64,000 bases of DNA from Bosea vaviloviae (lineage in GTDB: Bacteria > Pseudomonadota > Alphaproteobacteria > Rhizobiales > Beijerinckiaceae): positions 1,975,001 to 2,039,000 of the forward strand of contig NZ_CP017147.1 of the NCBI RefSeq assembly GCF_001741865.1. Reading direction: 5' to 3'. Position 1 is the first letter of the stretch. The number at the start of each line of letters is the position of its first letter. Made by a program: the position numbers and the translations under genes. Positions 1 through 64,000 of the stretch are shown in pieces. Under the pieces are notes generated by a model. The model was given only the letters and a program-made list of their open reading frames with translations. It had not been told where the DNA came from and did not search any database.

Positions 1-377
1 CCGGACACGTCGATGACGAGCACGACCGGCCAGCCCATCAATGCGGCGATGTCGGCGCTGGCGCCAGTGTGGCCCGCCTCGCCCGGCACGCCGTCGAACA
101 GGCCCATCGAGCCTTCCGCGATGACGATGTCGGCGTGGCCTGCCGCACCCTGCGCGATCTGGCGAAGCAATGCCCCGGGCATGGCGTAGGAATCGAGATT
201 GGCGCTGGGCGCTCCGGTCGCAGCGGCATGGAAGGCCGGATCGATATAGTCCGGTCCGCATTTCAGCCCGCGCACGATTAGCCCACGCCGCACCAGCGCG
301 CGCTGCAGGCCGAGCGTGATCGTGGTCTTGCCCGAGCCGGAGCGCGGCGCGGCGATGATCAGGCCACGCGCGGTCAT
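1..377 (-). CDS. cobB: Hydrogenobyrinic acid a,c-diamide synthase CobB, 5' part only
   Basis: Only the first ~125 codons are in the window; the gene runs off the left edge. CobB amidates the a and c side chains of hydrogenobyrinic acid using glutamine and ATP. The N-terminus reads [19 protein letters not shown], a P-loop (GSGSGKTT type) typical of the ATP-binding amidoligase half. It is followed by KCGPDYIDP and an EGSMGLFDG segment, both characteristic of CobB/CbiA. The ATG at 377 overlaps the cobM stop codon (ATGA), so translation is probably coupled. The glutamine amidotransferase half lies outside the window. Confidence 0.95.
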
Positions 378-1138
378 TGTCCCCCTCCCGGCCGGAAGCG
401 GCGGTCGTAGCCGGTCGAGTAGAGAGCACTCTCGCCGAAATCCTCTGCGCCCAAAGCCGGTCCGACCAGGATCAGCGCGGTGCGCTCCAGCCCCGAGGAA
501 CGGACCTGCTCGGCAATCGCAGCCAGCGTCCCGCGCAGCACGCGTTCATCGGGCCAGGACGCCCGGAAGACGACCGCGACCGGACACTCCGCGCCGTAGA
601 AGGGCGTGAGCTCCGCTACCACCTGATCGATGACATGGATCGAAAGATGGATCGCCAGCGTCGCGCCGGATGCCGCGAACGTCGCGAGTTTTTCCCGCTC
701 GGGCATAGCCGAGGCGCGGCCCGAGGTGCGGGTGAGAACCAGCGATTGCGCGACGCCCGGCAGCGTCAGTTCGCGCTTCAGGCTCGCGGCGGCAGCCGCG
801 AAGGCCGGCACGCCTGGCGTTACGCTATAGGGGATGGCGAGAGCATCGAGCCGGCGCATCTGCTCCCCGCAGGCGCTCCAGATCGAGAGGTCGCCCGAAT
901 GCAGCCGCGCCACATCCTGCCCGGCAAGGTGGGCGCCTTCCATCTCCGCGATGATGGCGTCGAGGTCGAGCGGGGCGGTGTCGATGATGCGGGCACCCTT
1001 CGGGCACCAGTCGAGCATTGCCTTGGGGATCAGCGAGCCGGCATAGAGGCAGACCGGGCAGGCTGCGATCAGGTCGCGTCCGCGCAGGGTGATGAGATCG
1101 GGCGCGCCGGGGCCGGCGCCGATGAAATGCACGCTCAT
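374..1138 (-). CDS. cobM: Precorrin-4 C11-methyltransferase CobM
   Basis: This 254-residue SAM-dependent corrin methyltransferase methylates C11 of precorrin-4 to give precorrin-5. The N-terminal [18 protein letters not shown] is the glycine-rich SAM-binding start of the family. Further on are GDLSIWSA and [15 protein letters not shown], both typical of CobM/CbiF. Length is normal. The ATG overlaps the cobE stop (ATGA) and its own stop overlaps the cobB start, so cobE-cobM-cobB is a tightly coupled unit. Precorrin-4 is the product of CobJ, encoded upstream in the same cluster. Confidence 0.96.
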
Positions 1139-1542
1139 GTGGCGCTCCTCGCCAGGGCGCAGGTGACGCGGGCAGTCGTGATGCGCGATTGCACCAGGAC
1201 GCCGCCGAGACCTGCGGCGGCGAGCGCGGCGGCCTCCGCCACCGAGCCGACGCCATAGAGCGAGGCGATCCGCGTGGAGCGTGTCGCACAGGCCGCCTCG
1301 AATCCTTTCAGCGCCTCATCGGGAATGGCGACGAGCTCGGCATTGCGGTCCTTCGCCAGCGCCAGCAGCCCCGGCTCGGCGCTGCGCGCGGCGAGTGTCG
1401 CGAAACGGGGTACGACCTCTCCGGCGAGCCCTGCAGTCGCCAGTGTCAGGTCGAGACAGGCGCGGATATCGCCCTCGCTCGTCCCGGCACGCAGGCCCAA
1501 CCCTGCGACGAGACGGCCGCTCAAGGCTTTTCGACCCGCCAT
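1135..1542 (-). CDS. cobE: Cobalamin biosynthesis protein CobE (CbiG C-terminal-like)
   Basis: The 135-residue product matches the CobE/CbiG C-terminal domain: a start near [12 protein letters not shown], a central [18 protein letters not shown], and the ending [15 protein letters not shown]. The exact reaction of CobE in the aerobic pathway is not settled in the family; it is needed for efficient corrin synthesis. The ATG at 1542 lies inside the 3' end of cobL (22 bp overlap), and the stop overlaps the cobM ATG. A longer open frame extends upstream but has cobL-shadow composition, so the short start is preferred. Confidence 0.85.
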
Positions 1543-2789
1543 TGCGTCACCGGCATGGCCGGGCGCCAGCCATGCTTGCCGCCGACGGGCGCCAGCCGGT
1601 CGATCGAAACGCGCCGCAGCGAGCCGCCATGTTCGGCGTGCAGCGCAGCGAGTTTCGCCTCGCCCTCGATCGTCACGACATTGGCGACGAGGCGCCCACC
1701 CGGCTTCAGCGCGGCCCAGGCGGCCTCGAACAGGCCATCGACTGTCAGGCCGCCGCCGATGAACACGGCATCGGGCGCTTCGCGCCCGGCGAAGCCCGCA
1801 GGCGCCTCGCCGACGACCTCGACCGAGAGGCCGCCGAGTTCGATTTTGTTGCGTGCGATCCGGTGCGCGCGCTCGGGCCTGGCCTCGAAGGCGACGGCCT
1901 GGTTGCGGAGATGGCGCTGGCACCATTCGACCGCGATGGAGCCCGAGCCCGCGCCGACATCCCAGAGCAGCTCGCCGCCGCGGGGGGCGAGTGCCGACAG
2001 GGTGATCGCGCGGATCTCCGATTTGGTGATCTGCCCGTCATGGGCGAACCAGTCCTCGTCCAGCCCCGGTGCGAGCGGCAGGATGCGCGAGTCGCGTCCG
2101 GCCGCGACATCGACCGCGATGATGTTCAGCGGCACGATGTCGTCGAAGGCGAAGCTATCGGCGCGCGTCTCGCGCACGCGCTCCTGCGGCCCTCCGAGCG
2201 ATTCCATCACGGCAATGCGACTGCCGCCGAGGCCGCGCGCCGTCATCAGTTCGGCGACGGCGCGCGGGGTGGTCTCGTCCCAGGACAGGGCCAGGATACG
2301 CGCGCCCGGCTGGAGATGCGGCACGATGCGGTAGAGCGTGCGGCCATGCAGCGAGACCAGCGCGCACTCCTCCTGCGGCCAGCGCATCCTGGTGCAGGCC
2401 ATCGCGAAGGAGGAGATTTGCGGGATGATCCGCATTTCCTGCGCGGGAATCGCACGGCTCAAGCTATTGCCGATGCCGTAGTGGAACGGGTCGCTGGTCG
2501 CGAGAACGCAGACCTTGCGGCCGCGTTCGGCCAGGATCTGCGGCAGAGCGTTGCGGAAGGGCTGCGGCCAGGGGCGCAGCTCGCCCGGCACCGACCCGAC
2601 CAGCGCGATATGGCGCTCGCCGCCGAAGACGATCTCGGCCTCGTCGAGAGCGGACTTCGCCTCGGGGCCGAGACCGGCCCGGCCGTCCTCGCCAAGCCCG
2701 ATCAGCGCCAGCCAAGGCGAGGGCGCAGCCTCGCTGCCGCTCGACAGCCCATCGTTTTCAAGCGTAACTAGTGCCATGACCGTGCTCAT
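1521..2789 (-). CDS. cobL: Precorrin-6Y C5,15-methyltransferase (decarboxylating) CobL
   Basis: The 422-residue bifunctional enzyme adds methyl groups at C5 and C15 of precorrin-6B and removes the C12 acetate carboxyl. The N-terminal half has WLALIGLGEDGRAGL, a CbiE-type tetrapyrrole methylase. The C-terminal half is CbiT-like with the SAM motif LLWDVGAGSGSIAVEW. Two ATGs are possible, at 2789 and 2777. Both lie over the beginning of cobK on the other strand; the one at 2777 shares the tetranucleotide CATG with the cobK start. No strong ribosome site decides between them. Confidence 0.94.
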   Translation of the reverse strand: MSTVMALVTLENDGLSSGSEAAPSPWLALIGLGEDGRAGLGPEAKSALDEAEIVFGGERHIALVGSVPGELRPWPQPFRNALPQILAERGRKVCVLATSDPFHYGIGNSLSRAIPAQEMRIIPQISSFAMACTRMRWPQEECALVSLHGRTLYRIVPHLQPGARILALSWDETTPRAVAELMTARGLGGSRIAVMESLGGPQERVRETRADSFAFDDIVPLNIIAVDVAAGRDSRILPLAPGLDEDWFAHDGQITKSEIRAITLSALAPRGGELLWDVGAGSGSIAVEWCQRHLRNQAVAFEARPERAHRIARNKIELGGLSVEVVGEAPAGFAGREAPDAVFIGGGLTVDGLFEAAWAALKPGGRLVANVVTIEGEAKLAALHAEHGGSLRRVSIDRLAPVGGKHGWRPAMPVTQWRVEKP

Positions 2790-3540
2790 TCTTGGTGGAA
2801 CCAGTGAAGCGGCGGCGCTTGATCAGCATCTGGCTGAACAGGCCCCCGATATTCGCGCCATCATCTCCTTGGCCGGCCATACAGTCGACCCCCGCCCGTC
2901 GAACCTGCCGGTTCGGGTCGGAGGCTTCGGCGGCATCGAGGGCCTGCGGGCCTATCTGCGCGAGGAGGGCATCATCGCCGTCATCGATGCGACACATCCC
3001 TTTGCCGCGATCATGCCCTTCAACGCCGAGCACGCCTGCAAGGCCGAGGGCGTGCCGCTGCTCGCCATCCGCCGCAAGCCCTGGATACGGCGCCCTGGCG
3101 ATCGCTGGCGCTCCGTGCTCGATATGCAGGCCGCGGTCGAGGCGCTGGGGGACGAGCCGAAGCGCGTCTTCCTGACCGTCGGCCGCCTTGAACTCCCGGT
3201 TTTCGCCGACGCGCCGCGTCATCGCTATCTGGTTCGCGTCATCGAGCCGATCGGAGACCGCCTGCCGCTGCACGACGTCACCGTGATCCAGCAGCGCGGA
3301 CCCTTCCATGCCGATGACGAAGAGGATCTGATGCGCCGCGAAGGCGTCGAGATTCTCGTCACCAAGAATTCGGGCGGTGACGCCACGGCCGGCAAGCTCG
3401 TCGCCGCGCGCCAGCTCGGCTTGCCGGTGATCATGGTCGAGCGGCCGCCGAAGCCCGATGTCGAGGCTGTCGAGCATATCGATCAGGTCCTGCCCTGGCT
3501 GGTGGCGCAGGGGCTCTTCGTCACGGAACGCGGCGTATAG
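2776..3540 (+). CDS. cobK: Precorrin-6A reductase CobK
   Basis: This 254-residue NADPH-dependent enzyme reduces precorrin-6A to precorrin-6B, the substrate of CobL. The N-terminus MTVLILGGTSEAAALDQ is the family hallmark, followed by DATHPFAA and a C-terminal TKNSGGDATAGKL segment near the substrate site. It is the only plus-strand gene inside the minus-strand cob run. Its ATG overlaps the cobL start region head to head, and its last 58 bp overlap the 3' end of cobJ tail to tail. Its promoter must therefore lie within the cobL coding sequence, or it is read from a distant plus-strand transcript. Confidence 0.95.
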   Translation: MTVLILGGTSEAAALDQHLAEQAPDIRAIISLAGHTVDPRPSNLPVRVGGFGGIEGLRAYLREEGIIAVIDATHPFAAIMPFNAEHACKAEGVPLLAIRRKPWIRRPGDRWRSVLDMQAAVEALGDEPKRVFLTVGRLELPVFADAPRHRYLVRVIEPIGDRLPLHDVTVIQQRGPFHADDEEDLMRREGVEILVTKNSGGDATAGKLVAARQLGLPVIMVERPPKPDVEAVEHIDQVLPWLVAQGLFVTERGV

Positions 3541-4292
3541 ACGATCGCGGCCTGGCCCGGCCGCTCGATCAACCGCGTCGAGGACGCGCCGATCATCACC
3601 AGGGTGGCCATGTCGGCCGAAGCCGCAGCCGCGACAGCTTGCGATAGCGGCAGCACGCGCAGATTCTCATCCGGCCGCCCGACGGCGCGGGCGAAGATCA
3701 CCGGCGTCTCCGCCGGGCGGTGTTGTGCCGCCAGCTCGAGCGCGGCGCCGAGCTGCCAGGGCCGCGCCTTCGAGATCGGGTTGTAGAGCGCGATCACGAA
3801 ATCGGCGGCCAGCGCGGCCTCTAACCGCATCGTGACGACCTCCCAGGGCTTGAGATTGTCCGAGAGCGAGATCGCGCAGAAATCGCCGCCGAGCGGCGCA
3901 CCGACCTTGGCCGCAGCCGCCAGCATCGCCGTGATGCCGGGCTCGACCGTGATCGTCAGCGCCCGCCAGGCCGGATCGCCCGCCTCCAGCGCCTCGAACA
4001 CGGCCGCCGCCATCGCGAAGACGCCGGGATCGCCGCCCGAAACGACAGCGACGGTCCGCCCTTCAGCCGCCAGCCGCAAGGCATGCTCGGCGCGCGCGAT
4101 CTCGACGCGGTTGTCGGAGCCGTGCTTGGTCTGGCCGGCGCGCGCCGGAATCCGGTCGAGATAGGGCCCGTAGCCGACGAGGTCGCTGGCTGCATCGAGC
4201 GCGGCTTGTGCGGCCGGCGTCAGCCAATGCGCCTCGCCGGGGCCCAAGCCTACGATGGTGAGCGAGCCTACGATGGTGAGCGAGCCGCTCAC
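3483..4292 (-). CDS. cobJ: Precorrin-3B C17-methyltransferase CobJ (ring contraction)
   Basis: CobJ methylates C17 of precorrin-3B and drives ring contraction to precorrin-4. The 269-residue product has the family motifs LTIVGLGPGEAHWLTPAA, VVSGGDPGVFAMAAA and FVIALYNPISKARPWQL. The start is GTG at 4292, overlapping the cobI stop (GTGA). The first codons carry an 18 bp perfect tandem duplication (4249-4284) that doubles GSLTIV, so the protein begins MSGSLTIVGSLTIVGLG. A shorter original N-terminus would begin at the second copy. The 3' end overlaps cobK by 58 bp on the opposite strand. Confidence 0.95.
   Translation of the reverse strand: MSGSLTIVGSLTIVGLGPGEAHWLTPAAQAALDAASDLVGYGPYLDRIPARAGQTKHGSDNRVEIARAEHALRLAAEGRTVAVVSGGDPGVFAMAAAVFEALEAGDPAWRALTITVEPGITAMLAAAAKVGAPLGGDFCAISLSDNLKPWEVVTMRLEAALAADFVIALYNPISKARPWQLGAALELAAQHRPAETPVIFARAVGRPDENLRVLPLSQAVAAAASADMATLVMIGASSTRLIERPGQAAIVYTPRSVTKSPCATSQGRT
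4249..4284. repeat. 2 x 18 bp tandem duplication at the cobJ 5' end
   Basis: Two identical copies of CCTACGATGGTGAGCGAG stand head to tail. On the minus strand each encodes GSLTIV. Perfect identity of the copies suggests a recent slippage or unequal-exchange event. The frame is kept because the unit is a multiple of three. Confidence 0.95.
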
Positions 4293-5047
4293 AGCCGCCG
4301 TCCTTCGCCCGGCACCAGCACCATCGAGAAATAGGGCGCCTCGTCATCGGGTTTGTCGCCGAGCTTCAGCACGACCTGCTCGGCCATGGTGGCGCGCTCG
4401 ACATAGATCGCGCGGTGGATCAGCCCCGCCGTCCTCAGGGCGCGGCGCACTTTCGGCAGGTTGCGGCCGAGCTTCATGATCACGGCCGCGTCGGTGTCGA
4501 CCAGCCGGCGCGTCAATTCCGCTTCCGAGAGCGTGCCCGGCAGCACGGTCATGATGTCGTCGCCCCAGGTGATCGGCGCTCCGGCCCGGGTCCAGGCTCC
4601 GGCCATGCCGGTGACGCCCGGCACCACCTCGGTCGGGAAGCGATGGGCGAGGCGCCGCCACAGATGCATGAATGAGCCGTAGAAGAACGGGTCGCCGTCG
4701 CAGAGCACGGCGACGCTTCGCCCTGCTTCCATCTCCGCCGCGAGCTGGGCGGCGGCTTCCTCGTAGAAGGTCGCGATCGGCTCGTCATAGCCGACCTCGC
4801 CGACATGGGCCTCGGTCGTCACGGGGAAGGCGAGCTCGATCTCACGCGCCGCATTGGGCGGGACGATCGCGTCGGCCGTGACGCGGGCATTGCCGCGCCG
4901 GCCGCGCTTGCAGAAATGCACCAGCCGGTCCGCACTGAGAATGATGTCGCGGGCGCGCAGGGTCATGTAATCCGGGTCGCCGGGGCCGAGGCCGACGCCG
5001 AACAGCAGAGTCTTTCCAGCAGCAGAATTGGCCGGTTCTGAGGTCAC
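4289..5047 (-). CDS. cobI: Precorrin-2 C20-methyltransferase CobI
   Basis: CobI adds the C20 methyl group to precorrin-2, giving precorrin-3A for CobG. The 252-residue product has LLFGVGLGPGDPDYMTLRA, then VAVLCDGDPFFYGSFMHL and TEVVPGVTGMAGAW, all typical of the family. The start chosen is GTG at 5047, four bases after the cobH stop and preceded by an AAGGAA ribosome site. This gives the usual family length; a longer ATG start would run 44 codons back into cobH. The stop overlaps the cobJ GTG. Confidence 0.94.
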   Translation of the reverse strand: MTSEPANSAAGKTLLFGVGLGPGDPDYMTLRARDIILSADRLVHFCKRGRRGNARVTADAIVPPNAAREIELAFPVTTEAHVGEVGYDEPIATFYEEAAAQLAAEMEAGRSVAVLCDGDPFFYGSFMHLWRRLAHRFPTEVVPGVTGMAGAWTRAGAPITWGDDIMTVLPGTLSEAELTRRLVDTDAAVIMKLGRNLPKVRRALRTAGLIHRAIYVERATMAEQVVLKLGDKPDDEAPYFSMVLVPGEGRRL

Positions 5048-5051
5048 CGGC

Positions 5052-5684
5052 TCATTCCTTTTCTTGCGCCAGCGCGTTGACGGCGGCTGCCGCCATCGCC
5101 GAGCCGCCGCGCCGTCCGTGCACGACGAGGAAGGGCACGCGGCCATCTCCGGCCAAGGCCTGCTTCGATTCCGCCGCACCGACGAAGCCGACCGGAATGC
5201 CGATCACGGCGGCAGGCTGGGGCGCGCCGGCATCGAGCATCTCCAGCAGCCGGAACAGCGAGGTCGGCGCATTGCCGATCACCACCAGCGCTCCGGCAAG
5301 CTGTGGCCGCCACAATTCCATTGCAGCGGCGGAGCGCGTCGTGCCGAGTTCCGCGGCGAGGCCGGGCGTGCGCGGATCGTCGAGTGTGCAGACCACCTCG
5401 TTTCGCGCCGGCAGGCGGGCCCGTGTCACACCATTGGCGACCATCTTGGCGTCGCAGAGAATCGGTGCGCCGGCCCGCATGGCAGCCTCGGCCGCGCTCG
5501 TGAAGCCCTCGGACATCTCGATGTCGTCAGGCAAGTCGGTCATGCCGCAGGCGTGGATCATCCGCACCACGACGCGCGCGGCGGAGCCGGAAAAGCGCGA
5601 GAGATCGGCCTCGGCCCGGATGATCGCGAAGGAGCGCTCATAGATCGCGGCTCCGTCCTGGATATAGTTGTAACGCGTGCTCAA
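5052..5684 (-). CDS. cobH: Precorrin-8X methylmutase CobH
   Basis: CobH moves the C11 methyl to C12 and turns precorrin-8X into hydrogenobyrinic acid. The 210-residue product has YIQDGAAIYERSFAIIRAE at the N-terminus and the RMIHACGMTDL segment with the catalytic histidine. It also carries GNAPTSLFRLLE and the IGIPVGFVGAAESK substrate loop. The start is TTG at 5684, only three bases after the cobG stop, with a weak AGGA upstream. Position in the order cobG-H-I-J is as expected for the aerobic pathway. Confidence 0.95.
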   Translation of the reverse strand: MSTRYNYIQDGAAIYERSFAIIRAEADLSRFSGSAARVVVRMIHACGMTDLPDDIEMSEGFTSAAEAAMRAGAPILCDAKMVANGVTRARLPARNEVVCTLDDPRTPGLAAELGTTRSAAAMELWRPQLAGALVVIGNAPTSLFRLLEMLDAGAPQPAAVIGIPVGFVGAAESKQALAGDGRVPFLVVHGRRGGSAMAAAAVNALAQEKE

Positions 5685-5687
5685 ACT

Positions 5688-6977
5688 CTAATGTCCTGAA
5701 GCCGCCGCACTCAGGCGGGCGAAAAGATCCTGTCCTGGCTGCAGACGCCGCAGGATGTCGCAAAGGTCAAGCGTCGCGACAGGCTGATCGTGCGTCGTGC
5801 CGTGGAGAACCACGTCGTAGCGCCCCTCCCGGCCGACCAAAGTGAGGTCGGCGCCACCCGGATGGGCGCAGGATTTGGCACAGCCCGAGACATGCAGGCT
5901 CAGGCCCCGGGCCAAGAGCGGCGCGGCAGCTTCGGCGAGCCGCGCGGCATCGCTCATGGCCTCGGTTTCGGCGCGCAGGCAGGCCGGTTTGCCGGCGCAG
6001 GCCTGGACCCAGAGGCGTGGATCCTCGTCATGCGTGATCAGGCCTAGGCCACCGGCCTCGCCGAGCCAGGCCTGCGCCGAGGCTTCGCTCAGGCCGAGGC
6101 AGGCAAGCCCGCGCCAGGGCGAGAGGCGTAAAGCGCGCGTGCCTTGCGCCTCGGCGGCGTGGCCGAGGGCTTTCAGCGTGGCAGCGTCGCAGCGGCCGAA
6201 GGGCAGGCCGGCGATGGCGGCGAAGCGGCCAGTGCCGAGCGCGAACAGGCCGGCACGGCGGGAGGCATGGCGAGGTGGTGGTGCATCGGTTTCGGGCAGG
6301 TCGCAGAGAGCGGCGAGCGCCTCGGGCGACAGATCGCGCAGGCGGCGGATCGTCTCGCGCGCCTGGGCGTGATGCCCGGCGAAGCGACGCAGGATCGTCT
6401 CGACGGCCTCGACCGTATCCGCAACGGCGATCGGCCCGCGCCATGAACCGTCCGGCAGGCCGATCATGATGCGGTCGGCCGCGATCGCCAGGAGGCGCAG
6501 ATCGCAGGCGAAACCGTCGAGCGAGAGCGTGCCTCCGCCATCGACGATGATCAGGAGTTTCGCCGGAAGCCCGGCTACGAGCCGCCCGCGCGCTTCGATC
6601 GCTTCTGCCAGCGCGGCGGCGTCGATCATCTCGCCGTCTCCCGCCAATGGCGAGATCAGCGTCAGGCGCTGCGGACCGTCGCCGTCATGCTCGTCGACAA
6701 GGCGTTCGCCCAGCAGCACTGCTACCAGCGCCGGATGGCTCTGAGCCGTCAACCCGCGCAGCTGCATGTTGCCGCGCGCGGAAATCTCGATCAGCCCGTT
6801 GCCATGCTCGCGCGCCAGGGTGGCGATGCGGATGAGCTGCGTGGGCGTCAGAACGGCTCCGGGCGGATGCAGCCGCACCAGCCAGCCATCACCGGTCTCC
6901 ATCGGCTTCAACGTGCTCGGGCACCAGCCGCGCCGCAGCGTTGCCGGGGGCGCGCGTCCGTGCGGAAGCGCGCTCAT
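5688..6977 (-). CDS. cobG: Precorrin-3B synthase CobG (oxygen-dependent)
   Basis: CobG is the oxygen-dependent monooxygenase that makes precorrin-3B; its presence marks the aerobic route. The 429-residue product resembles nitrite/sulfite reductases. The N-terminal RRGWCPSTLKPMETGDGW is followed by RGNMQLRGL. The Fe-S cluster cysteines lie near the C-terminus in CAGKPACLRAE and HVSGCAKSCAHPGGAD. The ATG at 6977 overlaps the cobN stop (ATGA). An in-frame extension upstream overlaps cobN in another frame and was not used. Confidence 0.94.
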   Translation of the reverse strand: MSALPHGRAPPATLRRGWCPSTLKPMETGDGWLVRLHPPGAVLTPTQLIRIATLAREHGNGLIEISARGNMQLRGLTAQSHPALVAVLLGERLVDEHDGDGPQRLTLISPLAGDGEMIDAAALAEAIEARGRLVAGLPAKLLIIVDGGGTLSLDGFACDLRLLAIAADRIMIGLPDGSWRGPIAVADTVEAVETILRRFAGHHAQARETIRRLRDLSPEALAALCDLPETDAPPPRHASRRAGLFALGTGRFAAIAGLPFGRCDAATLKALGHAAEAQGTRALRLSPWRGLACLGLSEASAQAWLGEAGGLGLITHDEDPRLWVQACAGKPACLRAETEAMSDAARLAEAAAPLLARGLSLHVSGCAKSCAHPGGADLTLVGREGRYDVVLHGTTHDQPVATLDLCDILRRLQPGQDLFARLSAAASGH

Positions 6978-9900
6978 TCCGCGGCCCGTGCGAGAAAAGC
7001 CGCGACCGAATTGCGCCGGCTCGTCCACAGGCCGCGCCGCTCGGCTTCGGCCAGTCGATCGCGGATCGCGTTTGCTGCGGGAGCATTCGCCGCTTCCAGT
7101 GCGCTCCAGATCGCCGGATCGGCGCAATAGGCCTGGAAGACGGCGTCGAACAGCCCATCCGCGACCGCATCCGTGCTCGCCGCGAAAACGAAAAGCGTAT
7201 CGACGGCCTCGGCCAGTTCCGCCGCACCGCGCCAGCCATGGGCGAGCTGGGCCGCGATCCAGCGCGGATGCGTCAAGCGGCCATGGACGATGCGGGCGAT
7301 ATCCTCCGTCAGCGTGCGCGCCTTCGGTGCCTCGGGGTTTGAGGAGTCGAGGCTGTAGAGCGCGGGATTGGCGCCGAGTGATGTGGCCGCTGCCGCAAGC
7401 CCGCCGATGACGTCCGCTGCGCTCGAGGCTTCCAGGATGTCGCGCCCGGCCGTGTCGCTGACATGGATGAAGGCCTGCGCCGCCCTGATGCGTTGCGCGA
7501 AACCCGCATCGGCCGTCGCTGCGCCCTCCGCTCCGCCATAGGCATGGCTGGAGGCGGCGAGATAGGCCTCGGCCAGTTCGCCGCGCGTCGTCCAGTCGCC
7601 GTCGAGGGCGCGGTCGGCCATCGCCGCGCCATAGCGGCCGGGCGCCGCTCCGAAGATGCGCGCCCCGGCCTCGCCGCGGCGCTGTGCGGCGGCGGGCTCG
7701 TTCCAATCGTCGGGCTCGTCGAGGGCCGCAACCGCGCGGGCGGCCGCATCGAGCAGGGCGATCTGGCCGGGAAACGTGTCGCGGAAGGCGCCGGAGATGC
7801 GGATCGTCACATCGAGGCGCGGATGCGTCAGCTTCGGCTGCGGCGTGATCGAGAAGCCCGTCACCCGCGTCGAGGCATGGTCCCAGAGCGGCTCGACGCC
7901 CATCAGGGCGAGCGCATGCGCGATATCCTCACCGCCCGAGCGCAGGGTCGGCGAGGCCCAGAGATCCATCACGATCCGGCGCGGATACTCGCCATGCTCC
8001 TGCAGATGGCGCGCGATCACGGCTTGAGCGGCGAGGCTGCCCAGCCTTGCCGCAGCGCGTGTCGGGATCGCGCGCGGGTCCAGCGTCGAGAGGTTGCGCC
8101 CGGTCGGCAGCACATCGGGCCGGCCGCGATGCGGCGAGCCGGCGGGGCCGGGCGGCACGAAGCGGGCATCGAGCGCGCGCAGCAGATTTGTCCGCTCGGC
8201 CTCGGAGGAGGCAGGGTCGTGCGCCGCTTGCCCGAAAATATGCAGGCCGTCGCGGAAGGGCAGTTCGGAGATGTCGCAGAGTTGCGCGTCTAGTCGCGTC
8301 AGGGCCTCGCTCATCTCCATGGCGGGCGTGACACCGCAGGCCTGGCTGAGCCCGCTGGCTTCTGCCCGCTCGCGGATCTCGCGGGCGACGATTCCCGCCC
8401 GTCGCGGATCCATCACTTGCGCCTGCGAGAACTCCTCGACGAGATCGCGCAGCAGCGCCACCTCACCGCCGGCCCCGGTCTCGGCTAGTTCCGGCGGGAG
8501 ATGGCCGAGCGTGATCGCCGACAGCCGGCGCTTGGCGGGCGCTGCTTCGCCGGGATCATCGACCACATAAGGATAGATCACCGGCAGGCCCTGGGTGATC
8601 AGGCGCGGCCAGCAGGAGGGCGAGAGCGCGACCGTCTTGCCCGGCAGCCACTCCATGGTGCCATGCGTGCCGAGATGGATCAGCGCGTCGATGCGCAGGG
8701 TCTCGCGCAAGCCGAGATAGAAGGCGAGATAGGCATGGCCGGGCGGGGCGTCCGGATCGTGATAGCGCGCCTTGCGGTCGGGCGTGGCATCGCGCCGTGG
8801 CTGCAATGCGATGGTGAGCTTGCCGTGGGAGACGGCGCGGAAGCGGAAGGCGTCGCCGTCGGGACTAGGCTCGCCATGGGCAGCGAGAAGCGCGTCGCGG
8901 GCCGCCGCGGGAATGCCGTCGAGCCAGGCGCGATAGGCCGGGAGCGGGACGGTGAAGTCGGCGGGGCCGGTGGTGAGCGCTGCCATGAGCGCGGACGCAT
9001 CCTCGCCGTGACAGGTGGCGACATCGTACCCCGCCCCCGCCAGCAGCTCCGAGATCGCAGCCACGCTCGCCGGCGTATCCAGCCCGACCGCGAATCCGGC
9101 CCGGCCGCCGCGTGCGGGATAGTCCGACATCACCAGCGCGAGCCTGCGTTCGGCGACTGGCTTGGCGGCGAGCGCGATCCAGCCGGCGGCGAGATCGGCC
9201 AGCGCCGCGATGCCTTCGGGATCGGGCAGGAGGCGGCGGATGACGAGGCCGGTCGCGGCATCCGTCACATCCGCCTTGAACGCGACGGGGATGGTTCCGA
9301 GCCTGCCGTCGAATTCGGGCAGCGCCACCTGCATGGCGAGATCGACGGCCGACAAACCGCGCGGCGAGGCATTCCAGGCCTCGCGCGCGCTGCCGACGGG
9401 TACGGCCTGCAGCACCGGGCAATCGGCGGTGTCGAGCACGAAATCGCCGCCCTCGCGAGCCGAGAAGGCGGTGGTGGTGACGATCAGCGCGGGTTTGCGC
9501 AGGGCGATCAGCGCCGCGAGCTCTGCCGTGACGGCGGGGTCCTTCAGGCTGGTCAGCGCCAGGATCAGCGGGGCGTGGCCGCGCGCGGCGAGAGCAGCGG
9601 AGATAGCCTCGGCCATGGCGGTGTCGCCGGCGCTGACGACGGAGCGATAGACCAGGATGGGGACGAGCGAGGTATCGGTGGGGAGGGCGGCGAGCGCCTC
9701 GCGCCAAGGGACGGGAGTTGCGCCCGCGCCGAGCGCAAAGAGCGAGGGGAGCGGAAGAGGTGCGAACTCGCAAGCATCTCGCCTTCCCTCATCCGCCTGC
9801 CGGCACCTTCTCCCCATCAAAGTCGGCTGTTGCCGACTTTGACACTCAGGGTTGCCCATCTCGGGCAAGCCCGAGATGGGAGGGGAGAAGGGCGAAGCTG

Positions 9901-10513
9901 CCGCCGCCTCATCCTTCTCCCCACCAATCTCGGGCTCGCCCGAGACTGGATCTTGGGTGCGCATGTCGGAAACATCCGACATGCGTTGGAGAAGGTGGCC
10001 CGGCGCAGCCGGGTCGGATGAGGGAAGGGAGGCGCCGAGATAATCCCCGATCCGCCCCAGCAACCGCCGCATGTTCTCGGCGCCGCCACCGGCATGGAAA
10101 TAGCCCAGCAATTCGGCCGCGAACTCCGCCGGCACGGTGCCGTGTTCCGCCAAGCGCGCATCCGGCCGGTCGTCGCCCGGCAGCACGGCAAGTGCGATAC
10201 CATCGCGCCGGCAGGTCTCGGTCAACTGCTCGACGCCGTAGCGCCAATAGTCCAGCCCGCCGAGGCAGCGCACCAGCACGAAACGGCTCTTTGCCGCCGT
10301 CTTCTCGACCAGCAGGTCGACCGACAGCGGGTGCTTGAGCTGCCTGAGCGAGGCGAGCCGGACATCGAACCCGCTCACCCCAGCAGCCACGGCGATCGCC
10401 GAGAGATCGCTGTCGGCATAGGACAGGACCAGCACATCCCCCGGCGGCAAGGCGAGGTCGACGGCGTCTTCGCCGTCGTCGAGCCTGATCTCGCTGGTCG
10501 GGAGAAGGTGCAT
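6974..10513 (-). CDS. cobN: Aerobic cobaltochelatase subunit CobN with an in-frame repeat insertion
   Basis: CobN is the large, substrate-binding subunit of the CobNST chelatase that inserts Co2+ into hydrogenobyrinic acid a,c-diamide using ATP hydrolysed by CobS/CobT (not in this window). The 1179-residue protein has the expected CobN/magnesium-chelatase H signatures such as IHLGTHGTMEWLPGKTVALS and RNLSTLDPRAIPTRAA. Residues ~162-244, translated from 9782-10028, are unlike the rest: they are encoded by a multi-hairpin palindromic repeat that keeps the frame open. Without it the chain would be ~1096 residues. The ATG lies 6 bp after cobW and the stop overlaps cobG. Confidence 0.95.
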   Translation of the reverse strand: MHLLPTSEIRLDDGEDAVDLALPPGDVLVLSYADSDLSAIAVAAGVSGFDVRLASLRQLKHPLSVDLLVEKTAAKSRFVLVRCLGGLDYWRYGVEQLTETCRRDGIALAVLPGDDRPDARLAEHGTVPAEFAAELLGYFHAGGGAENMRRLLGRIGDYLGASLPSSDPAAPGHLLQRMSDVSDMRTQDPVSGEPEIGGEKDEAAAASPFSPPISGLPEMGNPECQSRQQPTLMGRRCRQADEGRRDACEFAPLPLPSLFALGAGATPVPWREALAALPTDTSLVPILVYRSVVSAGDTAMAEAISAALAARGHAPLILALTSLKDPAVTAELAALIALRKPALIVTTTAFSAREGGDFVLDTADCPVLQAVPVGSAREAWNASPRGLSAVDLAMQVALPEFDGRLGTIPVAFKADVTDAATGLVIRRLLPDPEGIAALADLAAGWIALAAKPVAERRLALVMSDYPARGGRAGFAVGLDTPASVAAISELLAGAGYDVATCHGEDASALMAALTTGPADFTVPLPAYRAWLDGIPAAARDALLAAHGEPSPDGDAFRFRAVSHGKLTIALQPRRDATPDRKARYHDPDAPPGHAYLAFYLGLRETLRIDALIHLGTHGTMEWLPGKTVALSPSCWPRLITQGLPVIYPYVVDDPGEAAPAKRRLSAITLGHLPPELAETGAGGEVALLRDLVEEFSQAQVMDPRRAGIVAREIRERAEASGLSQACGVTPAMEMSEALTRLDAQLCDISELPFRDGLHIFGQAAHDPASSEAERTNLLRALDARFVPPGPAGSPHRGRPDVLPTGRNLSTLDPRAIPTRAAARLGSLAAQAVIARHLQEHGEYPRRIVMDLWASPTLRSGGEDIAHALALMGVEPLWDHASTRVTGFSITPQPKLTHPRLDVTIRISGAFRDTFPGQIALLDAAARAVAALDEPDDWNEPAAAQRRGEAGARIFGAAPGRYGAAMADRALDGDWTTRGELAEAYLAASSHAYGGAEGAATADAGFAQRIRAAQAFIHVSDTAGRDILEASSAADVIGGLAAAATSLGANPALYSLDSSNPEAPKARTLTEDIARIVHGRLTHPRWIAAQLAHGWRGAAELAEAVDTLFVFAASTDAVADGLFDAVFQAYCADPAIWSALEAANAPAANAIRDRLAEAERRGLWTSRRNSVAAFLARAAE
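9782..10028. repeat. Composite palindromic element inserted in frame within cobN
   Basis: The ends are inverted: CCTTCCCTCATCCG on the left and CGGATGAGGGAAGG on the right. Inside are four further hairpins at 9819-9840 (9 bp arms), 9855-9880 (11 bp arms), 9928-9945 (8 bp arms) and 9960-9985 (11 bp arms). Two CCTTCTCC arms (from 9806 and 9913) pair with GGAGAAGG arms (from 9885 and 9988), so it looks like two tandem units. An intergenic relative with the same CCCTCATCC/GGATGAGGG ends is at 34482-34592. Confidence 0.9.
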
Positions 10514-10519
10514 GCGCGT

Positions 10520-11557
10520 TCAGCCCGCGAGCGCGGCCTCCACGGCGGTGCGGTCGAAGCCCTTGAGGCCGATCACAACGAGCCGGCCGTCGCGCGCTTC
10601 GTCCGCGCCCCAGGCCCGGTCGAAATGATGGCTGACACGGCGGCCGACGCCCTGCACGACGAGGCGCATCGGCTTGCCCGGCACGGCGGTGAAGCCCTTC
10701 AGCCGCAGCACGCCCTCGGCCTCGGCGGCCTTGGTCATGCGGATTGAGAGTGTCTCGGGCGAGAGGCCGGCCGGCAGCGGCAGTGAGACCGAGTCGAAAT
10801 CGTCATGGTCGTGGTCCTCGCCCTCGCCGTGATGCGAGGGGCGCGCCGCGAGATCGCTCTCGGCGGCGGCATTCAGCCCCACGATCAAGGCAGGTTCGAC
10901 CTTGCCGTGCGAGGTCTCGACGATCTTGATCGCCTTTGGCAGATGCGCCCTGATCTCGGCGATGACGCGAGCTCTGGCCTCTGCGTCGACGAGATCGCTC
11001 TTGTTGAGCAGGATCAGGTCGGCACAGAGGATCTGGTCCTCGAAGACCTCCTCCAGCGGGTTGTCGTGCTCGACCGATGAATCCTGCGCGGCCTGAGCGG
11101 CCATAGCCTCGGGATCGTCGGCGAATTGGCCTTCGGCCACAGCCGGCCCGTCGACCACCGCAATGACGCCATCGACCGTGACGCGCGAGCGGATCGCCGG
11201 CCAGTTGAAGGCGGTGACCAGCGGCTTAGGCAGGGCTAGGCCCGAGGTCTCGATCAGGATGTGCTCGGGCGGGTTCGGGCGGTTCAGCAGCTTTTCCAGC
11301 GCCGGCACGAAATCGTCGGCGACCGTGCAGCAGATGCAGCCATTGGGCAGCTCCACCACATCCTCTTCCGTGCAGCCTTCGATGCCGCAGCCGGCGAGGA
11401 AGGAGCCGTCGAAGCCGAGATCGCCGAATTCGTTGACGAGCACGGCGAGGCGCTTGCCCCCGGCATTCTCGAGCAGATGGCGCACCAGCGTGGTTTTTCC
11501 GGCACCCAGGAAGCCGGTGATGATGGTGCAAGGCACTTTGGCCAGGGAGGCAGTCAT
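10520..11557 (-). CDS. cobW: CobW-type GTPase, cobalt metallochaperone
   Basis: This 345-residue COG0523 G3E GTPase is thought to deliver cobalt for CobNST. Visible motifs are Walker A GFLGAGKTT (residues 15-23), the metal-binding GCICC (73-77), ETSGLALPKPL and the guanine-specificity NKSD. A His/Asp-rich segment (HHGEGEDHDHDD) sits between the GTPase and the C-terminal domain and is a likely extra metal site. The ATG at 11557 overlaps the stop of the DUF1636 gene (ATGA), and cobN follows after 6 bp. Confidence 0.94.
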   Translation of the reverse strand: MTASLAKVPCTIITGFLGAGKTTLVRHLLENAGGKRLAVLVNEFGDLGFDGSFLAGCGIEGCTEEDVVELPNGCICCTVADDFVPALEKLLNRPNPPEHILIETSGLALPKPLVTAFNWPAIRSRVTVDGVIAVVDGPAVAEGQFADDPEAMAAQAAQDSSVEHDNPLEEVFEDQILCADLILLNKSDLVDAEARARVIAEIRAHLPKAIKIVETSHGKVEPALIVGLNAAAESDLAARPSHHGEGEDHDHDDFDSVSLPLPAGLSPETLSIRMTKAAEAEGVLRLKGFTAVPGKPMRLVVQGVGRRVSHHFDRAWGADEARDGRLVVIGLKGFDRTAVEAALAG

Positions 11558-11979
11558 GATGTCGATCCTTTTTTGCGCAGGTCTGGTTCGCGCAGGCCTT
11601 GTTCGCGCAGGCTCAGCGGCGGCACGCGCGCGACCACGCCCTTGCGGAAGGGGGTGGGTCGCTCTTTCCAGGGAATGATGCCGTTGGCGCTGGCGGCATA
11701 GCTCTCCGCCGCGCCGACGATATCGTCGAGATGGGTCTCGGCGTCGAGATCGCCGACGAGATAGGTCCATTTGCCGTTCGCCGCGAAGGCGACCGTGCAA
11801 GGACGCTTGCAGACGGCAAGGCATTCGACCGCCTCGACGCTGATCCCGGCCTTGCCGGCAAGCCGCTCGCCGAGCGCGGTGGCGAGGCCGAGGCCCGGCT
11901 GGTCATAGCCTTCGGCGAGGTCCTCGCGCACGCGTCGGCAGACGGTGCAGACATGTATGGTGAGATCGGCCTCGGGCAT
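11554..11979 (-). CDS. DUF1636 cysteine-motif protein, probable metal or Fe-S binding
   Basis: This 141-residue protein matches the DUF1636 family of thioredoxin-fold, ferredoxin-like proteins often found with cobalamin genes. Five cysteines form C11-x2-C14 and C53-x3-C57-x3-C61 patterns (HVCTVCRRVRE and ECLAVCKRPCTV), suitable for a 2Fe-2S cluster or metal. A good GGAGG ribosome site precedes the ATG. It overlaps cobW by four bases, so the two proteins are probably made together. The C-terminal tail holds three copies of a 15 bp repeat (LREQG, LREPD, LRKKG). No biochemical role is established for the family. Confidence 0.8.
   Translation of the reverse strand: MPEADLTIHVCTVCRRVREDLAEGYDQPGLGLATALGERLAGKAGISVEAVECLAVCKRPCTVAFAANGKWTYLVGDLDAETHLDDIVGAAESYAASANGIIPWKERPTPFRKGVVARVPPLSLREQGLREPDLRKKGSTS
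11573..11617. repeat. 3 x 15 bp imperfect tandem repeat in the DUF1636 gene tail
   Basis: Three head-to-tail 15 bp units share a TCGCGCAGG-like core and encode LREQG-LREPD-LRKKG near the C-terminus. The frame is preserved. It is one of several 14-18 bp tandem duplications in this window. Confidence 0.85.
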
Positions 11980-12033
11980 GAAAACGCCTCCGTGTTCGAG
12001 ATGCGCGCTCCCTGGAGAGGAGCGCGCGAGGCG

Positions 12034-12774
12034 TCAGGCCTTGGCCGCGCGTCGCGTCGCCCAGGGCCAGATCACGCCGACGGCCAGGCCGGTGGCGAGC
12101 CAGAGCGCGGCCTGGACCGAGAGCGACAGCGCGGCGAAATGCGCTGCGATCTCGGCTGGGACCTTGCTCTCCGGCGCGGCCGGATGCGGCGCGCCGATCA
12201 GATGCGGCACGAGCATGGCGAATACGGCTAGAGCCCGGAGCCAGCCGGCTTCCATGCGCAGGAAGACGAAGAGCCCGCCGGCCGTGACCAGCGCCGTCGC
12301 GACCCACCAGATCTGACGATGCAAGAGTTCGGCCGCCGCGCTGCCGGGCAATTCCGGCGCGAGACCCGCCGCCGGGACGAGGCCGAAGGCGAGGAAGCCG
12401 CAGACCGCCCAGGCGAGCGCGCGCCTGTCGTCGATCGTCTCATTCGCCGCGATCATGCCGCCGAGCAGCAGCGCGGCGAAGCCGATCGCGGTCGCGACCG
12501 TGACCAGCGTGGTGAAGGCGGTGCGCTGCAAGCCGTCCTGCGGCTTCCATTCGGCGTGCTCATGGCCGGCGGCGTCGCCGGCGGGGCCATGGGCGAGGAT
12601 GATGCGGGCCTGCCCGTCAAAGGACGCGAAAGACGGCGCGGCGGCGCGCATCGCCGCTTCATAGGTTTCCGCCTTGAGGATCAGCGGCGTGGTGCTGACA
12701 TGCTGGAGCGCGGCGATGACGAGCCCAGCCAGAAGCCCGGCCAGGAGACTGACCGTGAGAACGCGATTGACCAT
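12034..12774 (-). CDS. cbtA: CbtA family cobalt transporter subunit
   Basis: This 246-residue membrane protein has about five hydrophobic helices, starting with VNRVLTVSLLAGLLAGLVIA. An ILAHGPAGDAAGHEHAEW histidine-rich loop follows the first helix, and WKPQDGLQRTAFT follows that. These features match CbtA, the B12-riboswitch-regulated predicted cobalt importer paired with CbtB. It lies 11 bp downstream of cbtB and ahead of the DUF1636-cobW pair, so uptake, chaperone and chelatase genes follow each other. Transport of cobalt is assigned by family and regulation, not tested. Confidence 0.92.
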   Translation of the reverse strand: MVNRVLTVSLLAGLLAGLVIAALQHVSTTPLILKAETYEAAMRAAAPSFASFDGQARIILAHGPAGDAAGHEHAEWKPQDGLQRTAFTTLVTVATAIGFAALLLGGMIAANETIDDRRALAWAVCGFLAFGLVPAAGLAPELPGSAAAELLHRQIWWVATALVTAGGLFVFLRMEAGWLRALAVFAMLVPHLIGAPHPAAPESKVPAEIAAHFAALSLSVQAALWLATGLAVGVIWPWATRRAAKA

Positions 12775-12785
12775 GTTCGATCCCC

Positions 12786-12962
12786 TCAGTGGCAGGGGAA
12801 AGCGAGCGTGTGGCGCGTGTCGTGGGCGGCGTTGTGGACGCTGCTCGAATGCGCGAAGCCGACCGTGAAGATCAGCACGCTGCCGAGCAGCAGGGCGGCC
12901 AGCGCGGCCTTGGCGCGTTCGGAAACGCCGGCCGAAGTCGAAAGCGAAGCGGAGGTGTTCAT
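12786..12962 (-). CDS. cbtB: CbtB, small cobalt transporter subunit
   Basis: This 58-residue protein has a short polar N-terminus, one hydrophobic helix (about residues 19-37, LAALLLGSVLIFTVGFAH) and a histidine-rich tail ending AFPCH. That is the classic CbtB layout: one transmembrane helix plus a metal-binding His/Cys tail. An AGGAG ribosome site (12970-12974) stands 7 bp before the ATG and directly beside a GC-rich hairpin at 12975-12993. That hairpin may be part of the expression switch of the riboswitch upstream. First gene of the minus-strand cob run. Confidence 0.93.
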   Translation of the reverse strand: MNTSASLSTSAGVSERAKAALAALLLGSVLIFTVGFAHSSSVHNAAHDTRHTLAFPCH

Positions 12963-12974
12963 CGTGATTCTCCT

Positions 12975-12993
12975 GGCCGCCCCGCCGGCGGCC
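12975..12993 (-). promoter_or_regulatory. Hairpin beside the cbtB ribosome site, possible riboswitch expression platform
   Basis: The transcript would form GGCCGCC, a 5-base loop, GGCGGCC. It sits between the cobalamin aptamer and the AGGAG of cbtB, immediately touching it. A translational switch or an alternative stem is plausible, but the pairing with the aptamer was not modelled. Confidence 0.5.
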
Positions 12994-13011
12994 TGTTGGA
13001 TTGCGGAACGA

Positions 13012-13176
13012 CGACGGCAGGTCTCCTGGCTCGCGGATCTCGACGTCCTGAGCCGCCTTCCCGGGATCGCTCCCAGTGGCCGATGGCGCAGAACTCACCG
13101 CTTACAGTTGCGGGGGCAGCCGCGGTATCGCACCGCGTTCCCTTTTCACCCCGTTGCCGGGGCACCGTCGGGGATG
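13012..13176 (-). promoter_or_regulatory. Cobalamin riboswitch ahead of cbtB-cbtA-cob genes
   Basis: Read on the minus strand, this stretch holds the B12 box AGCCAGGAGACCTGCC (13016-13031) near its 3' side. Upstream are the core elements GGGAACGCGGTG and CCCCCGCAACTGTAAGCGG. The 5' GGTGCC...GGCAACGGGGTGAAAAGGG portion is also typical of the class. It lies about 50 nt before the cbtB ATG. Binding of adenosylcobalamin is expected to shut down the downstream cobalt uptake and corrin genes. Confidence 0.96.
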
Positions 13177-13211
13177 ATCATTAGCCATGTGGGCGGTGCT
13201 GTGCAATGCAC

Positions 13212-13331
13212 TGCGCCGTCATTCTCGGGCGAAGCCCTCGAGTCCGATCTTCGATCGGCCCAAGGATAAACTCCGCGCAGATCCCGAGAATCTCTTGCAG
13301 GAGATGGTCGGCTCGGGGCCGACCATGACGC
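13212..13331. repeat. Dispersed repeat between the riboswitch and cobP
   Basis: The stretch begins GCGCCGTCATTCTCGGGC and ends GGGGCCGACCATGACGCC, giving roughly inverted CGTCAT/ATGACG ends. It carries internal complementary pieces (ATTCTCGGGC and CCCGAGAAT). This is the style of the common CGTCATTC intergenic repeats of Hyphomicrobiales; a related one is at 58112-58264. It fills most of the divergent space between the riboswitch and cobP. Confidence 0.7.
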
Positions 13332-13346
13332 CGGAGGAAAGGGCTC

Positions 13347-13859
13347 TTGGAAACTCCCCATCTCACCCTCGTTCTCGGCGGCGCGCGCTCGGGCAAGAGC
13401 CGCCATGCCGAGGCGCTGATCGAGGCGCTGCCGGCGCCCTGGACCTATATCGCGACCGCCCAGGCCTATGACGACGAGATGCGCGCGCGCATCGCCGAGC
13501 ATCGGGCGCGGCGCTCCGGCAACTGGCTCACGGTCGACGCGCCGCTCGCCTTGCCCGAGGCGATCCGCGCCGTGCCGGCGGGGCGGCCGATCCTGGTCGA
13601 TTGCCTGACATTGTGGCTGACCAATCTGATCCTGGCGGAGCGGGATACGGTGTCCGCGGGCGCCGAGCTCATCGCCGCCTGTGCTGAAGCCTCGGGCCGC
13701 GTCGTGCTCGTCTCGAACGAGGTCGGGCTCGGCATCGTGCCCGACAATGCCCTGGCGCGGCGCTTCCGCGACGAGGCCGGCCGCCTGCACCAGAACCTTG
13801 CTGCGCAAGCCCAGCACGTGGTTTTCATGGTCGCCGGACTTGCGATGCAGGTGAAATGA
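13347..13859 (+). CDS. cobP: Adenosylcobinamide kinase / guanylyltransferase CobP
   Basis: CobP phosphorylates adenosylcobinamide and then transfers GMP, activating it for nucleotide-loop assembly. The 170-residue product has the P-loop LVLGGARSGKSRHAE at residues 8-22. ATAQAYDDEM and VDCLTLWLTN follow, then VSNEVGLGIVPDN, all CobU/CobP signatures. The start is a TTG at 13347, supported by a strong GGAGGAAAGG ribosome site 5-9 bp upstream. The end of the gene runs into a triplicated 14 bp unit shared with the cobO start. Confidence 0.94.
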   Translation: METPHLTLVLGGARSGKSRHAEALIEALPAPWTYIATAQAYDDEMRARIAEHRARRSGNWLTVDAPLALPEAIRAVPAGRPILVDCLTLWLTNLILAERDTVSAGAELIAACAEASGRVVLVSNEVGLGIVPDNALARRFRDEAGRLHQNLAAQAQHVVFMVAGLAMQVK

Positions 13860-13885
13860 TGCAGGTGAAATGATGCAGGTGAAAT
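13844..13885 (+). repeat. 3 x 14 bp tandem repeat spanning the cobP stop and cobO start
   Basis: Three perfect copies of GATGCAGGTGAAAT. The first contains the end of cobP (stop TGA at 13857-13859); the third ends in the ATG of cobO. Each unit carries an AGGTGA ribosome-site-like core and an ATGATG junction. With one unit, the cobP stop and cobO start would overlap, so two extra units appear to have separated them by 28 bp. Confidence 0.95.
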
Positions 13886-14498
13886 GATGACGATCGACGC
13901 TGATGAAGCCGCCCGCCACAAGGCCAAGATGGAGAAGCGCAAGGCGGTGCAGGACGCCGAGGTTGCCGCCAAGACGATCGAGAAGGGCCTGCTGATCGTC
14001 AACACCGGGCCGGGCAAAGGCAAATCGACAGCCGCTTTCGGGCTGATCCTGCGCGCGCTCGGCCATGGCTGGCGCGTCGGTGTGGTCCAGTTCATCAAGG
14101 GCGCCTGGGCGACAGGCGAGCGCAAGGCGCTCGATGCCTTCGGCGATCAGATCGCTTGGTACAGCATGGGCGAAGGTTTCACCTGGGAGACGCAGGACAA
14201 GGCCCGCGACATCGCCGCCGCCGGACGCGCCTTCGAGAAGGCGAAGGACTTGATGGCCGACGAGACGATCCGCTTGATCGTGCTGGACGAGCTCAACATC
14301 GCGCTGCGCTACGATTACCTGGCATTGGACGAGGTGGTCGCGACGCTGGCCGCGCGCCGCCCCGACCTGCACATCGTCGTCACCGGCCGCAACGCCAAGC
14401 CGGAGCTGATCGCCGCCGCGGATCTCGTGACGGAAATGACGCTGGTGAAGCATCATTTCGCAGCCGGCGTGAAGGCGCAGGCTGGGATCGAGTTCTGA
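13884..14498 (+). CDS. cobO: Corrinoid adenosyltransferase CobO
   Basis: CobO transfers the adenosyl group of ATP to the reduced cobalt of cob(I)yrinic acid a,c-diamide and other corrinoids. The 204-residue product has a basic N-terminal helix, then the P-loop NTGPGKGKSTAAFGL (glycine-rich loop at residues 42-49). VVQFIKGAW and VLDELNIALRY, with the catalytic-domain acidic pair, follow, and then TGRNAKPELI. Two adjacent ATGs (13884 and 13887) are possible. It forms an operon with cobP and ends just before a truncated toxin remnant on the other strand. Confidence 0.95.
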   Translation: MMTIDADEAARHKAKMEKRKAVQDAEVAAKTIEKGLLIVNTGPGKGKSTAAFGLILRALGHGWRVGVVQFIKGAWATGERKALDAFGDQIAWYSMGEGFTWETQDKARDIAAAGRAFEKAKDLMADETIRLIVLDELNIALRYDYLALDEVVATLAARRPDLHIVVTGRNAKPELIAAADLVTEMTLVKHHFAAGVKAQAGIEF

Positions 14499-14547
14499 GG
14501 GGATCAATCAGTGCGATCAGAACATTGACGTCGAGCAGATAGGTCAC
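14498..14547 (-). pseudogene. Truncated PIN-domain (VapC-like) toxin, first 16 codons
   Basis: The minus strand reads GTG then TYLLDVNVLIALIDP, the start of a PIN-domain ribonuclease with its first conserved Asp. The GTG overlaps the antitoxin stop (GTGA), the usual antitoxin-toxin coupling. After IDP the similarity stops; the sequence then runs into the 3' end of cobO on the other strand. More than 100 codons of a normal VapC are missing, so no active toxin can be made here. Confidence 0.8.
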
Positions 14548-14768
14548 GGTTCCTCATCGCGAAGCTCGTTGACCAGCTCCATGGTGACGACCACTCCGGG
14601 GCGGCGGGGCAACTGCGGAATGCCATTGCGATAGGTGATCTCCGTCCCGGCCGGCAGCGACTGGCGCGCGAGCTCGGAAATCACCTCGCCGACCGTACGG
14701 TTCTGCTCCAGCGCCAGCTTCTCGGCTGCTCGGACGACATCCTCATCGATCGTGACATGCGTGCCCAT
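14544..14768 (-). CDS. Ribbon-helix-helix type antitoxin, toxin partner truncated
   Basis: The 74-residue protein starts MGTHVTIDEDVVRAAEKLA and continues NRTVGEVISELARQ, the beta strand plus two helices of a CopG/MetJ-type DNA-binding fold. The C-terminal part (TYRNGIPQLPRRPGVVV) is the kind of tail that binds a PIN toxin. The ATG at 14768 has an AGGAG upstream. The toxin gene that should follow is reduced to 16 codons, so this is an orphan antitoxin, perhaps retained for immunity to related toxins or by chance. Confidence 0.82.
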   Translation of the reverse strand: MGTHVTIDEDVVRAAEKLALEQNRTVGEVISELARQSLPAGTEITYRNGIPQLPRRPGVVVTMELVNELRDEEP

Positions 14769-14785
14769 CACGGGCTCCTGCCGGC

Positions 14786-14808
14786 TATCCGATACTGGAT
14801 ACTATAGC
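14786..14808 (-). promoter_or_regulatory. Antitoxin promoter with operator-like palindrome
   Basis: On the minus strand a TATAGT -10-like hexamer is followed by TATCCAGTATCGGATA, an inverted repeat (TATCC, 6 bases, GGATA). It lies 18-33 bp before the antitoxin ATG. Autorepression at such a palindrome is usual for ribbon-helix-helix antitoxins. No clear -35 was seen. Confidence 0.5.
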
Positions 14809-14847
14809 GCTTTTGCCGCTCTGGCGTAAGCTGATCGCCGGATCCGG

Positions 14848-15828
14848 TCAGACTGTGGCGAGCAACGCCACACCTGCCGCCGCCAGCGCCCACAGCATCA
14901 GGCAGGCCCCGCGATAGAGCCTGAGCGCCCGCCTGATATCGGCGGCCGTCGCCTCCGCGCGGCCATCCCCCATCCAGCCATCCTCGACGCGTGTCTCGCC
15001 ATAGATGCGCGGCCCGGCGAGGCGCAGGCCGAGCGCCCCGGCCATCGCCGCCTCCGGCCAGCCGGCATTGGGCGAGCGGTGGCGATGGGCGTCGCGCCGC
15101 ACGGCCTTCCAGGCTCCCGCCGCATCGGCCTCCCGGTCGAGGGCTGCGGCTGCGATCAGCAGCAGCGCGGTGAGTCGCGAGGCCGGGAGGTTGACGAGGT
15201 CGTCGAGCCTGGCCGCCGCCCAGCCGAAGGCGAGATGGCGCGGCGTCTTATGGCCGATCATCGAATCGGCGGTGTTGATCGCCTTGTAGAGTGCGCAGCC
15301 CGGCAGGCCGGCGAGGCCGAGCCAGAAGGCGGGGGCGACGACGCCGTCGGAGAAATTCTCGGCGAGGCTCTCGATCGCGGCACGCGAGACGCCGGCCTCG
15401 TCGAGGCTTTCGGGATTGCGCCCGACGATCATCGCAACCGCCTTTCGTCCCTTGGAGAGCCCGCCTTGCTCCAGCCCCTCGGCGACGTCAGCGACATGCT
15501 CGTAGAGGCTACGCTGCGCCAGCAGGGTCGAGGCCAGAAGCGCTAGGGGCAGCAGGCCGAGCGGCCCGAGCGCGAGGCAAAGCCGGGTCACGGTCGAAGC
15601 GAAGGCGATTGTCGCGCAGAGCAGGATGACGAGTGCGGCGAGCCCGGCCGCCTTGCGTGCCGCATAAGACGCGGTCTCGCGGTTCAGGCTGTCGTCGAGC
15701 GCCGCGATCAATGCGCCAAGCCAGGTGACGGGATGGCCGATCCGCGCATACAAGCCCTTGGGATAGCCGAGCGCGGCCTCGATCGCGAGCGCGGCGAGCA
15801 GCAGAAGCAAGGTGTCGGGCGGGCTCAT
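14848..15828 (-). CDS. cobD: Adenosylcobinamide-phosphate synthase CobD (CbiB)
   Basis: This integral membrane enzyme attaches the aminopropanol (phosphate) arm to adenosylcobyric acid. The 326-residue protein has several hydrophobic helices, the N-terminal ALGYPKGLYARIGHPVTWLG, and the family block SLAENFSDGVVAPAFW. ALYKAINTADSMIGHKTPR follows, then NLPASRLTALL. It is divergent from cobC with only 17 bp between the two starts, so any promoter for one lies in or over the 5' end of the other. CobC makes the aminopropanol-phosphate used here. Confidence 0.95.
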   Translation of the reverse strand: MSPPDTLLLLLAALAIEAALGYPKGLYARIGHPVTWLGALIAALDDSLNRETASYAARKAAGLAALVILLCATIAFASTVTRLCLALGPLGLLPLALLASTLLAQRSLYEHVADVAEGLEQGGLSKGRKAVAMIVGRNPESLDEAGVSRAAIESLAENFSDGVVAPAFWLGLAGLPGCALYKAINTADSMIGHKTPRHLAFGWAAARLDDLVNLPASRLTALLLIAAAALDREADAAGAWKAVRRDAHRHRSPNAGWPEAAMAGALGLRLAGPRIYGETRVEDGWMGDGRAEATAADIRRALRLYRGACLMLWALAAAGVALLATV

Positions 15829-15845
15829 GCGAGGCGGGATCGATC

Positions 15846-16862
15846 GTGATTAAGGGGGAAATCTGGCATGGCGGCGATCTCGCCAAGGCGCGGGCGCTGT
15901 TTGCGAATGCGCCCGAGCCCTGGATCGATCTCTCGACCGGTATCAATCCCATCTCGTATCCGCTACCGCCGCTGCCGCAAAGCCTGTGGCAGCGCCTGCC
16001 GGGCGCCGATGACGAGGCGGCGCTGCTGGCTGCGGCGCGCGCGGCCTATCACGTGCCCGAAAGCGCCGGCATCGTCGCGGCACCCGGCACGCAGATCCTG
16101 ATCGACCTGTTGCCTCGGTTGGAAGGGCATGGGCCGGTGGCTGTCTTGACGCCGACATATGGTGAGCACACTCGCACATGGCTCAAGGTAGGGCGCGTAG
16201 CCCGAGAGATCGCCACCCTCAACGAGGTTGGCGATGCGGCGACAGTCGTAATCGTCAATCCGAACAATCCCGATGGCCGTGTTGTGTCAAAGCAAGATCT
16301 CGTTGCAATCGCCAAACAATGCGATGCGCGATGCGGCGCGCTGATAGTCGACGAGGCCTTCGCCGATTTCACCCCCGAGCCCAGTATCATTCCCGAGCTG
16401 CCGCCGGCGACGGTGGTCCTTCGCTCCTTCGGCAAGACATATGGGCTGGCGGGCCTGCGCCTGGGCTTCGCGATCGGCGATCCGGCGCTGACCGAGGCCC
16501 TGCATGCGGCGATGGGGCCTTGGGCGGTGGCCGGGCCGGCCCTGCGTGTCGGGGCGACGGCGCTGGCCGATTCCTCCTGGCTTGCGCAAGCGGGAGCCGC
16601 GCGCGCGGCCGACGCCGCGCGGCTCGATGCGCTGCTCGCGCCGCACGGCAGGGTCGTCGGCGGCACGGCGCTGTTCAGGCTGCTCGAAACCGGCAATGCG
16701 CCGGCGCTCTTCGCCCATCTCGGCCGCCATGGCCTCTATCTGCGCCGCTTCCAGAACGATGTGCGCTGGCTGCGCTTCGGCCTGCCGGGGCAGGCCTCGG
16801 AATGGGCCAGGCTCGAGGCGGCGCTGGCGGGCTTTGCGACCTCCGGCCCCGGCCCAGCGTGA
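15846..16862 (+). CDS. cobC: Threonine-phosphate decarboxylase-like CobC
   Basis: This PLP enzyme of the aspartate aminotransferase fold provides (R)-1-amino-2-propanol phosphate from threonine phosphate for CobD. The 338-residue product starts IKGEIWHGGDLAKARALF and has WIDLSTGINPISYPLP. The family NPNNPDGRVV is present, as are DEAFADFTP and the PLP-lysine block RSFGKTYGLAGLRLGFA. The start is GTG at 15846. The stretch around 16180-16330 is less GC-rich and uses rarer codons than the rest, but the motifs continue through it. The TGA is followed closely by a triplicated 18 bp repeat. Confidence 0.94.
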   Translation: MIKGEIWHGGDLAKARALFANAPEPWIDLSTGINPISYPLPPLPQSLWQRLPGADDEAALLAAARAAYHVPESAGIVAAPGTQILIDLLPRLEGHGPVAVLTPTYGEHTRTWLKVGRVAREIATLNEVGDAATVVIVNPNNPDGRVVSKQDLVAIAKQCDARCGALIVDEAFADFTPEPSIIPELPPATVVLRSFGKTYGLAGLRLGFAIGDPALTEALHAAMGPWAVAGPALRVGATALADSSWLAQAGAARAADAARLDALLAPHGRVVGGTALFRLLETGNAPALFAHLGRHGLYLRRFQNDVRWLRFGLPGQASEWARLEAALAGFATSGPGPA

Positions 16863-16902
16863 AGCTTGCATGCGTTGACTGCCGGGACAGCGCGCCGCTC
16901 TC

Positions 16903-16956
16903 CCGATAACCTGACCGCGCCCGATAACCTGACCACGCCCAATAACCTGACCACGC
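16903..16956 (+). repeat. 3 x 18 bp tandem repeat upstream of the dehydrogenase gene
   Basis: Three units of CCGATAACCTGACCACGC with one or two changes stand 26 bp before the ATG of the next gene. They sit in the cobC-dehydrogenase gap and could lengthen a leader or change promoter spacing. Confidence 0.92.
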
Positions 16957-16981
16957 CTTTGACTGTCGAGGAACGAGACGA

Positions 16982-17953
16982 ATGCCCCTGCTGCCGCCTG
17001 ACAATGAGCTGACGATCGGCTTCTCCCACGCCGCCTATCAATTGCAGGCCGAGTTCGCGACGCGCGGCCACGCCGCCCGGAGCTTTTCGGCGAACTCGCT
17101 CGACGAGCTCAAGGCGCGCTCGGTCGAGGCCGATGTCCTCGTCGTCTCCGGCCTCTGGCGCAACGAGCTGATCGCCGCTTCGCCGAAGCTGCGCTTCATC
17201 CAGTCGGTCAGCGCCGGCACCGACCAGTTCGACAAGCCGGCCCTGGCCGCCGCCGGCATTCGCCTCGCCAGCGCGCAAGGGGTGAATGAGCGCGCCGTCG
17301 CCGAGCACGCCATGGCGCTGGTCCTGGCCCTGACCCGCCAGATCCATCTCGCCCGCGACAACCAGACGGCCAAGCATTGGCGCCCGATGATCGGCGACCG
17401 CGCCAGGCGCGAGGACGAACTCGGCGGCAAGACCATGGTCATCGTCGGGCTCGGCCGCATCGGCCTGCGCCTGGCCGCGCTCGCCTCGGCTTTCGGCATC
17501 CGCGTCATCGGCGTGCGCCGCCGGCCGGAGCCGCAGCCGCATATCGAGGCGATCGTCCGGCCCGACCAATTGCACGAGGTCATGGCGCAGGCCGACATCG
17601 TCGCGCTGACCTGCCCGCTGACGGCGGAGACCGAAGGGCTGATCGGCGTCCAGGCGCTCGCCGTGATGAAGCCCACGGCCGTCCTCATCAATGTCGCACG
17701 CGGCAAGGTGGTGGATGAGGCCGCGCTGCTCGCCGCCCTGAGCGAGGGCCGGTTGGCCGGCGCCGGGCTCGACTGCTTCCATGACGAGCCGCTGCCGCCA
17801 TCCTCGCCTTTCTGGGGCCTGCCGCAGGTCGTCATCACGCCCCATAGCGCCGGCGAGACGCGGGCCTATGAGGGCAATGTCGTTGATACCCTGCTCGACA
17901 ATCTCGGGCGGCTGGCGCGGGGCGAAACCGCGCTGCGCAACCAGATCGTCTGA
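16982..17953 (+). CDS. D-2-hydroxyacid dehydrogenase family protein
   Basis: The 323-residue NAD(P)-dependent oxidoreductase has the nucleotide-binding VIVGLGRIGLRLAALA near residue 153. The catalytic triad of the family is visible: Arg in NVARGKVVDE, Glu in CFHDEPLPP and His in ITPHSAGETR. It belongs to the glyoxylate/hydroxypyruvate reductase and phosphoglycerate dehydrogenase superfamily; the exact substrate cannot be read from sequence. It is a single gene with a GAGGAACG ribosome site. Confidence 0.88.
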   Translation: MPLLPPDNELTIGFSHAAYQLQAEFATRGHAARSFSANSLDELKARSVEADVLVVSGLWRNELIAASPKLRFIQSVSAGTDQFDKPALAAAGIRLASAQGVNERAVAEHAMALVLALTRQIHLARDNQTAKHWRPMIGDRARREDELGGKTMVIVGLGRIGLRLAALASAFGIRVIGVRRRPEPQPHIEAIVRPDQLHEVMAQADIVALTCPLTAETEGLIGVQALAVMKPTAVLINVARGKVVDEAALLAALSEGRLAGAGLDCFHDEPLPPSSPFWGLPQVVITPHSAGETRAYEGNVVDTLLDNLGRLARGETALRNQIV

Positions 17954-17997
17954 ATGCGCCACTGCTGCTGGCCTGCTCCGGCATGTCGAAGCGACGG

Positions 17998-18036
17998 CAT
18001 GCCGGGCGTTCGATTCGTGGGCCGTCGCCCGGCATG
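17998..18036. terminator. Inverted repeat after the dehydrogenase, possible terminator
   Basis: CATGCCGGGCG and CGCCCGGCATG form 11 bp perfect arms around a 17 bp loop, 45 bp after the stop. There is no T-tract, so it may instead be a dispersed repeat. The rest of the gap to the autotransporter shows no clear promoter. Confidence 0.45.
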
Positions 18037-18133
18037 GCGACGAATGTCGATCCTCGCCCTGTGAATGGTGGTCTATTGCCGTAGAGTAAGATTGCCTTAA
18101 GTTGCCGCCCCGGGATTTGGGGGCGACGCTTTC

Positions 18134-21100
18134 GTGGATTTGATAAGCCAAGGGCGCGGCGCGTATCGCCGCCGCTTCGTCATGCTGGCTTTGCTGGCGG
18201 GCACGTCGCTGGGTTCGGCGCTGTTCTGTCCGGGCTCGGCCCACGCGCAGGACGCGACCTGGCAGCTCAATCCCGGCTCGGGCAATTTCAACGCCGGCGC
18301 GAACTGGACGCCGGCGACGGTTCCAACCGGCACGGCGTTCTTCGATGCCACCAGCCAGTCCGCGATCACAATCGGTGCGGCCACGACGCTTGGGGGCTTT
18401 ACCTTCAACGCAAGCGCGCCGGCCTACACGATCACCATCGACCCTGCCGTCAACCTCACCTTCGCTGGAGCAGGCATCGTCAACAATTCCGGCCAGGCGC
18501 AGACCCTGGTCAATCATTGGTTCCTGATTTTCGCCAACAGCAGCACGGCCGGCAGTGCCACGATCACCACCAACAGCTTCCTTCAGTTCAACGACAGCAG
18601 CACGGCCGGCACTGCTACGATCACCAACACCAACAGCCTTCAGTTCTCCGGCAGTAGCACGGCCGGCAGCGCTTCGATCACCAACAACAGCAGCCTTTGG
18701 TTCATCGGTACGAGCACGGCCGGTAGCGCCACGATCACCAACAACACCAGCCTTCGGTTCTTCAACGGCAGCACGGCCGGAAATGCGACGATCGTGACGA
18801 ATATCGGCGCGACGACCGATTTCTCGGACAGCACCGGCCCGCTCGGCGACAACCGCCTGAGCGCCGGGTCGATCGCTGGCGCAGGCGATTACGTCCTCGG
18901 CGCCAACGAACTCACCGTCGGCGGCGACGGCACGTCCACGACGGTCGACGGCATCATCAGCGGCGTCGGCGGCTCGCTGGTCAAGACCGGGGCGGGCACG
19001 CTGACGCTGACCCATCTCGACAATTCCTATGATGGCGGCACGACGATCAGTCAGGGCCGGATCTCGATCAGCCACAATGCCCAGCTTGGTGATGTCGCCG
19101 GCGGGCTGACCTTCGATGGCGGCGGCCTCGTCATCACCGCCAATGTGACCTCGGCGCGCACCGTCACGCTCAATGCCGGCGGCGGTACGATCGACAGCAA
19201 CGGTTTTGTGCTGGAGCTAGACAGCCTCAGTACCATCTCGGGCATAGGCGGGTTGACCAAGACCGGTCCCGGCGATCTCATCCTCTCCGGCAACAACAAT
19301 TATTCCGGTGCGACCAGCGTCATGCAGGGCCGGCTCATCGCCAATTCCGGCACGGCGTTCTCGGCGAGCTCCGATTACAGTGTCGCCACCGGCGCGACGA
19401 TCCAGGTCGCGGATACGCTCATGACCACGATCGGCTCGCTGTCGGGGGCGGGCAAAGTCGTCATCGGCGATGGCGCCATCTTGTCGATCGGCTACAACGC
19501 CGTCGCGACCGTCTTCTCCGGCGATATCACCGGCAAGGGTTCGCTCTTCATGGACGGGCCAGGGACGCTCACCCTGACCGGGACGAGCAGCATAGAAGGG
19601 GTTCTCTTTCTGGGGGCTCTGTGCGGTTGCTCGAATCCGACGCTCGATATCAGCGGCGGCTCGCTCAGCGTCGGCAATCCGGCCGGCGGAGGCGGCGGCA
19701 TCGCGGTGGCTGTCGGGACATTGCGCGTCAGCAATGGCGGCACCTTGAACATGGTGGATCCGGCCGGCTACCTCGTCGTCCAATCGGCGATGGAGGTCAC
19801 GGGCGCGGGCTCGACCGTGACTGTCGAAGGCTTCACGGGCATCGGCAACTTCACGCTCGCAACGCTGAATATCAGCGGCGGCGCGGTGGTGAACAGCAAG
19901 GGCGGCGCGGGTCTCGATGGGCTAACGATCGCGCCGGTCGTGACGGTGACCGGCCCCGGATCGACCTGGAACGTCGATAACGGCTTGTTCGTCGGCAATT
20001 TTTCTGGCTTCGGCGGCTCCGGTAGTCTCGTCATTTCCGCGGGCGGCGTCGTGAACGCGACCGGGTTTGTCGAGATCAGTTCGGATCCCGATCCCGCTCT
20101 GGGCTTTCCCACCGCGAGCGTCATGGTGACAGGGGCGGGCTCGGTCCTGAATGCGACCAACGGCCTGCTCATCGGCTCTCCCGGTTGCGGCTGCGGTGGC
20201 GACTATGCCGGCGTGCTCACGGTTGCGGATGGCGGGCTCGTCAAGGCCGGGGCCGGCATCCAGATCAGCGCCTTGGGTGTGCTCAATCTCGGCAATGGCG
20301 GCTTGGCGGGCGCCATCGACACGCCTTTCATCCAGAATGACGGCGCCATCGTCGCGAATTTCACCGACAGCACCACCCTTGCCGCCAACATCTCCGGGGT
20401 GGGGACGCTGACCAAGCAGGGCTCCGGCAAGCTGATCCTGACCGGGACCAACAACTATACCGGCCCGACCTCGGTGCTCGCCGGGCTCCTTGTCGTCAAT
20501 GGTTCGCTGACCGGCTCCGCCATCACCGTGGCGGGCGGCGCGCTCGGCGGCTCGGGCACGGTCGGCAGCCTCATCATCGCCTCCGGCGGCACGGTCGCAC
20601 CGGGCAACTCCATCGGCACGCTGAACGTCGCCGGCAATGTCGCCTTCGCCGCCGGTTCGACCTATCAGGTCGAGCTCAATGCGGCCGGCGCATCCGACCT
20701 GGTCGCGGCGACGGGAACCGCAACCTTGTCCGGCGGCCAGGTTCAGCTTCTGGCTGCGCCGGGCAGTTACGGTCTCTCGACCCGCTATGTCATCCTGACG
20801 GCTCAGGGCGGCGTCAGCGGGCAGTTTTCCGGCGTGACCTCGAATTTCGCCTTCCTGACGCCGACGCTGAGTTACGACGCAACGGCTGTAGCGCTGACGC
20901 TGGCGCGCAATGCGGTTGCCTTCGCCGATGCGGCAGCCACACGCAACCAGGCGAGCGCCGGCCGCGCTGCCGAAGCGCTAGGAACGGGCAATCGCGTCTA
21001 TGACGCGTTGGTGTCCTCGACGCTGGCGGAGGCGCGCGCCGGTTTCGACGCGCTTTCGGGCGAGGCGCATGCGCAGGCCGTCTCGGTCGCGATCGAGACC

Positions 21101-22078
21101 AGCCATCTGGTGCGCGACACCATCATGAACCGCCTGCGTGCGCCGTTCGCCTCCTCGACATCGCCCGGCACGGTGACTGGCGCCTTCTCGGCCGATGCGC
21201 CGGGCCGGCCGCGCATGGCGGCATTGCCCGCACCCGGCTTCGAGGCACGACGCTTCCAACTCTGGGGCGAGGCGATCGGCGCTCAAGGGCGCAGCGATGG
21301 CGACGGCAATGCGGCCTCGCTCGACCGGCGCGGCGGCGGCATGCTGTTCGGCGCGGAGTTCGATTCCGGCGGTGGCGAGACGCCGTGGCGCGTCGGCGTC
21401 GCCGGCGGCTTCACCCGCACCCGTTTCGACATCGACCAGCGCCGTTCGGACGGCACGCAGGACGCCGTCCATGCCGCGCTCTATGGCGGGGCGCGTTTCG
21501 GCGCGGTCAATCTGCGCGCCGGTGCCGCCTATGCCTGGAACCAGACCAACCTGACGCGCTTCGTCGGGCTGAACGGCTTCTCCGACGTGCTGCGTTTCGA
21601 CGGCCAGGGGGCAACGGCGCAGGCTTTCGCCGAGGTCGGCTATGCCTTGCCGCTCGGCTCCGTCGCCTTCGAGCCCTTCGTCCAGGTCGCCGCCGTGAGC
21701 GTGCATTCGGATTCAGGCACGGAGCAGGGCGGGACGGCCGCATTGCACTTGAATGGCCACGACCAGAGCCTCGGGTTCTCGACATTGGGCTTGCGCGCAG
21801 AAACGCAGCTTGGCGCGACGCCGCTCTTCGCCCGCGCCATGCTGGGCTGGCGTCACGCCTTCGGGGAGACGACGCCGACAGCTGTGCTGGCCTTCGCCGG
21901 AGCCGCGAGCCCATTCCGGGTCTACGCCGCGCCGGTGGCGCGCGACGCGATGGTTGCGGAGGTCGGGTTGTCCTGGCGTGTTGCCGGCAATGTCGCGCTG
22001 GGTCTCGGCTACAATGCCGCCCTGGGCAATGGCGCGCGCGACCATGCGCTGCGAGGCCGGATCGACGTGACGTTCTGA
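18134..22078 (+). CDS. Autotransporter (type Va) with repeat-rich beta-helix passenger
   Basis: This 1314-residue outer-membrane autotransporter has a basic signal peptide (RRRF...LALLAGTSLGSALF, cleavage after AHA near residue 38). Five 57 bp units (18539-18823) encode 19-residue SSTAGSATITNN-type repeats. Three PATR units of the form LTKTGxGxLxLxGxNxYxG lie near residues 277, 369 and 755. A C-terminal 12-strand barrel domain starts near residue 1040 (FQLWGEAIGAQG) and ends in the typical terminal Phe (GRIDVTF). Two CGC/CGCG cysteine clusters in the passenger are unusual. GTG start; an ATG at 18182 is less likely because it would remove the basic part of the signal. The ligand is unknown. 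Confidence 0.92.
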   Translation: MDLISQGRGAYRRRFVMLALLAGTSLGSALFCPGSAHAQDATWQLNPGSGNFNAGANWTPATVPTGTAFFDATSQSAITIGAATTLGGFTFNASAPAYTITIDPAVNLTFAGAGIVNNSGQAQTLVNHWFLIFANSSTAGSATITTNSFLQFNDSSTAGTATITNTNSLQFSGSSTAGSASITNNSSLWFIGTSTAGSATITNNTSLRFFNGSTAGNATIVTNIGATTDFSDSTGPLGDNRLSAGSIAGAGDYVLGANELTVGGDGTSTTVDGIISGVGGSLVKTGAGTLTLTHLDNSYDGGTTISQGRISISHNAQLGDVAGGLTFDGGGLVITANVTSARTVTLNAGGGTIDSNGFVLELDSLSTISGIGGLTKTGPGDLILSGNNNYSGATSVMQGRLIANSGTAFSASSDYSVATGATIQVADTLMTTIGSLSGAGKVVIGDGAILSIGYNAVATVFSGDITGKGSLFMDGPGTLTLTGTSSIEGVLFLGALCGCSNPTLDISGGSLSVGNPAGGGGGIAVAVGTLRVSNGGTLNMVDPAGYLVVQSAMEVTGAGSTVTVEGFTGIGNFTLATLNISGGAVVNSKGGAGLDGLTIAPVVTVTGPGSTWNVDNGLFVGNFSGFGGSGSLVISAGGVVNATGFVEISSDPDPALGFPTASVMVTGAGSVLNATNGLLIGSPGCGCGGDYAGVLTVADGGLVKAGAGIQISALGVLNLGNGGLAGAIDTPFIQNDGAIVANFTDSTTLAANISGVGTLTKQGSGKLILTGTNNYTGPTSVLAGLLVVNGSLTGSAITVAGGALGGSGTVGSLIIASGGTVAPGNSIGTLNVAGNVAFAAGSTYQVELNAAGASDLVAATGTATLSGGQVQLLAAPGSYGLSTRYVILTAQGGVSGQFSGVTSNFAFLTPTLSYDATAVALTLARNAVAFADAAATRNQASAGRAAEALGTGNRVYDALVSSTLAEARAGFDALSGEAHAQAVSVAIETSHLVRDTIMNRLRAPFASSTSPGTVTGAFSADAPGRPRMAALPAPGFEARRFQLWGEAIGAQGRSDGDGNAASLDRRGGGMLFGAEFDSGGGETPWRVGVAGGFTRTRFDIDQRRSDGTQDAVHAALYGGARFGAVNLRAGAAYAWNQTNLTRFVGLNGFSDVLRFDGQGATAQAFAEVGYALPLGSVAFEPFVQVAAVSVHSDSGTEQGGTAALHLNGHDQSLGFSTLGLRAETQLGATPLFARAMLGWRHAFGETTPTAVLAFAGAASPFRVYAAPVARDAMVAEVGLSWRVAGNVALGLGYNAALGNGARDHALRGRIDVTF
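18539..18823 (+). repeat. Five 57 bp repeats in the autotransporter passenger
   Basis: Units begin at 18539, 18596, 18653, 18710 and 18767, each starting with AGCAGCACGGCCGG or a close variant and encoding a 19-residue STAGSATITNN strand-turn unit. The last one is more diverged. The exact 57 bp spacing indicates copy-number growth by recombination, and each copy should add one beta-helix turn. Confidence 0.92.
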
Positions 22079-22094
22079 GCCGGAGCGGCCGCGC

Positions 22095-22619
22095 TCAGGC
22101 GCGCAAGCCCCGCAACCAGCGCCTGGCCTCGTCGCGAATCCGGATGGCGGATTGATAGGCCGCGCTCGCCTTGACCCAGGTGAGCGCCTTGACGCGGACG
22201 GTCTCGATCGCCGCCATCAGCCAGGCCAGCCAGCGATAGCTCAGAAGCTTGTTCCGCCCGGCCTGGTAGATGCGCTCGACGATCAGGAAGCTGGCGAGAT
22301 AGGCCACAGCGAGGATCACGATGCCTGCTGCGACCTGCCCGCGCCCGATCATGATCAGGCCGACGATCTTCAAGGGCTCTGCGACCGCGAAGGGGATCGC
22401 GAGCAAGGCGAGAATGGCCGATCGCGGCAATCGGGCGATCGCCGCTTCCGCCCGCGCGACGATTCCGAGCGAGGCGAGCCAGTCCGCCAGCGGCCGGTAG
22501 AGCGGCCGCGCGATCTCGTCGAGCAGCACGAGGACCGTCAGCACGCCCCTGGCGATGGCGAGCAGGATCTTTGTGGTCAAGGTCTTGACGGGCAGGCTGC
22601 GTTCGGGCGGCGATGACAT
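22095..22619 (-). CDS. Conserved membrane protein of unknown function
   Basis: This 174-residue protein has an N-terminal hydrophobic segment (ILLAIARGVLTVLVLLDEI) and two more helices around residues 68-112 (AILALLAIPFAVAEPLKIV and VAAGIVILAVAYLASFLIV). A basic C-terminal tail ends RRWLRGLRA. I do not recognise a family with a known function. It is convergent with the autotransporter (16 bp between stops) and stands alone on its strand, 41 bp ahead of the GMC oxidoreductase stop on the same strand. Confidence 0.75.
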   Translation of the reverse strand: MSSPPERSLPVKTLTTKILLAIARGVLTVLVLLDEIARPLYRPLADWLASLGIVARAEAAIARLPRSAILALLAIPFAVAEPLKIVGLIMIGRGQVAAGIVILAVAYLASFLIVERIYQAGRNKLLSYRWLAWLMAAIETVRVKALTWVKASAAYQSAIRIRDEARRWLRGLRA

Positions 22620-22660
22620 GATGGCTCCAGCGTGCCGGTTGGAGCCTTCATATCATGGCG

Positions 22661-24292
22661 TCAGGCCGTTTTTGCATCTTCCAGCAGCATCTGCGCGCCT
22701 TTCTCGGCGATCATCATCGTCGGCGCTGCCGTATTGCCCGAGGTGATCGCCGGCATCACCGAGGCGTCGATCACGCGCAGGCCACGCACACCCCGCACCC
22801 GCAGGCGCTCATCGAGCACGGCCGTCGGATCGTCATCGACGCCCATCTTCGCTGTCCCGACAGGGTGGAAGATCGTGGTGCTGAGCCCTTTCGCCGCTTC
22901 CAGCAGCGCCTCGTCCGAGGTCGCGGCTGTGCCCGGGCTGTGTTCCTGCGGCTGGAAGCGCGCCAGCGGCGCTTGCGCCACGATCCGGCGCGCGAGCTTC
23001 AGCGCATCGACGGCGACGCGCTTGTCCTCGTCGGTATCGAGATAATTGGGCGAGATCGCCGGGGCGTCCTCAGGCGTCGGGCTCTTGAGATGGACGCTGC
23101 CCCGGCTCGATGGGCGCAGGTTGCAGACGCTTGCGGTGAAGGCCCCGAAGGGGTGCAAGCCATCGCCCCATTTGTCGAGCGAGAGTGGCTGGAAATGGAA
23201 TTCGAGATTGGCGGTGGCGTAGTCCGCCGAGGATTTCGCGAAGGCGCCGACCTGCGAGGGCGCCATGGTCAATGGCCCGGTGCGCAACGCCGCATATTCC
23301 AACGCCATCAGCGGCCGGCGCCAAAGTTTCGCATAGTCGGTGTTGAGCGTGCGCACGCCGTCGACCTTGTAGACCGGGCGGATCTGGAGGTGGTCCTGCA
23401 GGTTCTCGCCGACGCCCGGCAGGTTCGCGGTCGTGTCGATGCCGAGGGCCTGCAGGCGCGCGCCGTCGCCGATGCCGGAGCGCTCCAGCAGCGCCGGCGA
23501 GCCGAAGGAGCCGGCGCTGAGCACGACTTCGCCGCGGACCTCGACTCTGAGCTTCTCCTCGCCATGGCTGAACTCGATCGCACTGGCCCGGCCATCCTCG
23601 ATCACGATGCGCTCGACCAGGACGCGCGTCTCCATGCGGAGGTTGTCGCGGACATCGAGCACCGGCTTGAGGAAGGCGGTAAAGGCGCTCCAGCGCCGGC
23701 CGCGCCGCTGGTTGACCTGGAAATAGGCGGAGCCTTCATTGTCGCCGGTGTTGAAGTCTGCGATCTTGGCGATGCCCGCCGCCTCGGCCGCATCGCGCAC
23801 GGCGTCGAGGATGTCCCAGCGCACGCGTGGATTCTCGACCCGCCATTCGCCGCCGGCCTTGTGGTGCTCGCCCGTCCCCGGCGCGACATGGTCTTCATGT
23901 TTCAGGAAATTGGGCAGGACATCGTCCCAGCCCCAGCCGGTGAGCCCGCGCTGGCGCCAGCCATCGTAATCGGCCGCCTGGCCGCGCATATAGATCATCG
24001 CATTGATCGCCGAGCAGCCGCCGACGACCTTGCCGCGCGGGAAGGGCAAGGCCCGCCCGCCCAAGCCCGCCTGAGGCTCGGTCTTGAACAGCCAGTCGGC
24101 GCGCGGATTGCCGATGGCGTAGAGATAGCCGACCGGGATGTGAAACCAGATCCAGTCGTCCTTGCCGCCGGCCTCCAGCACCAGGACCTTCTTGCTCGGA
24201 TCGACTGAGAGCCGGTTGGCGACGACGCAGCCGGCCGAGCCCGCCCCGATCACGACATAGTCGAAGGTGCCGATGGTCCTGCGAGCCGACAT
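22661..24292 (-). CDS. GMC family FAD oxidoreductase (choline/alcohol dehydrogenase-like)
   Basis: The 543-residue flavoprotein has the FAD-binding YVVIGAGSAGCVVANRLS at the N-terminus and GMC signature 1 (RGKVVGGCSAINAMIYMRG). Signature 2 is near LSAGSFGSPALLERSGIG. The C-terminal active site contains TIFHPVGTAKMG and NTAAPTMMIAEKGA. The family oxidises primary alcohols, choline or related compounds; the true substrate is not shown. The start chosen is the ATG at 24292, giving the normal N-terminus; an in-frame extension upstream is unlikely. It diverges from eutB, but a shared function is not proven. Confidence 0.9.
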   Translation of the reverse strand: MSARRTIGTFDYVVIGAGSAGCVVANRLSVDPSKKVLVLEAGGKDDWIWFHIPVGYLYAIGNPRADWLFKTEPQAGLGGRALPFPRGKVVGGCSAINAMIYMRGQAADYDGWRQRGLTGWGWDDVLPNFLKHEDHVAPGTGEHHKAGGEWRVENPRVRWDILDAVRDAAEAAGIAKIADFNTGDNEGSAYFQVNQRRGRRWSAFTAFLKPVLDVRDNLRMETRVLVERIVIEDGRASAIEFSHGEEKLRVEVRGEVVLSAGSFGSPALLERSGIGDGARLQALGIDTTANLPGVGENLQDHLQIRPVYKVDGVRTLNTDYAKLWRRPLMALEYAALRTGPLTMAPSQVGAFAKSSADYATANLEFHFQPLSLDKWGDGLHPFGAFTASVCNLRPSSRGSVHLKSPTPEDAPAISPNYLDTDEDKRVAVDALKLARRIVAQAPLARFQPQEHSPGTAATSDEALLEAAKGLSTTIFHPVGTAKMGVDDDPTAVLDERLRVRGVRGLRVIDASVMPAITSGNTAAPTMMIAEKGAQMLLEDAKTA

Positions 24293-24424
24293 GACGTTTC
24301 CAAATCCTGCGGCGGATGACGTCCCGCTCTCCGGACAAGGAGCGTTAATCGCGGTAGCGGGTGGCAGCAATGCTGCATCTGCGTTTGCTCGTGCCAATAT
24401 CCGCATTAGCATGTTGCAAGGCAC

Positions 24425-24453
24425 GAGGATTGATTTCGGCGAGGATTGATTTC
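24425..24453 (+). repeat. 2 x 16 bp tandem duplication at the eutB ribosome site
   Basis: GAGGATTGATTTC occurs twice, 16 bp apart, the second copy ending exactly before the eutB ATG. The GAGGA in each copy can serve as a ribosome binding site, so the site has been doubled. The rest of the eutB-GMC gap (24293-24424) shows no recognisable element. Confidence 0.88.
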
Positions 24454-25842
24454 ATGGCGTATCGCGCGGCGGTCGGGCGACAGAGTTACGTTTTCGCCGA
24501 TTTGAAGACCTTGCTGGCGAAGGCGACGCCCCTGCGCTCGGGCGATCAGCTCGCAGGCCTCGCCGCCGGCAGCATGGAAGAGATGATGGCAGCGCGCATG
24601 GCGCTGGCCGATCTGCCGCTGCGGACCTTCCTCGACGAGGCGCTGATTCCCTATGAGGAGGACGAGGTCACGCGATTGATCGTCGACAGCCATGATGCGG
24701 CGGCGTTCAAGCTGATCGCCTCGCTGACGGTCGGCGGCTTCCGCGACTGGCTCTGCTCGGATGCGGCGACGACGCCGGTCCTGGCCCGGCTCGCGCCCGG
24801 CATCACGCCGGAGATGGCGGCTGCCGTCTCCAAGCTGATGCGCAATCAGGATTTGATCCTGGTCGCCAGGAAGTGCCGGGTCGTCACGCGCTTCCGCAAC
24901 ACGCTCGGCCTGCCCGGCGCCATGGCGGTCAGGCTCCAGCCGAACCACCCGACCGACGATGTCGCCGGCATCCTCGCCTCGACCATGGACGGGCTGAGCT
25001 ATGGCTGCGGCGATGCCGTCATCGGCATCAATCCGGCCTCTGACAGCATGAGTACGATCGGCGACCTGCTGCGCCTGCTCGACGCGCTGATCGCGCGTTT
25101 CGAGATTCCGACACAGGCTTGCGTGCTGACCCATGTCACGAGCTCGGTGGCGCTGATCGAGCAGGGCGTGCCGGTCGATCTCGTCTTCCAGTCGGTGGCT
25201 GGAACGCAGGCAGCTAACGCCTCCTTCGGAGTGACGCTGGCCTTGCTGCAGGAGGGGCTGGAGGCTGGCCGCTCGCTGAAGCGCGGCACGGTCGGCGACA
25301 ACGTGATGTATTTCGAGACGGGCCAGGGCGCGGCGCTCTCGGCCAATGCCCATCACGGTGTCGACCAGCAGACGGTCGAGGCCCGCGCCTATGCGGTCTG
25401 CCGTGCCTATGAGCCGCTTCTGGTCAACACGGTCGTCGGCTTCATCGGCCCGGAATATCTCTATGACGGCAAGCAGATCATACGCGCCGGCCTCGAGGAC
25501 CATTTCTGCGGCAAGCTGATGGGCGTGCCGATGGGGTGCGACATCTGCTACACCAACCATGCCGAGGCCGATCAGGACGACATGGATACGCTTCTGACGC
25601 TGCTCGGCACGGCCGGCGTCAATTTCATCATGGGCATCCCCGGCGCCGACGACGTGATGCTGAACTATCAGTCGACCTCCTTCCACGACCAGCTCTATAT
25701 CCGCGAGGTGCTCGGCCTGAAGCGCGCGCCGGAATTCGAAGCCTGGCTCCGGCGGATGGACATCACCGACCCCGCGGGAAAGTTGAGCGCGGGACAGGGT
25801 GGCCAGGCCTTGCTCGCCGCCATGCAGGACCGCGCCGCATGA
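24454..25842 (+). CDS. eutB: Ethanolamine ammonia-lyase large subunit EutB
   Basis: EutB carries the active site of the adenosylcobalamin-dependent enzyme that splits ethanolamine to acetaldehyde and ammonia. The 462-residue product starts MAYRAAVGRQSYVFADLKTL and has RSGDQLAGLAAGS. LQPNHPTDDVAGI and GDAVIGINPASDS follow, then FETGQGAALSANAHHG and VPMGCDICYTNHAEADQDD. Length is normal. The start lies after a duplicated GAGGA ribosome site. eutC overlaps its stop by four bases. The cofactor made by the cob cluster 8 kb away is the one this enzyme needs. Confidence 0.97.
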   Translation: MAYRAAVGRQSYVFADLKTLLAKATPLRSGDQLAGLAAGSMEEMMAARMALADLPLRTFLDEALIPYEEDEVTRLIVDSHDAAAFKLIASLTVGGFRDWLCSDAATTPVLARLAPGITPEMAAAVSKLMRNQDLILVARKCRVVTRFRNTLGLPGAMAVRLQPNHPTDDVAGILASTMDGLSYGCGDAVIGINPASDSMSTIGDLLRLLDALIARFEIPTQACVLTHVTSSVALIEQGVPVDLVFQSVAGTQAANASFGVTLALLQEGLEAGRSLKRGTVGDNVMYFETGQGAALSANAHHGVDQQTVEARAYAVCRAYEPLLVNTVVGFIGPEYLYDGKQIIRAGLEDHFCGKLMGVPMGCDICYTNHAEADQDDMDTLLTLLGTAGVNFIMGIPGADDVMLNYQSTSFHDQLYIREVLGLKRAPEFEAWLRRMDITDPAGKLSAGQGGQALLAAMQDRAA

Positions 25843-26633
25843 AAACGCCGGACAAGCCTGCCTCCACGGCTCAGCGCTGGGCCGAACTCGCGCAATTGAC
25901 GCCGGCCCGCATCGCGCTTGGCCGCTCGGGCGCCTCGCTGCCGACGCGCGAGGTGCTGCGCTTCGGCCTCGCCCATGCGCTGGCGCGTGACGCGGTGCAC
26001 GAGCCCTTCCGTCCGGAGGGTCTGGCCGCGGACCTTGCGGCCTTGTCGCTGGATACGGTGATGGTCGAGAGCGCGGCCCGCTCGCGCGGCGATTATCTGC
26101 GCCGGCCCGATCTCGGCCGTGGCCTCTCGGAGGAGAGCCGCCGCGTGCTGTTGGCGCGGCGCGGCGCCTGCGATCTCGCCATCATCGTCGCCGACGGCTT
26201 GTCCTCGACCGCGATCCATCAGAACGCCGCCCCCTTCATCACGGCGCTGCTGCCGCATCTGAAGCGGCAGGGATTGACGCTCGCGCCGGTCGTGATCGCC
26301 TCGCAGGCCCGTGTCGCGCTCGGCGACGAAGCGGCCCATGCGCTGGGTGCGCGCATGGCGCTGGTGCTGATCGGCGAGCGGCCGGGCCTGTCCTCGCCGG
26401 ATTCGCTTGGCGCCTATCTCACCTTCGCGCCCAGGCCCGGCCTGACCGACGCCGCGCGCAACTGCATCTCCAACATCCGCCCCGGCGGACTCGATTTCGA
26501 GGCCGCCGCCTTCAAGCTAGCCTGGCTGATCGACCAGGCCTTCAATCGCTCGCTGACCGGCGTCGACCTCAAGGACGAGAGCGGCAGCGCGCTGGAGGGC
26601 GGGACAGCCGTCGGCGCCATCGCGGGGGCTTAG
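25839..26633 (+). CDS. eutC: Ethanolamine ammonia-lyase small subunit EutC
   Basis: EutC helps bind adenosylcobalamin and completes the EutBC enzyme. The 264-residue product has RIALGRSGASLPTREVLRF, typical of the family N-terminus, then VIVADGLSSTAIHQNA. VALGDEAAHALGARMALVLI, ERPGLSSPDSLGAYLTF and NCISNIRPGGL follow. The ATG at 25839 overlaps the eutB stop (ATGA). The TAG stop at 26631-26633 is also the first three bases of a dispersed TAGAGC repeat. No permease, microcompartment or regulator gene accompanies the pair here. Confidence 0.96.
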   Translation: MKTPDKPASTAQRWAELAQLTPARIALGRSGASLPTREVLRFGLAHALARDAVHEPFRPEGLAADLAALSLDTVMVESAARSRGDYLRRPDLGRGLSEESRRVLLARRGACDLAIIVADGLSSTAIHQNAAPFITALLPHLKRQGLTLAPVVIASQARVALGDEAAHALGARMALVLIGERPGLSSPDSLGAYLTFAPRPGLTDAARNCISNIRPGGLDFEAAAFKLAWLIDQAFNRSLTGVDLKDESGSALEGGTAVGAIAGA

Positions 26634-26696
26634 AGCGTTTTCGAGCGAAGTGGATGCCGGTTCGCGTGAAGAAAACGCGTTAAAACAAAGATCTAG
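26631..26696 (+). repeat. TAGAGCGTTTTC dispersed repeat, copy 1, overlapping the eutC stop
   Basis: The copy starts TAGAGCGTTTTCGAGCGAAG and continues to GAAGAAAACGCGTTAAAACA, with GCGTTTTC and GAAAACGC as inverted arms. It ends near GATCTAG. Its first three bases are the eutC stop codon. Other copies are at 28025, 45430 and 57187. A second hairpin-like unit (GAGCGATT...AATTGCTC, about 26695-26734) follows directly. The remainder of the gap to the TetR gene has nothing recognisable. Confidence 0.9.
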
Positions 26697-26810
26697 AGCG
26701 ATTGCGCGTCCAATCGGATCGGAAATTGCTCCAGCGTCGCGAATTGTTCAGGCTAAGGACAGGAACCCCCCTTTCCGTTCAATCAGGCGCTAGCCGTGGT
26801 TGATCCGTGT

Positions 26811-27434
26811 TCAGGATGCATCCCCAAGATACAGGCGGATCATTCTGACCAGCTCATGGCGTATGCGGGGTTCATGCAGGTTGCCGCGGCGCGCGGCGTT
26901 GTGAATCACGCCGTCGATTGCGTCTGAAATGGTAATTCCGATCGTTTCATCAGAAGCATCGGTCTTTTTCGGCCGGTGCATCGCGACGGCCTCGGTGTAG
27001 TAAGAAATGTACTGTGCCTCTATCTGGATATTTTGAGTTCTGTACGATTCCAGGCCCGGCGCCTCATCGAGAAGAACCCTATGCAATCCGGGATGGATCT
27101 TGTGGGCCTCGACTATGTTGGAGACGAGTACCTCCACGAAGCCGGCTAGGGGCAGTGCTGCCGCGAGCGCATTCCTCACCGCAGCCAGGCTGTCATCGAG
27201 ATGCTTTCGTCGGATCGCTCCAACCAACGAAACCTTGTCGGGAAAATACTGATACAGCGATCCGATGCTGACCCCGGCTGCCTCGGCAACCTTGTTGGTG
27301 GTGAAGCCCACCCAGCCCTGCTCGCTCAAAATGCGAGCCCCCGCTTCGATCACGGCCTCGACCGTTGCCCGTGAGCGAGCTTGACGCGGCTCCTTCCGCA
27401 TAACGGGCTGCTTTTTGGCAATGCGAGTAGACAA
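26811..27434 (-). CDS. TetR family transcriptional regulator
   Basis: This 207-residue regulator has the N-terminal helix-turn-helix domain ATVEAVIEAGARILSEQGW, TTNKVAEAAGVSIGSLYQYF and FPDKVSLVGAIRRKHLDD. A ligand-binding C-terminal domain follows. Two upstream ATG codons are possible; the first gives a basic leader MSTRIAKKQPVMRKEPRQ. It is divergent from a DinB-family gene, with a 27 bp inverted repeat in the gap, so it probably represses itself and that gene. The composition here is less GC-rich than the cob region. Confidence 0.88.
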   Translation of the reverse strand: MSTRIAKKQPVMRKEPRQARSRATVEAVIEAGARILSEQGWVGFTTNKVAEAAGVSIGSLYQYFPDKVSLVGAIRRKHLDDSLAAVRNALAAALPLAGFVEVLVSNIVEAHKIHPGLHRVLLDEAPGLESYRTQNIQIEAQYISYYTEAVAMHRPKKTDASDETIGITISDAIDGVIHNAARRGNLHEPRIRHELVRMIRLYLGDAS

Positions 27435-27450
27435 TCTGGCTCCTCCACTC

Positions 27451-27477
27451 AGAATGTAGAGAACTTACTCACATTCT
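27451..27477. promoter_or_regulatory. Operator-like palindrome between tetR-type and dinB-type genes
   Basis: AGAATGT (27451-27457) and ACATTCT (27471-27477) are perfect inverted arms around 13 bases, with partial pairing further in (AGAG/CTC). Size and position between divergent genes fit a TetR-dimer operator. Confidence 0.6.
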
Positions 27478-27499
27478 TTCGATGGAGGAAAGCGCGGTC

Positions 27500-28027
27500 A
27501 TGAGTGAATTGTTTCAAGTTTTGTATGGCTATCAAGCGTGGGCAAACAGCGATCTGCTCGATCAACTGGCGGCAATCGATCCAAAGGCGCAGGCCACGGA
27601 GTTTCACACGGCCATTCGGTTGACCAATCACTATCATGTCGTAGCGAGGATATTTGCGGCGCATCTGGACGGTCGAGCGCATGATTATGCGTCAGACAAC
27701 ACTGTCGAGACGCCGGAGTTGAATGAACTTCACGAATCTGTCGCCGCAATCGATCGCTGGTACCAGGACTACGTGCGCCCGCTCACTTCGGACAAACTCT
27801 CCGAGCCAGTCGCCTTTACATTCACCGATGGAGACAAAGGCTGCATGACGCGACAGGAAATGCTCATGCATGTCGCTTTGCATTCGGCAATCCATCGTGG
27901 TGAGGTCTGCCGAATCCTGTCACAGCTGGCGATCTCACCTCCATGGGACACGCTCGCCGTCTACCTGCATCAGGCGGAGCCATCGCGTCGTTTGCAGGGC
28001 AGCATGCGGGCGATGTCGATCAGCTAG
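27500..28027 (+). CDS. DinB family metal-binding protein
   Basis: This 175-residue four-helix DinB/YfiT-like protein has the histidines expected for the metal site: the first in LTNHYHVVARI and two in LMHVALHSAIHRGEV. Members include thiol-dependent transferases and stress proteins; the reaction is unknown here. The ATG at 27500 is chosen because a GGAGGAAAG ribosome site lies 10 bp before it; the ATG at 27482 is part of that site. The TAG stop doubles as the first bases of a dispersed repeat. Probably controlled by the divergent TetR protein. Confidence 0.86.
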   Translation: MSELFQVLYGYQAWANSDLLDQLAAIDPKAQATEFHTAIRLTNHYHVVARIFAAHLDGRAHDYASDNTVETPELNELHESVAAIDRWYQDYVRPLTSDKLSEPVAFTFTDGDKGCMTRQEMLMHVALHSAIHRGEVCRILSQLAISPPWDTLAVYLHQAEPSRRLQGSMRAMSIS

Positions 28028-28090
28028 AGCGTTTTCGAGCGAAGTGGACACCGGTTCGCGTGAAGAAAACGCGTTCAAACAAAGAGCTAG
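28025..28090 (+). repeat. TAGAGCGTTTTC dispersed repeat, copy 2, overlapping the dinB-type stop
   Basis: Nearly identical to the copy at 26631: TAGAGCGTTTTCGAGCGAAG, GGACACCGGTTCGCGTGAAG, AAAACGCG, ending GAGCTAG. Its first bases are the stop codon of the DinB-family gene, and its last bases touch the next hairpin. Confidence 0.92.
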
Positions 28091-28129
28091 AACCGTTGAA
28101 CGATCCAATGGCATCGTTCAACGGTTCTA
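28088..28129. terminator. 17 bp perfect hairpin between convergent genes
   Basis: TAGAACCGTTGAACGAT, an 8-base loop (CCAATGGC) and ATCGTTCAACGGTTCTA. The right arm contains the TAG stop of the haloacid dehalogenase gene. It may end transcription in both directions, though there is no T-tract; the flanking CTAG suggests it belongs to the TAGAGC repeat group. Confidence 0.65.
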
Positions 28130-28867
28130 GAGCCCAGCGATCACTCCCGGCAACTCGCCCAGCGAGCCGATCACCCAATCGGGCCTCTCGCCCAGCTGCT
28201 CCTCCTGCATGCGCAGCGCCTTGAACAAGGTCTTCGGCGGGATCGGGGCCGCGCTTGCGATCTCGGCATGCAGCGCCGCCGCTGAAACCCGTGCGATCCG
28301 CGCGACCTTGAAGCCGAAATGCTTGGCGCCGGCGACGTCAAAGCCGTTCGAGGAGACGAAGACGACCTCATCGGGCTTCACGCCCATCCGCTCTTCGACC
28401 AGCCGGTAGCTGCGCGGATCGGGCTTGTAGACCCGCGCGGCGTCGATGCTGAGCACGGCCTCGAAGCGGTTTGCCAGATCGCTATTGCCCACCAGCGCAT
28501 CGAGCATGGCCGGACTGCCGTTCGAGAGGATGGCGAGCCGCTTGCCCGCCAGCGCATCGAGCGCGGCGAGGCTGTCGGGATAGGGTGCGAGATGGTTGTA
28601 GGCCTCGGCCAGGGCGGTGATCGCCGCCTCGCCCGCGCTCAGGCCCAGGACATCGAGCGTGTAGGCGAGCGAATCCCGCGTCACTGTCCAGAAATCGGCA
28701 TAGGCGCCCATGGCGGAGCGCAGCCAGGTGTATTCGAGCTGCTTCATCCGCCAGATCTGGGTGATGGTCTCGCCATGGCCGGGAAAGGCGGCCTCGGTCG
28801 CGCCGGCGACGGACTGAACGTCGTAGAGGGTGCCATAGGCGTCGAAGACGAAGGCCTTGATGGTCAT
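28127..28867 (-). CDS. Haloacid dehalogenase, type II
   Basis: This 246-residue HAD-superfamily hydrolase is of the L-2-haloacid dehalogenase subgroup. The nucleophile Asp lies in FVFDAYGTLYDVQSV. RLAILSNGSPAMLDAL, then RVYKPDPRSYRLVEE, then VFVSSNGFDVAGAKHFGF follow the order and spacing of type II dehalogenases. The N-terminal extension in the open frame is rejected because MTIKAFVFDAYG is the standard start. Actual dehalogenase activity is a family-based guess; some relatives hydrolyse phosphates. The stop codon lies in a hairpin. Confidence 0.9.
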   Translation of the reverse strand: MTIKAFVFDAYGTLYDVQSVAGATEAAFPGHGETITQIWRMKQLEYTWLRSAMGAYADFWTVTRDSLAYTLDVLGLSAGEAAITALAEAYNHLAPYPDSLAALDALAGKRLAILSNGSPAMLDALVGNSDLANRFEAVLSIDAARVYKPDPRSYRLVEERMGVKPDEVVFVSSNGFDVAGAKHFGFKVARIARVSAAALHAEIASAAPIPPKTLFKALRMQEEQLGERPDWVIGSLGELPGVIAGL

Positions 28868-28884
28868 TAGGCGGTTCCCGTTTT

Positions 28885-29550
28885 TCAATCGTCGCTGTAG
28901 CGCTGCTCCAGCCAGGGATCGCCGCGATCGTGATAGCCGCGCACCTCCCAGAAGCCTGGCTGGTTGCGATCGACGAATTCGATCCGCTTCAGCCATTTCG
29001 CGCTTTTCCAGAAATAGAGCTTCGGCAGCACGAGCCTGACCGGCCCGCCATGCTCGCCCGTCAGGGGCTCGCCCTCCCAGCTATGGGCCAGCAGCGCATC
29101 CTCGCTGGCGAAATCCGCGAGCGTCAGATTGGTGGTGTAACCGTCATGGGAGTGCAGCACGACGAAGCCGGCCTCGGGCTTCGGCTGGGCGAGGTCGAGC
29201 AAGCTGCGCGTCGCCACGCCCTGCCAGCGATTGTCGTAGCGCGACCAGGTCGTGACGCAGTGGATGTCGGAAGTCTCGCTCGCCTGCTCCTGCGCCATGA
29301 AATCCGCCCAGCGCCAGTGCAAACGGTTCTCGACCGCGCCGTCGATGTCGAGTGTCCAGTTCGCGGTCGAAATCTCGGGCTGGAGGCCGAGATCGAGCAC
29401 CGGCCAGTCCTTGACCAGATGCTGGCCGGGCGGCAGCCGCTCGCTGTCGGGCCGGCTGATGCGTCCGGTCAGGAATTTCCCGGCCCGCGCCCAGGCCTGC
29501 TTGGTGCGCGTCAGCTTGCTGTCGTCGGGTGTGTCGGGATCGCTGGTCAT
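28885..29550 (-). CDS. Sulfite oxidase-like molybdopterin oxidoreductase
   Basis: The 221-residue protein contains only the molybdopterin-binding domain of the sulfite oxidase family. The ligand cysteine lies in SDIHCVTTWSRYDNRWQGV, and HSHDGYTTNLTLADF and LTGEHGGPVRLVLPKLYFWK follow. There is no twin-arginine signal and no heme domain, so it is probably cytoplasmic. The family is widespread and the substrate is not known. It starts 17 bp upstream of the HAD gene on the same strand, so both may be cotranscribed. Confidence 0.88.
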   Translation of the reverse strand: MTSDPDTPDDSKLTRTKQAWARAGKFLTGRISRPDSERLPPGQHLVKDWPVLDLGLQPEISTANWTLDIDGAVENRLHWRWADFMAQEQASETSDIHCVTTWSRYDNRWQGVATRSLLDLAQPKPEAGFVVLHSHDGYTTNLTLADFASEDALLAHSWEGEPLTGEHGGPVRLVLPKLYFWKSAKWLKRIEFVDRNQPGFWEVRGYHDRGDPWLEQRYSDD

Positions 29551-29929
29551 GGCCGTTTCCTGGCGGTCTCCTCTCAGGCGCAGCCCTCACTATAAGGTTT
29601 TCCGTCCTGGCCGTCGCTGCGCGAAACGGACAAGAACCCTTGCCCTGCCGTCCGCTTTGCACTACATCGCGCCTGTCCGAAGGGCCGTGATCGATCACAG
29701 CCGGGGGCGGCCTTTTAGGCCTGCTCCCGTTTCGTGTTTGGAGCGGATCGTTCGGATGCGGATCGATGCCGGCGGCCAAGCGCCGCCCGTTCTCGTCCCG
29801 GCGCCTCAGAGCGCGGGAAGAGCGGGCAGGCCTCTCAGGAGGCGCCGACGGACAGGTCCGGCCTGTGGCACAAACCCAATCGGCGCTTGCCGGCTTTGCG
29901 GGATCCGCGAGCTGGCGTCAGGAGAATAC
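29551..29929 (+). promoter_or_regulatory. Long leader region of rpsA, structured
   Basis: This 379 bp stretch has no gene. It contains GGCCTTTTAGGCC near 29711 and a stem GGCGCCTC/GAGGCGCC (29800-29807 with 29839-29846). A small ACAGG/CCTGT hairpin follows. A GGAGAA ribosome site stands just before the rpsA ATG. S1 is known in other bacteria to repress its own translation through a structured leader; whether this one does so is inference. No firm promoter was identified; TATAAG near 29591 is a possible -10 box. Confidence 0.45.
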
Positions 29930-31636
29930 ATGTCAGCCGTAGAAAGCTATCATTCGGGTCGCGAGGATTTCGCCGCCCTGCTCGAGGAATCGTTCGGCCA
30001 GAACGAAGCCCTCGAAGGTTCAGTCATCAAGGGCATCGTCGTCGCCATCGAAAAAGACATGGCGATCATCGATGTCGGCCTGAAGACGGAAGGGCGCGTC
30101 GCGCTCAAGGAATTCAACGGCCCCGGCCGTGACCAGGACATCAAGGTCGGCGACGAGGTCGAGGTCTATCTGGACCGGATCGAAAACGCGCTCGGCGAAG
30201 CCGTCATCTCGCGCGACAAGGCTCGCCGCGAGGAGAGCTGGGTCAAGCTCGAGAAGGCTTTCGAGGCTCGCGAGAAGGTCTCGGGCGTTATCTTCAACAC
30301 CGTCAAGGGCGGCTACACCGTCGATCTCGACGGCGCTGTCGCCTTCCTGCCGCGTTCGCAGGTCGACATCCGTCCGATCCGCGACGTCGGCCCGCTGATG
30401 GGCCAGCCGCAGCCCTTCGAGATCCTCAAGATGGATCGCCGCCGCGGCAACATTGTCGTGTCGCGCCGCACCGTCCTCGAAGAGACCCGCGCCGAGGCTC
30501 GTTCCGAGCTCGTGGCTTCGCTCGAAGAGGGCCAGGTCATCGACGGCGTCGTCAAGAACATCACCGAATACGGTGCGTTCGTTGACCTGGGCGGCATCGA
30601 CGGCCTGCTCCATGTCACCGACATGGCCTGGCGTCGCGTCAACCATCCGTCCGAGGTCGTGACCATCGGCCAGACGGTCAAGGTCAAGATCATCAAGATC
30701 AACCAGGACACGCACCGCATCTCGCTCGGCATCAAGCAATTGCTTGCTGATCCGTGGGATGGCATTGCGGCCCGTTACCCCGTCGGTGCGCGCCTCAAGG
30801 GTCGCGTCACCAACATCACGGACTACGGCGCGTTCGTCGAAGTGGAGCCGGGCATCGAAGGCCTCATCCACGTCTCCGAGATGTCCTGGACCAAGAAGAA
30901 CGTCCACCCCGGCAAGATCGTCTCGACCTCGCAGGAAGTCGACGTCGCGATCCTCGAGGTCGATCAGGTCAAGCGCCGCATCTCGCTGGGTCTCAAGCAG
31001 ACCCTGCGCAACCCCTGGGAGGTCTTCGCGGAGACCCACCCGAGCGGTGCGGTGGTCGAGGGCGAGGTCAAGAACAAGACCGAGTTCGGCCTGTTCCTGG
31101 GTCTCGAAGGCGATATCGACGGCATGATCCATCTCTCGGATCTCGACTGGAACCGTCCGGGCGAGCAGGTCATCGAGGAATACAAGAAGGGCGACATGCT
31201 GCAGGCTGTCGTTCTCGATGTGGACGTCGAGAAGGAGCGTATCTCGCTCGGCCTGAAGCAGCTCGGCGGCGATCCCTTCGTGGATGCCGGCGAGTTCAAG
31301 AAGGGCCAGGTCGTCACCACTGAGGTGATCGAGGTCAAGGAAGCCGGTCTCGACGTCAAGATCGTCGGCACCGACATGACCACCTTCATCAAGCGCGCCG
31401 AAATCGCGCGCGATCGTGCCGAGCAGCGCCCTGAGCGCTTCGCGGCCGGCGAAAAGGTCGACGCCCGCGTCATCCTGTTCGACAAGAAGGCCCGCAAGAT
31501 CCAGGTCTCGATCAAGGCTCTGGAAATGGCCGAGGAGAAGGAGGCGATGGCGCAGTACGGCTCCGCCGACTCCGGCGCCTCGCTCGGCGACATCCTGGGC
31601 GCCGCCCTCAAGAAGGCGACGACCGAGAAGAAGTGA
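29930..31636 (+). CDS. rpsA: 30S ribosomal protein S1
   Basis: This 568-residue protein has six S1 RNA-binding domains, visible as repeated motifs such as [35 protein letters not shown] and [17 protein letters not shown]. Each is followed by HVTDMAW, HVSEMSW or HLSDLDW. S1 holds mRNA on the 30S subunit during initiation. The ATG at 29930 has a GGAGAA ribosome site and gives the usual N-terminus. The cmk gene that often precedes rpsA is absent. An intrinsic terminator follows. Confidence 0.97.
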
Positions 31637-31671
31637 GGTTTCGGCCGCGAAAGCGGCCGGCCCATCAGACC

Positions 31672-31703
31672 AGCCCGCGCGGAGCAATCCGCGCGGGCTT
31701 TTG
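31672..31703 (+). terminator. Intrinsic terminator of rpsA
   Basis: AGCCCGCGCGG, loop AGCAAT, CCGCGCGGGCT, followed by TTTTGTTTCTTTTT. A second small GGCCGC/GCGGCC hairpin precedes it at 31643-31658. Confidence 0.92.
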
Positions 31704-31718
31704 TTTCTTTTTCGAGTG

Positions 31719-31776
31719 AATGGCGAGTAGCGAATGGCGAGTGGACCTCCTCACTCGCTATTCGCTACTCGCCATT
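31719..31776. repeat. 25 bp inverted repeat of GCGAATGGCGAGTAG type
   Basis: The left arm, starting AATGGCGAGTAGCGAATGGC, pairs with the right arm ending GCTACTCGCCATT, with one mismatch and an 8-base loop. The arms themselves are built from the repeated pieces GGCGAGT and AGCGAAT. It lies between the rpsA terminator and the Hsp70 gene and could form a long stem in either transcript. Confidence 0.85.
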
Positions 31777-31796
31777 GGCCCCTTGAGGATTTCACC

Positions 31797-33086
31797 ATGA
31801 CCACCGCGGCGATCGGCATCGATTTCGGCACCACCAACAGCGTGGTTGCCCTGGCGCGCGCCGACGGCTCGGTGGCGACGCGGTCCTTCGCGACCAGGCA
31901 GGGCGCGGTCGACGCCTATCGTTCGGCCCTGATGTTCTGGCGCGAGGGCCGGCCGCCCAAGACCCATGTCGCTCATGTCAGCGGGCCCGATGCCCTCGAC
32001 ATGGCGCTCGGCATGACGACGGAGCATCGCTTCCTGCAATCGCTGAAGACACATCTCTCCAGCCGCGCCTTCCAGGAGACGCGGCTGTTCGGCAAGCTGT
32101 TCAGGCTCGAGGACCTGATCGGCGTGTTCCTGACCGATCTCGTGGCCGGCCTCGACGACGTAGCGGAGACACCGCTGGTCTCAGGGCGCCCGGTCGTCTT
32201 CGCCGGCGAGCGGCCCGATGAGGAGCTCGCGCTCGGGCGGCTGCGCGCCTCCTACGGCAAAGCCGGGATGCCCGCCGTCGATTTCGCCTATGAGCCGCTC
32301 GGTGCGGCCTATTGGTATGCCCGCGACCTGAAGACGCCGCAGACCATGCTGGTCGCGGATTTCGGCGGCGGCACCAGCGACTTCTCGGTGATGCGCTTCG
32401 AGCCCGGCGGAGCGGGCCGGCTCGATGCGATCCCGCTCTCCCATGCCGGCGTCGGTGTCGCCGGCGACACCTTCGACTACCGCATCATCGAGCACGCGAT
32501 CTCGCCGCGTCTCGGCAAGGGCACGCAATATCGCTCCTTCGAGAAGCTCCTGCCGATCCCGGCGCATTACCACGCCGCCTTCGCGCAATGGCACCGGCTC
32601 TCGCTGATGAAAAGCCGCGAGACCATGGCCGAGCTCAAGGCGCTGATCCGCGATGCAGTCGAGCCCGGCAAGCTCGAGGATCTGCTGACCGTGATCGAAT
32701 ATGATCTCGGCTACGAACTCTACCGCGCAGTGTCGGCCGCCAAGATCGCGCTCTCGGACGTCGACGAGACCCGGCTCAGCTTCCGCCAGATGGATGTGAC
32801 GATCGAGGCCCCGATCCGCCGCCGCGATTTCGACAGCTGGATCGCGGACGATGTCGGCGCGATCGAGACGGCGCTCGACAAGGCCTTGAGCGAAGCGAAT
32901 GTCTCCACTGGGGCGATCGAGGCCGTGTTCATGACCGGCGGCACCTCTCACGTCCCGGCAGTGCGGGCGCTGTTCGACCGCCGCTTCGGGGCGAGCCGCG
33001 TTCATATCGGCGATGCCTTCCGCTCGGTGGCGAGCGGGCTCGCCTTGCTGGCGCTGGACAGGGCGCGCGCCACGGTTGCGGCTTAA
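31797..33086 (+). CDS. Hsp70-family ATPase, YegD-like, no substrate-binding domain
   Basis: The 429-residue actin-fold ATPase has phosphate-1 AIGIDFGTTNSVVALA, phosphate-2 VADFGGGTSDFSVMRF and the adenosine motif FMTGGTSHVPAVRALF. It ends right after the ATPase fold, without the beta-sandwich and lid of DnaK, which resembles E. coli YegD. It is therefore unlikely to be a general chaperone, and its role is unknown. The ATG at 31797 follows the inverted repeat. No DnaJ or GrpE gene is adjacent; grpE lies 13 kb away. Confidence 0.88.
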   Translation: MTTAAIGIDFGTTNSVVALARADGSVATRSFATRQGAVDAYRSALMFWREGRPPKTHVAHVSGPDALDMALGMTTEHRFLQSLKTHLSSRAFQETRLFGKLFRLEDLIGVFLTDLVAGLDDVAETPLVSGRPVVFAGERPDEELALGRLRASYGKAGMPAVDFAYEPLGAAYWYARDLKTPQTMLVADFGGGTSDFSVMRFEPGGAGRLDAIPLSHAGVGVAGDTFDYRIIEHAISPRLGKGTQYRSFEKLLPIPAHYHAAFAQWHRLSLMKSRETMAELKALIRDAVEPGKLEDLLTVIEYDLGYELYRAVSAAKIALSDVDETRLSFRQMDVTIEAPIRRRDFDSWIADDVGAIETALDKALSEANVSTGAIEAVFMTGGTSHVPAVRALFDRRFGASRVHIGDAFRSVASGLALLALDRARATVAA

Positions 33087-33189
33087 GCGGCCTCAGAATC
33101 CCTAACAGCCTCTAAGTCCACCTCTTCGTCTTGCCCGCCCGGCACGGCGAGGCTACATCACGGGGCCGCAAACCCGGAGCGCTGACCTC

Positions 33190-34158
33190 ATGTCGTCCGA
33201 TGCCGATCTGCTCGCCGACCGCCGCAGCCTCAGGCGAAAGCTGACGCTCTGGCGGCTGTTCGCCGTCCTCGGCGTGCTTGCCGCGGCTGTCGTTGCAGGC
33301 CTCGCCTGGAGCGGACGCACGCCCGGCTCGCTCAGCCAAGCCCATATAGCCCGCGTCACCATCTCCGGCTTCATCTCGGGCGACCGGCGCACGCTCGAAC
33401 TGATCAAGTCGCTGGAGGACAGCAAGGCCTCGGCCGTGCTGCTCAAGATCGACAGCCCGGGCGGGACGACTTCGGGCTCGGAGGCGCTGTTCGATGCGCT
33501 GCGCCGACTGGCGGCGAAGAAGCCGATGGTCTCGGTGGTCGATGGCCTGGCGGCCTCGGGCGGCTATATCGCCGCGCTCGGCTCCGATCGCATCGTGGCG
33601 CGCCAGACCTCGCTCGTCGGCTCGATCGGTGTGCTCTTTCAGATCCCCAATGTCGGGCGGCTGATGGAGACGGTCGGCCTCAAGCTCGAGGAGATCAAGT
33701 CGAGCCCGCTGAAGGCAGCGCCCAACGGCTTCGAGCCGACCTCGCCGGAGGCGCGCGCGGCGCTCCAGAGCGTCGTCGACGACAATTACGACTGGTTCAA
33801 GCGGCTGGTACGCGAGCGCCGTCATCTCAGCGATCCCGAGGTCGCGGCGGTGTCCGACGGCCGGGTGCATTCCGGCCGGCAGGGCGCGGTTCTGAAGCTG
33901 ATCGACGAGATCGGCGGCGAGCCGGAAGCCATTGCCTGGCTCGAACGCGAGAAGGGCGTGGCGAAGGATCTTGCGGTTCGCGATTGGCGTCGCCGCAGCG
34001 AATCATCCTCCTACGGGCTATGGAGTGCCGGCGAGGCGTTGGCGCGCGCCGCCGGGTTCGAAACCGTGGCGAGCCTTATCGCGCGTGCGGCCGAACAACC
34101 GATCGGTTTGCGTCTTGACGCGCCCTTGGCGCTCTGGCAGCCTGCAGTCGAAAAATGA
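33190..34158 (+). CDS. sppA: Signal peptide peptidase SppA
   Basis: This 322-residue membrane-anchored serine protease of the S49 family degrades cleaved signal peptides. One N-terminal helix ([21 protein letters not shown]) anchors it. The nucleophile Ser lies in [17 protein letters not shown], and the general-base Lys is in [36 protein letters not shown] is also typical. The ihfB gene follows after 28 bp, the standard order in alphaproteobacteria. Confidence 0.95.
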
Positions 34159-34186
34159 TGTTGATACAAGCGGTTATATTGGACAC

Positions 34187-34471
34187 ATGATTAAATCCGA
34201 ACTCGTCCAGCGCATCGCTGAGCGCAACACGCACCTCTACCAGCGCGATATTGAAAACATCGTCACGTCGATCCTCGACGAGGTCGTCAAGGCGCTGGCG
34301 CGCGGCGACCGGGTCGAGCTGCGCGGCTTCGGAGCCTTCTCCCGAAAGGCCCGCTCGGCGCGGGTCGGCCGCAATCCCCGCACGGGTGACGCCGTCGAGG
34401 TCGAGGAAAAGTTCGTTCCGGTCTTCAAGACCGGCAAGGAGCTTCGGCTGCGGCTGAACGGCAAGGCGTAA
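34187..34471 (+). CDS. ihfB: Integration host factor beta subunit
   Basis: This 94-residue DNA-bending protein starts [20 protein letters not shown] and has [30 protein letters not shown], the proline-containing arm that inserts in the minor groove, follows, then [15 protein letters not shown]. It pairs with IhfA to bend DNA in replication, recombination and transcription. The ATG is chosen to give the normal N-terminus; a longer open frame upstream overlaps sppA. Confidence 0.95.
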
Positions 34472-34481
34472 AGCCTCTCTC

Positions 34482-34592
34482 AGCCCTCATCCCGAGAAGC
34501 CGCGAAGCGGCGTCTCGACGGATGGTCCAGAGCGGGCTGAAACATCCCTCGAGATGCTATTTCCGCCGAAATAGCTTGCCAGGATGAGGGCT
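34482..34592. repeat. 111 bp element with 11 bp terminal inverted repeats
   Basis: The ends are AGCCCTCATCC and GGATGAGGGCT. Inside are the hairpins AAGCCGCGAAGCGGCG and CTATTTCCGCCGAAATAG. The end motif CCCTCATCC/GGATGAGGG is the same as in the element inserted within cobN, so both probably belong to one family. Confidence 0.85.
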
Positions 34593-34618
34593 CGCGATAG
34601 CCGCTGAAAGGAACTCCG

Positions 34619-34957
34619 ATGAAATCCTTCTTCAAGGCCCTGATTCTGGTTCCGGTCGCCCTGGCGATCGTGCTGTTTTCCGTCGCCAATCGGAAGTCGG
34701 TTCCGCTGTCCTTCGACCCGTTCAGTCGCGACGCGCCGGTGTTCGTCTTTGACGTGCCGCTGTTCGCGGTCGTTCTGGCGGCGATTGCGGTCGGCATCCT
34801 GATCGGCGGCCTCGCCTCCTGGATTGCCCAGGGCAAGCACCGCAAGGCGGCCCGCCGCAACCGCCGCGAGGCCGAGACGCTGCGCGGCGAGGCGCAGATG
34901 CTGCGCGCCGCCGTGCCCGATTCCGCCTTGCCGGCGCTGACCAGCGGTAGGGGCTGA
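34619..34957 (+). CDS. LapA-domain (DUF1049) inner membrane protein
   Basis: The 112-residue protein has two hydrophobic helices (ALILVPVALAIVLFSVAN and FAVVLAAIAVGILIGGLASW) separated by a short RKSVPLSFDPF segment. A basic cytoplasmic tail with a short coiled-coil ends it. This is the layout of the LapA domain linked to lipopolysaccharide assembly in E. coli; the role here is by homology only. The stop overlaps the ATG of the next gene (TGATG), so the two are coupled. Confidence 0.85.
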   Translation: MKSFFKALILVPVALAIVLFSVANRKSVPLSFDPFSRDAPVFVFDVPLFAVVLAAIAVGILIGGLASWIAQGKHRKAARRNRREAETLRGEAQMLRAAVPDSALPALTSGRG

Positions 34958-35910
34958 TGCGGCTGTTCGACAATGGCGAGATCGACGCCGCCCTGACCTT
35001 TCCCCGCCTGATCGACACGCTCGACGAGGCCTTCCGCAGCGACGCGGCCCTGCCGCCGCGCAGCCATCATGACGTCAAGCGCCCCGATGGCGACCCGGCC
35101 GTGCTGCTGATCATGCCGGCCTGGAGCGCGCCTGGCGCCGAGAAGCCCTATATCGGCACCAAGATCGTCTCGGTCTTCTTCGGCAACGGCAAGCGCAACC
35201 TGCCCGGCGTCATGGGCGCCTATCTGTTGATGGATGGGAACACCGGCCAGCCCCTGGCGGTGATGGACGGCAACCGCCTGACGCTGTGGCGCACGGCGGC
35301 GGCTTCGGCCCTGGCCGCGCGCTACATGGCCAGCCCTGCCGCCAGCCGCATGCTGATGGTCGGCGCCGGCAGCCTTGCGCCCTTCCTGGTCAAGGCGCAT
35401 CGCGCGGTCAGGCCGCTGACCGATATCGCCATCTGGGCGCGCCGGCCCGAAGCCGCCATCGCAGTGGTGGAAGAGCTTGCGCGTGACGGCATAGACGCCC
35501 GCGCGGTCACCGATCTCGAAGCCGAGGCGCGCACGGCCGACATCATCTCCTGCGCCACCAATGCGAGCGAGCCGCTGATCCAGGGCAAATGGCTGAAGCG
35601 CGACGCACATCTCGACCTGATCGGCGCCTTCACCATGCAGATGCGCGAGGCTGACGCCGAAGCGCTGAACCGCGCCCGCGTCATCGTCGACTCCAGGAAG
35701 GCGATCGATGAGGGCGGTGATGTCGCCGTCGCGATCACTGAGGGCAGCTACAGCGCCGACAGGATCGCCGGCACGCTGGCCGATCTCTGCCATGGCCGTA
35801 TCGCGGGCGCGGCGGAGGGTGGCGAGATCACGCTGTTCAAATCGGTCGGCGTCTCCTTGGAGGATCTGGCTGCCGCCGTGGCCGTCTGGGAAGCCTCTGC
35901 ACAAGCCTGA
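34957..35910 (+). CDS. Ornithine cyclodeaminase / mu-crystallin family protein
   Basis: This 317-residue NAD(P)-binding protein has YIGTKIVSVFFGNGKRNLPG, GNRLTLWRTAAASALAARYM and the nucleotide fold RMLMVGAGSLAPFLVKAHRA. CATNASEPLIQGKWL and HLDLIGAFTMQMRE follow. The family includes ornithine cyclodeaminase, alanine dehydrogenase and ketimine reductases; the substrate cannot be told. It overlaps the preceding LapA-type gene by one base. Confidence 0.88.
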   Translation: MRLFDNGEIDAALTFPRLIDTLDEAFRSDAALPPRSHHDVKRPDGDPAVLLIMPAWSAPGAEKPYIGTKIVSVFFGNGKRNLPGVMGAYLLMDGNTGQPLAVMDGNRLTLWRTAAASALAARYMASPAASRMLMVGAGSLAPFLVKAHRAVRPLTDIAIWARRPEAAIAVVEELARDGIDARAVTDLEAEARTADIISCATNASEPLIQGKWLKRDAHLDLIGAFTMQMREADAEALNRARVIVDSRKAIDEGGDVAVAITEGSYSADRIAGTLADLCHGRIAGAAEGGEITLFKSVGVSLEDLAAAVAVWEASAQA

Positions 35911-35954
35911 TCTACACCAGTGCCCAAACCTGATTTGTCAGCGGGGCGGCGCCG

Positions 35955-36128
35955 TCAGACCCGTACGGGCACGCCGCCGATCGCACCGAGCAGCCACAAG
36001 ATCACGGCGATGACCAGCACGAGGCCGAGCACGCCACCGAGGCCGGTGGTGCCATAGCTGCGATGGCCATAATAGCCTCCGCCGCCGAGCAGCAGCAGGA
36101 GCAGCAGGATGATGACGAGGGTGGACAT
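35955..36128 (-). CDS. DUF3309 small hydrophobic protein
   Basis: This 57-residue protein is almost entirely hydrophobic: MSTLVIILLLLLLLGGGGYYG, then GTTGLGGVLGLVLVIAVILWLL and VPVRV at the end. It matches the DUF3309 family of small two-helix membrane proteins with unknown function. It is convergent with the cyclodeaminase gene. The start ATG at 36128 has a GGGAA ribosome site nearby. Confidence 0.85.
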   Translation of the reverse strand: MSTLVIILLLLLLLGGGGYYGHRSYGTTGLGGVLGLVLVIAVILWLLGAIGGVPVRV

Positions 36129-36226
36129 CGGACATTCCCTTCCCTGATCGCGTGGTCGCATGGCGCGACGACCGAAAGTAGAAGGAGAACGTCAGCGGCG
36201 AGCCGCAAGTTCCGTGGACGGTGCGC

Positions 36227-36289
36227 CTATTCGACTTTGATCCCGACTTCCTTGATCAGGTCGCCTCATTTCTTCGGATCTGCCTGCAG
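36227..36289 (-). pseudogene. Remnant of the 3' end of a Bug-type (TctC) gene
   Basis: About 63 bp match the 3' end of the intact gene at 36907 with roughly four of five bases identical. Translated on the minus strand it reads LQADPKK, a stop in place of Trp, then GDLIKEVGIKVE and stop; the intact gene ends VQSEQKKWGDLIKEVGIRAE. Only the tail of a second paralogue remains. It abuts the stop of the PH-like gene. Confidence 0.85.
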
Positions 36290-36871
36290 CTAGCCTGTCC
36301 AGTTGCGGGCATTGACCTGTATTTTTTTGGCCGGCGGCCGTTGCTTTCTGAATGTCGCTTCGGCTTCCGCGGCGCGAGCCTCGAGAAGGGACTTCGGCAT
36401 CGGCACAAGATCCCAGCGATAGTGATGGATCGCCTCGATGATCCGCTCGCGGCTTGTCAGATGGACCAGTCCAAATCTCACGCTGCGCTGATCGGGATCG
36501 CTTGCGAGCGGTTGGACGGTCAACACGGTTCGGTCGAACCGAATGGCTTCGATTCTATTCCAATCAATAGATCGACGACGAAACGAAAATACGCGGAGGT
36601 CGCTTGGCGAGCAGGTGATCAAGGGAACTCGAAAAATCACCGGGAAAACAATAAGCGCGATATAAAATACAGTCATCGCCAGCAGCATGACAGATAATGC
36701 CGTGCGTGCTTCAAGTGGCAGGCTGTCAAACCAGGCACCTCTGATGGTGCCGAATGGTTTGTCTATGCGCTTATGGGACCACCAAAATACGTGAAGGGCC
36801 AGTAATGACACTACAAGCGCCACCCCACCGCGCCAGTTCGCCCTCACCTTGATTTCGCTCCGAGGCTCCAT
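36290..36871 (-). CDS. Membrane protein with PH-like region, unknown function
   Basis: The 193-residue protein has two hydrophobic helices (VALVVSLLALHVFWW and ALSVMLLAMTVFYIALIVF). A soluble part follows with LRVFSFRRRSIDWNRIEAIR and FDRTVLTVQPL, the look of a bacterial pleckstrin-homology-like domain. The start MEPRSEIKVRANW at 36871 is preferred; a longer frame would run into the 3' end of the Bug-type gene. It is flanked on both sides by copies of the same TctC 3' end, and its composition is less GC-rich than its neighbours, which points to acquisition. Confidence 0.65.
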   Translation of the reverse strand: MEPRSEIKVRANWRGGVALVVSLLALHVFWWSHKRIDKPFGTIRGAWFDSLPLEARTALSVMLLAMTVFYIALIVFPVIFRVPLITCSPSDLRVFSFRRRSIDWNRIEAIRFDRTVLTVQPLASDPDQRSVRFGLVHLTSRERIIEAIHHYRWDLVPMPKSLLEARAAEAEATFRKQRPPAKKIQVNARNWTG

Positions 36872-36906
36872 CCCCTTAGTCGTTGCACGCGACGGTTGAG
36901 GAATGG

Positions 36907-37890
36907 TTATTCGGCCCTGATCCCGACCTCCTTGATCAGATCGCCCCATTTCTTCTGCTCGGACTGCACGAAGGCTGCGAGCTCCGCCGGGGTGTTGCCG
37001 ACGGGTTCGGCCGCCAGCAGATCCATCTTGGCGCGGACGCCAGGATCCGCGATCGCGGTCTTGGTGTCGGCCTGGACCCTGTCGACGATCGCCTTGGGCG
37101 TCTTCGCCGGCGCGAACAGCGCAAACCAGGAGGAGACGTCGAAGCCAGGCACGACATCGGCGATCGGCGCGAATTCCTGAGCGGTCGGAGAGCGTTTCGC
37201 AGTGGTGACGCCGAAGCCGCGGATCGAGCCGGCCCGCGCCTGCGGCAGGGCCGAGGTGATGTTGTCGAACATCAGGTCGACGCGCCCGCCGATCAGGTCC
37301 TGGATCGCCTGGGACGAGCCGCGATAGGGCACATGCACCATCTTGGTGCCGGTCAGCTTCTGGAACAATTCACCGGCAAGATGGATCGAGGTACCGACGC
37401 CCGAGGAGGCATAGCTCAGCTTGCCGGGATTGGCCTTGGCGTAGGCGACGAGCTCGGCAGTGTCCTTGACCGGCAGCTCCTTGCTGACCACGAGCAGGTT
37501 CGGCACCATCGCGACCATGGTGATGGGGCTGAGGTCCTTGATCGGGTCGTAATTGACCTTGGCGTAGAGATAGGGGTTCGCGACGAGCCCGACCGAGCCG
37601 ATCAGCAGCGTGTCGCCGTTCGGCTCGGACCGCGTCGCCGCGTCGACGCCGATATTGCCGCCCGCGCCCGGCCGGTTCTCGACGACGAGATTCGTGCTCC
37701 AGGCGTGGCCGAGCTTGTCGGCGACGAGCCGGCCGAGAATATCGGTCGCCCCGCCGGGCGGGAACGGTACGATGAGCTTGATTGTGCGGCCCTGCGGCCA
37801 GGCAGCCTGAGCGAAAGCCGCCTGCGGCAGGGCAAGACTGGCACTGAGCGCAGCAAGCATGCTGCGGCGGTCGATCGTGAAATCGGTCAT
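36907..37890 (-). CDS. Bug/TctC family periplasmic solute-binding protein
   Basis: This 327-residue secreted protein has a twin-arginine-like start (DRRSMLAALSASLALPQAAFA), then IKLIVPFPPGGATDILGR. VENRPGAGGNIGVDA and ASSGVGTSIHLAGELF follow, then VPYRGSSQAIQDLIGG. These are signatures of tripartite tricarboxylate transporter binding proteins, which often occur as orphans in large numbers. No tctAB membrane genes are nearby. The ligand is unknown. A second, degenerate 3' end lies at 36227. Confidence 0.92.
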   Translation of the reverse strand: MTDFTIDRRSMLAALSASLALPQAAFAQAAWPQGRTIKLIVPFPPGGATDILGRLVADKLGHAWSTNLVVENRPGAGGNIGVDAATRSEPNGDTLLIGSVGLVANPYLYAKVNYDPIKDLSPITMVAMVPNLLVVSKELPVKDTAELVAYAKANPGKLSYASSGVGTSIHLAGELFQKLTGTKMVHVPYRGSSQAIQDLIGGRVDLMFDNITSALPQARAGSIRGFGVTTAKRSPTAQEFAPIADVVPGFDVSSWFALFAPAKTPKAIVDRVQADTKTAIADPGVRAKMDLLAAEPVGNTPAELAAFVQSEQKKWGDLIKEVGIRAE

Positions 37891-38042
37891 GACAGTCAAT
37901 CTCTCCCTGGGACCGTGCCGCGGGGCTTGAGGCCCGCTTGCTGCTTGCCGGTAGGCTGCCGCCTCGGTAGGGACTTGTCCACCGGCATTTGCGCCCACGC
38001 CTGGTCTTGACCTTTGGGGGGCAACGCGCCGATTCTCAGCTC

Positions 38043-38990
38043 ATGCGCGCCCTGAACCGCCGAATCGCCGCCGTCTTCGTCCTGCTCTCGGGCATCGTCG
38101 TCCCGGCGCTCGCCCATGCGCAGGATACGGCTGATGAGGAGGCGCGGCGCCGCGCTGCCAATATCGCGGCCTTTCCCGACGCGGCGCGTGCGCTCTTCGG
38201 CCAGAAGACCGCGCCGGCGGATATGCGCGCCCGCGCCATCGGCTCCTATGCGCGCGGCTGCCTGGCGGGCGCGACCGCTTTGCCGGTCGATGGGCCGAGC
38301 TGGCAGGTGATGCGGCTCAATCGCAACCGCAACTGGGGCCATCCGATCCTGATCGACTATCTCGAAAAGCTCGCGCACGACGTGCCGAAGATCAATGGCT
38401 GGCCGGGAATCCTGGTCGGCGACATCTCGCAGCCGCGCGGCGGGCCGATGCTGACCGGCCATGCCTCGCACCAGATCGGCCTCGACGCCGATCTCTGGCT
38501 GACGCCGATGCCGAGGGAGCGGCTCGACCGCAGCGAGCGCGAGAACATGCCGGCCGTCAACATGGCCCGCGCCGACTGGCGCGACATCGATCCGAAGAAC
38601 TGGACGCCGGCGCAGACCAAGCTGATCAAGACCGTCGCCAATGAGTCGCGCGTCGAGCGCATCTTCGTCAACCCGGCGCTGAAAGTGGCGCTCTGCCGCG
38701 AGGCCGGGAGCGATCGTGCCTGGCTCAACAAGGTCAGGCCGATGTGGGGCCACAACTACCATTTCCATGTCCGGATGGTCTGCCCGGCGGGAATGGAGGG
38801 GTGCCAGGGCCAGGAGCCGCCCAATTTCGGCGATGGCTGCGGCGAGGAGCTCTCGGGCTGGATCGAGCGCCAGCGCACCGCCTTCTTCGCGCCGAAGAAG
38901 CCGCGCACCGGCCCGGCGCCGAAGCCCAAGCCGCCAATGTCGCTCGACGCGCTGCCAGCCGAGTGCCGGCAGGTGCTGCTGTCGCGGTGA
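38043..38990 (+). CDS. mepA: Penicillin-insensitive murein endopeptidase MepA
   Basis: The 315-residue periplasmic zinc LAS-type peptidase cuts cross-links in peptidoglycan. A signal peptide (NRRIAAVFVLLSGIVVPALAHA, cut before QD) is followed by ILVGDISQPRGGPMLTG. GHASHQIGLDADLWLTP supplies a zinc His and Asp, and GHNYHFHVRMVCP supplies the H-x-H. Cysteines near the C-terminus are as in the family. ATG at 38043 begins the signal peptide; an upstream in-frame start would place it inside the protein. Confidence 0.94.
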   Translation: MRALNRRIAAVFVLLSGIVVPALAHAQDTADEEARRRAANIAAFPDAARALFGQKTAPADMRARAIGSYARGCLAGATALPVDGPSWQVMRLNRNRNWGHPILIDYLEKLAHDVPKINGWPGILVGDISQPRGGPMLTGHASHQIGLDADLWLTPMPRERLDRSERENMPAVNMARADWRDIDPKNWTPAQTKLIKTVANESRVERIFVNPALKVALCREAGSDRAWLNKVRPMWGHNYHFHVRMVCPAGMEGCQGQEPPNFGDGCGEELSGWIERQRTAFFAPKKPRTGPAPKPKPPMSLDALPAECRQVLLSR

Positions 38991-39001
38991 CCGGCCTCTA
39001 C

Positions 39002-39071
39002 CGTCATTGCGAGCGCAGCGAAGCAATCCAGAGCAGCGCGCGCGACGTCCCCTAGATTGCTCGCAATGACG
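39002..39071. repeat. CGTCATTGCGAGC dispersed repeat
   Basis: CGTCATTGCGAGCGCAGCGA begins the copy and GCTCGCAATGACG ends it; 13 bp terminal arms are inverted. It also carries AAGCAATCCAGAGC. This is a very common intergenic repeat type in Hyphomicrobiales. It lies between convergent mepA and the extensin-like gene. Confidence 0.9.
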
Positions 39072-39101
39072 TGGCGCGGTTAACTCGATGCCTGGTTTCA
39101 G

Positions 39102-40226
39102 CTACCGACGCTGCGTGCGACCAGAGCTATAGGCGAACGGATCGTTCTGCGGCGTGATCACGGGCTTGGCCTGCTCCATGCCTTCCTGGTCGAGCACACC
39201 GGTGCCCTCGTCGTCGCCGACGATCACCTCTTCCGTCGGCGGCACCGAACCCGGCAAGGTCAGCGGGCCGCGCTGTTCGCTCGGCAGCGGCTGAGGCCGG
39301 TAGCGCGACTGGTTGAGCGGTTCACTCGCGGGCTCCTCGATGAAGCGCCTTTGCGCGTCGAGGCTCTGGCCGCCGCGATTGGTCGCGACGGGATAGCCGC
39401 CCTGCACCGAGCCCGGCGGCCGCAATCCATCGCCTGGCTGGCGCAGCATTGGACCGCCGGCGATGAGTGCGCCGATCTCGTCGCGCTGCTGCCCGCGCTG
39501 CGCCGACTGATACGGACGCGCCGGATCCGGCGGCGGCAGATTGTAGTTCGGGGTGTATTTGATGACCGGGTTGCAGATGTGCCGACCCTTGGCATGCCGG
39601 GCCAGGTCGATATGGATATGGTCGTAGTGGAACACGTTCGAGCCCGGTCCGAGAACGGTCGAGAAGTTCTCGCAGGCGCCGACGAACACTTCGCGCAGGA
39701 AGTTCTGCTCCTCCGGCGAGCCGCGCCAGCCGTCCTTGACCGTGATGTTGCGCCCGTCATTGAGCCGGAAGGAGAACACGTCCAGCGCATTGCCATAGGC
39801 GTGTTCGGAGGTGCGGCTGGTGCCGGTGCCGTTGTTCATGGCGCGGCAGGAATAGGAGCCGGCGCGCATCTCGATGACCTGCGCGCCGAGAACGTTCTGG
39901 GCGGCCGGCTGGACGACTTCGGCGAGCCATTTGTCGGTGGTCGCGACGACGGGGCAGGCGAGCGTGGCAGAGCTCGTCAGCCCGATGCCGCCATTGGCGA
40001 AGGCGGCGACCTTCAGCGGCTTTTCCATGCCGCAGGTGCCGGGGCCGTCGATCGGCTTGCTGCGCAGGCTGACATAGGAGGAGAGCTGCACCTGGCGCGA
40101 GGCCAGGCACTCCGCTTCGGCCTGGTCGCGCCAGGCCGCACGCTGCGGCTTCTGGAATTTTCCGCAGCCGGCAAGGCCGGCGCCGATCACGCCAAGAGCG
40201 ATGAGGGTGAGGTGAACGCGTCGCAT
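39102..40226 (-). CDS. Extensin-like lipoprotein with LAS-type zinc motif
   Basis: The 374-residue protein has a lipoprotein signal (LIALGVIGAGLAGC, lipobox Cys near residue 21). The extensin-like C-terminal domain follows: GPGTCGMEKPLKVAAF, then ATLACPVVATTDKWLAEVV. The block TSEHAYGNALDVFSFRL and later FHYDHIHIDLARH give H-x6-D and H-x-H, the zinc ligand pattern of M15/LAS peptidoglycan peptidases. The C-terminal third is Pro/Gly-rich and probably disordered. Enzyme activity is inferred, not shown. Convergent with mepA. Confidence 0.85.
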   Translation of the reverse strand: MRRVHLTLIALGVIGAGLAGCGKFQKPQRAAWRDQAEAECLASRQVQLSSYVSLRSKPIDGPGTCGMEKPLKVAAFANGGIGLTSSATLACPVVATTDKWLAEVVQPAAQNVLGAQVIEMRAGSYSCRAMNNGTGTSRTSEHAYGNALDVFSFRLNDGRNITVKDGWRGSPEEQNFLREVFVGACENFSTVLGPGSNVFHYDHIHIDLARHAKGRHICNPVIKYTPNYNLPPPDPARPYQSAQRGQQRDEIGALIAGGPMLRQPGDGLRPPGSVQGGYPVATNRGGQSLDAQRRFIEEPASEPLNQSRYRPQPLPSEQRGPLTLPGSVPPTEEVIVGDDEGTGVLDQEGMEQAKPVITPQNDPFAYSSGRTQRR

Positions 40227-40513
40227 GACCGATCAAATGCGACCCGTTTGGTGAACGGTTTCTCAACCGCCTGAGCCCGCGGCGCAACAGCCGGATTAAC
40301 TTTGGCGCTGCGGTTAACGGGATCTTAAGGCGCCACTGAGGGCTGTCCCAAGGTCATCCCGCGCCTCGATCGCCTGGGGACGATGGAGAAAGACGTCGGC
40401 CATGGCGAGGGCTATGAACGGGCGATCGCCGCAGTCAGCCATGTCCGAAAGCAGGCTGGTGCGGCTGGCACGCCGCATGCGAGACAGCATGAAGTGTCCG
40501 GAGATCGTCAGCC

Positions 40514-40741
40514 ATGACAGGCAAGGCCCGTTTCATCTTTCCCGTGCTCATGGCCGGCGTCATGGCCTTCCTGATGACGGCGCTGGTGACCTATCTCAAT
40601 CTCGGCTTCCCGCCGGATTTCGTGGCGCATTGGCTGCACGCCTTCGTCATCGCCTGGCCTTGCGCGGCCGGCGCCGCCTTCCTCGCGATCCCGCTCGCAC
40701 GGCGAGGGACGGCCCTCATCGTCAAGGTCATTGGAGAGTAG
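40514..40741 (+). CDS. DUF2798 small membrane protein
   Basis: The 75-residue protein has two hydrophobic helices: FIFPVLMAGVMAFLMTALVTYL and HAFVIAWPCAAGAAFLAIPLA, joined by NLGFPPDFVAHW. This is the DUF2798 layout. Function unknown. The TAG stop is one base before the next ATG, with GGAGAG inside the end of this gene acting as ribosome site, so it is coupled to the amidase. The 287 bp before it show only a GTTAAC pair, no clear promoter. Confidence 0.85.
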   Translation: MTGKARFIFPVLMAGVMAFLMTALVTYLNLGFPPDFVAHWLHAFVIAWPCAAGAAFLAIPLARRGTALIVKVIGE

Positions 40742-40742
40742 C

Positions 40743-41987
40743 ATGCAGAGCTTGCGCGACATCCTGCGCCGGATTGCGGCGGGCGAGATCACGGCAGCCG
40801 GTGCGCTGGCGCTGAGCGCTGCGCGGATCGCCGAATCCGAGCCGTCCATCCAGGCCTTCGCCAGCCGCCCGGCCGAGCTCGTCGCGGGAGCGGGTCCGCT
40901 TGCCGGCATCGCCTGCGGGGTCAAGGACATTATCGACACAGCCGATCTGCCGACGCAGATGGGCTCGGTGATCTATGAGGGCTGGCGGCCGCGCTCCGAC
41001 GCAGCCGTCGTGATGATGCTGAAGGCCACTGGTGCGACCGTCGCCGGCAAGACCCACACCACCGCCTTCGCCGCCAGTGATCCGGCGCCGACCCGCAATC
41101 CCCATGACCTCAGCGCGAGCCCCGGCGGGTCCTCGGCGGGTTCGGCTGCAGGGGTGGCGGCCGGCATGATCCCGCTCGCAATCGGCACGCAGACCGGCGG
41201 CTCGGTGATCCGGCCGAGCGCCTATTGCGGCGTGGCCGGCATCAAGCCGTCCTATGCGCTGCTGCCGACAGTCGGCGTGAAGCCGTTCTCCTGGTCGCTC
41301 GATACGCTGGGCCTGATGGCGGCAAGCGCCGATGATCTCGGCCTGGCGCTCGCCACGATTACGGGCCGGCCCGAACTGGACGCCGCCGCGGCGGAGTTGA
41401 AGGGCCTGCGCATCGGCGTGACCCGGCAGGATTTCGCCGGCGCGCCCGAGCAGGCTGCTGAGGCAGCGTTGCAACGCTTCTGCGAGATCGCGACCGGGGC
41501 TGGGGCGCAACTGGTCGATCTCGAAAGCCCGCAGGCCTTGTCGGAGGCCTTTCATGCCCATGTGCCGCTGCAGGGCTTTGAGGCGACGCAAGCCTTGGCC
41601 TGGGAATATGCCGAGCATCGCGAGCAGATCGCGCCGAAGCTGCGCGCCTATCTCGACGGCGCCCGCAGCGTCACGCCGGCGCAATATGACGAGGCGCGCC
41701 GGATCTCGCGGCGTGGCCGCGACGCGGCCCGCGCCTTCTTCGGCCAGGTCGATGTCGTGGTGAGCTATGCCGCCCCCGGCGAGGCGCCCGACACACTGGC
41801 CTCGACCGGCGATGCCCGCTTCAACCGGCTCTGGACCCTGCTCGGCGTGCCATGCCTGACGATCCCGGTGATGCGCGGCCCGCGCGGTCTGCCGGTCGGG
41901 ATTCAGGTCATAGCTGGATTTGGCGCCGATGATCGTGTCATCGCAGTGGCGAAGGCGCTGGAAACGCGTGTTGAACCAATCCGCTAA
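40743..41987 (+). CDS. Amidase signature family enzyme
   Basis: The 414-residue hydrolase has the Lys of the Ser-cisSer-Lys triad in GIACGVKDIIDTADLPTQMG and the amidase signature SASPGGSSAGSAAGVAAGM. GTQTGGSVIRPSAYCGVAG, with the nucleophile Ser, follows. These are relatives of GatA, aryl-acylamidases and allophanate-type enzymes; no GatC or GatB nearby, so it is not the tRNA amidotransferase. The substrate is unknown. Start ATG 40743 is chosen because GGAGAG lies just upstream. Confidence 0.88.
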   Translation: MQSLRDILRRIAAGEITAAGALALSAARIAESEPSIQAFASRPAELVAGAGPLAGIACGVKDIIDTADLPTQMGSVIYEGWRPRSDAAVVMMLKATGATVAGKTHTTAFAASDPAPTRNPHDLSASPGGSSAGSAAGVAAGMIPLAIGTQTGGSVIRPSAYCGVAGIKPSYALLPTVGVKPFSWSLDTLGLMAASADDLGLALATITGRPELDAAAAELKGLRIGVTRQDFAGAPEQAAEAALQRFCEIATGAGAQLVDLESPQALSEAFHAHVPLQGFEATQALAWEYAEHREQIAPKLRAYLDGARSVTPAQYDEARRISRRGRDAARAFFGQVDVVVSYAAPGEAPDTLASTGDARFNRLWTLLGVPCLTIPVMRGPRGLPVGIQVIAGFGADDRVIAVAKALETRVEPIR

Positions 41988-42134
41988 CCGAAACTGTCCC
42001 CAAAATAATTCAATGCTTTAATCAAATTTTAGCCATACTCTTGGCTGCGCCCCCTTCTCGTCACCTTGCTGCCCCCTTGCAGCCTTCGCCAGTTCTGCTA
42101 GCCTCGCGACAGGTCAATGACACAGGAGGATGTG

Positions 42135-42218
42135 ATGAGCCTCACGCTACGTCTCGACCGTTTGGTCATGGGTGCGGCCTTCATTTTCATGATGGCAATC
42201 GTGCTGGGAGCGTTCTGA
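42135..42218 (+). CDS. 27-residue single-helix membrane protein
   Basis: ATG at 42135 is preceded by AGGAGG with proper spacing and opens a 27-codon frame: MSLTLRLDRLVMGAAFIFMM followed by AIVLGAF and TGA. After a short basic start, it is one hydrophobic helix. An intrinsic terminator follows 45 bp later, so the gene has its own unit. No homologue with a known role is recognised. Confidence 0.65.
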   Translation: MSLTLRLDRLVMGAAFIFMMAIVLGAF

Positions 42219-42262
42219 CAGACGTCAGTCTCGAGTCGAATGGACCACAAGAGCCTTTGACG

Positions 42263-42300
42263 AGCGCCGCCGGGGAAACTCCTGGCGGCGCTTTCGTTTT
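42263..42300 (+). terminator. Intrinsic terminator after the 27-residue gene
   Basis: AGCGCCGCC, a 12-base loop, GGCGGCGCT, then TTCGTTTT. Confidence 0.88.
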
Positions 42301-42308
42301 GGGGCTTT

Positions 42309-42364
42309 GATTATGCATCGGCATGCCCCGAAAACCGGTTCCCACTTTTCGGGCCGATACTCTA
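42309..42364 (-). repeat. TAGAGTATCGG dispersed repeat over the stop of the next gene
   Basis: Read on the minus strand it starts TAGAGTATCGGCCCGAAAAG and goes on to GTGGGAACCGGTTTTCGGGG. The first TAG is the stop codon of the Cys-rich protein gene. The AAAACCGGTTCCCACTTTT core is shared with the repeats at 53289 and 58274. Confidence 0.88.
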
Positions 42365-42673
42365 GCTTTCCGGGCAGGGGTTCTCGGTGACCTCCCAGGA
42401 CATCATGTTGATGACCCGGCCACAGGCGGCCAATCGCCGTCCTTGCGTCGTCCTGATGCAGGCGATGGCGCCTTCGGCGATCTTGCGGCCCTCGCTCCAG
42501 CAGTAGCAGAGCGGTTCGGGCGACTGCGCCAGACGCGGCGGATCGACAGGTATGGCGCGGTCTTGGACTCGGTCTTGGGCCCGGGCCGACGCGCCGAGCA
42601 GGAGCAACAGGGCCAAAGCCGCAAGCCAAGGCTGCGGCAGCGCCGGAACCAGTCCCGATGAGATCCTGCGCAT
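42362..42673 (-). CDS. Small secreted cysteine-rich protein
   Basis: The 103-residue protein has a signal peptide (PQPWLAALALLLLLGASARA, cut before QD) and a short mature part with five cysteines: CYCWSEGRKIAEGAIACIR, then RRLAACGRVINMMSW and NPCPES. Disulfides are likely. I do not recognise the family. The stop codon is part of a dispersed repeat. It is divergent from the Tim44-domain gene, and the gap contains a strong palindrome. Confidence 0.65.
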   Translation of the reverse strand: MRRISSGLVPALPQPWLAALALLLLLGASARAQDRVQDRAIPVDPPRLAQSPEPLCYCWSEGRKIAEGAIACIRTTQGRRLAACGRVINMMSWEVTENPCPES

Positions 42674-42763
42674 GGCTCGATCCCTCCGCTGCCGGCCAAG
42701 CCGGTCAAGCAAACCGAAACTAGCACGTCTCCAGATGGCTCTCAAATGCTTTGCCGGAGAGAA

Positions 42764-42781
42764 CTACGACTTTAGTCGTAG
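42764..42781. promoter_or_regulatory. Palindrome CTACGACT-TT-AGTCGTAG, operator-like
   Basis: This perfect 8+8 bp palindrome with a two-base centre lies in the gap between the divergent Cys-rich and Tim44-domain genes, 86 bp before the Tim44 ATG. Its size and symmetry fit the site of a dimeric regulator; the regulator is not known. Confidence 0.55.
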
Positions 42782-42867
42782 ATACTTGGCGAGATCGGTC
42801 TTGTAACCGCTGTGATGGCCGACCATATTGACGGCAAGAGAGCCCGAGGGGGGCTCCGGGAGGAACC

Positions 42868-43845
42868 ATGTCTCTGATTTTGCTCGCCCGGCGCGGCCGG
42901 GCCATCGCTTTTCTCGCTGGTGCACTGCTGATCGTCCCCATGGTCGCCGAGGCGCGGCCTGGCGGTGGCAAGAGCTCCGGCAGCCGCGGCTCGCGCACCG
43001 AATCCGCGCCGGCTCGAACGGATACTGCCCCCAACGGGGCGCAGCCCTTCCAGCGCAGCGCGACGCCGTCGCCTGCCGCTCCGATGGCGGGCGCTGCCGC
43101 CGGCGCCGCCGCCCAGGCGGCCCGGCCTTCGATGGCGCGCAACCTGATGATGGGCCTCGGCGCCGGCCTGCTCGGCGCGGGCCTGTTCGGCATGCTGTCG
43201 GGCTCCGGCTTCTTCAGCGGCCTGGCATCGCTCGCCGGCATCTTCGGCTTCCTGATGCAGATCGCATTGATCGGCGGCCTGATCTGGCTGGCTCTGCGCT
43301 TCTTCCGTCGCCGTTCCGAGCCGCAGCTCGCCGGCGCCGGCGCGCCGCTGCCGCGCGAGGCCTACCAGCCGCAGGCCCAGAACCAGGCCGCCCGCATGGG
43401 TATGATGGGCGGCGGTTCCGCCGCGCCGCAGACCCAGCCGATCCAGCTGACGGGCGAGGATTTCAGCGCCTTCGAGCGCCTGCTGACGGAGGTCAACGCG
43501 GCCTATTCCAATGAGGACGAGGCCGGCCTGCGCCAGCACGTCACGCCGGAGATGTTCGGCTATTTCGACGAGGATCTCTCGGGCAACGCCAAAAAGGGCC
43601 TTGTCGACCGCGTCTCCGAGGTCAAGCTGCTGAAGGGCGACCTCGCGGAAGCCTGGCGCGAGGGCGATGCCGACTACGCCACGGTCGCGATGCGCTTCAG
43701 CCTGATCAACGCGCTGTATGAGCGCGCCAGCGGCAAGGTCGTCGATGGCAACGCCACCGTTCCCCAGGAGGTCACCGAACACTGGACCTTCCTGCGCACG
43801 CGGGGCGGCGCCTGGAAGCTCTCGGGGATCCAGGCCGCAGCCTGA
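42868..43845 (+). CDS. Tim44-domain membrane protein
   Basis: This 325-residue protein has an N-terminal signal or anchor (AIAFLAGALLIVPMVAEA), a Ser/Pro/Ala-rich linker and a Gly-rich double helix (LMMGLGAGLLGAGLFGML and GFLMQIALIGGLIWLALRFF). The C-terminal Tim44-like domain starts near FSAFERLLTEVNAAYSNED and ends WTFLRTRGGAWKLSGIQ. Bacterial Tim44-like proteins are conserved in alphaproteobacteria, with a suggested role near the membrane; the function is not known. An intrinsic terminator follows. Confidence 0.88.
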   Translation: MSLILLARRGRAIAFLAGALLIVPMVAEARPGGGKSSGSRGSRTESAPARTDTAPNGAQPFQRSATPSPAAPMAGAAAGAAAQAARPSMARNLMMGLGAGLLGAGLFGMLSGSGFFSGLASLAGIFGFLMQIALIGGLIWLALRFFRRRSEPQLAGAGAPLPREAYQPQAQNQAARMGMMGGGSAAPQTQPIQLTGEDFSAFERLLTEVNAAYSNEDEAGLRQHVTPEMFGYFDEDLSGNAKKGLVDRVSEVKLLKGDLAEAWREGDADYATVAMRFSLINALYERASGKVVDGNATVPQEVTEHWTFLRTRGGAWKLSGIQAAA

Positions 43846-43867
43846 TCCAGCGATACTGAATGACATG

Positions 43868-43895
43868 ACGGCCGGGGCAACCCGGCCGTTTTTTG
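43868..43895 (+). terminator. Intrinsic terminator of the Tim44-domain gene
   Basis: ACGGCCGGG, loop GCAA, CCCGGCCGT, then TTTTTT. Confidence 0.94.
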
Positions 43896-43980
43896 TTGGA
43901 CCCGGGTTTTGGGTGTCGCACCTGCCGGATTCGTCCTATAGGCGGGCGGATAGGCCAACCTGCTTTCCGGAGTTCTTCTC

Positions 43981-44796
43981 ATGAGCGACATGCGTCTTGT
44001 CGTCGTCGGCGCCGCCGGGCGCATGGGCCGGATGCTGATCAAAGCGATCCATGAGACGCCGGGCTGTGTCCTGTCGGCTGCGGTCGAGCGGCCGGGTTCT
44101 GGTGTGGTCGGGCAGGATGCCGGCGTGCTCGCCGGCCTGCCGGCCTGCGGCATCGACGTGACCGATGAGGCCCTGCCGGCCTTCGTCGAGGCCGAGGGCG
44201 TACTTGATTTCACGACGCCTGACTCCACGGTCTCCTTCGCTGCCCTCGCCGCGCAGGCGCGCATCGCCCATATCGTCGGCACCACCGGGTTGGAGCCGCA
44301 GCACCTGGCGAAGCTGGAGGCTGCCGCCCGCCATGCCGCCATCATCCGCTCCGGCAATATGAGCCTCGGCGTCAATCTGCTGGCCGGCCTCGTACGCAAG
44401 GTCGCGGCCACGCTCGGCACGGATTGGGACATCGAGATCGTCGAGATGCACCACCGCATGAAGGTCGATGCGCCCTCGGGCACGGCCGTGATGCTGGGCG
44501 AGGCGGCGGCAGAGGGCCGGGCGGTCGATCTGGCTGATGCCCGCGTCGCCGTGCGCGACGGCCACACCGGCGCGCGGCAGCCCGGCACGGTCGGTTTCGC
44601 GGCGCTGCGCGGCGGCACCGTGGTTGGCGACCACAAGGTGATCTTCGCGGGGACCGGCGAGCGGCTGGAGCTCTCCCACATCGCGGAGGACCGCAGTCTC
44701 TTCGCACAGGGCGCGGTCAAGGCCGCGCTCTGGGGCAGGGGCCGCAAGCCCGGACTCTATTCCATGGCCGATGTGCTCGGGCTCGACAGTCTCTGA
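43981..44796 (+). CDS. dapB: 4-hydroxy-tetrahydrodipicolinate reductase DapB
   Basis: DapB reduces hydroxy-tetrahydrodipicolinate in lysine and diaminopimelate synthesis. The 271-residue product has the nucleotide site [17 protein letters not shown] and [26 protein letters not shown] is followed by [20 protein letters not shown] with the catalytic His and Lys. Length and motifs are standard. The dapE gene of the same pathway lies at 59-60 kb. The alkB-like gene follows after 10 bp. Confidence 0.96.
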
Positions 44797-44806
44797 GCGT
44801 CCGGGA

Positions 44807-45490
44807 ATGACGCAACTGGGCATGACGCGCCTCGCGATCGCGCCCGGCGTAATCCATTGGCCAGGCTACCTCCCGGCCGAGGCGCAGGCCGCGCTCGTCG
44901 CCGATCTGCGCGAGGTGGCGCGGCAGGCGCCGTTCTTCTCCCCGCGCATGCCCAGGACCGGAAAACCCTTCTCGGTGCGGATGACCAATTGCGGCTCGCT
45001 CGGCTGGGTCTCCGATGAGCGCGGCTACCGCTACCAGCCGCTCCATCCCGAGACGGGCCTGGCCTGGCCGCCGATGCCGGCGCTGCTGACGCAGGCCTGG
45101 CGGGAGCTTGCGGATTATCCGCATCCGCCCGAGGCCTGCCTGGTCAATTTCTATGAGGCGAGCGCCAAGATGGGCTTGCATCAGGACCGCGACGAGCAGG
45201 ATTTCGAGGCGCCGGTGCTGTCATTGTCGCTGGGCGACACCGCCATGTTCCGCATCGGCGGCACGGAGCGGGGCGGCAAGACGGTGTCGCTGAAGCTTGC
45301 CTCGGGCGATGTCTTGCTGTTCGGCGGGGAGGCCAGGCTCGCCTATCACGGCATCGACCGCATCCTGGCGGGCTCGTCGAGCCTGTTGCCGCAGGGCGGG
45401 CGGATCAATCTGACATTGCGGCGTGTGACGAGAGCGTTTTCGAGCGAAGTGGATACCGGTTCGCGTGAAGAAAACGCGTTAAAACAATGA
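44807..45490 (+). CDS. alkB: AlkB-type Fe(II)/2-oxoglutarate dioxygenase with repeat-encoded tail
   Basis: This 227-residue protein repairs alkylated DNA or RNA bases by oxidative demethylation. The iron ligands are H and D in KMGLHQDRDEQDFEAPV and H in LAYHGIDRI; the 2-oxoglutarate Arg is in GGRINLTLRR. The last ~20 residues ([20 protein letters not shown] and Q) come from a dispersed repeat, so the gene reads into it; other copies of this repeat supply a TAG stop, but here that codon is missing. Start ATG 44807 lies 10 bp after dapB. Confidence 0.9.
   Translation: MTQLGMTRLAIAPGVIHWPGYLPAEAQAALVADLREVARQAPFFSPRMPRTGKPFSVRMTNCGSLGWVSDERGYRYQPLHPETGLAWPPMPALLTQAWRELADYPHPPEACLVNFYEASAKMGLHQDRDEQDFEAPVLSLSLGDTAMFRIGGTERGGKTVSLKLASGDVLLFGGEARLAYHGIDRILAGSSSLLPQGGRINLTLRRVTRAFSSEVDTGSREENALKQ
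45430..45487 (+). repeat. TAGAGCGTTTTC-type repeat, copy 3, inside alkB
   Basis: Begins GAGAGCGTTTTCGAGCGAAG; the usual leading T-A is replaced, so no TAG stop forms and alkB continues through GAAGAAAACGCGTTAAAACA to a TGA right after the repeat. Otherwise it matches the copies at 26631, 28025 and 57187. Confidence 0.9.
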
Positions 45491-45505
45491 GGCCGGAGTG
45501 ACTCA

Positions 45506-46126
45506 TCAGGACGATCCCGAGCCCGGCAGGTTCGGGAACGACCAGCCGAACAGGATCGACCCAGCCCGCAGGCCGAAGGTGGTCGCGAGGCCGACGAGCA
45601 TGACGATGACCGGTTCGATCACCAGGCTCGACAGAAGCGCGGTCATCGCTGCCCCCGCGGCTGCGGCCGTGACGTAGAAATCGCGGCTCCACAGCACCAT
45701 CGGCCGGTCGCCGGCCAGGATGTCGCGCAGGATGCCGCCGAAGGAGGCGGTCATCGCGCCGAGCGCGATCGCTGACAGGGAGGAGACGCCGACATCGAGC
45801 GCCTTCAGCGTGCCGGCAACGGCGAAGAGCGCAAGCCCGGCCGAGTCGGCCCAGATCAGCAGGCGCTTGCCGGCCCAGCCATCGAGCATGCCGGGCTTCA
45901 GATAAGCGATGGCCCAGGCGCCAAGCGCGACGCCCGAGCAGACGAGAACATCGCTGGGATCGCGCACCCAGAAGACGAGGCGCCCGAGCAGGAGATCGCG
46001 CAGCGTGCCGCCGCCGACGCCGGTCACCGTCGCGAGCAGGATGAAGCCGAACGGGTCCATGCCCTTGCGGGTCGCGACCAGCGCGCCAGTCAATGCAAAG
46101 ACGGCGACGCCGGCGGTTTCGAGCAC
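45506..46126 (-). CDS. TRIC-type (UPF0126) cation channel family protein
   Basis: The 206-residue membrane protein has seven hydrophobic helices in two similar halves. Each half holds a glycine-rich RD motif: VTGVGGGTLRDLLLGR and MTASFGGILRDILAGDRP. These mark the UPF0126 / trimeric intracellular cation channel family. Selectivity here is not known. The GTG start at 46126 lies 3 bp after the grpE stop, so it probably belongs to the same transcript. Confidence 0.9.
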   Translation of the reverse strand: MLETAGVAVFALTGALVATRKGMDPFGFILLATVTGVGGGTLRDLLLGRLVFWVRDPSDVLVCSGVALGAWAIAYLKPGMLDGWAGKRLLIWADSAGLALFAVAGTLKALDVGVSSLSAIALGAMTASFGGILRDILAGDRPMVLWSRDFYVTAAAAGAAMTALLSSLVIEPVIVMLVGLATTFGLRAGSILFGWSFPNLPGSGSS

Positions 46127-46129
46127 GTC

Positions 46130-46744
46130 TCAGTGGCCGGACGGAGTGCTGCCGGAGGTGTCCGGGGTCGAGGGTTCCTGCGGCTTGGGCGCGCCGGCCG
46201 AGACGCCGACCAGGGCCGGCCGCAGCACGCGCTCGCCGATCTTGTAGCCTGACTGCACGACCTTGGAGACCATGCCCTTGGGCGTTTCGGCATCGGGCGC
46301 CTCGAACATCGCCTGATGCAGGTTGGGATCGAACTTCTCCCCCTGCGGATCGATCTTGCGCACGCCGTGGCGCTCCAGCGTCTTCAGCAGGTCGCGCTCG
46401 GTCAGCTCGACGCCTTCAATCAGCGCTGCCAGAGCCGCTTCGGCTCCGCTGCGCGCGGCTTCGGGCACGCTCTCCAGCGCACGGCGCAGATTGTCGGCCG
46501 AGGCCAGCATATCGCGGGCGAAGCTCGTTACCGCATAGGCCTTGGCGTCGGAGATCTCACGCTCGGTGCGCCGGCGCAAATTCTCCATGTCGGCCAGTGT
46601 GCGCAGCAGCTTGTCCTTGAAGTCGTCGCGCTCGGATTCCAGCCGGGCGAGATCGGCCTCGGCATTGGAGGCGGCTTCATTGGCCAGTTCCTCGCTGGTC
46701 GCGGTGTCGATCTCGGGCTCTTCTTTCGCAGGCTTCTGCGTCAT
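46130..46744 (-). CDS. grpE: Nucleotide exchange factor GrpE
   Basis: GrpE releases ADP from DnaK. The 204-residue protein has an acidic start ([19 protein letters not shown]) and a long coiled coil with [20 protein letters not shown]. The C-terminal beta domain has [15 protein letters not shown] and [20 protein letters not shown]. The ATG at 46744 is preferred over a longer Pro-rich extension. The hrcA gene that often precedes grpE is absent; glnD is upstream and the channel gene downstream. Confidence 0.95.
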
Positions 46745-46852
46745 GGCGTCATCCAATTCCAAATAGATCGCAATTCCAGGCGGATCGGGGGCCGGCGCAG
46801 GCGAAGGGCGCAACGGCGTTCCGGGCCGATATCGGGCTTGTTGCCTGCGAAA

Positions 46853-49663
46853 TCAAGCGCGCACGGGTGCCTTGGCCTTGGCTGCGGCCGGCTTGTCGTG
46901 ATCGAAGGCGAAGACGTCGAGCAGCGCTCTGCGGATGGCGAGCTGGCGCGCGGTCGAGACGATCTTCGCCGTCGTCAGGTCGGTGACGTAGAACACGTCG
47001 ACCGCCTTCTCGCCGAAAGTGGCGATATGGGCCGAGGCGATGTTGAGGTTGAGCTTCCCGATCGCAGTGGTCAGGTCGTAGAGCAAGCCGGGCCGGTCGA
47101 GCCCCGAGACCTCGAGCACGGTGTGGCGGGCCGAGAGCACATTGTCGATGATGACCTCGGGCGCGAGCTGGAAGGTCTGGCCGCGCGGCGGCGGGGCGCG
47201 GCGCTGCGCCACCAGATCCGCGATCTTGATCTCCCCCTTCAGCGCGCGCTCGATCGCGGCCGCGATCCGCTCGGCCCGGCGCAGTTCGTCGTCGTCCCGG
47301 TCGAAGGCGCGCGAGACCGAGATCGTGTCGAGCACGAGCCCGTCGGTGGTGGTGAAGATCTGCGCGTCGACGATGTTGCCGCCGGCCGCCGCGCAGGCTC
47401 CGGTGACGATCGCCAGCAGGCGCGGATGGTCGGGCGCCAGGATGGTGAGCTCGGTGATGCCGCGGAACTGGTCGGTCTCGACGGCGGTCGCTGTGGTGCG
47501 GCCCTCGCTCTCCGCCTGCCTGAGAAAGCGGGCGTGCTTCTCCTGGCGGGCGAGCTCGGTCTTGATCCAGTAGGGTGGATAATGGCGGGCGAGATAGGCG
47601 TTGCGCTCGGTCTCGGGCCAATCGGCGAGCTGTTCCTTCAGCGCATCCTGCTTCTTCTCGACGCGGGCCTTGCGCTCGATCGCGGAATAGCCGCCGGCGA
47701 GCACGATCTCGGTCTCATAATAGAGCGTGCGCAGGAGCTGGCCCTTCCAGCCGTTCCAGACGCCGGGGCCGACCGCCTTGATGTCGGCGACGGTGAGGAT
47801 GAGCAAGAGCTTCAACCGCTCCAGCGTCTGCACCGTCGCGGCAAAGGTCTCGATCGTCTTGGGGTCGCCGAGGTCGCGGCTCTGGGCGACGGTCGACATG
47901 TCGAGATGGTGTTCGACCAGCCAGGCGACTGTTTCGGTCTGTGCCTCGCTCAGGCCCAGCCGGGGGCCGAGCTTGCGGGCGATCTTGGCGCCGGCGATCG
48001 AGTGGTCCTCGAGCCGGCCCTTGGCGATGTCGTGCAGGAACAGCGCGACATAGAGCGCGCGACGATTGGCGAGGTTCGGCATGATCTCGTTGGCGAGCGG
48101 ATGCTCGATTTCGAGAACGCCGGCATCGATTTCCGCCAAGACGCCGATCGAACGGATCAGGTGCTCGTCGACCGTATAGTGGTGATACATGTTGAACTGC
48201 ATCATCGCGACGATGCGGCCGAAATCCGGGATGAAGCGCCCCAGCAGCCCCGACTCGTTCATCCGCCGCAGCACCGGCTCCGGCGAGCGCCGCCCGGTCA
48301 GGATCTCCAGGAAGATGCGGTTGGCTTCGGGATCGTGGCGCAATTGCGCCGTGACCAGGCGCAGCGACTGCGTCACCAGCCGGCTGGTGTCGGGGTGGAT
48401 GGCGATGTCGTCGCGACTGGCGATCTCGTAGAGCCGCAGCAGGTTGACCGGATCGCGCCGGAAGGCGTCGTCGTCGATCACGTTGAGGCGCTGGCTCTTC
48501 AGCGTGAAATCGGGATGGCCGAGTGCGCGCACGCGTTTGCGCTTGGCAAACGAGCCGAGCAGGCGCGAGAGCGAGGCGCGCGGCTTCTGCTGGCGCGCCT
48601 CCAGCGCCGCACAGACGATGGCGGTCAGGTCGCCGACATCCTTGGCGACGAGGAAATAGGCCTTCATGAAACGCTCGACCGGCGCCTGGCCGCTGCGCCC
48701 GGCATAGCCGATCGCGGCGGCGACCTGGCGCTGGAGGTCGAAGGACAGGCGCTCCTCGGCCCGGCCGGTGATGAAATGCATCCAGCAGCGCACGCGCCAG
48801 AGGAACTCCTCCGAACGCTGGAACATCACGAGTTCCTTGCGGTCGAACAGGCCGGCTGCGACCAGTTCGCTGACATCATCGACGCGATAGGCGTATTTCG
48901 CGATCCAGAACAAGGTGTTGAGGTCGCGCAGGCCGCCCTTGCCGTCCTTGACGTTGGGCTCGACCAGATAGCGCGAGGTGCCGGCGCGGCGCACCCGCGT
49001 CTCGCGCTCGGCGAGCTTGGCCTCGGTGAAGGCGGGCGCCGTGCCCTCCATCACCTCGGCCCCGAAGCGGCGCACCATCTCGTCGAAGAGCGACCTGTCC
49101 CCGATGAGGAAGCGCGCTTCGAGCAGCGCAGTCCGGATCGTCATGTCGGCGCGCGCCTCGCGCATGCAGTCATCGATCGAGCGCACGGAGTGGCCGACCT
49201 TCAGCTTCAGGTCCCAGAGCGGGTAGAGCATCGCCTCGACCACGCTCTCGCCCCAAGCGGTCTGCTTGTGCGGGAACAGGAACAGCAGGTCGACATCGGA
49301 GCCCGGCGCGAGCGTGCCACGGCCATAGCCGCCGACCGCGACGACGGCGATGCGCTCGGATTGCGACGGGTTGACCGCTTGGTAGAAATGCTCGCTCGCT
49401 GCGATATGCAGGCAGGCGACGATCCCGTCCATCGTCTCGGAGATGCGCTCGGCGCAGGCGAGGCCGTTGCGTGGGCCGGCGAGCAGATCCTTGGCCGAGG
49501 CGTGGCCTTCATCGAGCACGCGGCGCAGATGCGCCACCAGCGCCTGGCGCATCTCGGTGGTCGAGGGGTTGCCCAATCGGGCGATGAGTTTCGCGACGGC
49601 CTGGGCGGGGTTCTCCAGCACCTCGGCGAGCGCGAGGCGCGGCTGATCGGCGACGGACGACAC
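46853..49663 (-). CDS. glnD: [Protein-PII] uridylyltransferase / uridylyl-removing enzyme GlnD
   Basis: GlnD senses glutamine and adds or removes UMP on PII proteins, setting nitrogen control. The 936-residue protein has the nucleotidyltransferase motif GGYGRGTLAPGSDVDLLFLF. The HD hydrolase part has YHHYTVDEHLIRSIGVL and FLHDIAKGRLEDHS. Two C-terminal ACT domains have LTILAPDHPRLLAIVTGA and VLEVSGLDRPGLLYDLTTA. Length and order are normal. grpE follows 108 bp downstream. Confidence 0.97.
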   Translation of the reverse strand: MSSVADQPRLALAEVLENPAQAVAKLIARLGNPSTTEMRQALVAHLRRVLDEGHASAKDLLAGPRNGLACAERISETMDGIVACLHIAASEHFYQAVNPSQSERIAVVAVGGYGRGTLAPGSDVDLLFLFPHKQTAWGESVVEAMLYPLWDLKLKVGHSVRSIDDCMREARADMTIRTALLEARFLIGDRSLFDEMVRRFGAEVMEGTAPAFTEAKLAERETRVRRAGTSRYLVEPNVKDGKGGLRDLNTLFWIAKYAYRVDDVSELVAAGLFDRKELVMFQRSEEFLWRVRCWMHFITGRAEERLSFDLQRQVAAAIGYAGRSGQAPVERFMKAYFLVAKDVGDLTAIVCAALEARQQKPRASLSRLLGSFAKRKRVRALGHPDFTLKSQRLNVIDDDAFRRDPVNLLRLYEIASRDDIAIHPDTSRLVTQSLRLVTAQLRHDPEANRIFLEILTGRRSPEPVLRRMNESGLLGRFIPDFGRIVAMMQFNMYHHYTVDEHLIRSIGVLAEIDAGVLEIEHPLANEIMPNLANRRALYVALFLHDIAKGRLEDHSIAGAKIARKLGPRLGLSEAQTETVAWLVEHHLDMSTVAQSRDLGDPKTIETFAATVQTLERLKLLLILTVADIKAVGPGVWNGWKGQLLRTLYYETEIVLAGGYSAIERKARVEKKQDALKEQLADWPETERNAYLARHYPPYWIKTELARQEKHARFLRQAESEGRTTATAVETDQFRGITELTILAPDHPRLLAIVTGACAAAGGNIVDAQIFTTTDGLVLDTISVSRAFDRDDDELRRAERIAAAIERALKGEIKIADLVAQRRAPPPRGQTFQLAPEVIIDNVLSARHTVLEVSGLDRPGLLYDLTTAIGKLNLNIASAHIATFGEKAVDVFYVTDLTTAKIVSTARQLAIRRALLDVFAFDHDKPAAAKAKAPVRA

Positions 49664-49744
49664 GGCGGCTCACCCTCGATTCCGGGCCATGCGGCCTCGG
49701 CCCATTCCGCTCGTTAACATGCCGGCGGGATTCGCAAAGCAGAT

Positions 49745-49773
49745 AAATTACACATTACGAGTACGTGTAATTT
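49745..49773. promoter_or_regulatory. Inverted repeat AAATTACAC/GTGTAATTT upstream of ssuA
   Basis: Nine-base perfect arms surround 11 bases (ATTACGAGTAC), within a notably AT-rich patch in the 293 bp gap between glnD and the transporter genes. It lies about 180 bp before the ssuA ATG. It may be an operator or promoter region for the transporter; nothing else in the gap is recognised. Confidence 0.5.
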
Positions 49774-49956
49774 ACAATTCAACATCGCCGGATGTCGTGT
49801 TTGACAAACAGAACGCGTGGACCTAAAAGACGGATACGCGCCGATTTGAGCCAGCAGCTTGCGGGCGCGAAATAAGTGCAGCTAAAGCGTCGGGGCCAAG
49901 GGCAGGCTTGCGAGTCGGTCCCGATCCCTGCGCGTCATCGCAACAAGGGATCGATC

Positions 49957-50928
49957 ATGAGCATCATCACACGCCGCCGCGCCATCGCCGGTTTCGTCGC
50001 CACCTCGCTTGCCCTGGGCGCCACATCCGTCTTCGCGCAGGCCCCCAAGGAAATCCGCATCGACTACGCGACCTATAACCCCGTCAGCCTCGTGCTGAAG
50101 GAGCGCGGCATCCTCGAAAAAGCGCTCGCCCCCGAGGGCATCGCCGTGCGCTGGGTTCAGTCGGCCGGCTCCAACAAGGCGCTCGAATTCCTCAATGCCG
50201 GTTCGCTCGATTTCGGCTCGACCGCCGGCGCGGCAGCCCTGATCGGAAAGATCAACGGCAACCCGATCAAGTCGATCTATGTCTATTCGCGCCCGGAATG
50301 GACGGCCCTGGTCACCGGCGCCAAGAGCGAGATCACCAAGGTCGCCGACCTCAAGGGCAAGCGCGTTGCCGTGACGCGGGGCACCGACCCGCATATCTTC
50401 CTGGTCAGGGCGCTGGCCGAGGCCAAGCTGACCGAGAAGGACGTCAAGCTCGTCCTGCTGCAGCATGCCGATGGCCGCCTCGCTCTGGAGCGCGGCGATG
50501 TCGACGCCTGGGCAGGACTTGACCCGCTGATGGCGGCGGCCGAGGTCGAGAGCGGCGCAAAACTCTTCCACCGCAAGGCTGAGGACAACACCTGGGGCAT
50601 CCTCAATGTCCGCGAGGCCTTCGCCAGGGAAAACCCGGCCCTCGTGCGCAAGGTCATTGCCGCCTATGAGGAGGCGCGCACCTATGCGCTCGCCAATCCG
50701 GCCGAGCTGAAGAAGACGCTGGTCGACTACACCAAGCTCTCCGACGTCGTGATCGAGCGCCAGCTCACCCGCACCGAGCTGACGCATTCCAGCATCGGCC
50801 AGGCGCAAGCCGATACGATCATCGCTGCCGGCCTCGCCCTGAAGGAAGCCGGCGTGCTGCCCGCGACGACCGACATCAAAGCGGCCGTCGACGATCTGCT
50901 CGACCGGCGCTTCGCCGCGACGAACTGA
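49957..50928 (+). CDS. ssuA: Aliphatic sulfonate-type ABC transporter, binding protein
   Basis: This 323-residue periplasmic protein has a signal starting TRRRAIAGFVATSLALGATS, cut after VFA. IRIDYATYNPVSLVLKERG follows, then GSNKALEFLNAGSLDFGST and DLKGKRVAVTRGTDPHIFL. It belongs to the SsuA/TauA/NrtA group; sulfonate is the most likely ligand, but nitrate- or taurine-type ligands cannot be excluded. It is the first gene of a three-gene operon. No desulfonating monooxygenase (ssuD) is in the window. Confidence 0.88.
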   Translation: MSIITRRRAIAGFVATSLALGATSVFAQAPKEIRIDYATYNPVSLVLKERGILEKALAPEGIAVRWVQSAGSNKALEFLNAGSLDFGSTAGAAALIGKINGNPIKSIYVYSRPEWTALVTGAKSEITKVADLKGKRVAVTRGTDPHIFLVRALAEAKLTEKDVKLVLLQHADGRLALERGDVDAWAGLDPLMAAAEVESGAKLFHRKAEDNTWGILNVREAFARENPALVRKVIAAYEEARTYALANPAELKKTLVDYTKLSDVVIERQLTRTELTHSSIGQAQADTIIAAGLALKEAGVLPATTDIKAAVDDLLDRRFAATN

Positions 50929-50943
50929 GGCGGTCGAGGCGCG

Positions 50944-51786
50944 ATGAGCCCGCTGGAGATCGCGGCCGCGACGCAGGCGAAAACCCCGGGCTCGCCCGGC
51001 GCCAGCTCTCGTCGCCCCGGCTCTCGTCGCCTCGGTCTCGCCGGCTGGCTGCTGCCGATCGCGCTCGCCGCGCTCTGGGAGCTTCTGGTCCGGGCCGGCA
51101 TCGCCAATGGCCGGCTGATGCCGCCGCCCAGCGTGGTCGGGCGGACGCTCTGGGGCCTGGCGGCCTCGGGTGAGCTCCTGACCCATGTCACGGCGACGCT
51201 CTGGCGCGTCGCCGCCGGCTTCGGGCTGGGAGCGGGCGTCGCCACGGTTCTGGGTGCATTGACGGGGGCTCTACCCGTCGCGCGCGGCTTGCTCGACCCG
51301 ACGCTTCAGGCGCTGCGCGCGATCCCCTCGATTGCCTGGGTGCCGCTGTTCATCCTGTGGTTCGGCATTTTCGAGGCCTCGAAGGTCGCGCTGATCGCGG
51401 TCGGCGTGTTCTTCCCGGTCTATCTCGGGGTGGCGGCCGCGATCCAGGGCATCGATCGCAAGATCGTCGAGGTCGGTCGCGTCTTCCGGCTCGGCCGGCT
51501 CGCCATGGTCCGGCGCGTCCTGCTGCCGGCGATCCTGCCGGCCTGGTTCACCTCGCTGCGCTCGGGCCTCGGCCTCGGCTTCATGTTCGTGGTCGCAGCC
51601 GAGATCATGGGCGCGAGCGAAGGCCTCGGCTACCTGCTCGTGGACGGCCAGCAGCTCGGCCGCCCCGACACCATCATCGCGGCCATCATCAGCTTCGCCG
51701 TACTCGGCAAGCTGGCCGACGGGCTGCTGCTCGCCATTACGCGGCCCTTCCTCGCCTGGCAGGATCTCGGCCGCGACACGCTCTGA
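50944..51786 (+). CDS. ssuC: Sulfonate-type ABC transporter, permease
   Basis: This 280-residue inner-membrane permease has six helices and the ATPase-contact loop around LYLGVAAAIQGIDRKIVEVG..FRLG. The N-terminal cytoplasmic part contains a doubled 15 bp unit (51006-51035) giving SRRPGSRRLG. ALRAIPSIAWVPLFILWFG is typical of SsuC/TauC. It follows ssuA by 15 bp and precedes ssuB by 12 bp. Confidence 0.92.
   Translation: MSPLEIAAATQAKTPGSPGASSRRPGSRRLGLAGWLLPIALAALWELLVRAGIANGRLMPPPSVVGRTLWGLAASGELLTHVTATLWRVAAGFGLGAGVATVLGALTGALPVARGLLDPTLQALRAIPSIAWVPLFILWFGIFEASKVALIAVGVFFPVYLGVAAAIQGIDRKIVEVGRVFRLGRLAMVRRVLLPAILPAWFTSLRSGLGLGFMFVVAAEIMGASEGLGYLLVDGQQLGRPDTIIAAIISFAVLGKLADGLLLAITRPFLAWQDLGRDTL
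51006..51035 (+). repeat. 2 x 15 bp tandem duplication in ssuC
   Basis: CTCTCGTCGCCCCGG and CTCTCGTCGCCTCGG, one mismatch, encode SRRPG and SRRLG in the N-terminal tail. The frame is kept. Confidence 0.85.
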
Positions 51787-51798
51787 AAGGCATCCCCG

Positions 51799-52581
51799 AT
51801 GCTGAGCTTCGAGACCCTCTCGAAAACCTATGCCGACGGCACGCGTGCCTTGTCGGCGATCTCCGCCAGCGTGGCGGCGGGCGAGATCCTCGCCCTTGTC
51901 GGCGGCTCTGGCTGCGGCAAGACCACCCTGCTGCGCTTGATCGCGGGCCTCGACCGGCCGAGCGCCGGGCGCATCCTGCTCGATGGCGAGGCGATCCATG
52001 AACCGCGCGCCGATGTCGGGGTGATCTTCCAGGAGCCGCGATTGTTTCCCTGGCTCAGCGTCACCGACAATGTCGCTTTCGGGCTCTCGCATCTCTCCGC
52101 CTTCGAGCGCGAGGGGCTGGTGACCAATGCGCTCGTCCGGGTCGGGCTCGCCGGCTATGAGAAACGCTGGCCGCGCGAGCTCTCCGGCGGCCAGCAGCAG
52201 CGTGTCGCCATCGCCCGGGCGCTGATCACCCGGCCGAAGCTGCTGCTGATGGACGAGCCGTTCTCGGCGCTCGACGCCACGACGCGCGCGAGCCTGCACG
52301 GCCATCTGCTGGCGCTCTGGCAGGAAAGCCGGCCGACCGTGGTGATGGTCACGCATGATGTCGAGGAGGCGGTGACCCTGGCCGACCGCATCATCGTGAT
52401 GCAGCCCAAGCCCGGCCGCATCTTCGACGAGCTCGACAATCCGCTTGCCCGCCCGCGCGATCGGCTCTCGCCCTCCTTCGAGGCGAGCAAGCGCGAGGTT
52501 TTGCGCACGCTTGATCGTTCGCTGCGCGACGAGGAGCCGCAGCAGCACAAGACCGCCGAGACGGCGGGGATGTGGTGGTAA
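51799..52581 (+). CDS. ssuB: Sulfonate-type ABC transporter, ATP-binding protein
   Basis: The 260-residue ATPase has Walker A LVGGSGCGKTTLLRLIAG, the signature ELSGGQQQRVAIARAL and Walker B LLLMDEPFSALD. The H-loop is MVTHDVEEAVTLADR. It powers the permease encoded just upstream. The family tag SsuB/TauB is clear; the precise substrate follows that of ssuA. The gene is followed by 100 bp before an OsmC protein gene. Confidence 0.93.
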   Translation: MLSFETLSKTYADGTRALSAISASVAAGEILALVGGSGCGKTTLLRLIAGLDRPSAGRILLDGEAIHEPRADVGVIFQEPRLFPWLSVTDNVAFGLSHLSAFEREGLVTNALVRVGLAGYEKRWPRELSGGQQQRVAIARALITRPKLLLMDEPFSALDATTRASLHGHLLALWQESRPTVVMVTHDVEEAVTLADRIIVMQPKPGRIFDELDNPLARPRDRLSPSFEASKREVLRTLDRSLRDEEPQQHKTAETAGMWW

Positions 52582-52682
52582 GGCGCTGCCCGGCTCTGGC
52601 CTGATCCGGTCGGCAGCATTATCTGCGACGGGCATCGTCGCTTGTCTTGAGAAGCGATGCTTATCCTGAGAAGGTTGAAACC

Positions 52683-53192
52683 ATGGACATCACAGCCCTG
52701 CGCGCCCTCCAGGCCCCGCTCAAGGACCAGTATCGCGAGACGCCCGATGCGGCCGTCATCACGCTGAAGGCGCGGGGCGAGCTCGACGACCAGCACATCG
52801 CCTGCAAGGTCGAGACCGGCCGCGCCATCGCGCTTGCCGGCCTGCATCCGGCGACTGGCGGTTCCGGTGCCGAGCTCTGCTCCGGCGATATGCTGCTGGA
52901 GGCGCTCGTTGCCTGCGCCGGCGTGACGCTGAAGGCGGTCGCGACCGCGCTCGAGATCGACTTGAAGAAGGGCACTGTCCGGGCCGAGGGCGATCTCGAT
53001 TTCCGCGGCACGCTCGGCGTCGCCAAGGACGCGCCCGTCGGCTTCAAGGCGATCCGCCTCTCCTTCGACGTCGAGACCGACGCCCCGCAGGAGAAGCTTG
53101 ACACGCTGCTGAAGCTGACCGAGCGCTATTGCGTGGTGTTCCAGACCTTGAACGTCAAGCCGGAGCTCTCAGCGGCGCTGACGCGCGGCTGA
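52683..53192 (+). CDS. OsmC family protein
   Basis: This 169-residue OsmC/Ohr-fold protein has the two reactive cysteines in LLEALVACAGVTLKAVATAL and LTERYCVVFQTLN. The family reduces organic peroxides; this subgroup (YhfA-like) is less studied. ATG 52683 is used with a GAGAAGG ribosome site; an upstream in-frame extension is unlikely. It may or may not be cotranscribed with ssuB. Confidence 0.87.
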   Translation: MDITALRALQAPLKDQYRETPDAAVITLKARGELDDQHIACKVETGRAIALAGLHPATGGSGAELCSGDMLLEALVACAGVTLKAVATALEIDLKKGTVRAEGDLDFRGTLGVAKDAPVGFKAIRLSFDVETDAPQEKLDTLLKLTERYCVVFQTLNVKPELSAALTRG

Positions 53193-53288
53193 CGCTAGGG
53201 TAGTTGCCGCAGCGTTCGCTCAGCGGATCGTGATCCGGGCCGGGCGAGATGGCGGGAGCCGGTCACGTCTTCGCAGACTAAAAGTTTG

Positions 53289-53339
53289 AGAGCATTGCTC
53301 CAGCGAAAAACCGGTGCCCACTTTTTTGCGCAATGCTCT
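53289..53339. repeat. AGAGCATTGC inverted repeat
   Basis: AGAGCATTGC and GCAATGCTCT form 10 bp arms around GAAAAACCGGTGCCCACTTT. The core is shared with repeats at 42309 and 58274. It ends 17 bp before the hydrolase ATG, so the AAGGAAGGA ribosome site begins right at its edge. Confidence 0.88.
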
Positions 53340-53355
53340 GAAGGAAGGACGCTCC

Positions 53356-54357
53356 ATGCGTATCGCCACCGCAGCCGCCATTCTGTTCGCCCTGGCAGCG
53401 CCGGCCAGCGCCCAGCAAGCGGGCGTTGCCGCCTATGGGCCCCGGTTGGAAGGCTTCGATTACGCCTATCCGGTCAAGATCCACGGCTTCACCTCGCAGC
53501 GTCAGCCGCTCGAGATGGCCTATCTCGACATTCCGGCGAGCGGCCAGGCGAATGGTCAGACCGTCATGCTGCTGCATGGCAAGAATTTCTGCGCCGGAAC
53601 CTGGGACGCGACCATCAAGGTCCTGACGCAGGCCGGCTACCGCGTCGTGGCGCCCGACCAGATCGGCTTCTGCAAATCATCTAAGCCGCCGGGTTACCAG
53701 TTCAGCTTTCAGCAATTGGCGGCCAATACGGCGGGGCTGCTGAAGGAACTCGGCATTCAGCGCGTCATCGTTGTGGGGCATTCAATGGGCGGCATGCTCG
53801 CGGCCCGCTATGCGCTGATGTATCCTGGGACGGTCGAGCGCCTCGTGCTGGTCGATCCGCTCGGGCTCGAGGACTGGCAGGCGAAGGGCGTTCCCTATGC
53901 CACGCTCGACGCGGCCTTTCAGGGCGAGCTGAAGACCAGCTCCGAGAGCATCAAGGCCTATCAGCAGCGCTTCTACTACAACGGCAACTGGAAGCCCGAA
54001 TACGACCAATGGGTCGCGATGCTCGCGGGGATGTATGCCGGCGACGGCAAGCAGGCCGTCGCCTGGAATCAGGCGCAGACCTCCGACATGGTCTTCACCC
54101 AGCCGGTCGTCCATGAATTCCCGAATATCCAGGTGCCGACGACCCTGATGATCGGCGGCAAGGACCGCACCGCTCCGGGAGCCAACCGCGCCACGCCCGA
54201 GCTGCAGAAGACGCTCGGCCTCTATCAACAGCTTGGACGGGAGGCCGCCAAGGCCATTCCCAATGCGCGGCTCGTCGAATTCCCCGAACTTGGCCACTCC
54301 CCGCAGGTCGAGGCGCCCGAGGAGTTTCACAAGGCGCTGCTCCAGGTACTCAGGTAA
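53356..54357 (+). CDS. Secreted alpha/beta hydrolase
   Basis: The 333-residue protein has a signal peptide (RIATAAAILFALAAPASA, cut before QQ) and an alpha/beta hydrolase fold. The oxyanion region is TVMLLHGKNFCAGTWDATI, the nucleophile Ser lies in VIVVGHSMGGMLAARYAL, and the catalytic His is in FPELGHSPQVEAPEEF. The acid is probably the Asp of MIGGKDRTAP. Periplasmic esterase or epoxide-hydrolase-like; the substrate is unknown. The stop codon lies in a short 18 bp tandem duplication. Confidence 0.87.
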   Translation: MRIATAAAILFALAAPASAQQAGVAAYGPRLEGFDYAYPVKIHGFTSQRQPLEMAYLDIPASGQANGQTVMLLHGKNFCAGTWDATIKVLTQAGYRVVAPDQIGFCKSSKPPGYQFSFQQLAANTAGLLKELGIQRVIVVGHSMGGMLAARYALMYPGTVERLVLVDPLGLEDWQAKGVPYATLDAAFQGELKTSSESIKAYQQRFYYNGNWKPEYDQWVAMLAGMYAGDGKQAVAWNQAQTSDMVFTQPVVHEFPNIQVPTTLMIGGKDRTAPGANRATPELQKTLGLYQQLGREAAKAIPNARLVEFPELGHSPQVEAPEEFHKALLQVLR

Positions 54358-54378
54358 GGGCAGCTGCTCAAGTAAGGG
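54349..54378 (+). repeat. 18 bp-period duplication around the hydrolase stop
   Basis: CTCAGGTAAGGG and CTCAAGTAAGGG stand 18 bp apart with one mismatch; each contains a TAA. The first TAA is the stop of the hydrolase gene. Confidence 0.75.
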
Positions 54379-54401
54379 TTAGAGCGCCGGCGAGGCCAGG
54401 C

Positions 54402-55589
54402 TCACTCCGCCGCGGCCTTCAGCGCCAGCCCCTTGGCGAAGGGCAGCGTCGGTTCGGCTGCCTTGGCGTCGTCGAATTCAAGCGCGCCGATCCTCTCGCC
54501 GCGGCTGGCGATCTTGCCGGCCGAGGTACGGATGCCGGAGACATCCTCCTGGGCCTGGCGGAAATGCTGGTCGAGTTTCTCGGCCCGGTCGCCAAGGCGG
54601 CGCACATCGGCGAGCAGCTTGCCGACTTCGGACTGGATCACCTGCGCCTCCTCGCGCATGCGGGCGTCGCGCACCAGCGACTGCATCAACTGGATCGCGA
54701 GCGCCAGCAGCGAGGGCGAGACGATCATGATCCGGGCGCGATGCGCCTTCTGGATCACATCGTCGAAATGCTCGTGCAGATCGGCATAGATCGATTCCGA
54801 CGGCACGAAGAGCAGGGCCAGATCCTGCGTCTCGCCCGGCAGGAAGTAACGCTCGGCGATGTCCTTCACATGCACGCCGACATCATTGCGGACGCGCACG
54901 CCTGCCGCCTTCTTCGCCTCGTCGCCGCGCGCCTCGCGCAGCATGGTGAAGCTTTCCAGCGGGAATTTCGCGTCGATCACCAGGCCGCGCCCGTCGCCGG
55001 GCAGCGTCACCATGCAGTCGGGCCGCTTGCCGTTGGAGAGTTGGGGCTGGAAGGCGAAGAAGGCGGCGGGCAGCCCGTCGCGGATGATCGCTTCCATGCG
55101 ACCCTGGCCATAGGCGCCGCGGGCCTGCTTGTTCGAGAGCACATCCTTCAGCGTCACCACCTCGGAGGTGAGGTCGGTCAGGTTCTTCTGGGCGGAGTCG
55201 ATGACGGCGAGCCGCTCCTGCAATTTGCCGAGGCTCTCCGAGGTCTGGCGGACATTCTGCTCCAGCCCGGCGCCGACCTGCTGGCGCAAACCATCCATCC
55301 GCTCGGCGACGAGGCGGGCGAGATCGCCCTGCCGCGTCGAGAGGATCTCGGCCATCGACTGCAGGCGGCCTGACAGCTCTGCCTGGCTGCGGTTCATTTC
55401 GGCGACCTTGTCGTCCATCTCGCGGGCGCGCTCAGTCGCCATGGCGGCCTCGAGCGCGCGCCGTGAGGCGCCGCGCCAGGACGAGACGACGACCAGCACG
55501 AGCAGGAGGAGACTCAAGCCGGCGAAGCCGAGCGCGGCCTCGGCCCAGGTCACGGGACGGTCGAGCAGGATGAAGGCGATCTCTTTCAT
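54402..55589 (-). CDS. rmuC: DNA recombination protein RmuC homologue
   Basis: This 395-residue protein has one N-terminal membrane helix ([20 protein letters not shown]), then a long coiled coil (about residues 40-160). The RmuC nuclease-like domain has [17 protein letters not shown], then [14 protein letters not shown] and [19 protein letters not shown]. RmuC limits DNA inversions in E. coli; the mechanism is unresolved. It is divergent from def, with 114 bp between the starts. Confidence 0.92.
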
Positions 55590-55703
55590 CGGAAGAGCCT
55601 AGCAGATTCGGGTGATGATTCCGAACGAAAGCGGAACAGTTTGACCGCTTGCGTACAAGTGCTTATGTCGCGGCAACCTCGAAAAATTCCGCGCAGAGCC
55701 CCC

Positions 55704-56225
55704 ATGGCCATTCGTCCACTCGTTATCCTGCCCGATTCCGTCCTGCGTCAGGTTTCTGCGCCGGTCGATACGATCACTCCCGAGATCAAGACGCTCGCCG
55801 CCGACATGCTGGCGACGATGTATGACGCGCCCGGCATCGGGCTCGCCGCGATCCAGATCGGTGTGCCCAAGCGCATCGTGACGATCGATCTCTCGAAGAG
55901 CGATGACGAGGAGAAGGTCCCGATGGTCTTCGTCAATCCGGAGGTGATCTGGACCTCCGAGGAGATGAGCACCCATGAGGAGGGCTGCCTCTCGATCCCC
56001 GAATATTACGAGGAGATCGAAAGGCCAGCTTCGATCAAGCTCCGCTATATGGATCTCGACGGAAAGACCCAGGAGATTGCCGCCGAGGGCCTGCTCGCCA
56101 CCTGCCTGCAGCATGAGGTCGACCATCTCAACGGCGTGCTGTTCATCGATTATCTGTCGCGGCTGAAGCGCGAGCGCGTGACCAAGCGCTTCGCCAAGGT
56201 CGCCAAGCGCGAAAGCGCGGCGTGA
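55704..56225 (+). CDS. def: Peptide deformylase
   Basis: Def removes the formyl group from new proteins. The 173-residue product has motif 1 [10 protein letters not shown], motif 2 [13 protein letters not shown] with the metal Cys, and motif 3 [17 protein letters not shown] with the two metal His and the catalytic Glu. The ATG at 55704 begins [18 protein letters not shown]. fmt follows after 34 bp, the usual order. Confidence 0.97.
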
Positions 56226-56259
56226 GTGCAAAGGCTACGGTTGGGGTCATGTTCAGCGT

Positions 56260-57189
56260 ATGAGCTTACGCGTCATCTTCATGGGCACGCCCGATTTCGC
56301 CGTGCCGACCCTGACCGAGATCATCGGGCAAGGCCACGAGGTCGTGTCCTGCTACACCCGCGCCCCGGCGCAGGCTGGGCGGGGGCTCGATCTCAAGCCG
56401 TCGCCGGTGCAGCGCGCGGCCGAGCGCTTCGGCATCCCCGTCTTCACGCCCAAGACCCTGAAATCGGAAGAGGCGCTCGAGACCATCGCCTCGCATCAGG
56501 CCGATGTCGCGGTCGTCGTCGCCTATGGCATGATCCTGCCCCAGGCGATCCTCGATCTGCCGGAGCTCGGCTGCCTGAACCTGCACGCCTCGCTGCTGCC
56601 GCGCTGGCGCGGCGCGGCTCCGCTCCAGCGTGCCGTCATGGCCGGCGACGCCGAGAGCGGCGTCTGCGTCATGAAGATGGAAGCCGGCCTCGACACCGGC
56701 CCCGTTGGCATGGTCGAGAGCTTGATGATCGGCCCGGACATGACGGCGGGCGAATTGCACGACCGGCTGGCGCCGCTGGGCGCGGATCTGATGGTGCGCG
56801 CGCTGGCGGCACTCGGCCGCGGCGGCTTGCGCTTCACGCCGCAGCCGGAGGAGGGCGTGAGCTACGCCGCCAAGATCGGCAATGCCGAGGCGAAGCTGAA
56901 CTGGGCGCGCCCGGCCAAGCAGGTTCATGACCTCGTGCGTGGTCTCTCGCCCTTTCCCGGTGCTTTCGCCGAGATCGATCTCGGCAAGGGCCCGGAGCGA
57001 TTGAAGATCTTGCGCACGGCGCTGGCGGGTGGGGCGGCCGAGCCCGGCACCTTGCTCGACGGCGAGGGCACCGTCGCTTGCGCGGAGGGCGCGGTGAAGC
57101 TGCTGCAGGTCCAGCGCGCCGGCGGGCGACCTGTCACCGGGGCGGAATTCCTGCGTGGGACGAAGCTTACGGCCGGCGCGAAGCTCTAG
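56260..57189 (+). CDS. fmt: Methionyl-tRNA formyltransferase
   Basis: Fmt formylates initiator Met-tRNA. The 309-residue product has [18 protein letters not shown], the formyl-folate site [20 protein letters not shown] and the Asp of [14 protein letters not shown]. The C-terminal domain has [14 protein letters not shown]. Its TAG stop (57187-57189) is the first three bases of a dispersed repeat. truA follows beyond the repeats. Confidence 0.97.
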
Positions 57190-57252
57190 AGCGTTTTCGA
57201 GCGAAGTGGACACCGGTTCGCGTGAAGAAAACGCGTCAAAACAAGGAGCTAG
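57187..57252 (+). repeat. TAGAGCGTTTTC dispersed repeat, copy 4, overlapping the fmt stop
   Basis: TAGAGCGTTTTCGAGCGAAG, GGACACCGGTTCGCGTGAAG, AAAACGCGTCAAAACAAGGA, ending GCTAG. The first TAG is the fmt stop. It is followed at 57250 by a second element. Confidence 0.92.
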
Positions 57253-57290
57253 AGCATTTTCGCGATTCGTAGAAACGCGGAAATGCTCTA
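57250..57290. repeat. TAGAGCATTT hairpin repeat
   Basis: TAGAGCATTT and AAATGCTCTA are 10 bp inverted ends around CGCGATTCGTAGAAACGCG. It is joined directly to the repeat copy at 57187, sharing CTAG. The rest of the gap to truA (57291-57347) looks like a third, diverged unit with GCCCGAAAACC. Confidence 0.88.
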
Positions 57291-57347
57291 GAGTATGAGC
57301 ATGACGTTGCCCGAAAACCGCCGTGCATTGTTCGGCATCAGGCTCTG

Positions 57348-58085
57348 ATGCCGCGCTACAAGCTCGTCATCGAATATGATGGCACGCCGTTCTCGGGCTG
57401 GCAGCGCCAGCTCAACGGGCCGTCGGTGCAGCAGAGTGTCGAGGAATCGATCGAAGGCTTCTGCGGTCATGCCGTGCGCCTGCATTGCGCCGGCCGCACC
57501 GATGCCGGGGTGCATGCGACGCATCAGGTCGCCCATGTCGATCTCGACAAGGACTGGCGCAGCGACGTCGTGCGCGACGCGACCAATGCGCGGCTGAAGC
57601 ACCTGCCTGTCGCCGTCGTCAGCGCAGAGATCGTGCCCGGCGATTTCGACGCCCGCATCTCGGCAAAGCGGCGCTATTACATCTACCGTATCCTCGACCG
57701 CCGCGCCCAGCCGGCGCTCGATCGCGACAGGCTCTGGCATGTTCCGATCAGGCTCGATCACGAGGCGATGGACCGCTCGGCCAAGGCCCTGCTGGGCCAT
57801 CACGACTTCACGACCTTCCGCGCCGCCGAATGCCAGGCCAACAGCCCGATGCGCACGCTCGACCGCTTCGACGTCCGGCGCGAGGGAGCCGAGATCGTGG
57901 CCTATGTCCATGCCCGCTCCTTCCTGCATCATCAGGTCCGCTCCATGGTCGGCTGCCTGAAGATGGTCGGGGCCGGGCGTTGGCCGGAAAACAAGCTCGG
58001 CAAGGTCCTGGCGGCGCGCGACCGCTCGCAATGCGCGGCGCTGGCGCCGCCCTCGGGGCTCTATCTGGCGGGCGTGGATTACTAG
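57348..58085 (+). CDS. truA: tRNA pseudouridine synthase A
   Basis: TruA makes pseudouridine at positions 38-40 of tRNAs. The 245-residue product starts PRYKLVIEYDGTPFSGWQRQ. The catalytic Asp lies in HCAGRTDAGVHATHQVAHV, and KRRYYIYRIL and HHDFTTFRAAECQA with YVHARSFLHHQVRSMVG complete the family motifs. The TAG stop at 58083-58085 is again the start of a TAGAGC repeat. Confidence 0.97.
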   Translation: MPRYKLVIEYDGTPFSGWQRQLNGPSVQQSVEESIEGFCGHAVRLHCAGRTDAGVHATHQVAHVDLDKDWRSDVVRDATNARLKHLPVAVVSAEIVPGDFDARISAKRRYYIYRILDRRAQPALDRDRLWHVPIRLDHEAMDRSAKALLGHHDFTTFRAAECQANSPMRTLDRFDVRREGAEIVAYVHARSFLHHQVRSMVGCLKMVGAGRWPENKLGKVLAARDRSQCAALAPPSGLYLAGVDY

Positions 58086-58111
58086 AGCAGCATGACCTGA
58101 TTTGGAAACAC

Positions 58112-58264
58112 CGCCGTCATTCCAGAGCGATCCGCAGGATCGAGCCCTGAACCCATAACCACGGAGTTGCAAGATCGGGTGCTACCGCCGTCGCGCCTTA
58201 CCCGTCCCCACCTGAGGATATGGGTTCCAGGCTCAGGCCTTCGGCCTGCCCCGGAATGACGGCG
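58112..58264. repeat. 153 bp element with 12 bp terminal inverted repeats
   Basis: CGCCGTCATTCC and GGAATGACGGCG are perfect inverted ends. Inside, CTGAACCCATA pairs with TATGGGTTCCAG and there is a hairpin GCAGGCCGAAGGCCTG on the minus strand. No coding capacity. Same style as 13212-13331; MITE-like. Confidence 0.88.
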
Positions 58265-58273
58265 TGGTTCCAG

Positions 58274-58322
58274 TAGAGCAGGGTGCGAAAAACCGGTTCC
58301 CGCTTTTTTGCACCCTGCTCTA
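58274..58322. repeat. TAGAGCAGGGTGC inverted repeat over the next gene's stop
   Basis: TAGAGCAGGGTGC and GCACCCTGCTCTA are 13 bp perfect arms around GAAAAACCGGTTCCCGCTTT. On the minus strand its first TAG is the stop codon of the membrane protein gene at 58320. Confidence 0.93.
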
Positions 58323-58907
58323 GAAGCCCCACAGCCCCAGCAGCCGCGCGAGGCCAAACTGGCCAAGGAAGCTGGCGCAGACGATCGTCATGGCGAGGCC
58401 ATGCTCCGCGCCGAGCGTCACCTTGGCGGCGGCGTAGCGCAGCCGCGCCACGATCGCCGCGAAGGCGAGCCATTGCATCGCGGCGATCTCGGGCGTCGAC
58501 CAGCCGATCGCATGCACGGCGGCCGGGACCGCCAGCAGGCCGGCCGAGAGGATCTCAGTCCAGTTCCAGGCGATGATGAAGCCCGACAGGGCAGGGGAGC
58601 GCGTGAGATGCGGGGCGAGCGCGACGAGCAGCGCCGGCACGCAGAGGAAGGCGGCGGCCTGCGAGGCGATGACGGCGATCACCAGCGGCGCCGAATGAAA
58701 CAAGCCATCGCTATTGGGAAGGCCGGCGATGCTCCGTTCGGCAGCGAGCACCGCGACCATCGCCGGCAGCGTCAGCACGGCTGCGCCATAGGAACGCAGG
58801 AAGCCCTCGCTCGACAAATCGAGTTCCGGCAGCGCTTTGGCGCCCTGGGACATCAGACGCCACGAGCCGCGCAGAGAGCGCGCCACATCATCGGCAGCAA
58901 GCGCCAT
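58320..58907 (-). CDS. Membrane protein of unknown function
   Basis: The 195-residue protein has four or five hydrophobic stretches, among them SYGAAVLTLPAMVAVLAAE, LVIAVIASQAAAFLCVPAL and NWTEILSAGLLAVPAAVHA. A family with known function is not recognised. The ATG at 58907 has a TGGAG ribosome site; a TTG seven codons upstream is less likely. An operator-like palindrome lies 23 bp ahead. The stop is in a repeat. Confidence 0.72.
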   Translation of the reverse strand: MALAADDVARSLRGSWRLMSQGAKALPELDLSSEGFLRSYGAAVLTLPAMVAVLAAERSIAGLPNSDGLFHSAPLVIAVIASQAAAFLCVPALLVALAPHLTRSPALSGFIIAWNWTEILSAGLLAVPAAVHAIGWSTPEIAAMQWLAFAAIVARLRYAAAKVTLGAEHGLAMTIVCASFLGQFGLARLLGLWGF

Positions 58908-58929
58908 GGCCGACACTCCAATGATCAAT

Positions 58930-58947
58930 CTTAGACTTTCGTCTAAG
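58930..58947 (-). promoter_or_regulatory. Palindrome CTTAGAC-TTTC-GTCTAAG upstream of the membrane gene
   Basis: Perfect 7 bp arms with a 4-base centre, 23-40 bp before the ATG at 58907 and 28 bp after the dapE stop. Without a T-tract it looks more like a repressor site than a terminator. Confidence 0.5.
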
Positions 58948-58975
58948 ACTCATATTGGCATGCCGGCCGCGATGG

Positions 58976-60181
58976 TCAAGGTGCATGTTGCGGTGCAAAA
59001 TAGCTGTCGAGCAGCCTGTGCGTGATCCGCTCCAGCGCCGTCAGGTCCGCCACGGCGACGCGCTCATCGATCTGATGCATGGTCTGGCCGACGACGCCAT
59101 ACTCCACCACCGGGCAATAGTTCTTGATGAAGCGGGCGTCGGAGGTGCCGCCGGTGGTCGACAGCGCCGGGCGCTTGCCGGTCTCGGCCTCGACCGCATC
59201 CGCGACCATGGCGACGAAGGGGCCGGGCTCGGTCAGGAAGGCGACGGCGTTGGTCGGCTGGAAGGTCAATTCGTACCGCACCAGGTTGCCGGCTGCCTCG
59301 CGCAAACGCCGCTCGATCTCGGCGGCGAGCGTGTCGGGCGTCCAGACATCGTTGAAGCGGATATTGAACACGGCCTTGGCCTGCGCCGGCACGACATTGC
59401 TCGAGGGATTGCCGACGTCGAGCGTCGTGACTTCGAGATTGCTCGGGTCGAAATGCGCGGTGCCACCATCGAGCGGCGCCGCGTCGAGCGCCGCCAGCAG
59501 CCGCACCATGCCGCGAATCGGATTGTCGGCGAGGTGGGGGTAGCCGACATGGCCCTGTTTGCCGTTGACCGTGAGCTTGCCGGTCAGCGAGCCGCGCCGG
59601 CCGATCTTGATCATGTCACTCATGCTCGCGGGATTGGTCGGCTCGCCGAGCAGGCAGTGGTCGAAGCGCTGGCCTTGGCTCTGCGCCCAGGCCAGCAGCT
59701 TGACCGTGCCGTTGATTGCGGGGCCTTCCTCATCACCGGTGATCAGGAAGGCGATCGAGCCGGGGGCCTGCGGGTTGTCGCGGCGGAAGCGCAAGGCGGC
59801 GGACACCATGGCGGCGAGGCCGCCCTTCATGTCGCAGGCGCCGCGCCCATAGAGCACGCCGTCGACGATCTCCCCGCCGAAGGGATCGCGCGTCCAGGCC
59901 TCGGCGTCGCCGACCGGCACGACATCGCTATGGCCGGCAATGGCGAGGACGGGTCCCTCTGTGCCGATGCGGGCATAAAGGTTCTCGATATCGGGCATGC
60001 CGTCCGCGCTGAAGACGGGACGGTGCACGCTGTAGCCCGCCGAAGCCAGCACGGCCGCGAGCAGCGACAAAGCGCCGCCCTCCGCCGGCGTCACCGACGG
60101 GCAGCGCACCAGCGCCTGTGTCAGGGCGACGGGATCGGTTGGGTCGAAGGCGAGGAGGGGTGCGTCGAGCTCTTGGTCCAT
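58976..60181 (-). CDS. dapE: Succinyl-diaminopimelate desuccinylase DapE
   Basis: DapE is the zinc enzyme that frees LL-diaminopimelate for lysine and cell wall synthesis. The 401-residue product has ALVRCPSVTPAEGGALSLL and LAIAGHSDVVPVGD. GRGACDMKGGLAAMVSAAL follows, then the catalytic Glu pair in FLITGDEEGPAINGTVK and STTGGTSDARFIKNYCPVVE. The first 61 bp overlap the 3' end of the DUF805 gene. Same pathway as dapB at 44 kb. Confidence 0.96.
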   Translation of the reverse strand: MDQELDAPLLAFDPTDPVALTQALVRCPSVTPAEGGALSLLAAVLASAGYSVHRPVFSADGMPDIENLYARIGTEGPVLAIAGHSDVVPVGDAEAWTRDPFGGEIVDGVLYGRGACDMKGGLAAMVSAALRFRRDNPQAPGSIAFLITGDEEGPAINGTVKLLAWAQSQGQRFDHCLLGEPTNPASMSDMIKIGRRGSLTGKLTVNGKQGHVGYPHLADNPIRGMVRLLAALDAAPLDGGTAHFDPSNLEVTTLDVGNPSSNVVPAQAKAVFNIRFNDVWTPDTLAAEIERRLREAAGNLVRYELTFQPTNAVAFLTEPGPFVAMVADAVEAETGKRPALSTTGGTSDARFIKNYCPVVEYGVVGQTMHQIDERVAVADLTALERITHRLLDSYFAPQHAP

Positions 60182-60606
60182 GCCCTCGCTTTAGCATCGG
60201 CCGCAGCCTCCGCAACCCGCTCGTCGTCATGGACGGAAGGCAGCATCCCCAGATCGACGAGAGCGACCAGCCAGGCAAGCAGCGCTATCGTGTCGAGCGA
60301 AGGCCCCCAGACATAGGATGACAGGAACGGCTTGAGCTGGCCGGGCAGCACCATCGCGCAGACCAGCAGGATGCCGAACAGCGCCGTGCCGCCACGATCG
60401 GTCGAGCGCTTGGCCGCCAGCGCGGCCCAGGGAAACAGGGCAAAGGCATTGGCGAAGGCGATGATCGGGCCGGTATGTCGCCCGGCGAGATGCGGCGCAC
60501 CATGCTGGATCGCGAGAAGCATCAGCGCCACCAGGGCGCTGCCGAACCAGAAGCGGGTAAGCCCGATGCGTCCATCGAAATCGGTCAGCAGGCGGAAAAG
60601 GGACAT
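60121..60606 (-). CDS. DUF805 membrane protein
   Basis: The 161-residue protein begins MSLFRLLTDFDGRIGLTRFW, the mark of DUF805. Four hydrophobic helices follow, including ALFPWAALAAKRSTDRGG and FGILLVCAMVLPG. Function unknown. Its 3' end overlaps dapE by 61 bp in another frame, which suggests that the C-terminal tail (AEAAADAKARAWTKSSTH) grew into dapE or is translationally coupled to it. Confidence 0.82.
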   Translation of the reverse strand: MSLFRLLTDFDGRIGLTRFWFGSALVALMLLAIQHGAPHLAGRHTGPIIAFANAFALFPWAALAAKRSTDRGGTALFGILLVCAMVLPGQLKPFLSSYVWGPSLDTIALLAWLVALVDLGMLPSVHDDERVAEAAADAKARAWTKSSTHPSSPSTQPIPSP

Positions 60607-60792
60607 GGCGAGGCTCCGATCCTGCCGTTCTCGCATGCATGGGTGGGCGAAGGAAGTTTATGGTGAATAGAAGGTTAACGCGGAAAAGGCTTGAATGGCG
60701 ACAGCCGCGCCGCTAGCTGCGGAGCGGCTGCCGCAAGGAATGCGTCAGTCAGGTTTCACGGGGCGCTTGCGCCGCAGAGCGAGGTTTGCGCC

Positions 60793-61407
60793 ATGACGAT
60801 CCGTTTCCATCGCGGTGATCTGCCTGACGGCTTCGTCGCCGGCCCCAGCGTCGCGATCGATACCGAGACGCTCGGCCTGAACCCGCATCGCGACCGGCTC
60901 TGCGTGGTGCAGCTCTCGCGCGGCGACGGCACCGCCGATGTCGTGCAGATCCTGAAGGACGGCGAGACGCCGGCGAACCTGATCCGCCTGCTCACCGATC
61001 CGTCGGTGCTGAAGCTGTTCCATTTCGCGCGCTTCGACGTCGCCGTGCTGCGCCAGGCCTTCGGCGTCGTCACCGGCCCGATCTATTGCACCAAGATCGC
61101 CTCCAAGCTGACGCGCACCTATACCGACCGCCACGGCCTGAAGGATCTGGTCAGGGAGCTGTTGGGAATCGAATTGTCGAAGCAGCAGCAATCCTCGGAT
61201 TGGGGCGCCGACACGTTGAGCGAGGCGCAGCTCACCTATGCCGCGTCCGACGTGCTGCACCTGCATGCGCTGCAGGCGCGGCTGGATGCGATGCTGGCGC
61301 GGGAGGGCCGCACCGAGCTGGCGCAGGCCTGTTTCGGCTTCCTGCCGCATCGCGCCGAGCTCGATCTCTCCGGCTGGGCGGAAAACGATATCTTCGCGCA
61401 TACTTGA
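60793..61407 (+). CDS. Ribonuclease D-like 3'-5' exonuclease, short form
   Basis: This 204-residue DEDDy exonuclease has Exo I VAIDTETLGLNPHRDRL, Exo II LFHFARFDVAVLRQAF and Exo III YAASDVLHLHAL with the tyrosine. The HRDC domains of full RNase D are absent, so it is the short alphaproteobacterial form. ATG 60793 is used. The 112 bp to lptC show no terminator. Confidence 0.9.
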   Translation: MTIRFHRGDLPDGFVAGPSVAIDTETLGLNPHRDRLCVVQLSRGDGTADVVQILKDGETPANLIRLLTDPSVLKLFHFARFDVAVLRQAFGVVTGPIYCTKIASKLTRTYTDRHGLKDLVRELLGIELSKQQQSSDWGADTLSEAQLTYAASDVLHLHALQARLDAMLAREGRTELAQACFGFLPHRAELDLSGWAENDIFAHT

Positions 61408-61519
61408 CAAATTCTAAGTCATCCAGCGTCTGTCTGGAGCGAAGCAGGCGGCGCGAGGGGCGCGATGCTGCCAGGCTGGCGACACGAAAAAGCCGTTAGC
61501 GACTGCCATTGCGCGGGGC

Positions 61520-62314
61520 ATGACTGTGGCTATGACATCGAACGACTGGACTGGGCCGTCCTCGGGGGACGCCGCCCACCGGCTGGCTGCCTTCAAGGCG
61601 GCGCGCCGGCATACGCTATTGGTGCGCCTGTTGCGTCGCGCCATCCCGATCACTGCGGTCGTCGCGGTGCTCGGGCTGGTCGTGGCACCGTTCTTGAATC
61701 CGCTGCGCGGCCTGGCGAATGTGTCGCTCGGCGCGGTCGGCATCTCGAACGGCAAGGTCAAGATGGAGACGCCCAAGCTCTCCGGCTACCGCAAGGATAA
61801 CCGGCCCTATGAAGTCAACGCCGAGGCCGCCTTGCAGGATATCCGCAACCCGACGCAGGTCGAGCTGATGGCGCTGACGGCCCGGATCCAGATGGAGCGC
61901 GAGGGCTGGGTCACGGTCAGCTCGCGGACAGGCTTGTTCGACACGCAGAAGGAAAAGCTTCAGCTCGTCGATAATGTCCATGTCCGCACCGAAACGGGCT
62001 ATGATATCCACATGCGCACCGCCGATATCGACTTCAAAGGCGGCACGGTGGTCTCGAAGGAACCGGTCAAGGTCAATCTCGGCACGACCACCATCGATGC
62101 CGATACGCTCGATGTGAAGGATAATGGTGCGCTGATCGCTTTCCAGGGACATGTCCGTGCGGTTATCCTGAATGCTCCGGCCGGCACGCTCGCCGGCCCC
62201 GAACGTCAAGGCAGCACGCCGGCGCCGGAACTGCTGGCGCCGCGCCAGGTTGTTCCGGCAGACGGCGCGGCGGCGTCGCCCGCTGGCCTTCCCGACACCG
62301 AAACGAGACAGTGA
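61520..62314 (+). CDS. lptC: LPS export protein LptC
   Basis: LptC receives lipopolysaccharide from the LptB2FG transporter and hands it to LptA. The 264-residue product has one membrane helix (RLLRRAIPITAVVAVLGLVV), then a beta-jellyroll with KMETPKLSGYRKDNRPYEVN. DVKDNGALIAFQGHVRAVIL ends the jellyroll. A Pro/Ala-rich tail follows. lptA starts one base after its stop. Confidence 0.9.
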   Translation: MTVAMTSNDWTGPSSGDAAHRLAAFKAARRHTLLVRLLRRAIPITAVVAVLGLVVAPFLNPLRGLANVSLGAVGISNGKVKMETPKLSGYRKDNRPYEVNAEAALQDIRNPTQVELMALTARIQMEREGWVTVSSRTGLFDTQKEKLQLVDNVHVRTETGYDIHMRTADIDFKGGTVVSKEPVKVNLGTTTIDADTLDVKDNGALIAFQGHVRAVILNAPAGTLAGPERQGSTPAPELLAPRQVVPADGAAASPAGLPDTETRQ

Positions 62315-62315
62315 C

Positions 62316-63095
62316 ATGCGCCAAGCGTCAAAGCTTCCTGGAACGATCGGCAAGACTGCCCTGGCCGGCAAGACCGCCCTGGCCGGCAAAACGGCCCTAT
62401 TCGTCCTGACTGCCGCGCTTGCTTTCGCCGCGCTGGTTCCCGGGGCCGCCCAGGCGCAGGCGAAGAAGGCCCGTGGCGGTGGCGATTCGGCGCTTGGCGG
62501 GCTCGGCGGCGACAGCAAGGAGCCGATCAAGATCGACGCCGACAAGCTCGATGTGCTCGACAAGGAGAATCGGGCCGTCTTCACCGGCAATGTCGTGGCG
62601 GTGCAGGGCGAAACGACGGTGCGTTGCACGGTGATGACCGTGTTCTATGAGGGGCGCAACGGTCAGCAGGGTGGAGCTGGAGCCGCGAAGGCGACCGCTT
62701 CGACCGCCGCGCCTGCCGCCGCACCCGCCGCTGCGCCGCCGGCCGGCGGCAATGCGAACGACAGCAGCATCAAGCGCATCGAATGCAAAGGGCCGGTCAC
62801 GGTGGTCTCCAAGACCCAGGCCGCGACCTCGGATAATGCGGTCTTCGACCGCGCCCACAATGTCGTGATCATGACCGGCAATGTTGCGCTGAACGACGGT
62901 CCCAATATCACGCGCGGCGAGAAGCTGACCTACAACACCGTTACCGGCATCGCCAATGTCGAGACCAATGCCGGTGGTCGCGTGCAGGGCTTCTTCGTGC
63001 CGAACTCGACCGAGGCCGGCAAGAACGAGGCGGGCAAGCCCACGCCTGCCAAGCCGGCTGCCGGCGGCGCGCGCCCTGCCACGCCGACGAATTAA
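62316..63095 (+). CDS. lptA: LPS transport periplasmic protein LptA
   Basis: LptA forms the periplasmic bridge for lipopolysaccharide. The 259-residue product has a signal peptide extended by three GKTALA units from an 18 bp tandem repeat. FVLTAALAFAALVPGAAQAQ carries the cleavage region. The OstA domain follows with IDADKLDVLDKENRAVFTGN and VIMTGNVALNDGPN. An Ala/Pro-rich insert near residues 115-145 splits the domain. lptB is next. Confidence 0.93.
   Translation: MRQASKLPGTIGKTALAGKTALAGKTALFVLTAALAFAALVPGAAQAQAKKARGGGDSALGGLGGDSKEPIKIDADKLDVLDKENRAVFTGNVVAVQGETTVRCTVMTVFYEGRNGQQGGAGAAKATASTAAPAAAPAAAPPAGGNANDSSIKRIECKGPVTVVSKTQAATSDNAVFDRAHNVVIMTGNVALNDGPNITRGEKLTYNTVTGIANVETNAGGRVQGFFVPNSTEAGKNEAGKPTPAKPAAGGARPATPTN
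62349..62402 (+). repeat. 3 x 18 bp tandem repeat in the lptA signal region
   Basis: Three units encode GKTALA, GKTALA and GKTALF. They lengthen the basic n-region of the signal peptide by 12 residues relative to one copy. The frame is kept; identity between units is high. Confidence 0.94.
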
Positions 63096-63166
63096 GAACC
63101 GCTTCGTAAAGACCCACTCACGGGGCGCCGGCCCCTCTCCGTTCCCAGACCAGGCCAGCGCTCGCA

Positions 63167-64000
<834 letters not shown>

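Follow-up and report, generated by a model that had tools for sequence, protein, structure and literature searches.

How does a palindromic repeat come to lie in frame inside a protein-coding gene, and what becomes of it there? The window analysed here, a stretch of 64,000 nucleotides (G000:C1:1975001-2039000) within a 6.7-Mb Bosea genome, raises this question at cobN. Read from 10513 to 6974, the gene is stop-free over 1179 codons, including those that cross a palindromic element of about 250 bp.

The insert in cobN

The gene product is identified as CobN by a Pfam match to PF02514 (856.5 bits) and by two NCBIfam CobN models that score beyond their cut-offs; its nearest named relatives come from Bosea sp. 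OK403 and Bosea psychrotolerans. An earlier note, made from the sequence alone, had reported an open frame through the element and a 1179-residue protein, and both hold with profile support. The features are listed below in window coordinates, the repeat features without strand.

6974..10513, minus strand: cobN host gene, 1179 codons (open reading frame and profile matches)
9782..10028: in-frame palindromic element, CobN residues 162-244 (repeat analysis and folding)
9782..9795: outer arm of the inverted ends, 14 nt without mismatch
10015..10028: partner of that arm, likewise 14 nt without mismatch
9795..9804: variable stem module GCCTGCCGGC, the short one (10 nt), in the half-unit at lower coordinates
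9806..9891: inner arm pair CCTTCTCC..GGAGAAGG with hairpin cassette, 86 nt
9817..9842: cassette hairpin 1
9855..9880: cassette hairpin 2
9892..9912: 21-nt spacer separating the two half-units
9913..9995: second inner arm pair, 83 nt, also enclosing a hairpin cassette
9924..9949: cassette hairpin 3
9960..9985: cassette hairpin 4
9997..10015: variable stem module, the long one (19 nt), in the half-unit at higher coordinates

The architecture is as first described: the inverted ends are 100% complementary over 14 nt, the four internal hairpins are present, and the nested CCTTCTCC/GGAGAAGG arms lie at 9806/9884 and 9913/9988. The two units that had been suspected side by side are two half-units of one repeat family, inverted relative to each other. 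Each half-unit is built from three parts, namely the arm pair, a stem module that varies, and a tail with the sequence CCCTCATCC or its complement. Both arm pairs of the window copy enclose a two-hairpin cassette, giving arm-to-arm lengths of 86 and 83 nt against 23 nt in the cassette-free form. Folded as DNA, positions 9770-10040 reach -103.4 kcal/mol. For 200 dinucleotide shuffles the mean is -54.0 (sd 4.0), which puts this stretch at z -12.4, and none of the shuffles folded as well. A known Rfam RNA was considered and rejected: the interval 9600-10200 gave 27 matches (E up to 1), none at the gathering score, and the best of them are microRNA models, which match any long hairpin.

At the protein level, alignment gives a linker stretch of 107 aa here and of 25-27 aa in most element-free Bosea CobN proteins, which agrees with the earlier estimate of about 82 inserted residues. 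Their description as rich in proline, serine and alanine and low in complexity barely holds, since these three residues make up 34% of the insert, little more than the 31% for the protein as a whole, and the insert uses 18 residue types. In an AlphaFold model of CobN (mean pLDDT 75.4), residues 162-246 have pLDDT below 50 and lie between the matched ranges 25-163 and 262-637; the insert is thus predicted to be disordered and to lie in the linker joining the first CobN domain to the rest. Across five pairs, dN/dS is 0.14-0.17 for CobN without the insert and 0.59-1.19 for the insert. Low values outside and high values inside make the window cobN look functional and its insert merely tolerated, as had been supposed for a segment between the N-terminal part and the core, and the inserted peptide probably has no specific role.

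A dispersed repeat family

Is the element found elsewhere in the genome? The earlier note had staked its reading on further copies, and these exist: 66 repeat footprints, ten of them shorter than 60 bp, were catalogued in the fetched stretches of the same genome, a catalogue that may be incomplete. With the element as query, 119 matches were obtained (40 of 99 first-look candidates scored), and with a cassette-free relative 115 (40 of 100). The pattern CACCTTCTCC occurs 128 times in the genome as against five times for its reversed control, the first 100 places being listed.

At 24 of the 66 footprints, at least one frame is open across the footprint with 30 codons on either side. Only three footprints also have a third-position GC of at least 0.80 on both flanks in the open frame, namely the one in cobN and two in glyS; these are the coding-like, in-frame copies that the suggested genome-wide count yields. 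The family does not appear to be intrinsically coding, as the 37 noncoding footprints of at least 150 bp average 1.14 open frames out of six, below both the 1.79 of their shuffles and the 2.42 of random 210-bp stretches of the window. A RAYT/IS200 transposase was also considered as the mover and is not favoured. The three Y1_Tnp matches fall within a single 1-kb place at 3.106 Mb and not near any catalogued footprint; between 2.9 and 3.4 Mb the possibly incomplete catalogue contains none.

Orientation of the half-units

In the fetched stretches of the window genome, all 34 closely spaced half-unit pairs have their tails inside. A wider spacing limit brings out two tails-outside pairs, one being the cobN element and the other the junction of two adjoining tails-inside elements. 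At 24 other fetched loci 19 of 19 pairs are tails-inside, and at cobN loci 17 of 17 are tails-outside. The claim that an intergenic-type element has entered cobN holds at its core, the halves being common to dozens of noncoding copies in the same genome, with the correction that the tails-outside layout of the whole is not the usual intergenic one.

The plain cobN element was also compared with 61 Bosea genomes, and all 17 full-length contiguous matches among those listed lie inside cobN. At most 14 first-look candidates were scored per genome, so noncoding tails-outside copies may have escaped; the sequence evidence that the contiguous tails-outside layout is specific to cobN within Bosea is strong but not complete.

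The CobN linker in Bosea and beyond

Is the insertion peculiar to this strain, as had been thought possible? The alignment of relatives overturns this idea. From the 61 genomes searched, 51 Bosea cobN loci were taken, leaving out those with no CobN orthologue or a broken contig. All 51 linkers are in frame, with lengths that are multiples of three. By motif, 22 contain the element (16 full, four full with cassettes and two partial), six contain remnants (L121 on one hexamer alone) and 23 contain neither. The same linker element is found in independent assemblies, for example L031, L036, L112, L113 and L161. The inserts share a recurring peptide pattern, PSS..HLLP.GEK..FSP.GRR..DEG, while two element-bearing linkers (L117 and L142) use another frame of the element.

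On a cobN tree of 49 linkers (without L126 and L167), the four cassette-bearing rows, the window among them, form one fully supported clade. The element-free state requires at least 11 changes on this tree. Presence of the element is thus scattered, which could reflect either one old insertion that was often lost or recurrent insertions.

Conservation of the segment in distant CobN proteins, which would have refuted the reading of the earlier note, was not seen: the element is absent from all 53 CobN linkers examined from other genera. Long inserts do occur in two Microvirga linkers (L053 and L055) and a moderate one in Alsobacter (L098). The insert of L055 is made up of two repeats other than the Bosea element; 70 matches to them were found in the L055 genome and 61 in the L053 genome. 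Of 150 Hyphomicrobiales genomes, 34 contained the half-unit family itself, representing 22 of 90 genera, with at most five candidates scored per genome, and some full-length matches to the cobN element exist in other Hyphomicrobiales genera.

Reading frame and turnover of modules

The stem modules of cobN are 10, 13 or 19 nt long, and all 40 counted have lengths of 1 mod 3, as compared with 63 of 87 noncoding modules in the window genome. All 20 spacers between cobN half-units are multiples of three, and 16 of the 20 linkers have the 21-nt spacer. Similarly, the cassette arms of coding copies in the window genome are all 2 mod 3 (3/3, versus 17/33 for noncoding copies), as are the seven cobN cassette arms matched across the genus (7/7; a 67-nt row, L160, is a pattern over-run). 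Because the cobN sequences are related, the 40 modules and the other frame counts are not independent. The glyS stem modules are 15 and 20 nt long; the rule of 1 mod 3 is therefore a feature of cobN, and the frame of glyS is held by total length only.

Within these limits the modules differ among species. Stem modules vary on the left and right sides independently, and some pairs are mutually reverse-complementary. For example, G001, which belongs to the four-species clade of the window (dS about 0.2), retains the right-hand cassette with its diagnostic CCTGAGTG and has stem modules on both sides unlike those of the window. In the cobN element of G044, the left half matches noncoding half-units of the window genome, G001, G004, G006 and G026 without a difference over 53 nt, and those of G023 over 54 nt, while dS in the rest of cobN between G044 and those six genomes is 0.54-0.78. 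These identities may be read as homogenisation with the repeat pool, the alternative being a recent insertion of a half-unit.

Origin of the cobN insert

Has the element entered cobN once or many times? There is good reason to prefer a single early entry: a tail-outward pair of half-units, from a hairpin repeat widespread in Hyphomicrobiales, would have entered the linker between the first and second CobN domains early in the history of Bosea. It would then have been lost by in-frame deletion in many lineages, of which the remnants in six linkers may be traces. Where the element was kept, stem modules and cassettes would have been replaced bit by bit, probably through gene conversion between them and noncoding copies, only frame-keeping replacements surviving. 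The case for one origin is that the 17 listed full-length matches all lie in cobN, whereas the 34 close pairs of the window genome are all tails-inside. The same filter may have let other copies of the family into loops of glyS and ileS.

An unlikely but serious alternative is that a mobile tail-outward element hit the same permissive linker many times independently. The scattered presence on the tree, with its 11 or more changes, could be explained in this way, and both stem-module orientations and several stem types occur at the site, as repeated insertion would predict. Full-length tail-outward copies exist in other Hyphomicrobiales genera, Microvirga CobN proteins took up other repeats near the same place, and loops of glyS and ileS were entered as well. 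However, the Bosea search, with its limited scoring, placed 17 of 17 listed contiguous tail-outward copies in cobN and none outside it, the 21-nt spacer is shared by 16 of 20 linkers, and no target-site duplication was seen, all of which speaks against this alternative.

It is very improbable that selection maintains the insert as a functional linker or domain of CobN for the sake of its peptide. Retention in 22 of 51 linkers and the common peptide pattern would be consistent with such a role, but the insert evolves at a dN/dS of 0.59-1.19, is modelled with pLDDT below 50, is missing from the 23 Bosea cobN genes without the element, and is read in another frame in L117 and L142. That the window cobN is decaying or misassembled, as the mostly intergenic location of REP-like elements (PMC3733652) might suggest, is refuted on present data by the recurrence of the linker element in independent assemblies, the dN/dS of 0.14-0.17 beyond the insert and the stop-free frame.

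Comparison with known repeats

In-frame palindromic repeats are best known from Rickettsia, a genus in which native-host tests are difficult. Among the free-living Bosea species, one cobN site occurs filled, emptied, inverted and with swapped modules, and these variants would allow direct tests of how repeats enter proteins, are lost and are homogenised by gene conversion. The RIME elements (Rhizobium-specific intergenic mosaic elements) of Rhizobiales are reportedly mosaic palindromic repeats and, going by the title of their description, intergenic. They and the Bosea half-unit are alike, at the level of description, as mosaic palindromes of Rhizobiales/Hyphomicrobiales.

Rickettsia palindromic elements (RPEs) and the Wolbachia palindromic repeats are about 100-150 bp long, occur between genes and in frame within unrelated conserved genes, and are thought to be tolerated at the protein surface (PMC10969869, PMC2229807). 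The Bosea family shares with them its palindromic form and its occurrence both in frame in conserved genes (cobN and glyS) and outside them, with 63 other footprints in the fetched stretches of the window genome. It comes from another genus and probably belongs to another sequence family, and it differs in its mosaic half-units, in a layout seen only at cobN and in the occupation of the same loop across a genus.

REP dimers with GTAG or CGTC tags are also found inside open reading frames, those for tRNA synthetases in X. oryzae, E. litoralis and S. alaskensis among them (Di Nocera et al. 2013, PMC3733652). In two recB genes REPs occupy roughly matching positions, and dimers have tails and heads. 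GTAG REPs bear their tag at the stem foot and are associated with genes for RAYT tyrosine transposases. A CGTC REP has an unpaired CGTC (or TGTC, CCTC) tag, a stem of 8-9 bp, a loop of 4-5 nt and a CCA tail. Neither GTAG/CTAC nor CGTC/GACG occurs in 9782-10028, and the sole TGTC (9964) lies within a paired stem; this comparison covered the CGTC and TGTC forms of the tag. In contrast to these REPs, the cobN element lacks a GTAG or CGTC tag, is longer, has optional hairpin cassettes of 60-64 nt and fills the same linker in 22 of 51 cases.

The perfect 14-nt arms are terminal inverted repeats as in MITEs. Small mobile elements of the MITE, RU, ERIC and NEMIS types carry open frames that have become fused to genes (Delihas 2007, PMC2759123, PMC2229807); for the Bosea element, no target-site duplication, TA termini or linked transposase were seen. 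A search of the open-licence literature found nothing on such repeats in Bosea or CobN, and among the listed open-licence papers with both "Bosea" and "palindromic", none concerns them by title or start of abstract. Given the published RPEs and intragenic REPs, the principle is known. What is new, to our knowledge, is this element family in such a role, a CobN slot shared across the genus, an arrangement specific to the locus and the in-frame turnover of modules.

Related elements in glyS and ileS

In the window genome, glyS (glycyl-tRNA synthetase beta subunit, 866 aa; TIGR00211, 688.5 bits) carries two related elements in frame; here and in ileS they seem to be tolerated as flexible linkers. 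Their sites were placed by alignment to E. coli-type GlyRS chains only, AlphaFold from five sequences giving a mean pLDDT of 34.4. Insert 1 lies between residues aligned to 289 and 292 of chain 7yse_C; insert 2 lies just past a stretch aligned up to residue 555, where the alignment is weak. The glyS-type peptide also occurs in four further GlyS records and four IleS records (P0005-P0012).

Among the 30 best-matching glyS loci, site 1 holds the element in two and another insert in three. Site 2 holds the element in nine, the right-hand palindrome being different in three of these, and three more loci have a remnant or another insert there; one locus is ambiguous by patterns, and L278 is empty on an initial reading. 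Both glyS sites are empty in G001 and G032, the nearest sisters, although these share the cobN element; in G008 site 1 is taken by another palindrome and site 2 by the element. By eye, the filled allele at site 1 replaces part of the G001/G032 loop with no duplication, although later change is possible. For ileS, three of 30 loci contain the element (L287, L288 and L290), and the ileS of the window genome is without it.

How are these copies related? Between the two glyS copies identity is 97% over 108 nt, and between glyS copy 2 and the ileS copy of G059 it is 95% over 119 nt, compared with 87% at comparable length for the best noncoding copy among the fetched loci; since these loci were partly fetched by similarity to the glyS-type peptide, the ranking is only suggestive. 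In a glyS-type search with all candidates scored, the four best matches are stop-free and lie in glyS or ileS, and many, though not all, noncoding matches are interrupted by stops in the same frame.

A broader reading, less likely than not, may be put forward tentatively. The CobN linker would be a standing slot rewritten from the repeat pool, with a tail-outward pair unique to cobN within the genus and its modules and cassettes exchanged by recombination under a reading-frame filter, while a separate sublineage would be a coding cassette passed between aminoacyl-tRNA synthetase genes, the glyS copies being closer to an ileS copy of another species than to any noncoding copy fetched. For annotation, the long GlyS, IleS and CobN linkers in Bosea are to be taken as repeat-derived.

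Several long open frames were inspected by eye as further host genes and rejected, the GC3 coding signature being two-sided in the frame of the element in GlyS and IleS only. One search of shorter hosts (220-700 aa) of the glyS-type peptide revealed no further host family; one 252-aa protein with this peptide, on a contig of 1971 bases, has a PF05746 domain, which is found in GlyS too.

The two loops of GlyS (the glycyl-tRNA synthetase beta subunit), sites 1 and 2, are also filled in three other Bosea genomes (G008, G011 and G020) by a different palindromic insert, which encodes the peptide RQSAIG..PLPTA:

Site 1, loci L270 and L273: different palindromic insert, in frame
Site 2, locus L266: different palindromic insert, in frame

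A third stretch of the B. vaviloviae protein (glyS at L199:103-2703), residues about 585-650, preceding the DLLSFFHDRLK motif, is strongly variable in sequence and length among Bosea species. Other repeat families lie in frame within the CobN linkers of Microvirga (L055:3547-3735 and L053:3559-3729), with dozens of matches in each of the two genomes.

The start of cobN in the window (10501-10510, ATGCACCTTCTCC, Met-His-Leu-Leu) includes the CACCTTCTCC motif of the hairpin repeat. Since most CobN proteins compared here start with MHLL, this occurrence is probably due to chance. Three adjacent matches to the IS200-type transposase profile Y1_Tnp are found elsewhere on the chromosome (G000:C1:3105870-3106888); one of the three contains an in-frame stop.
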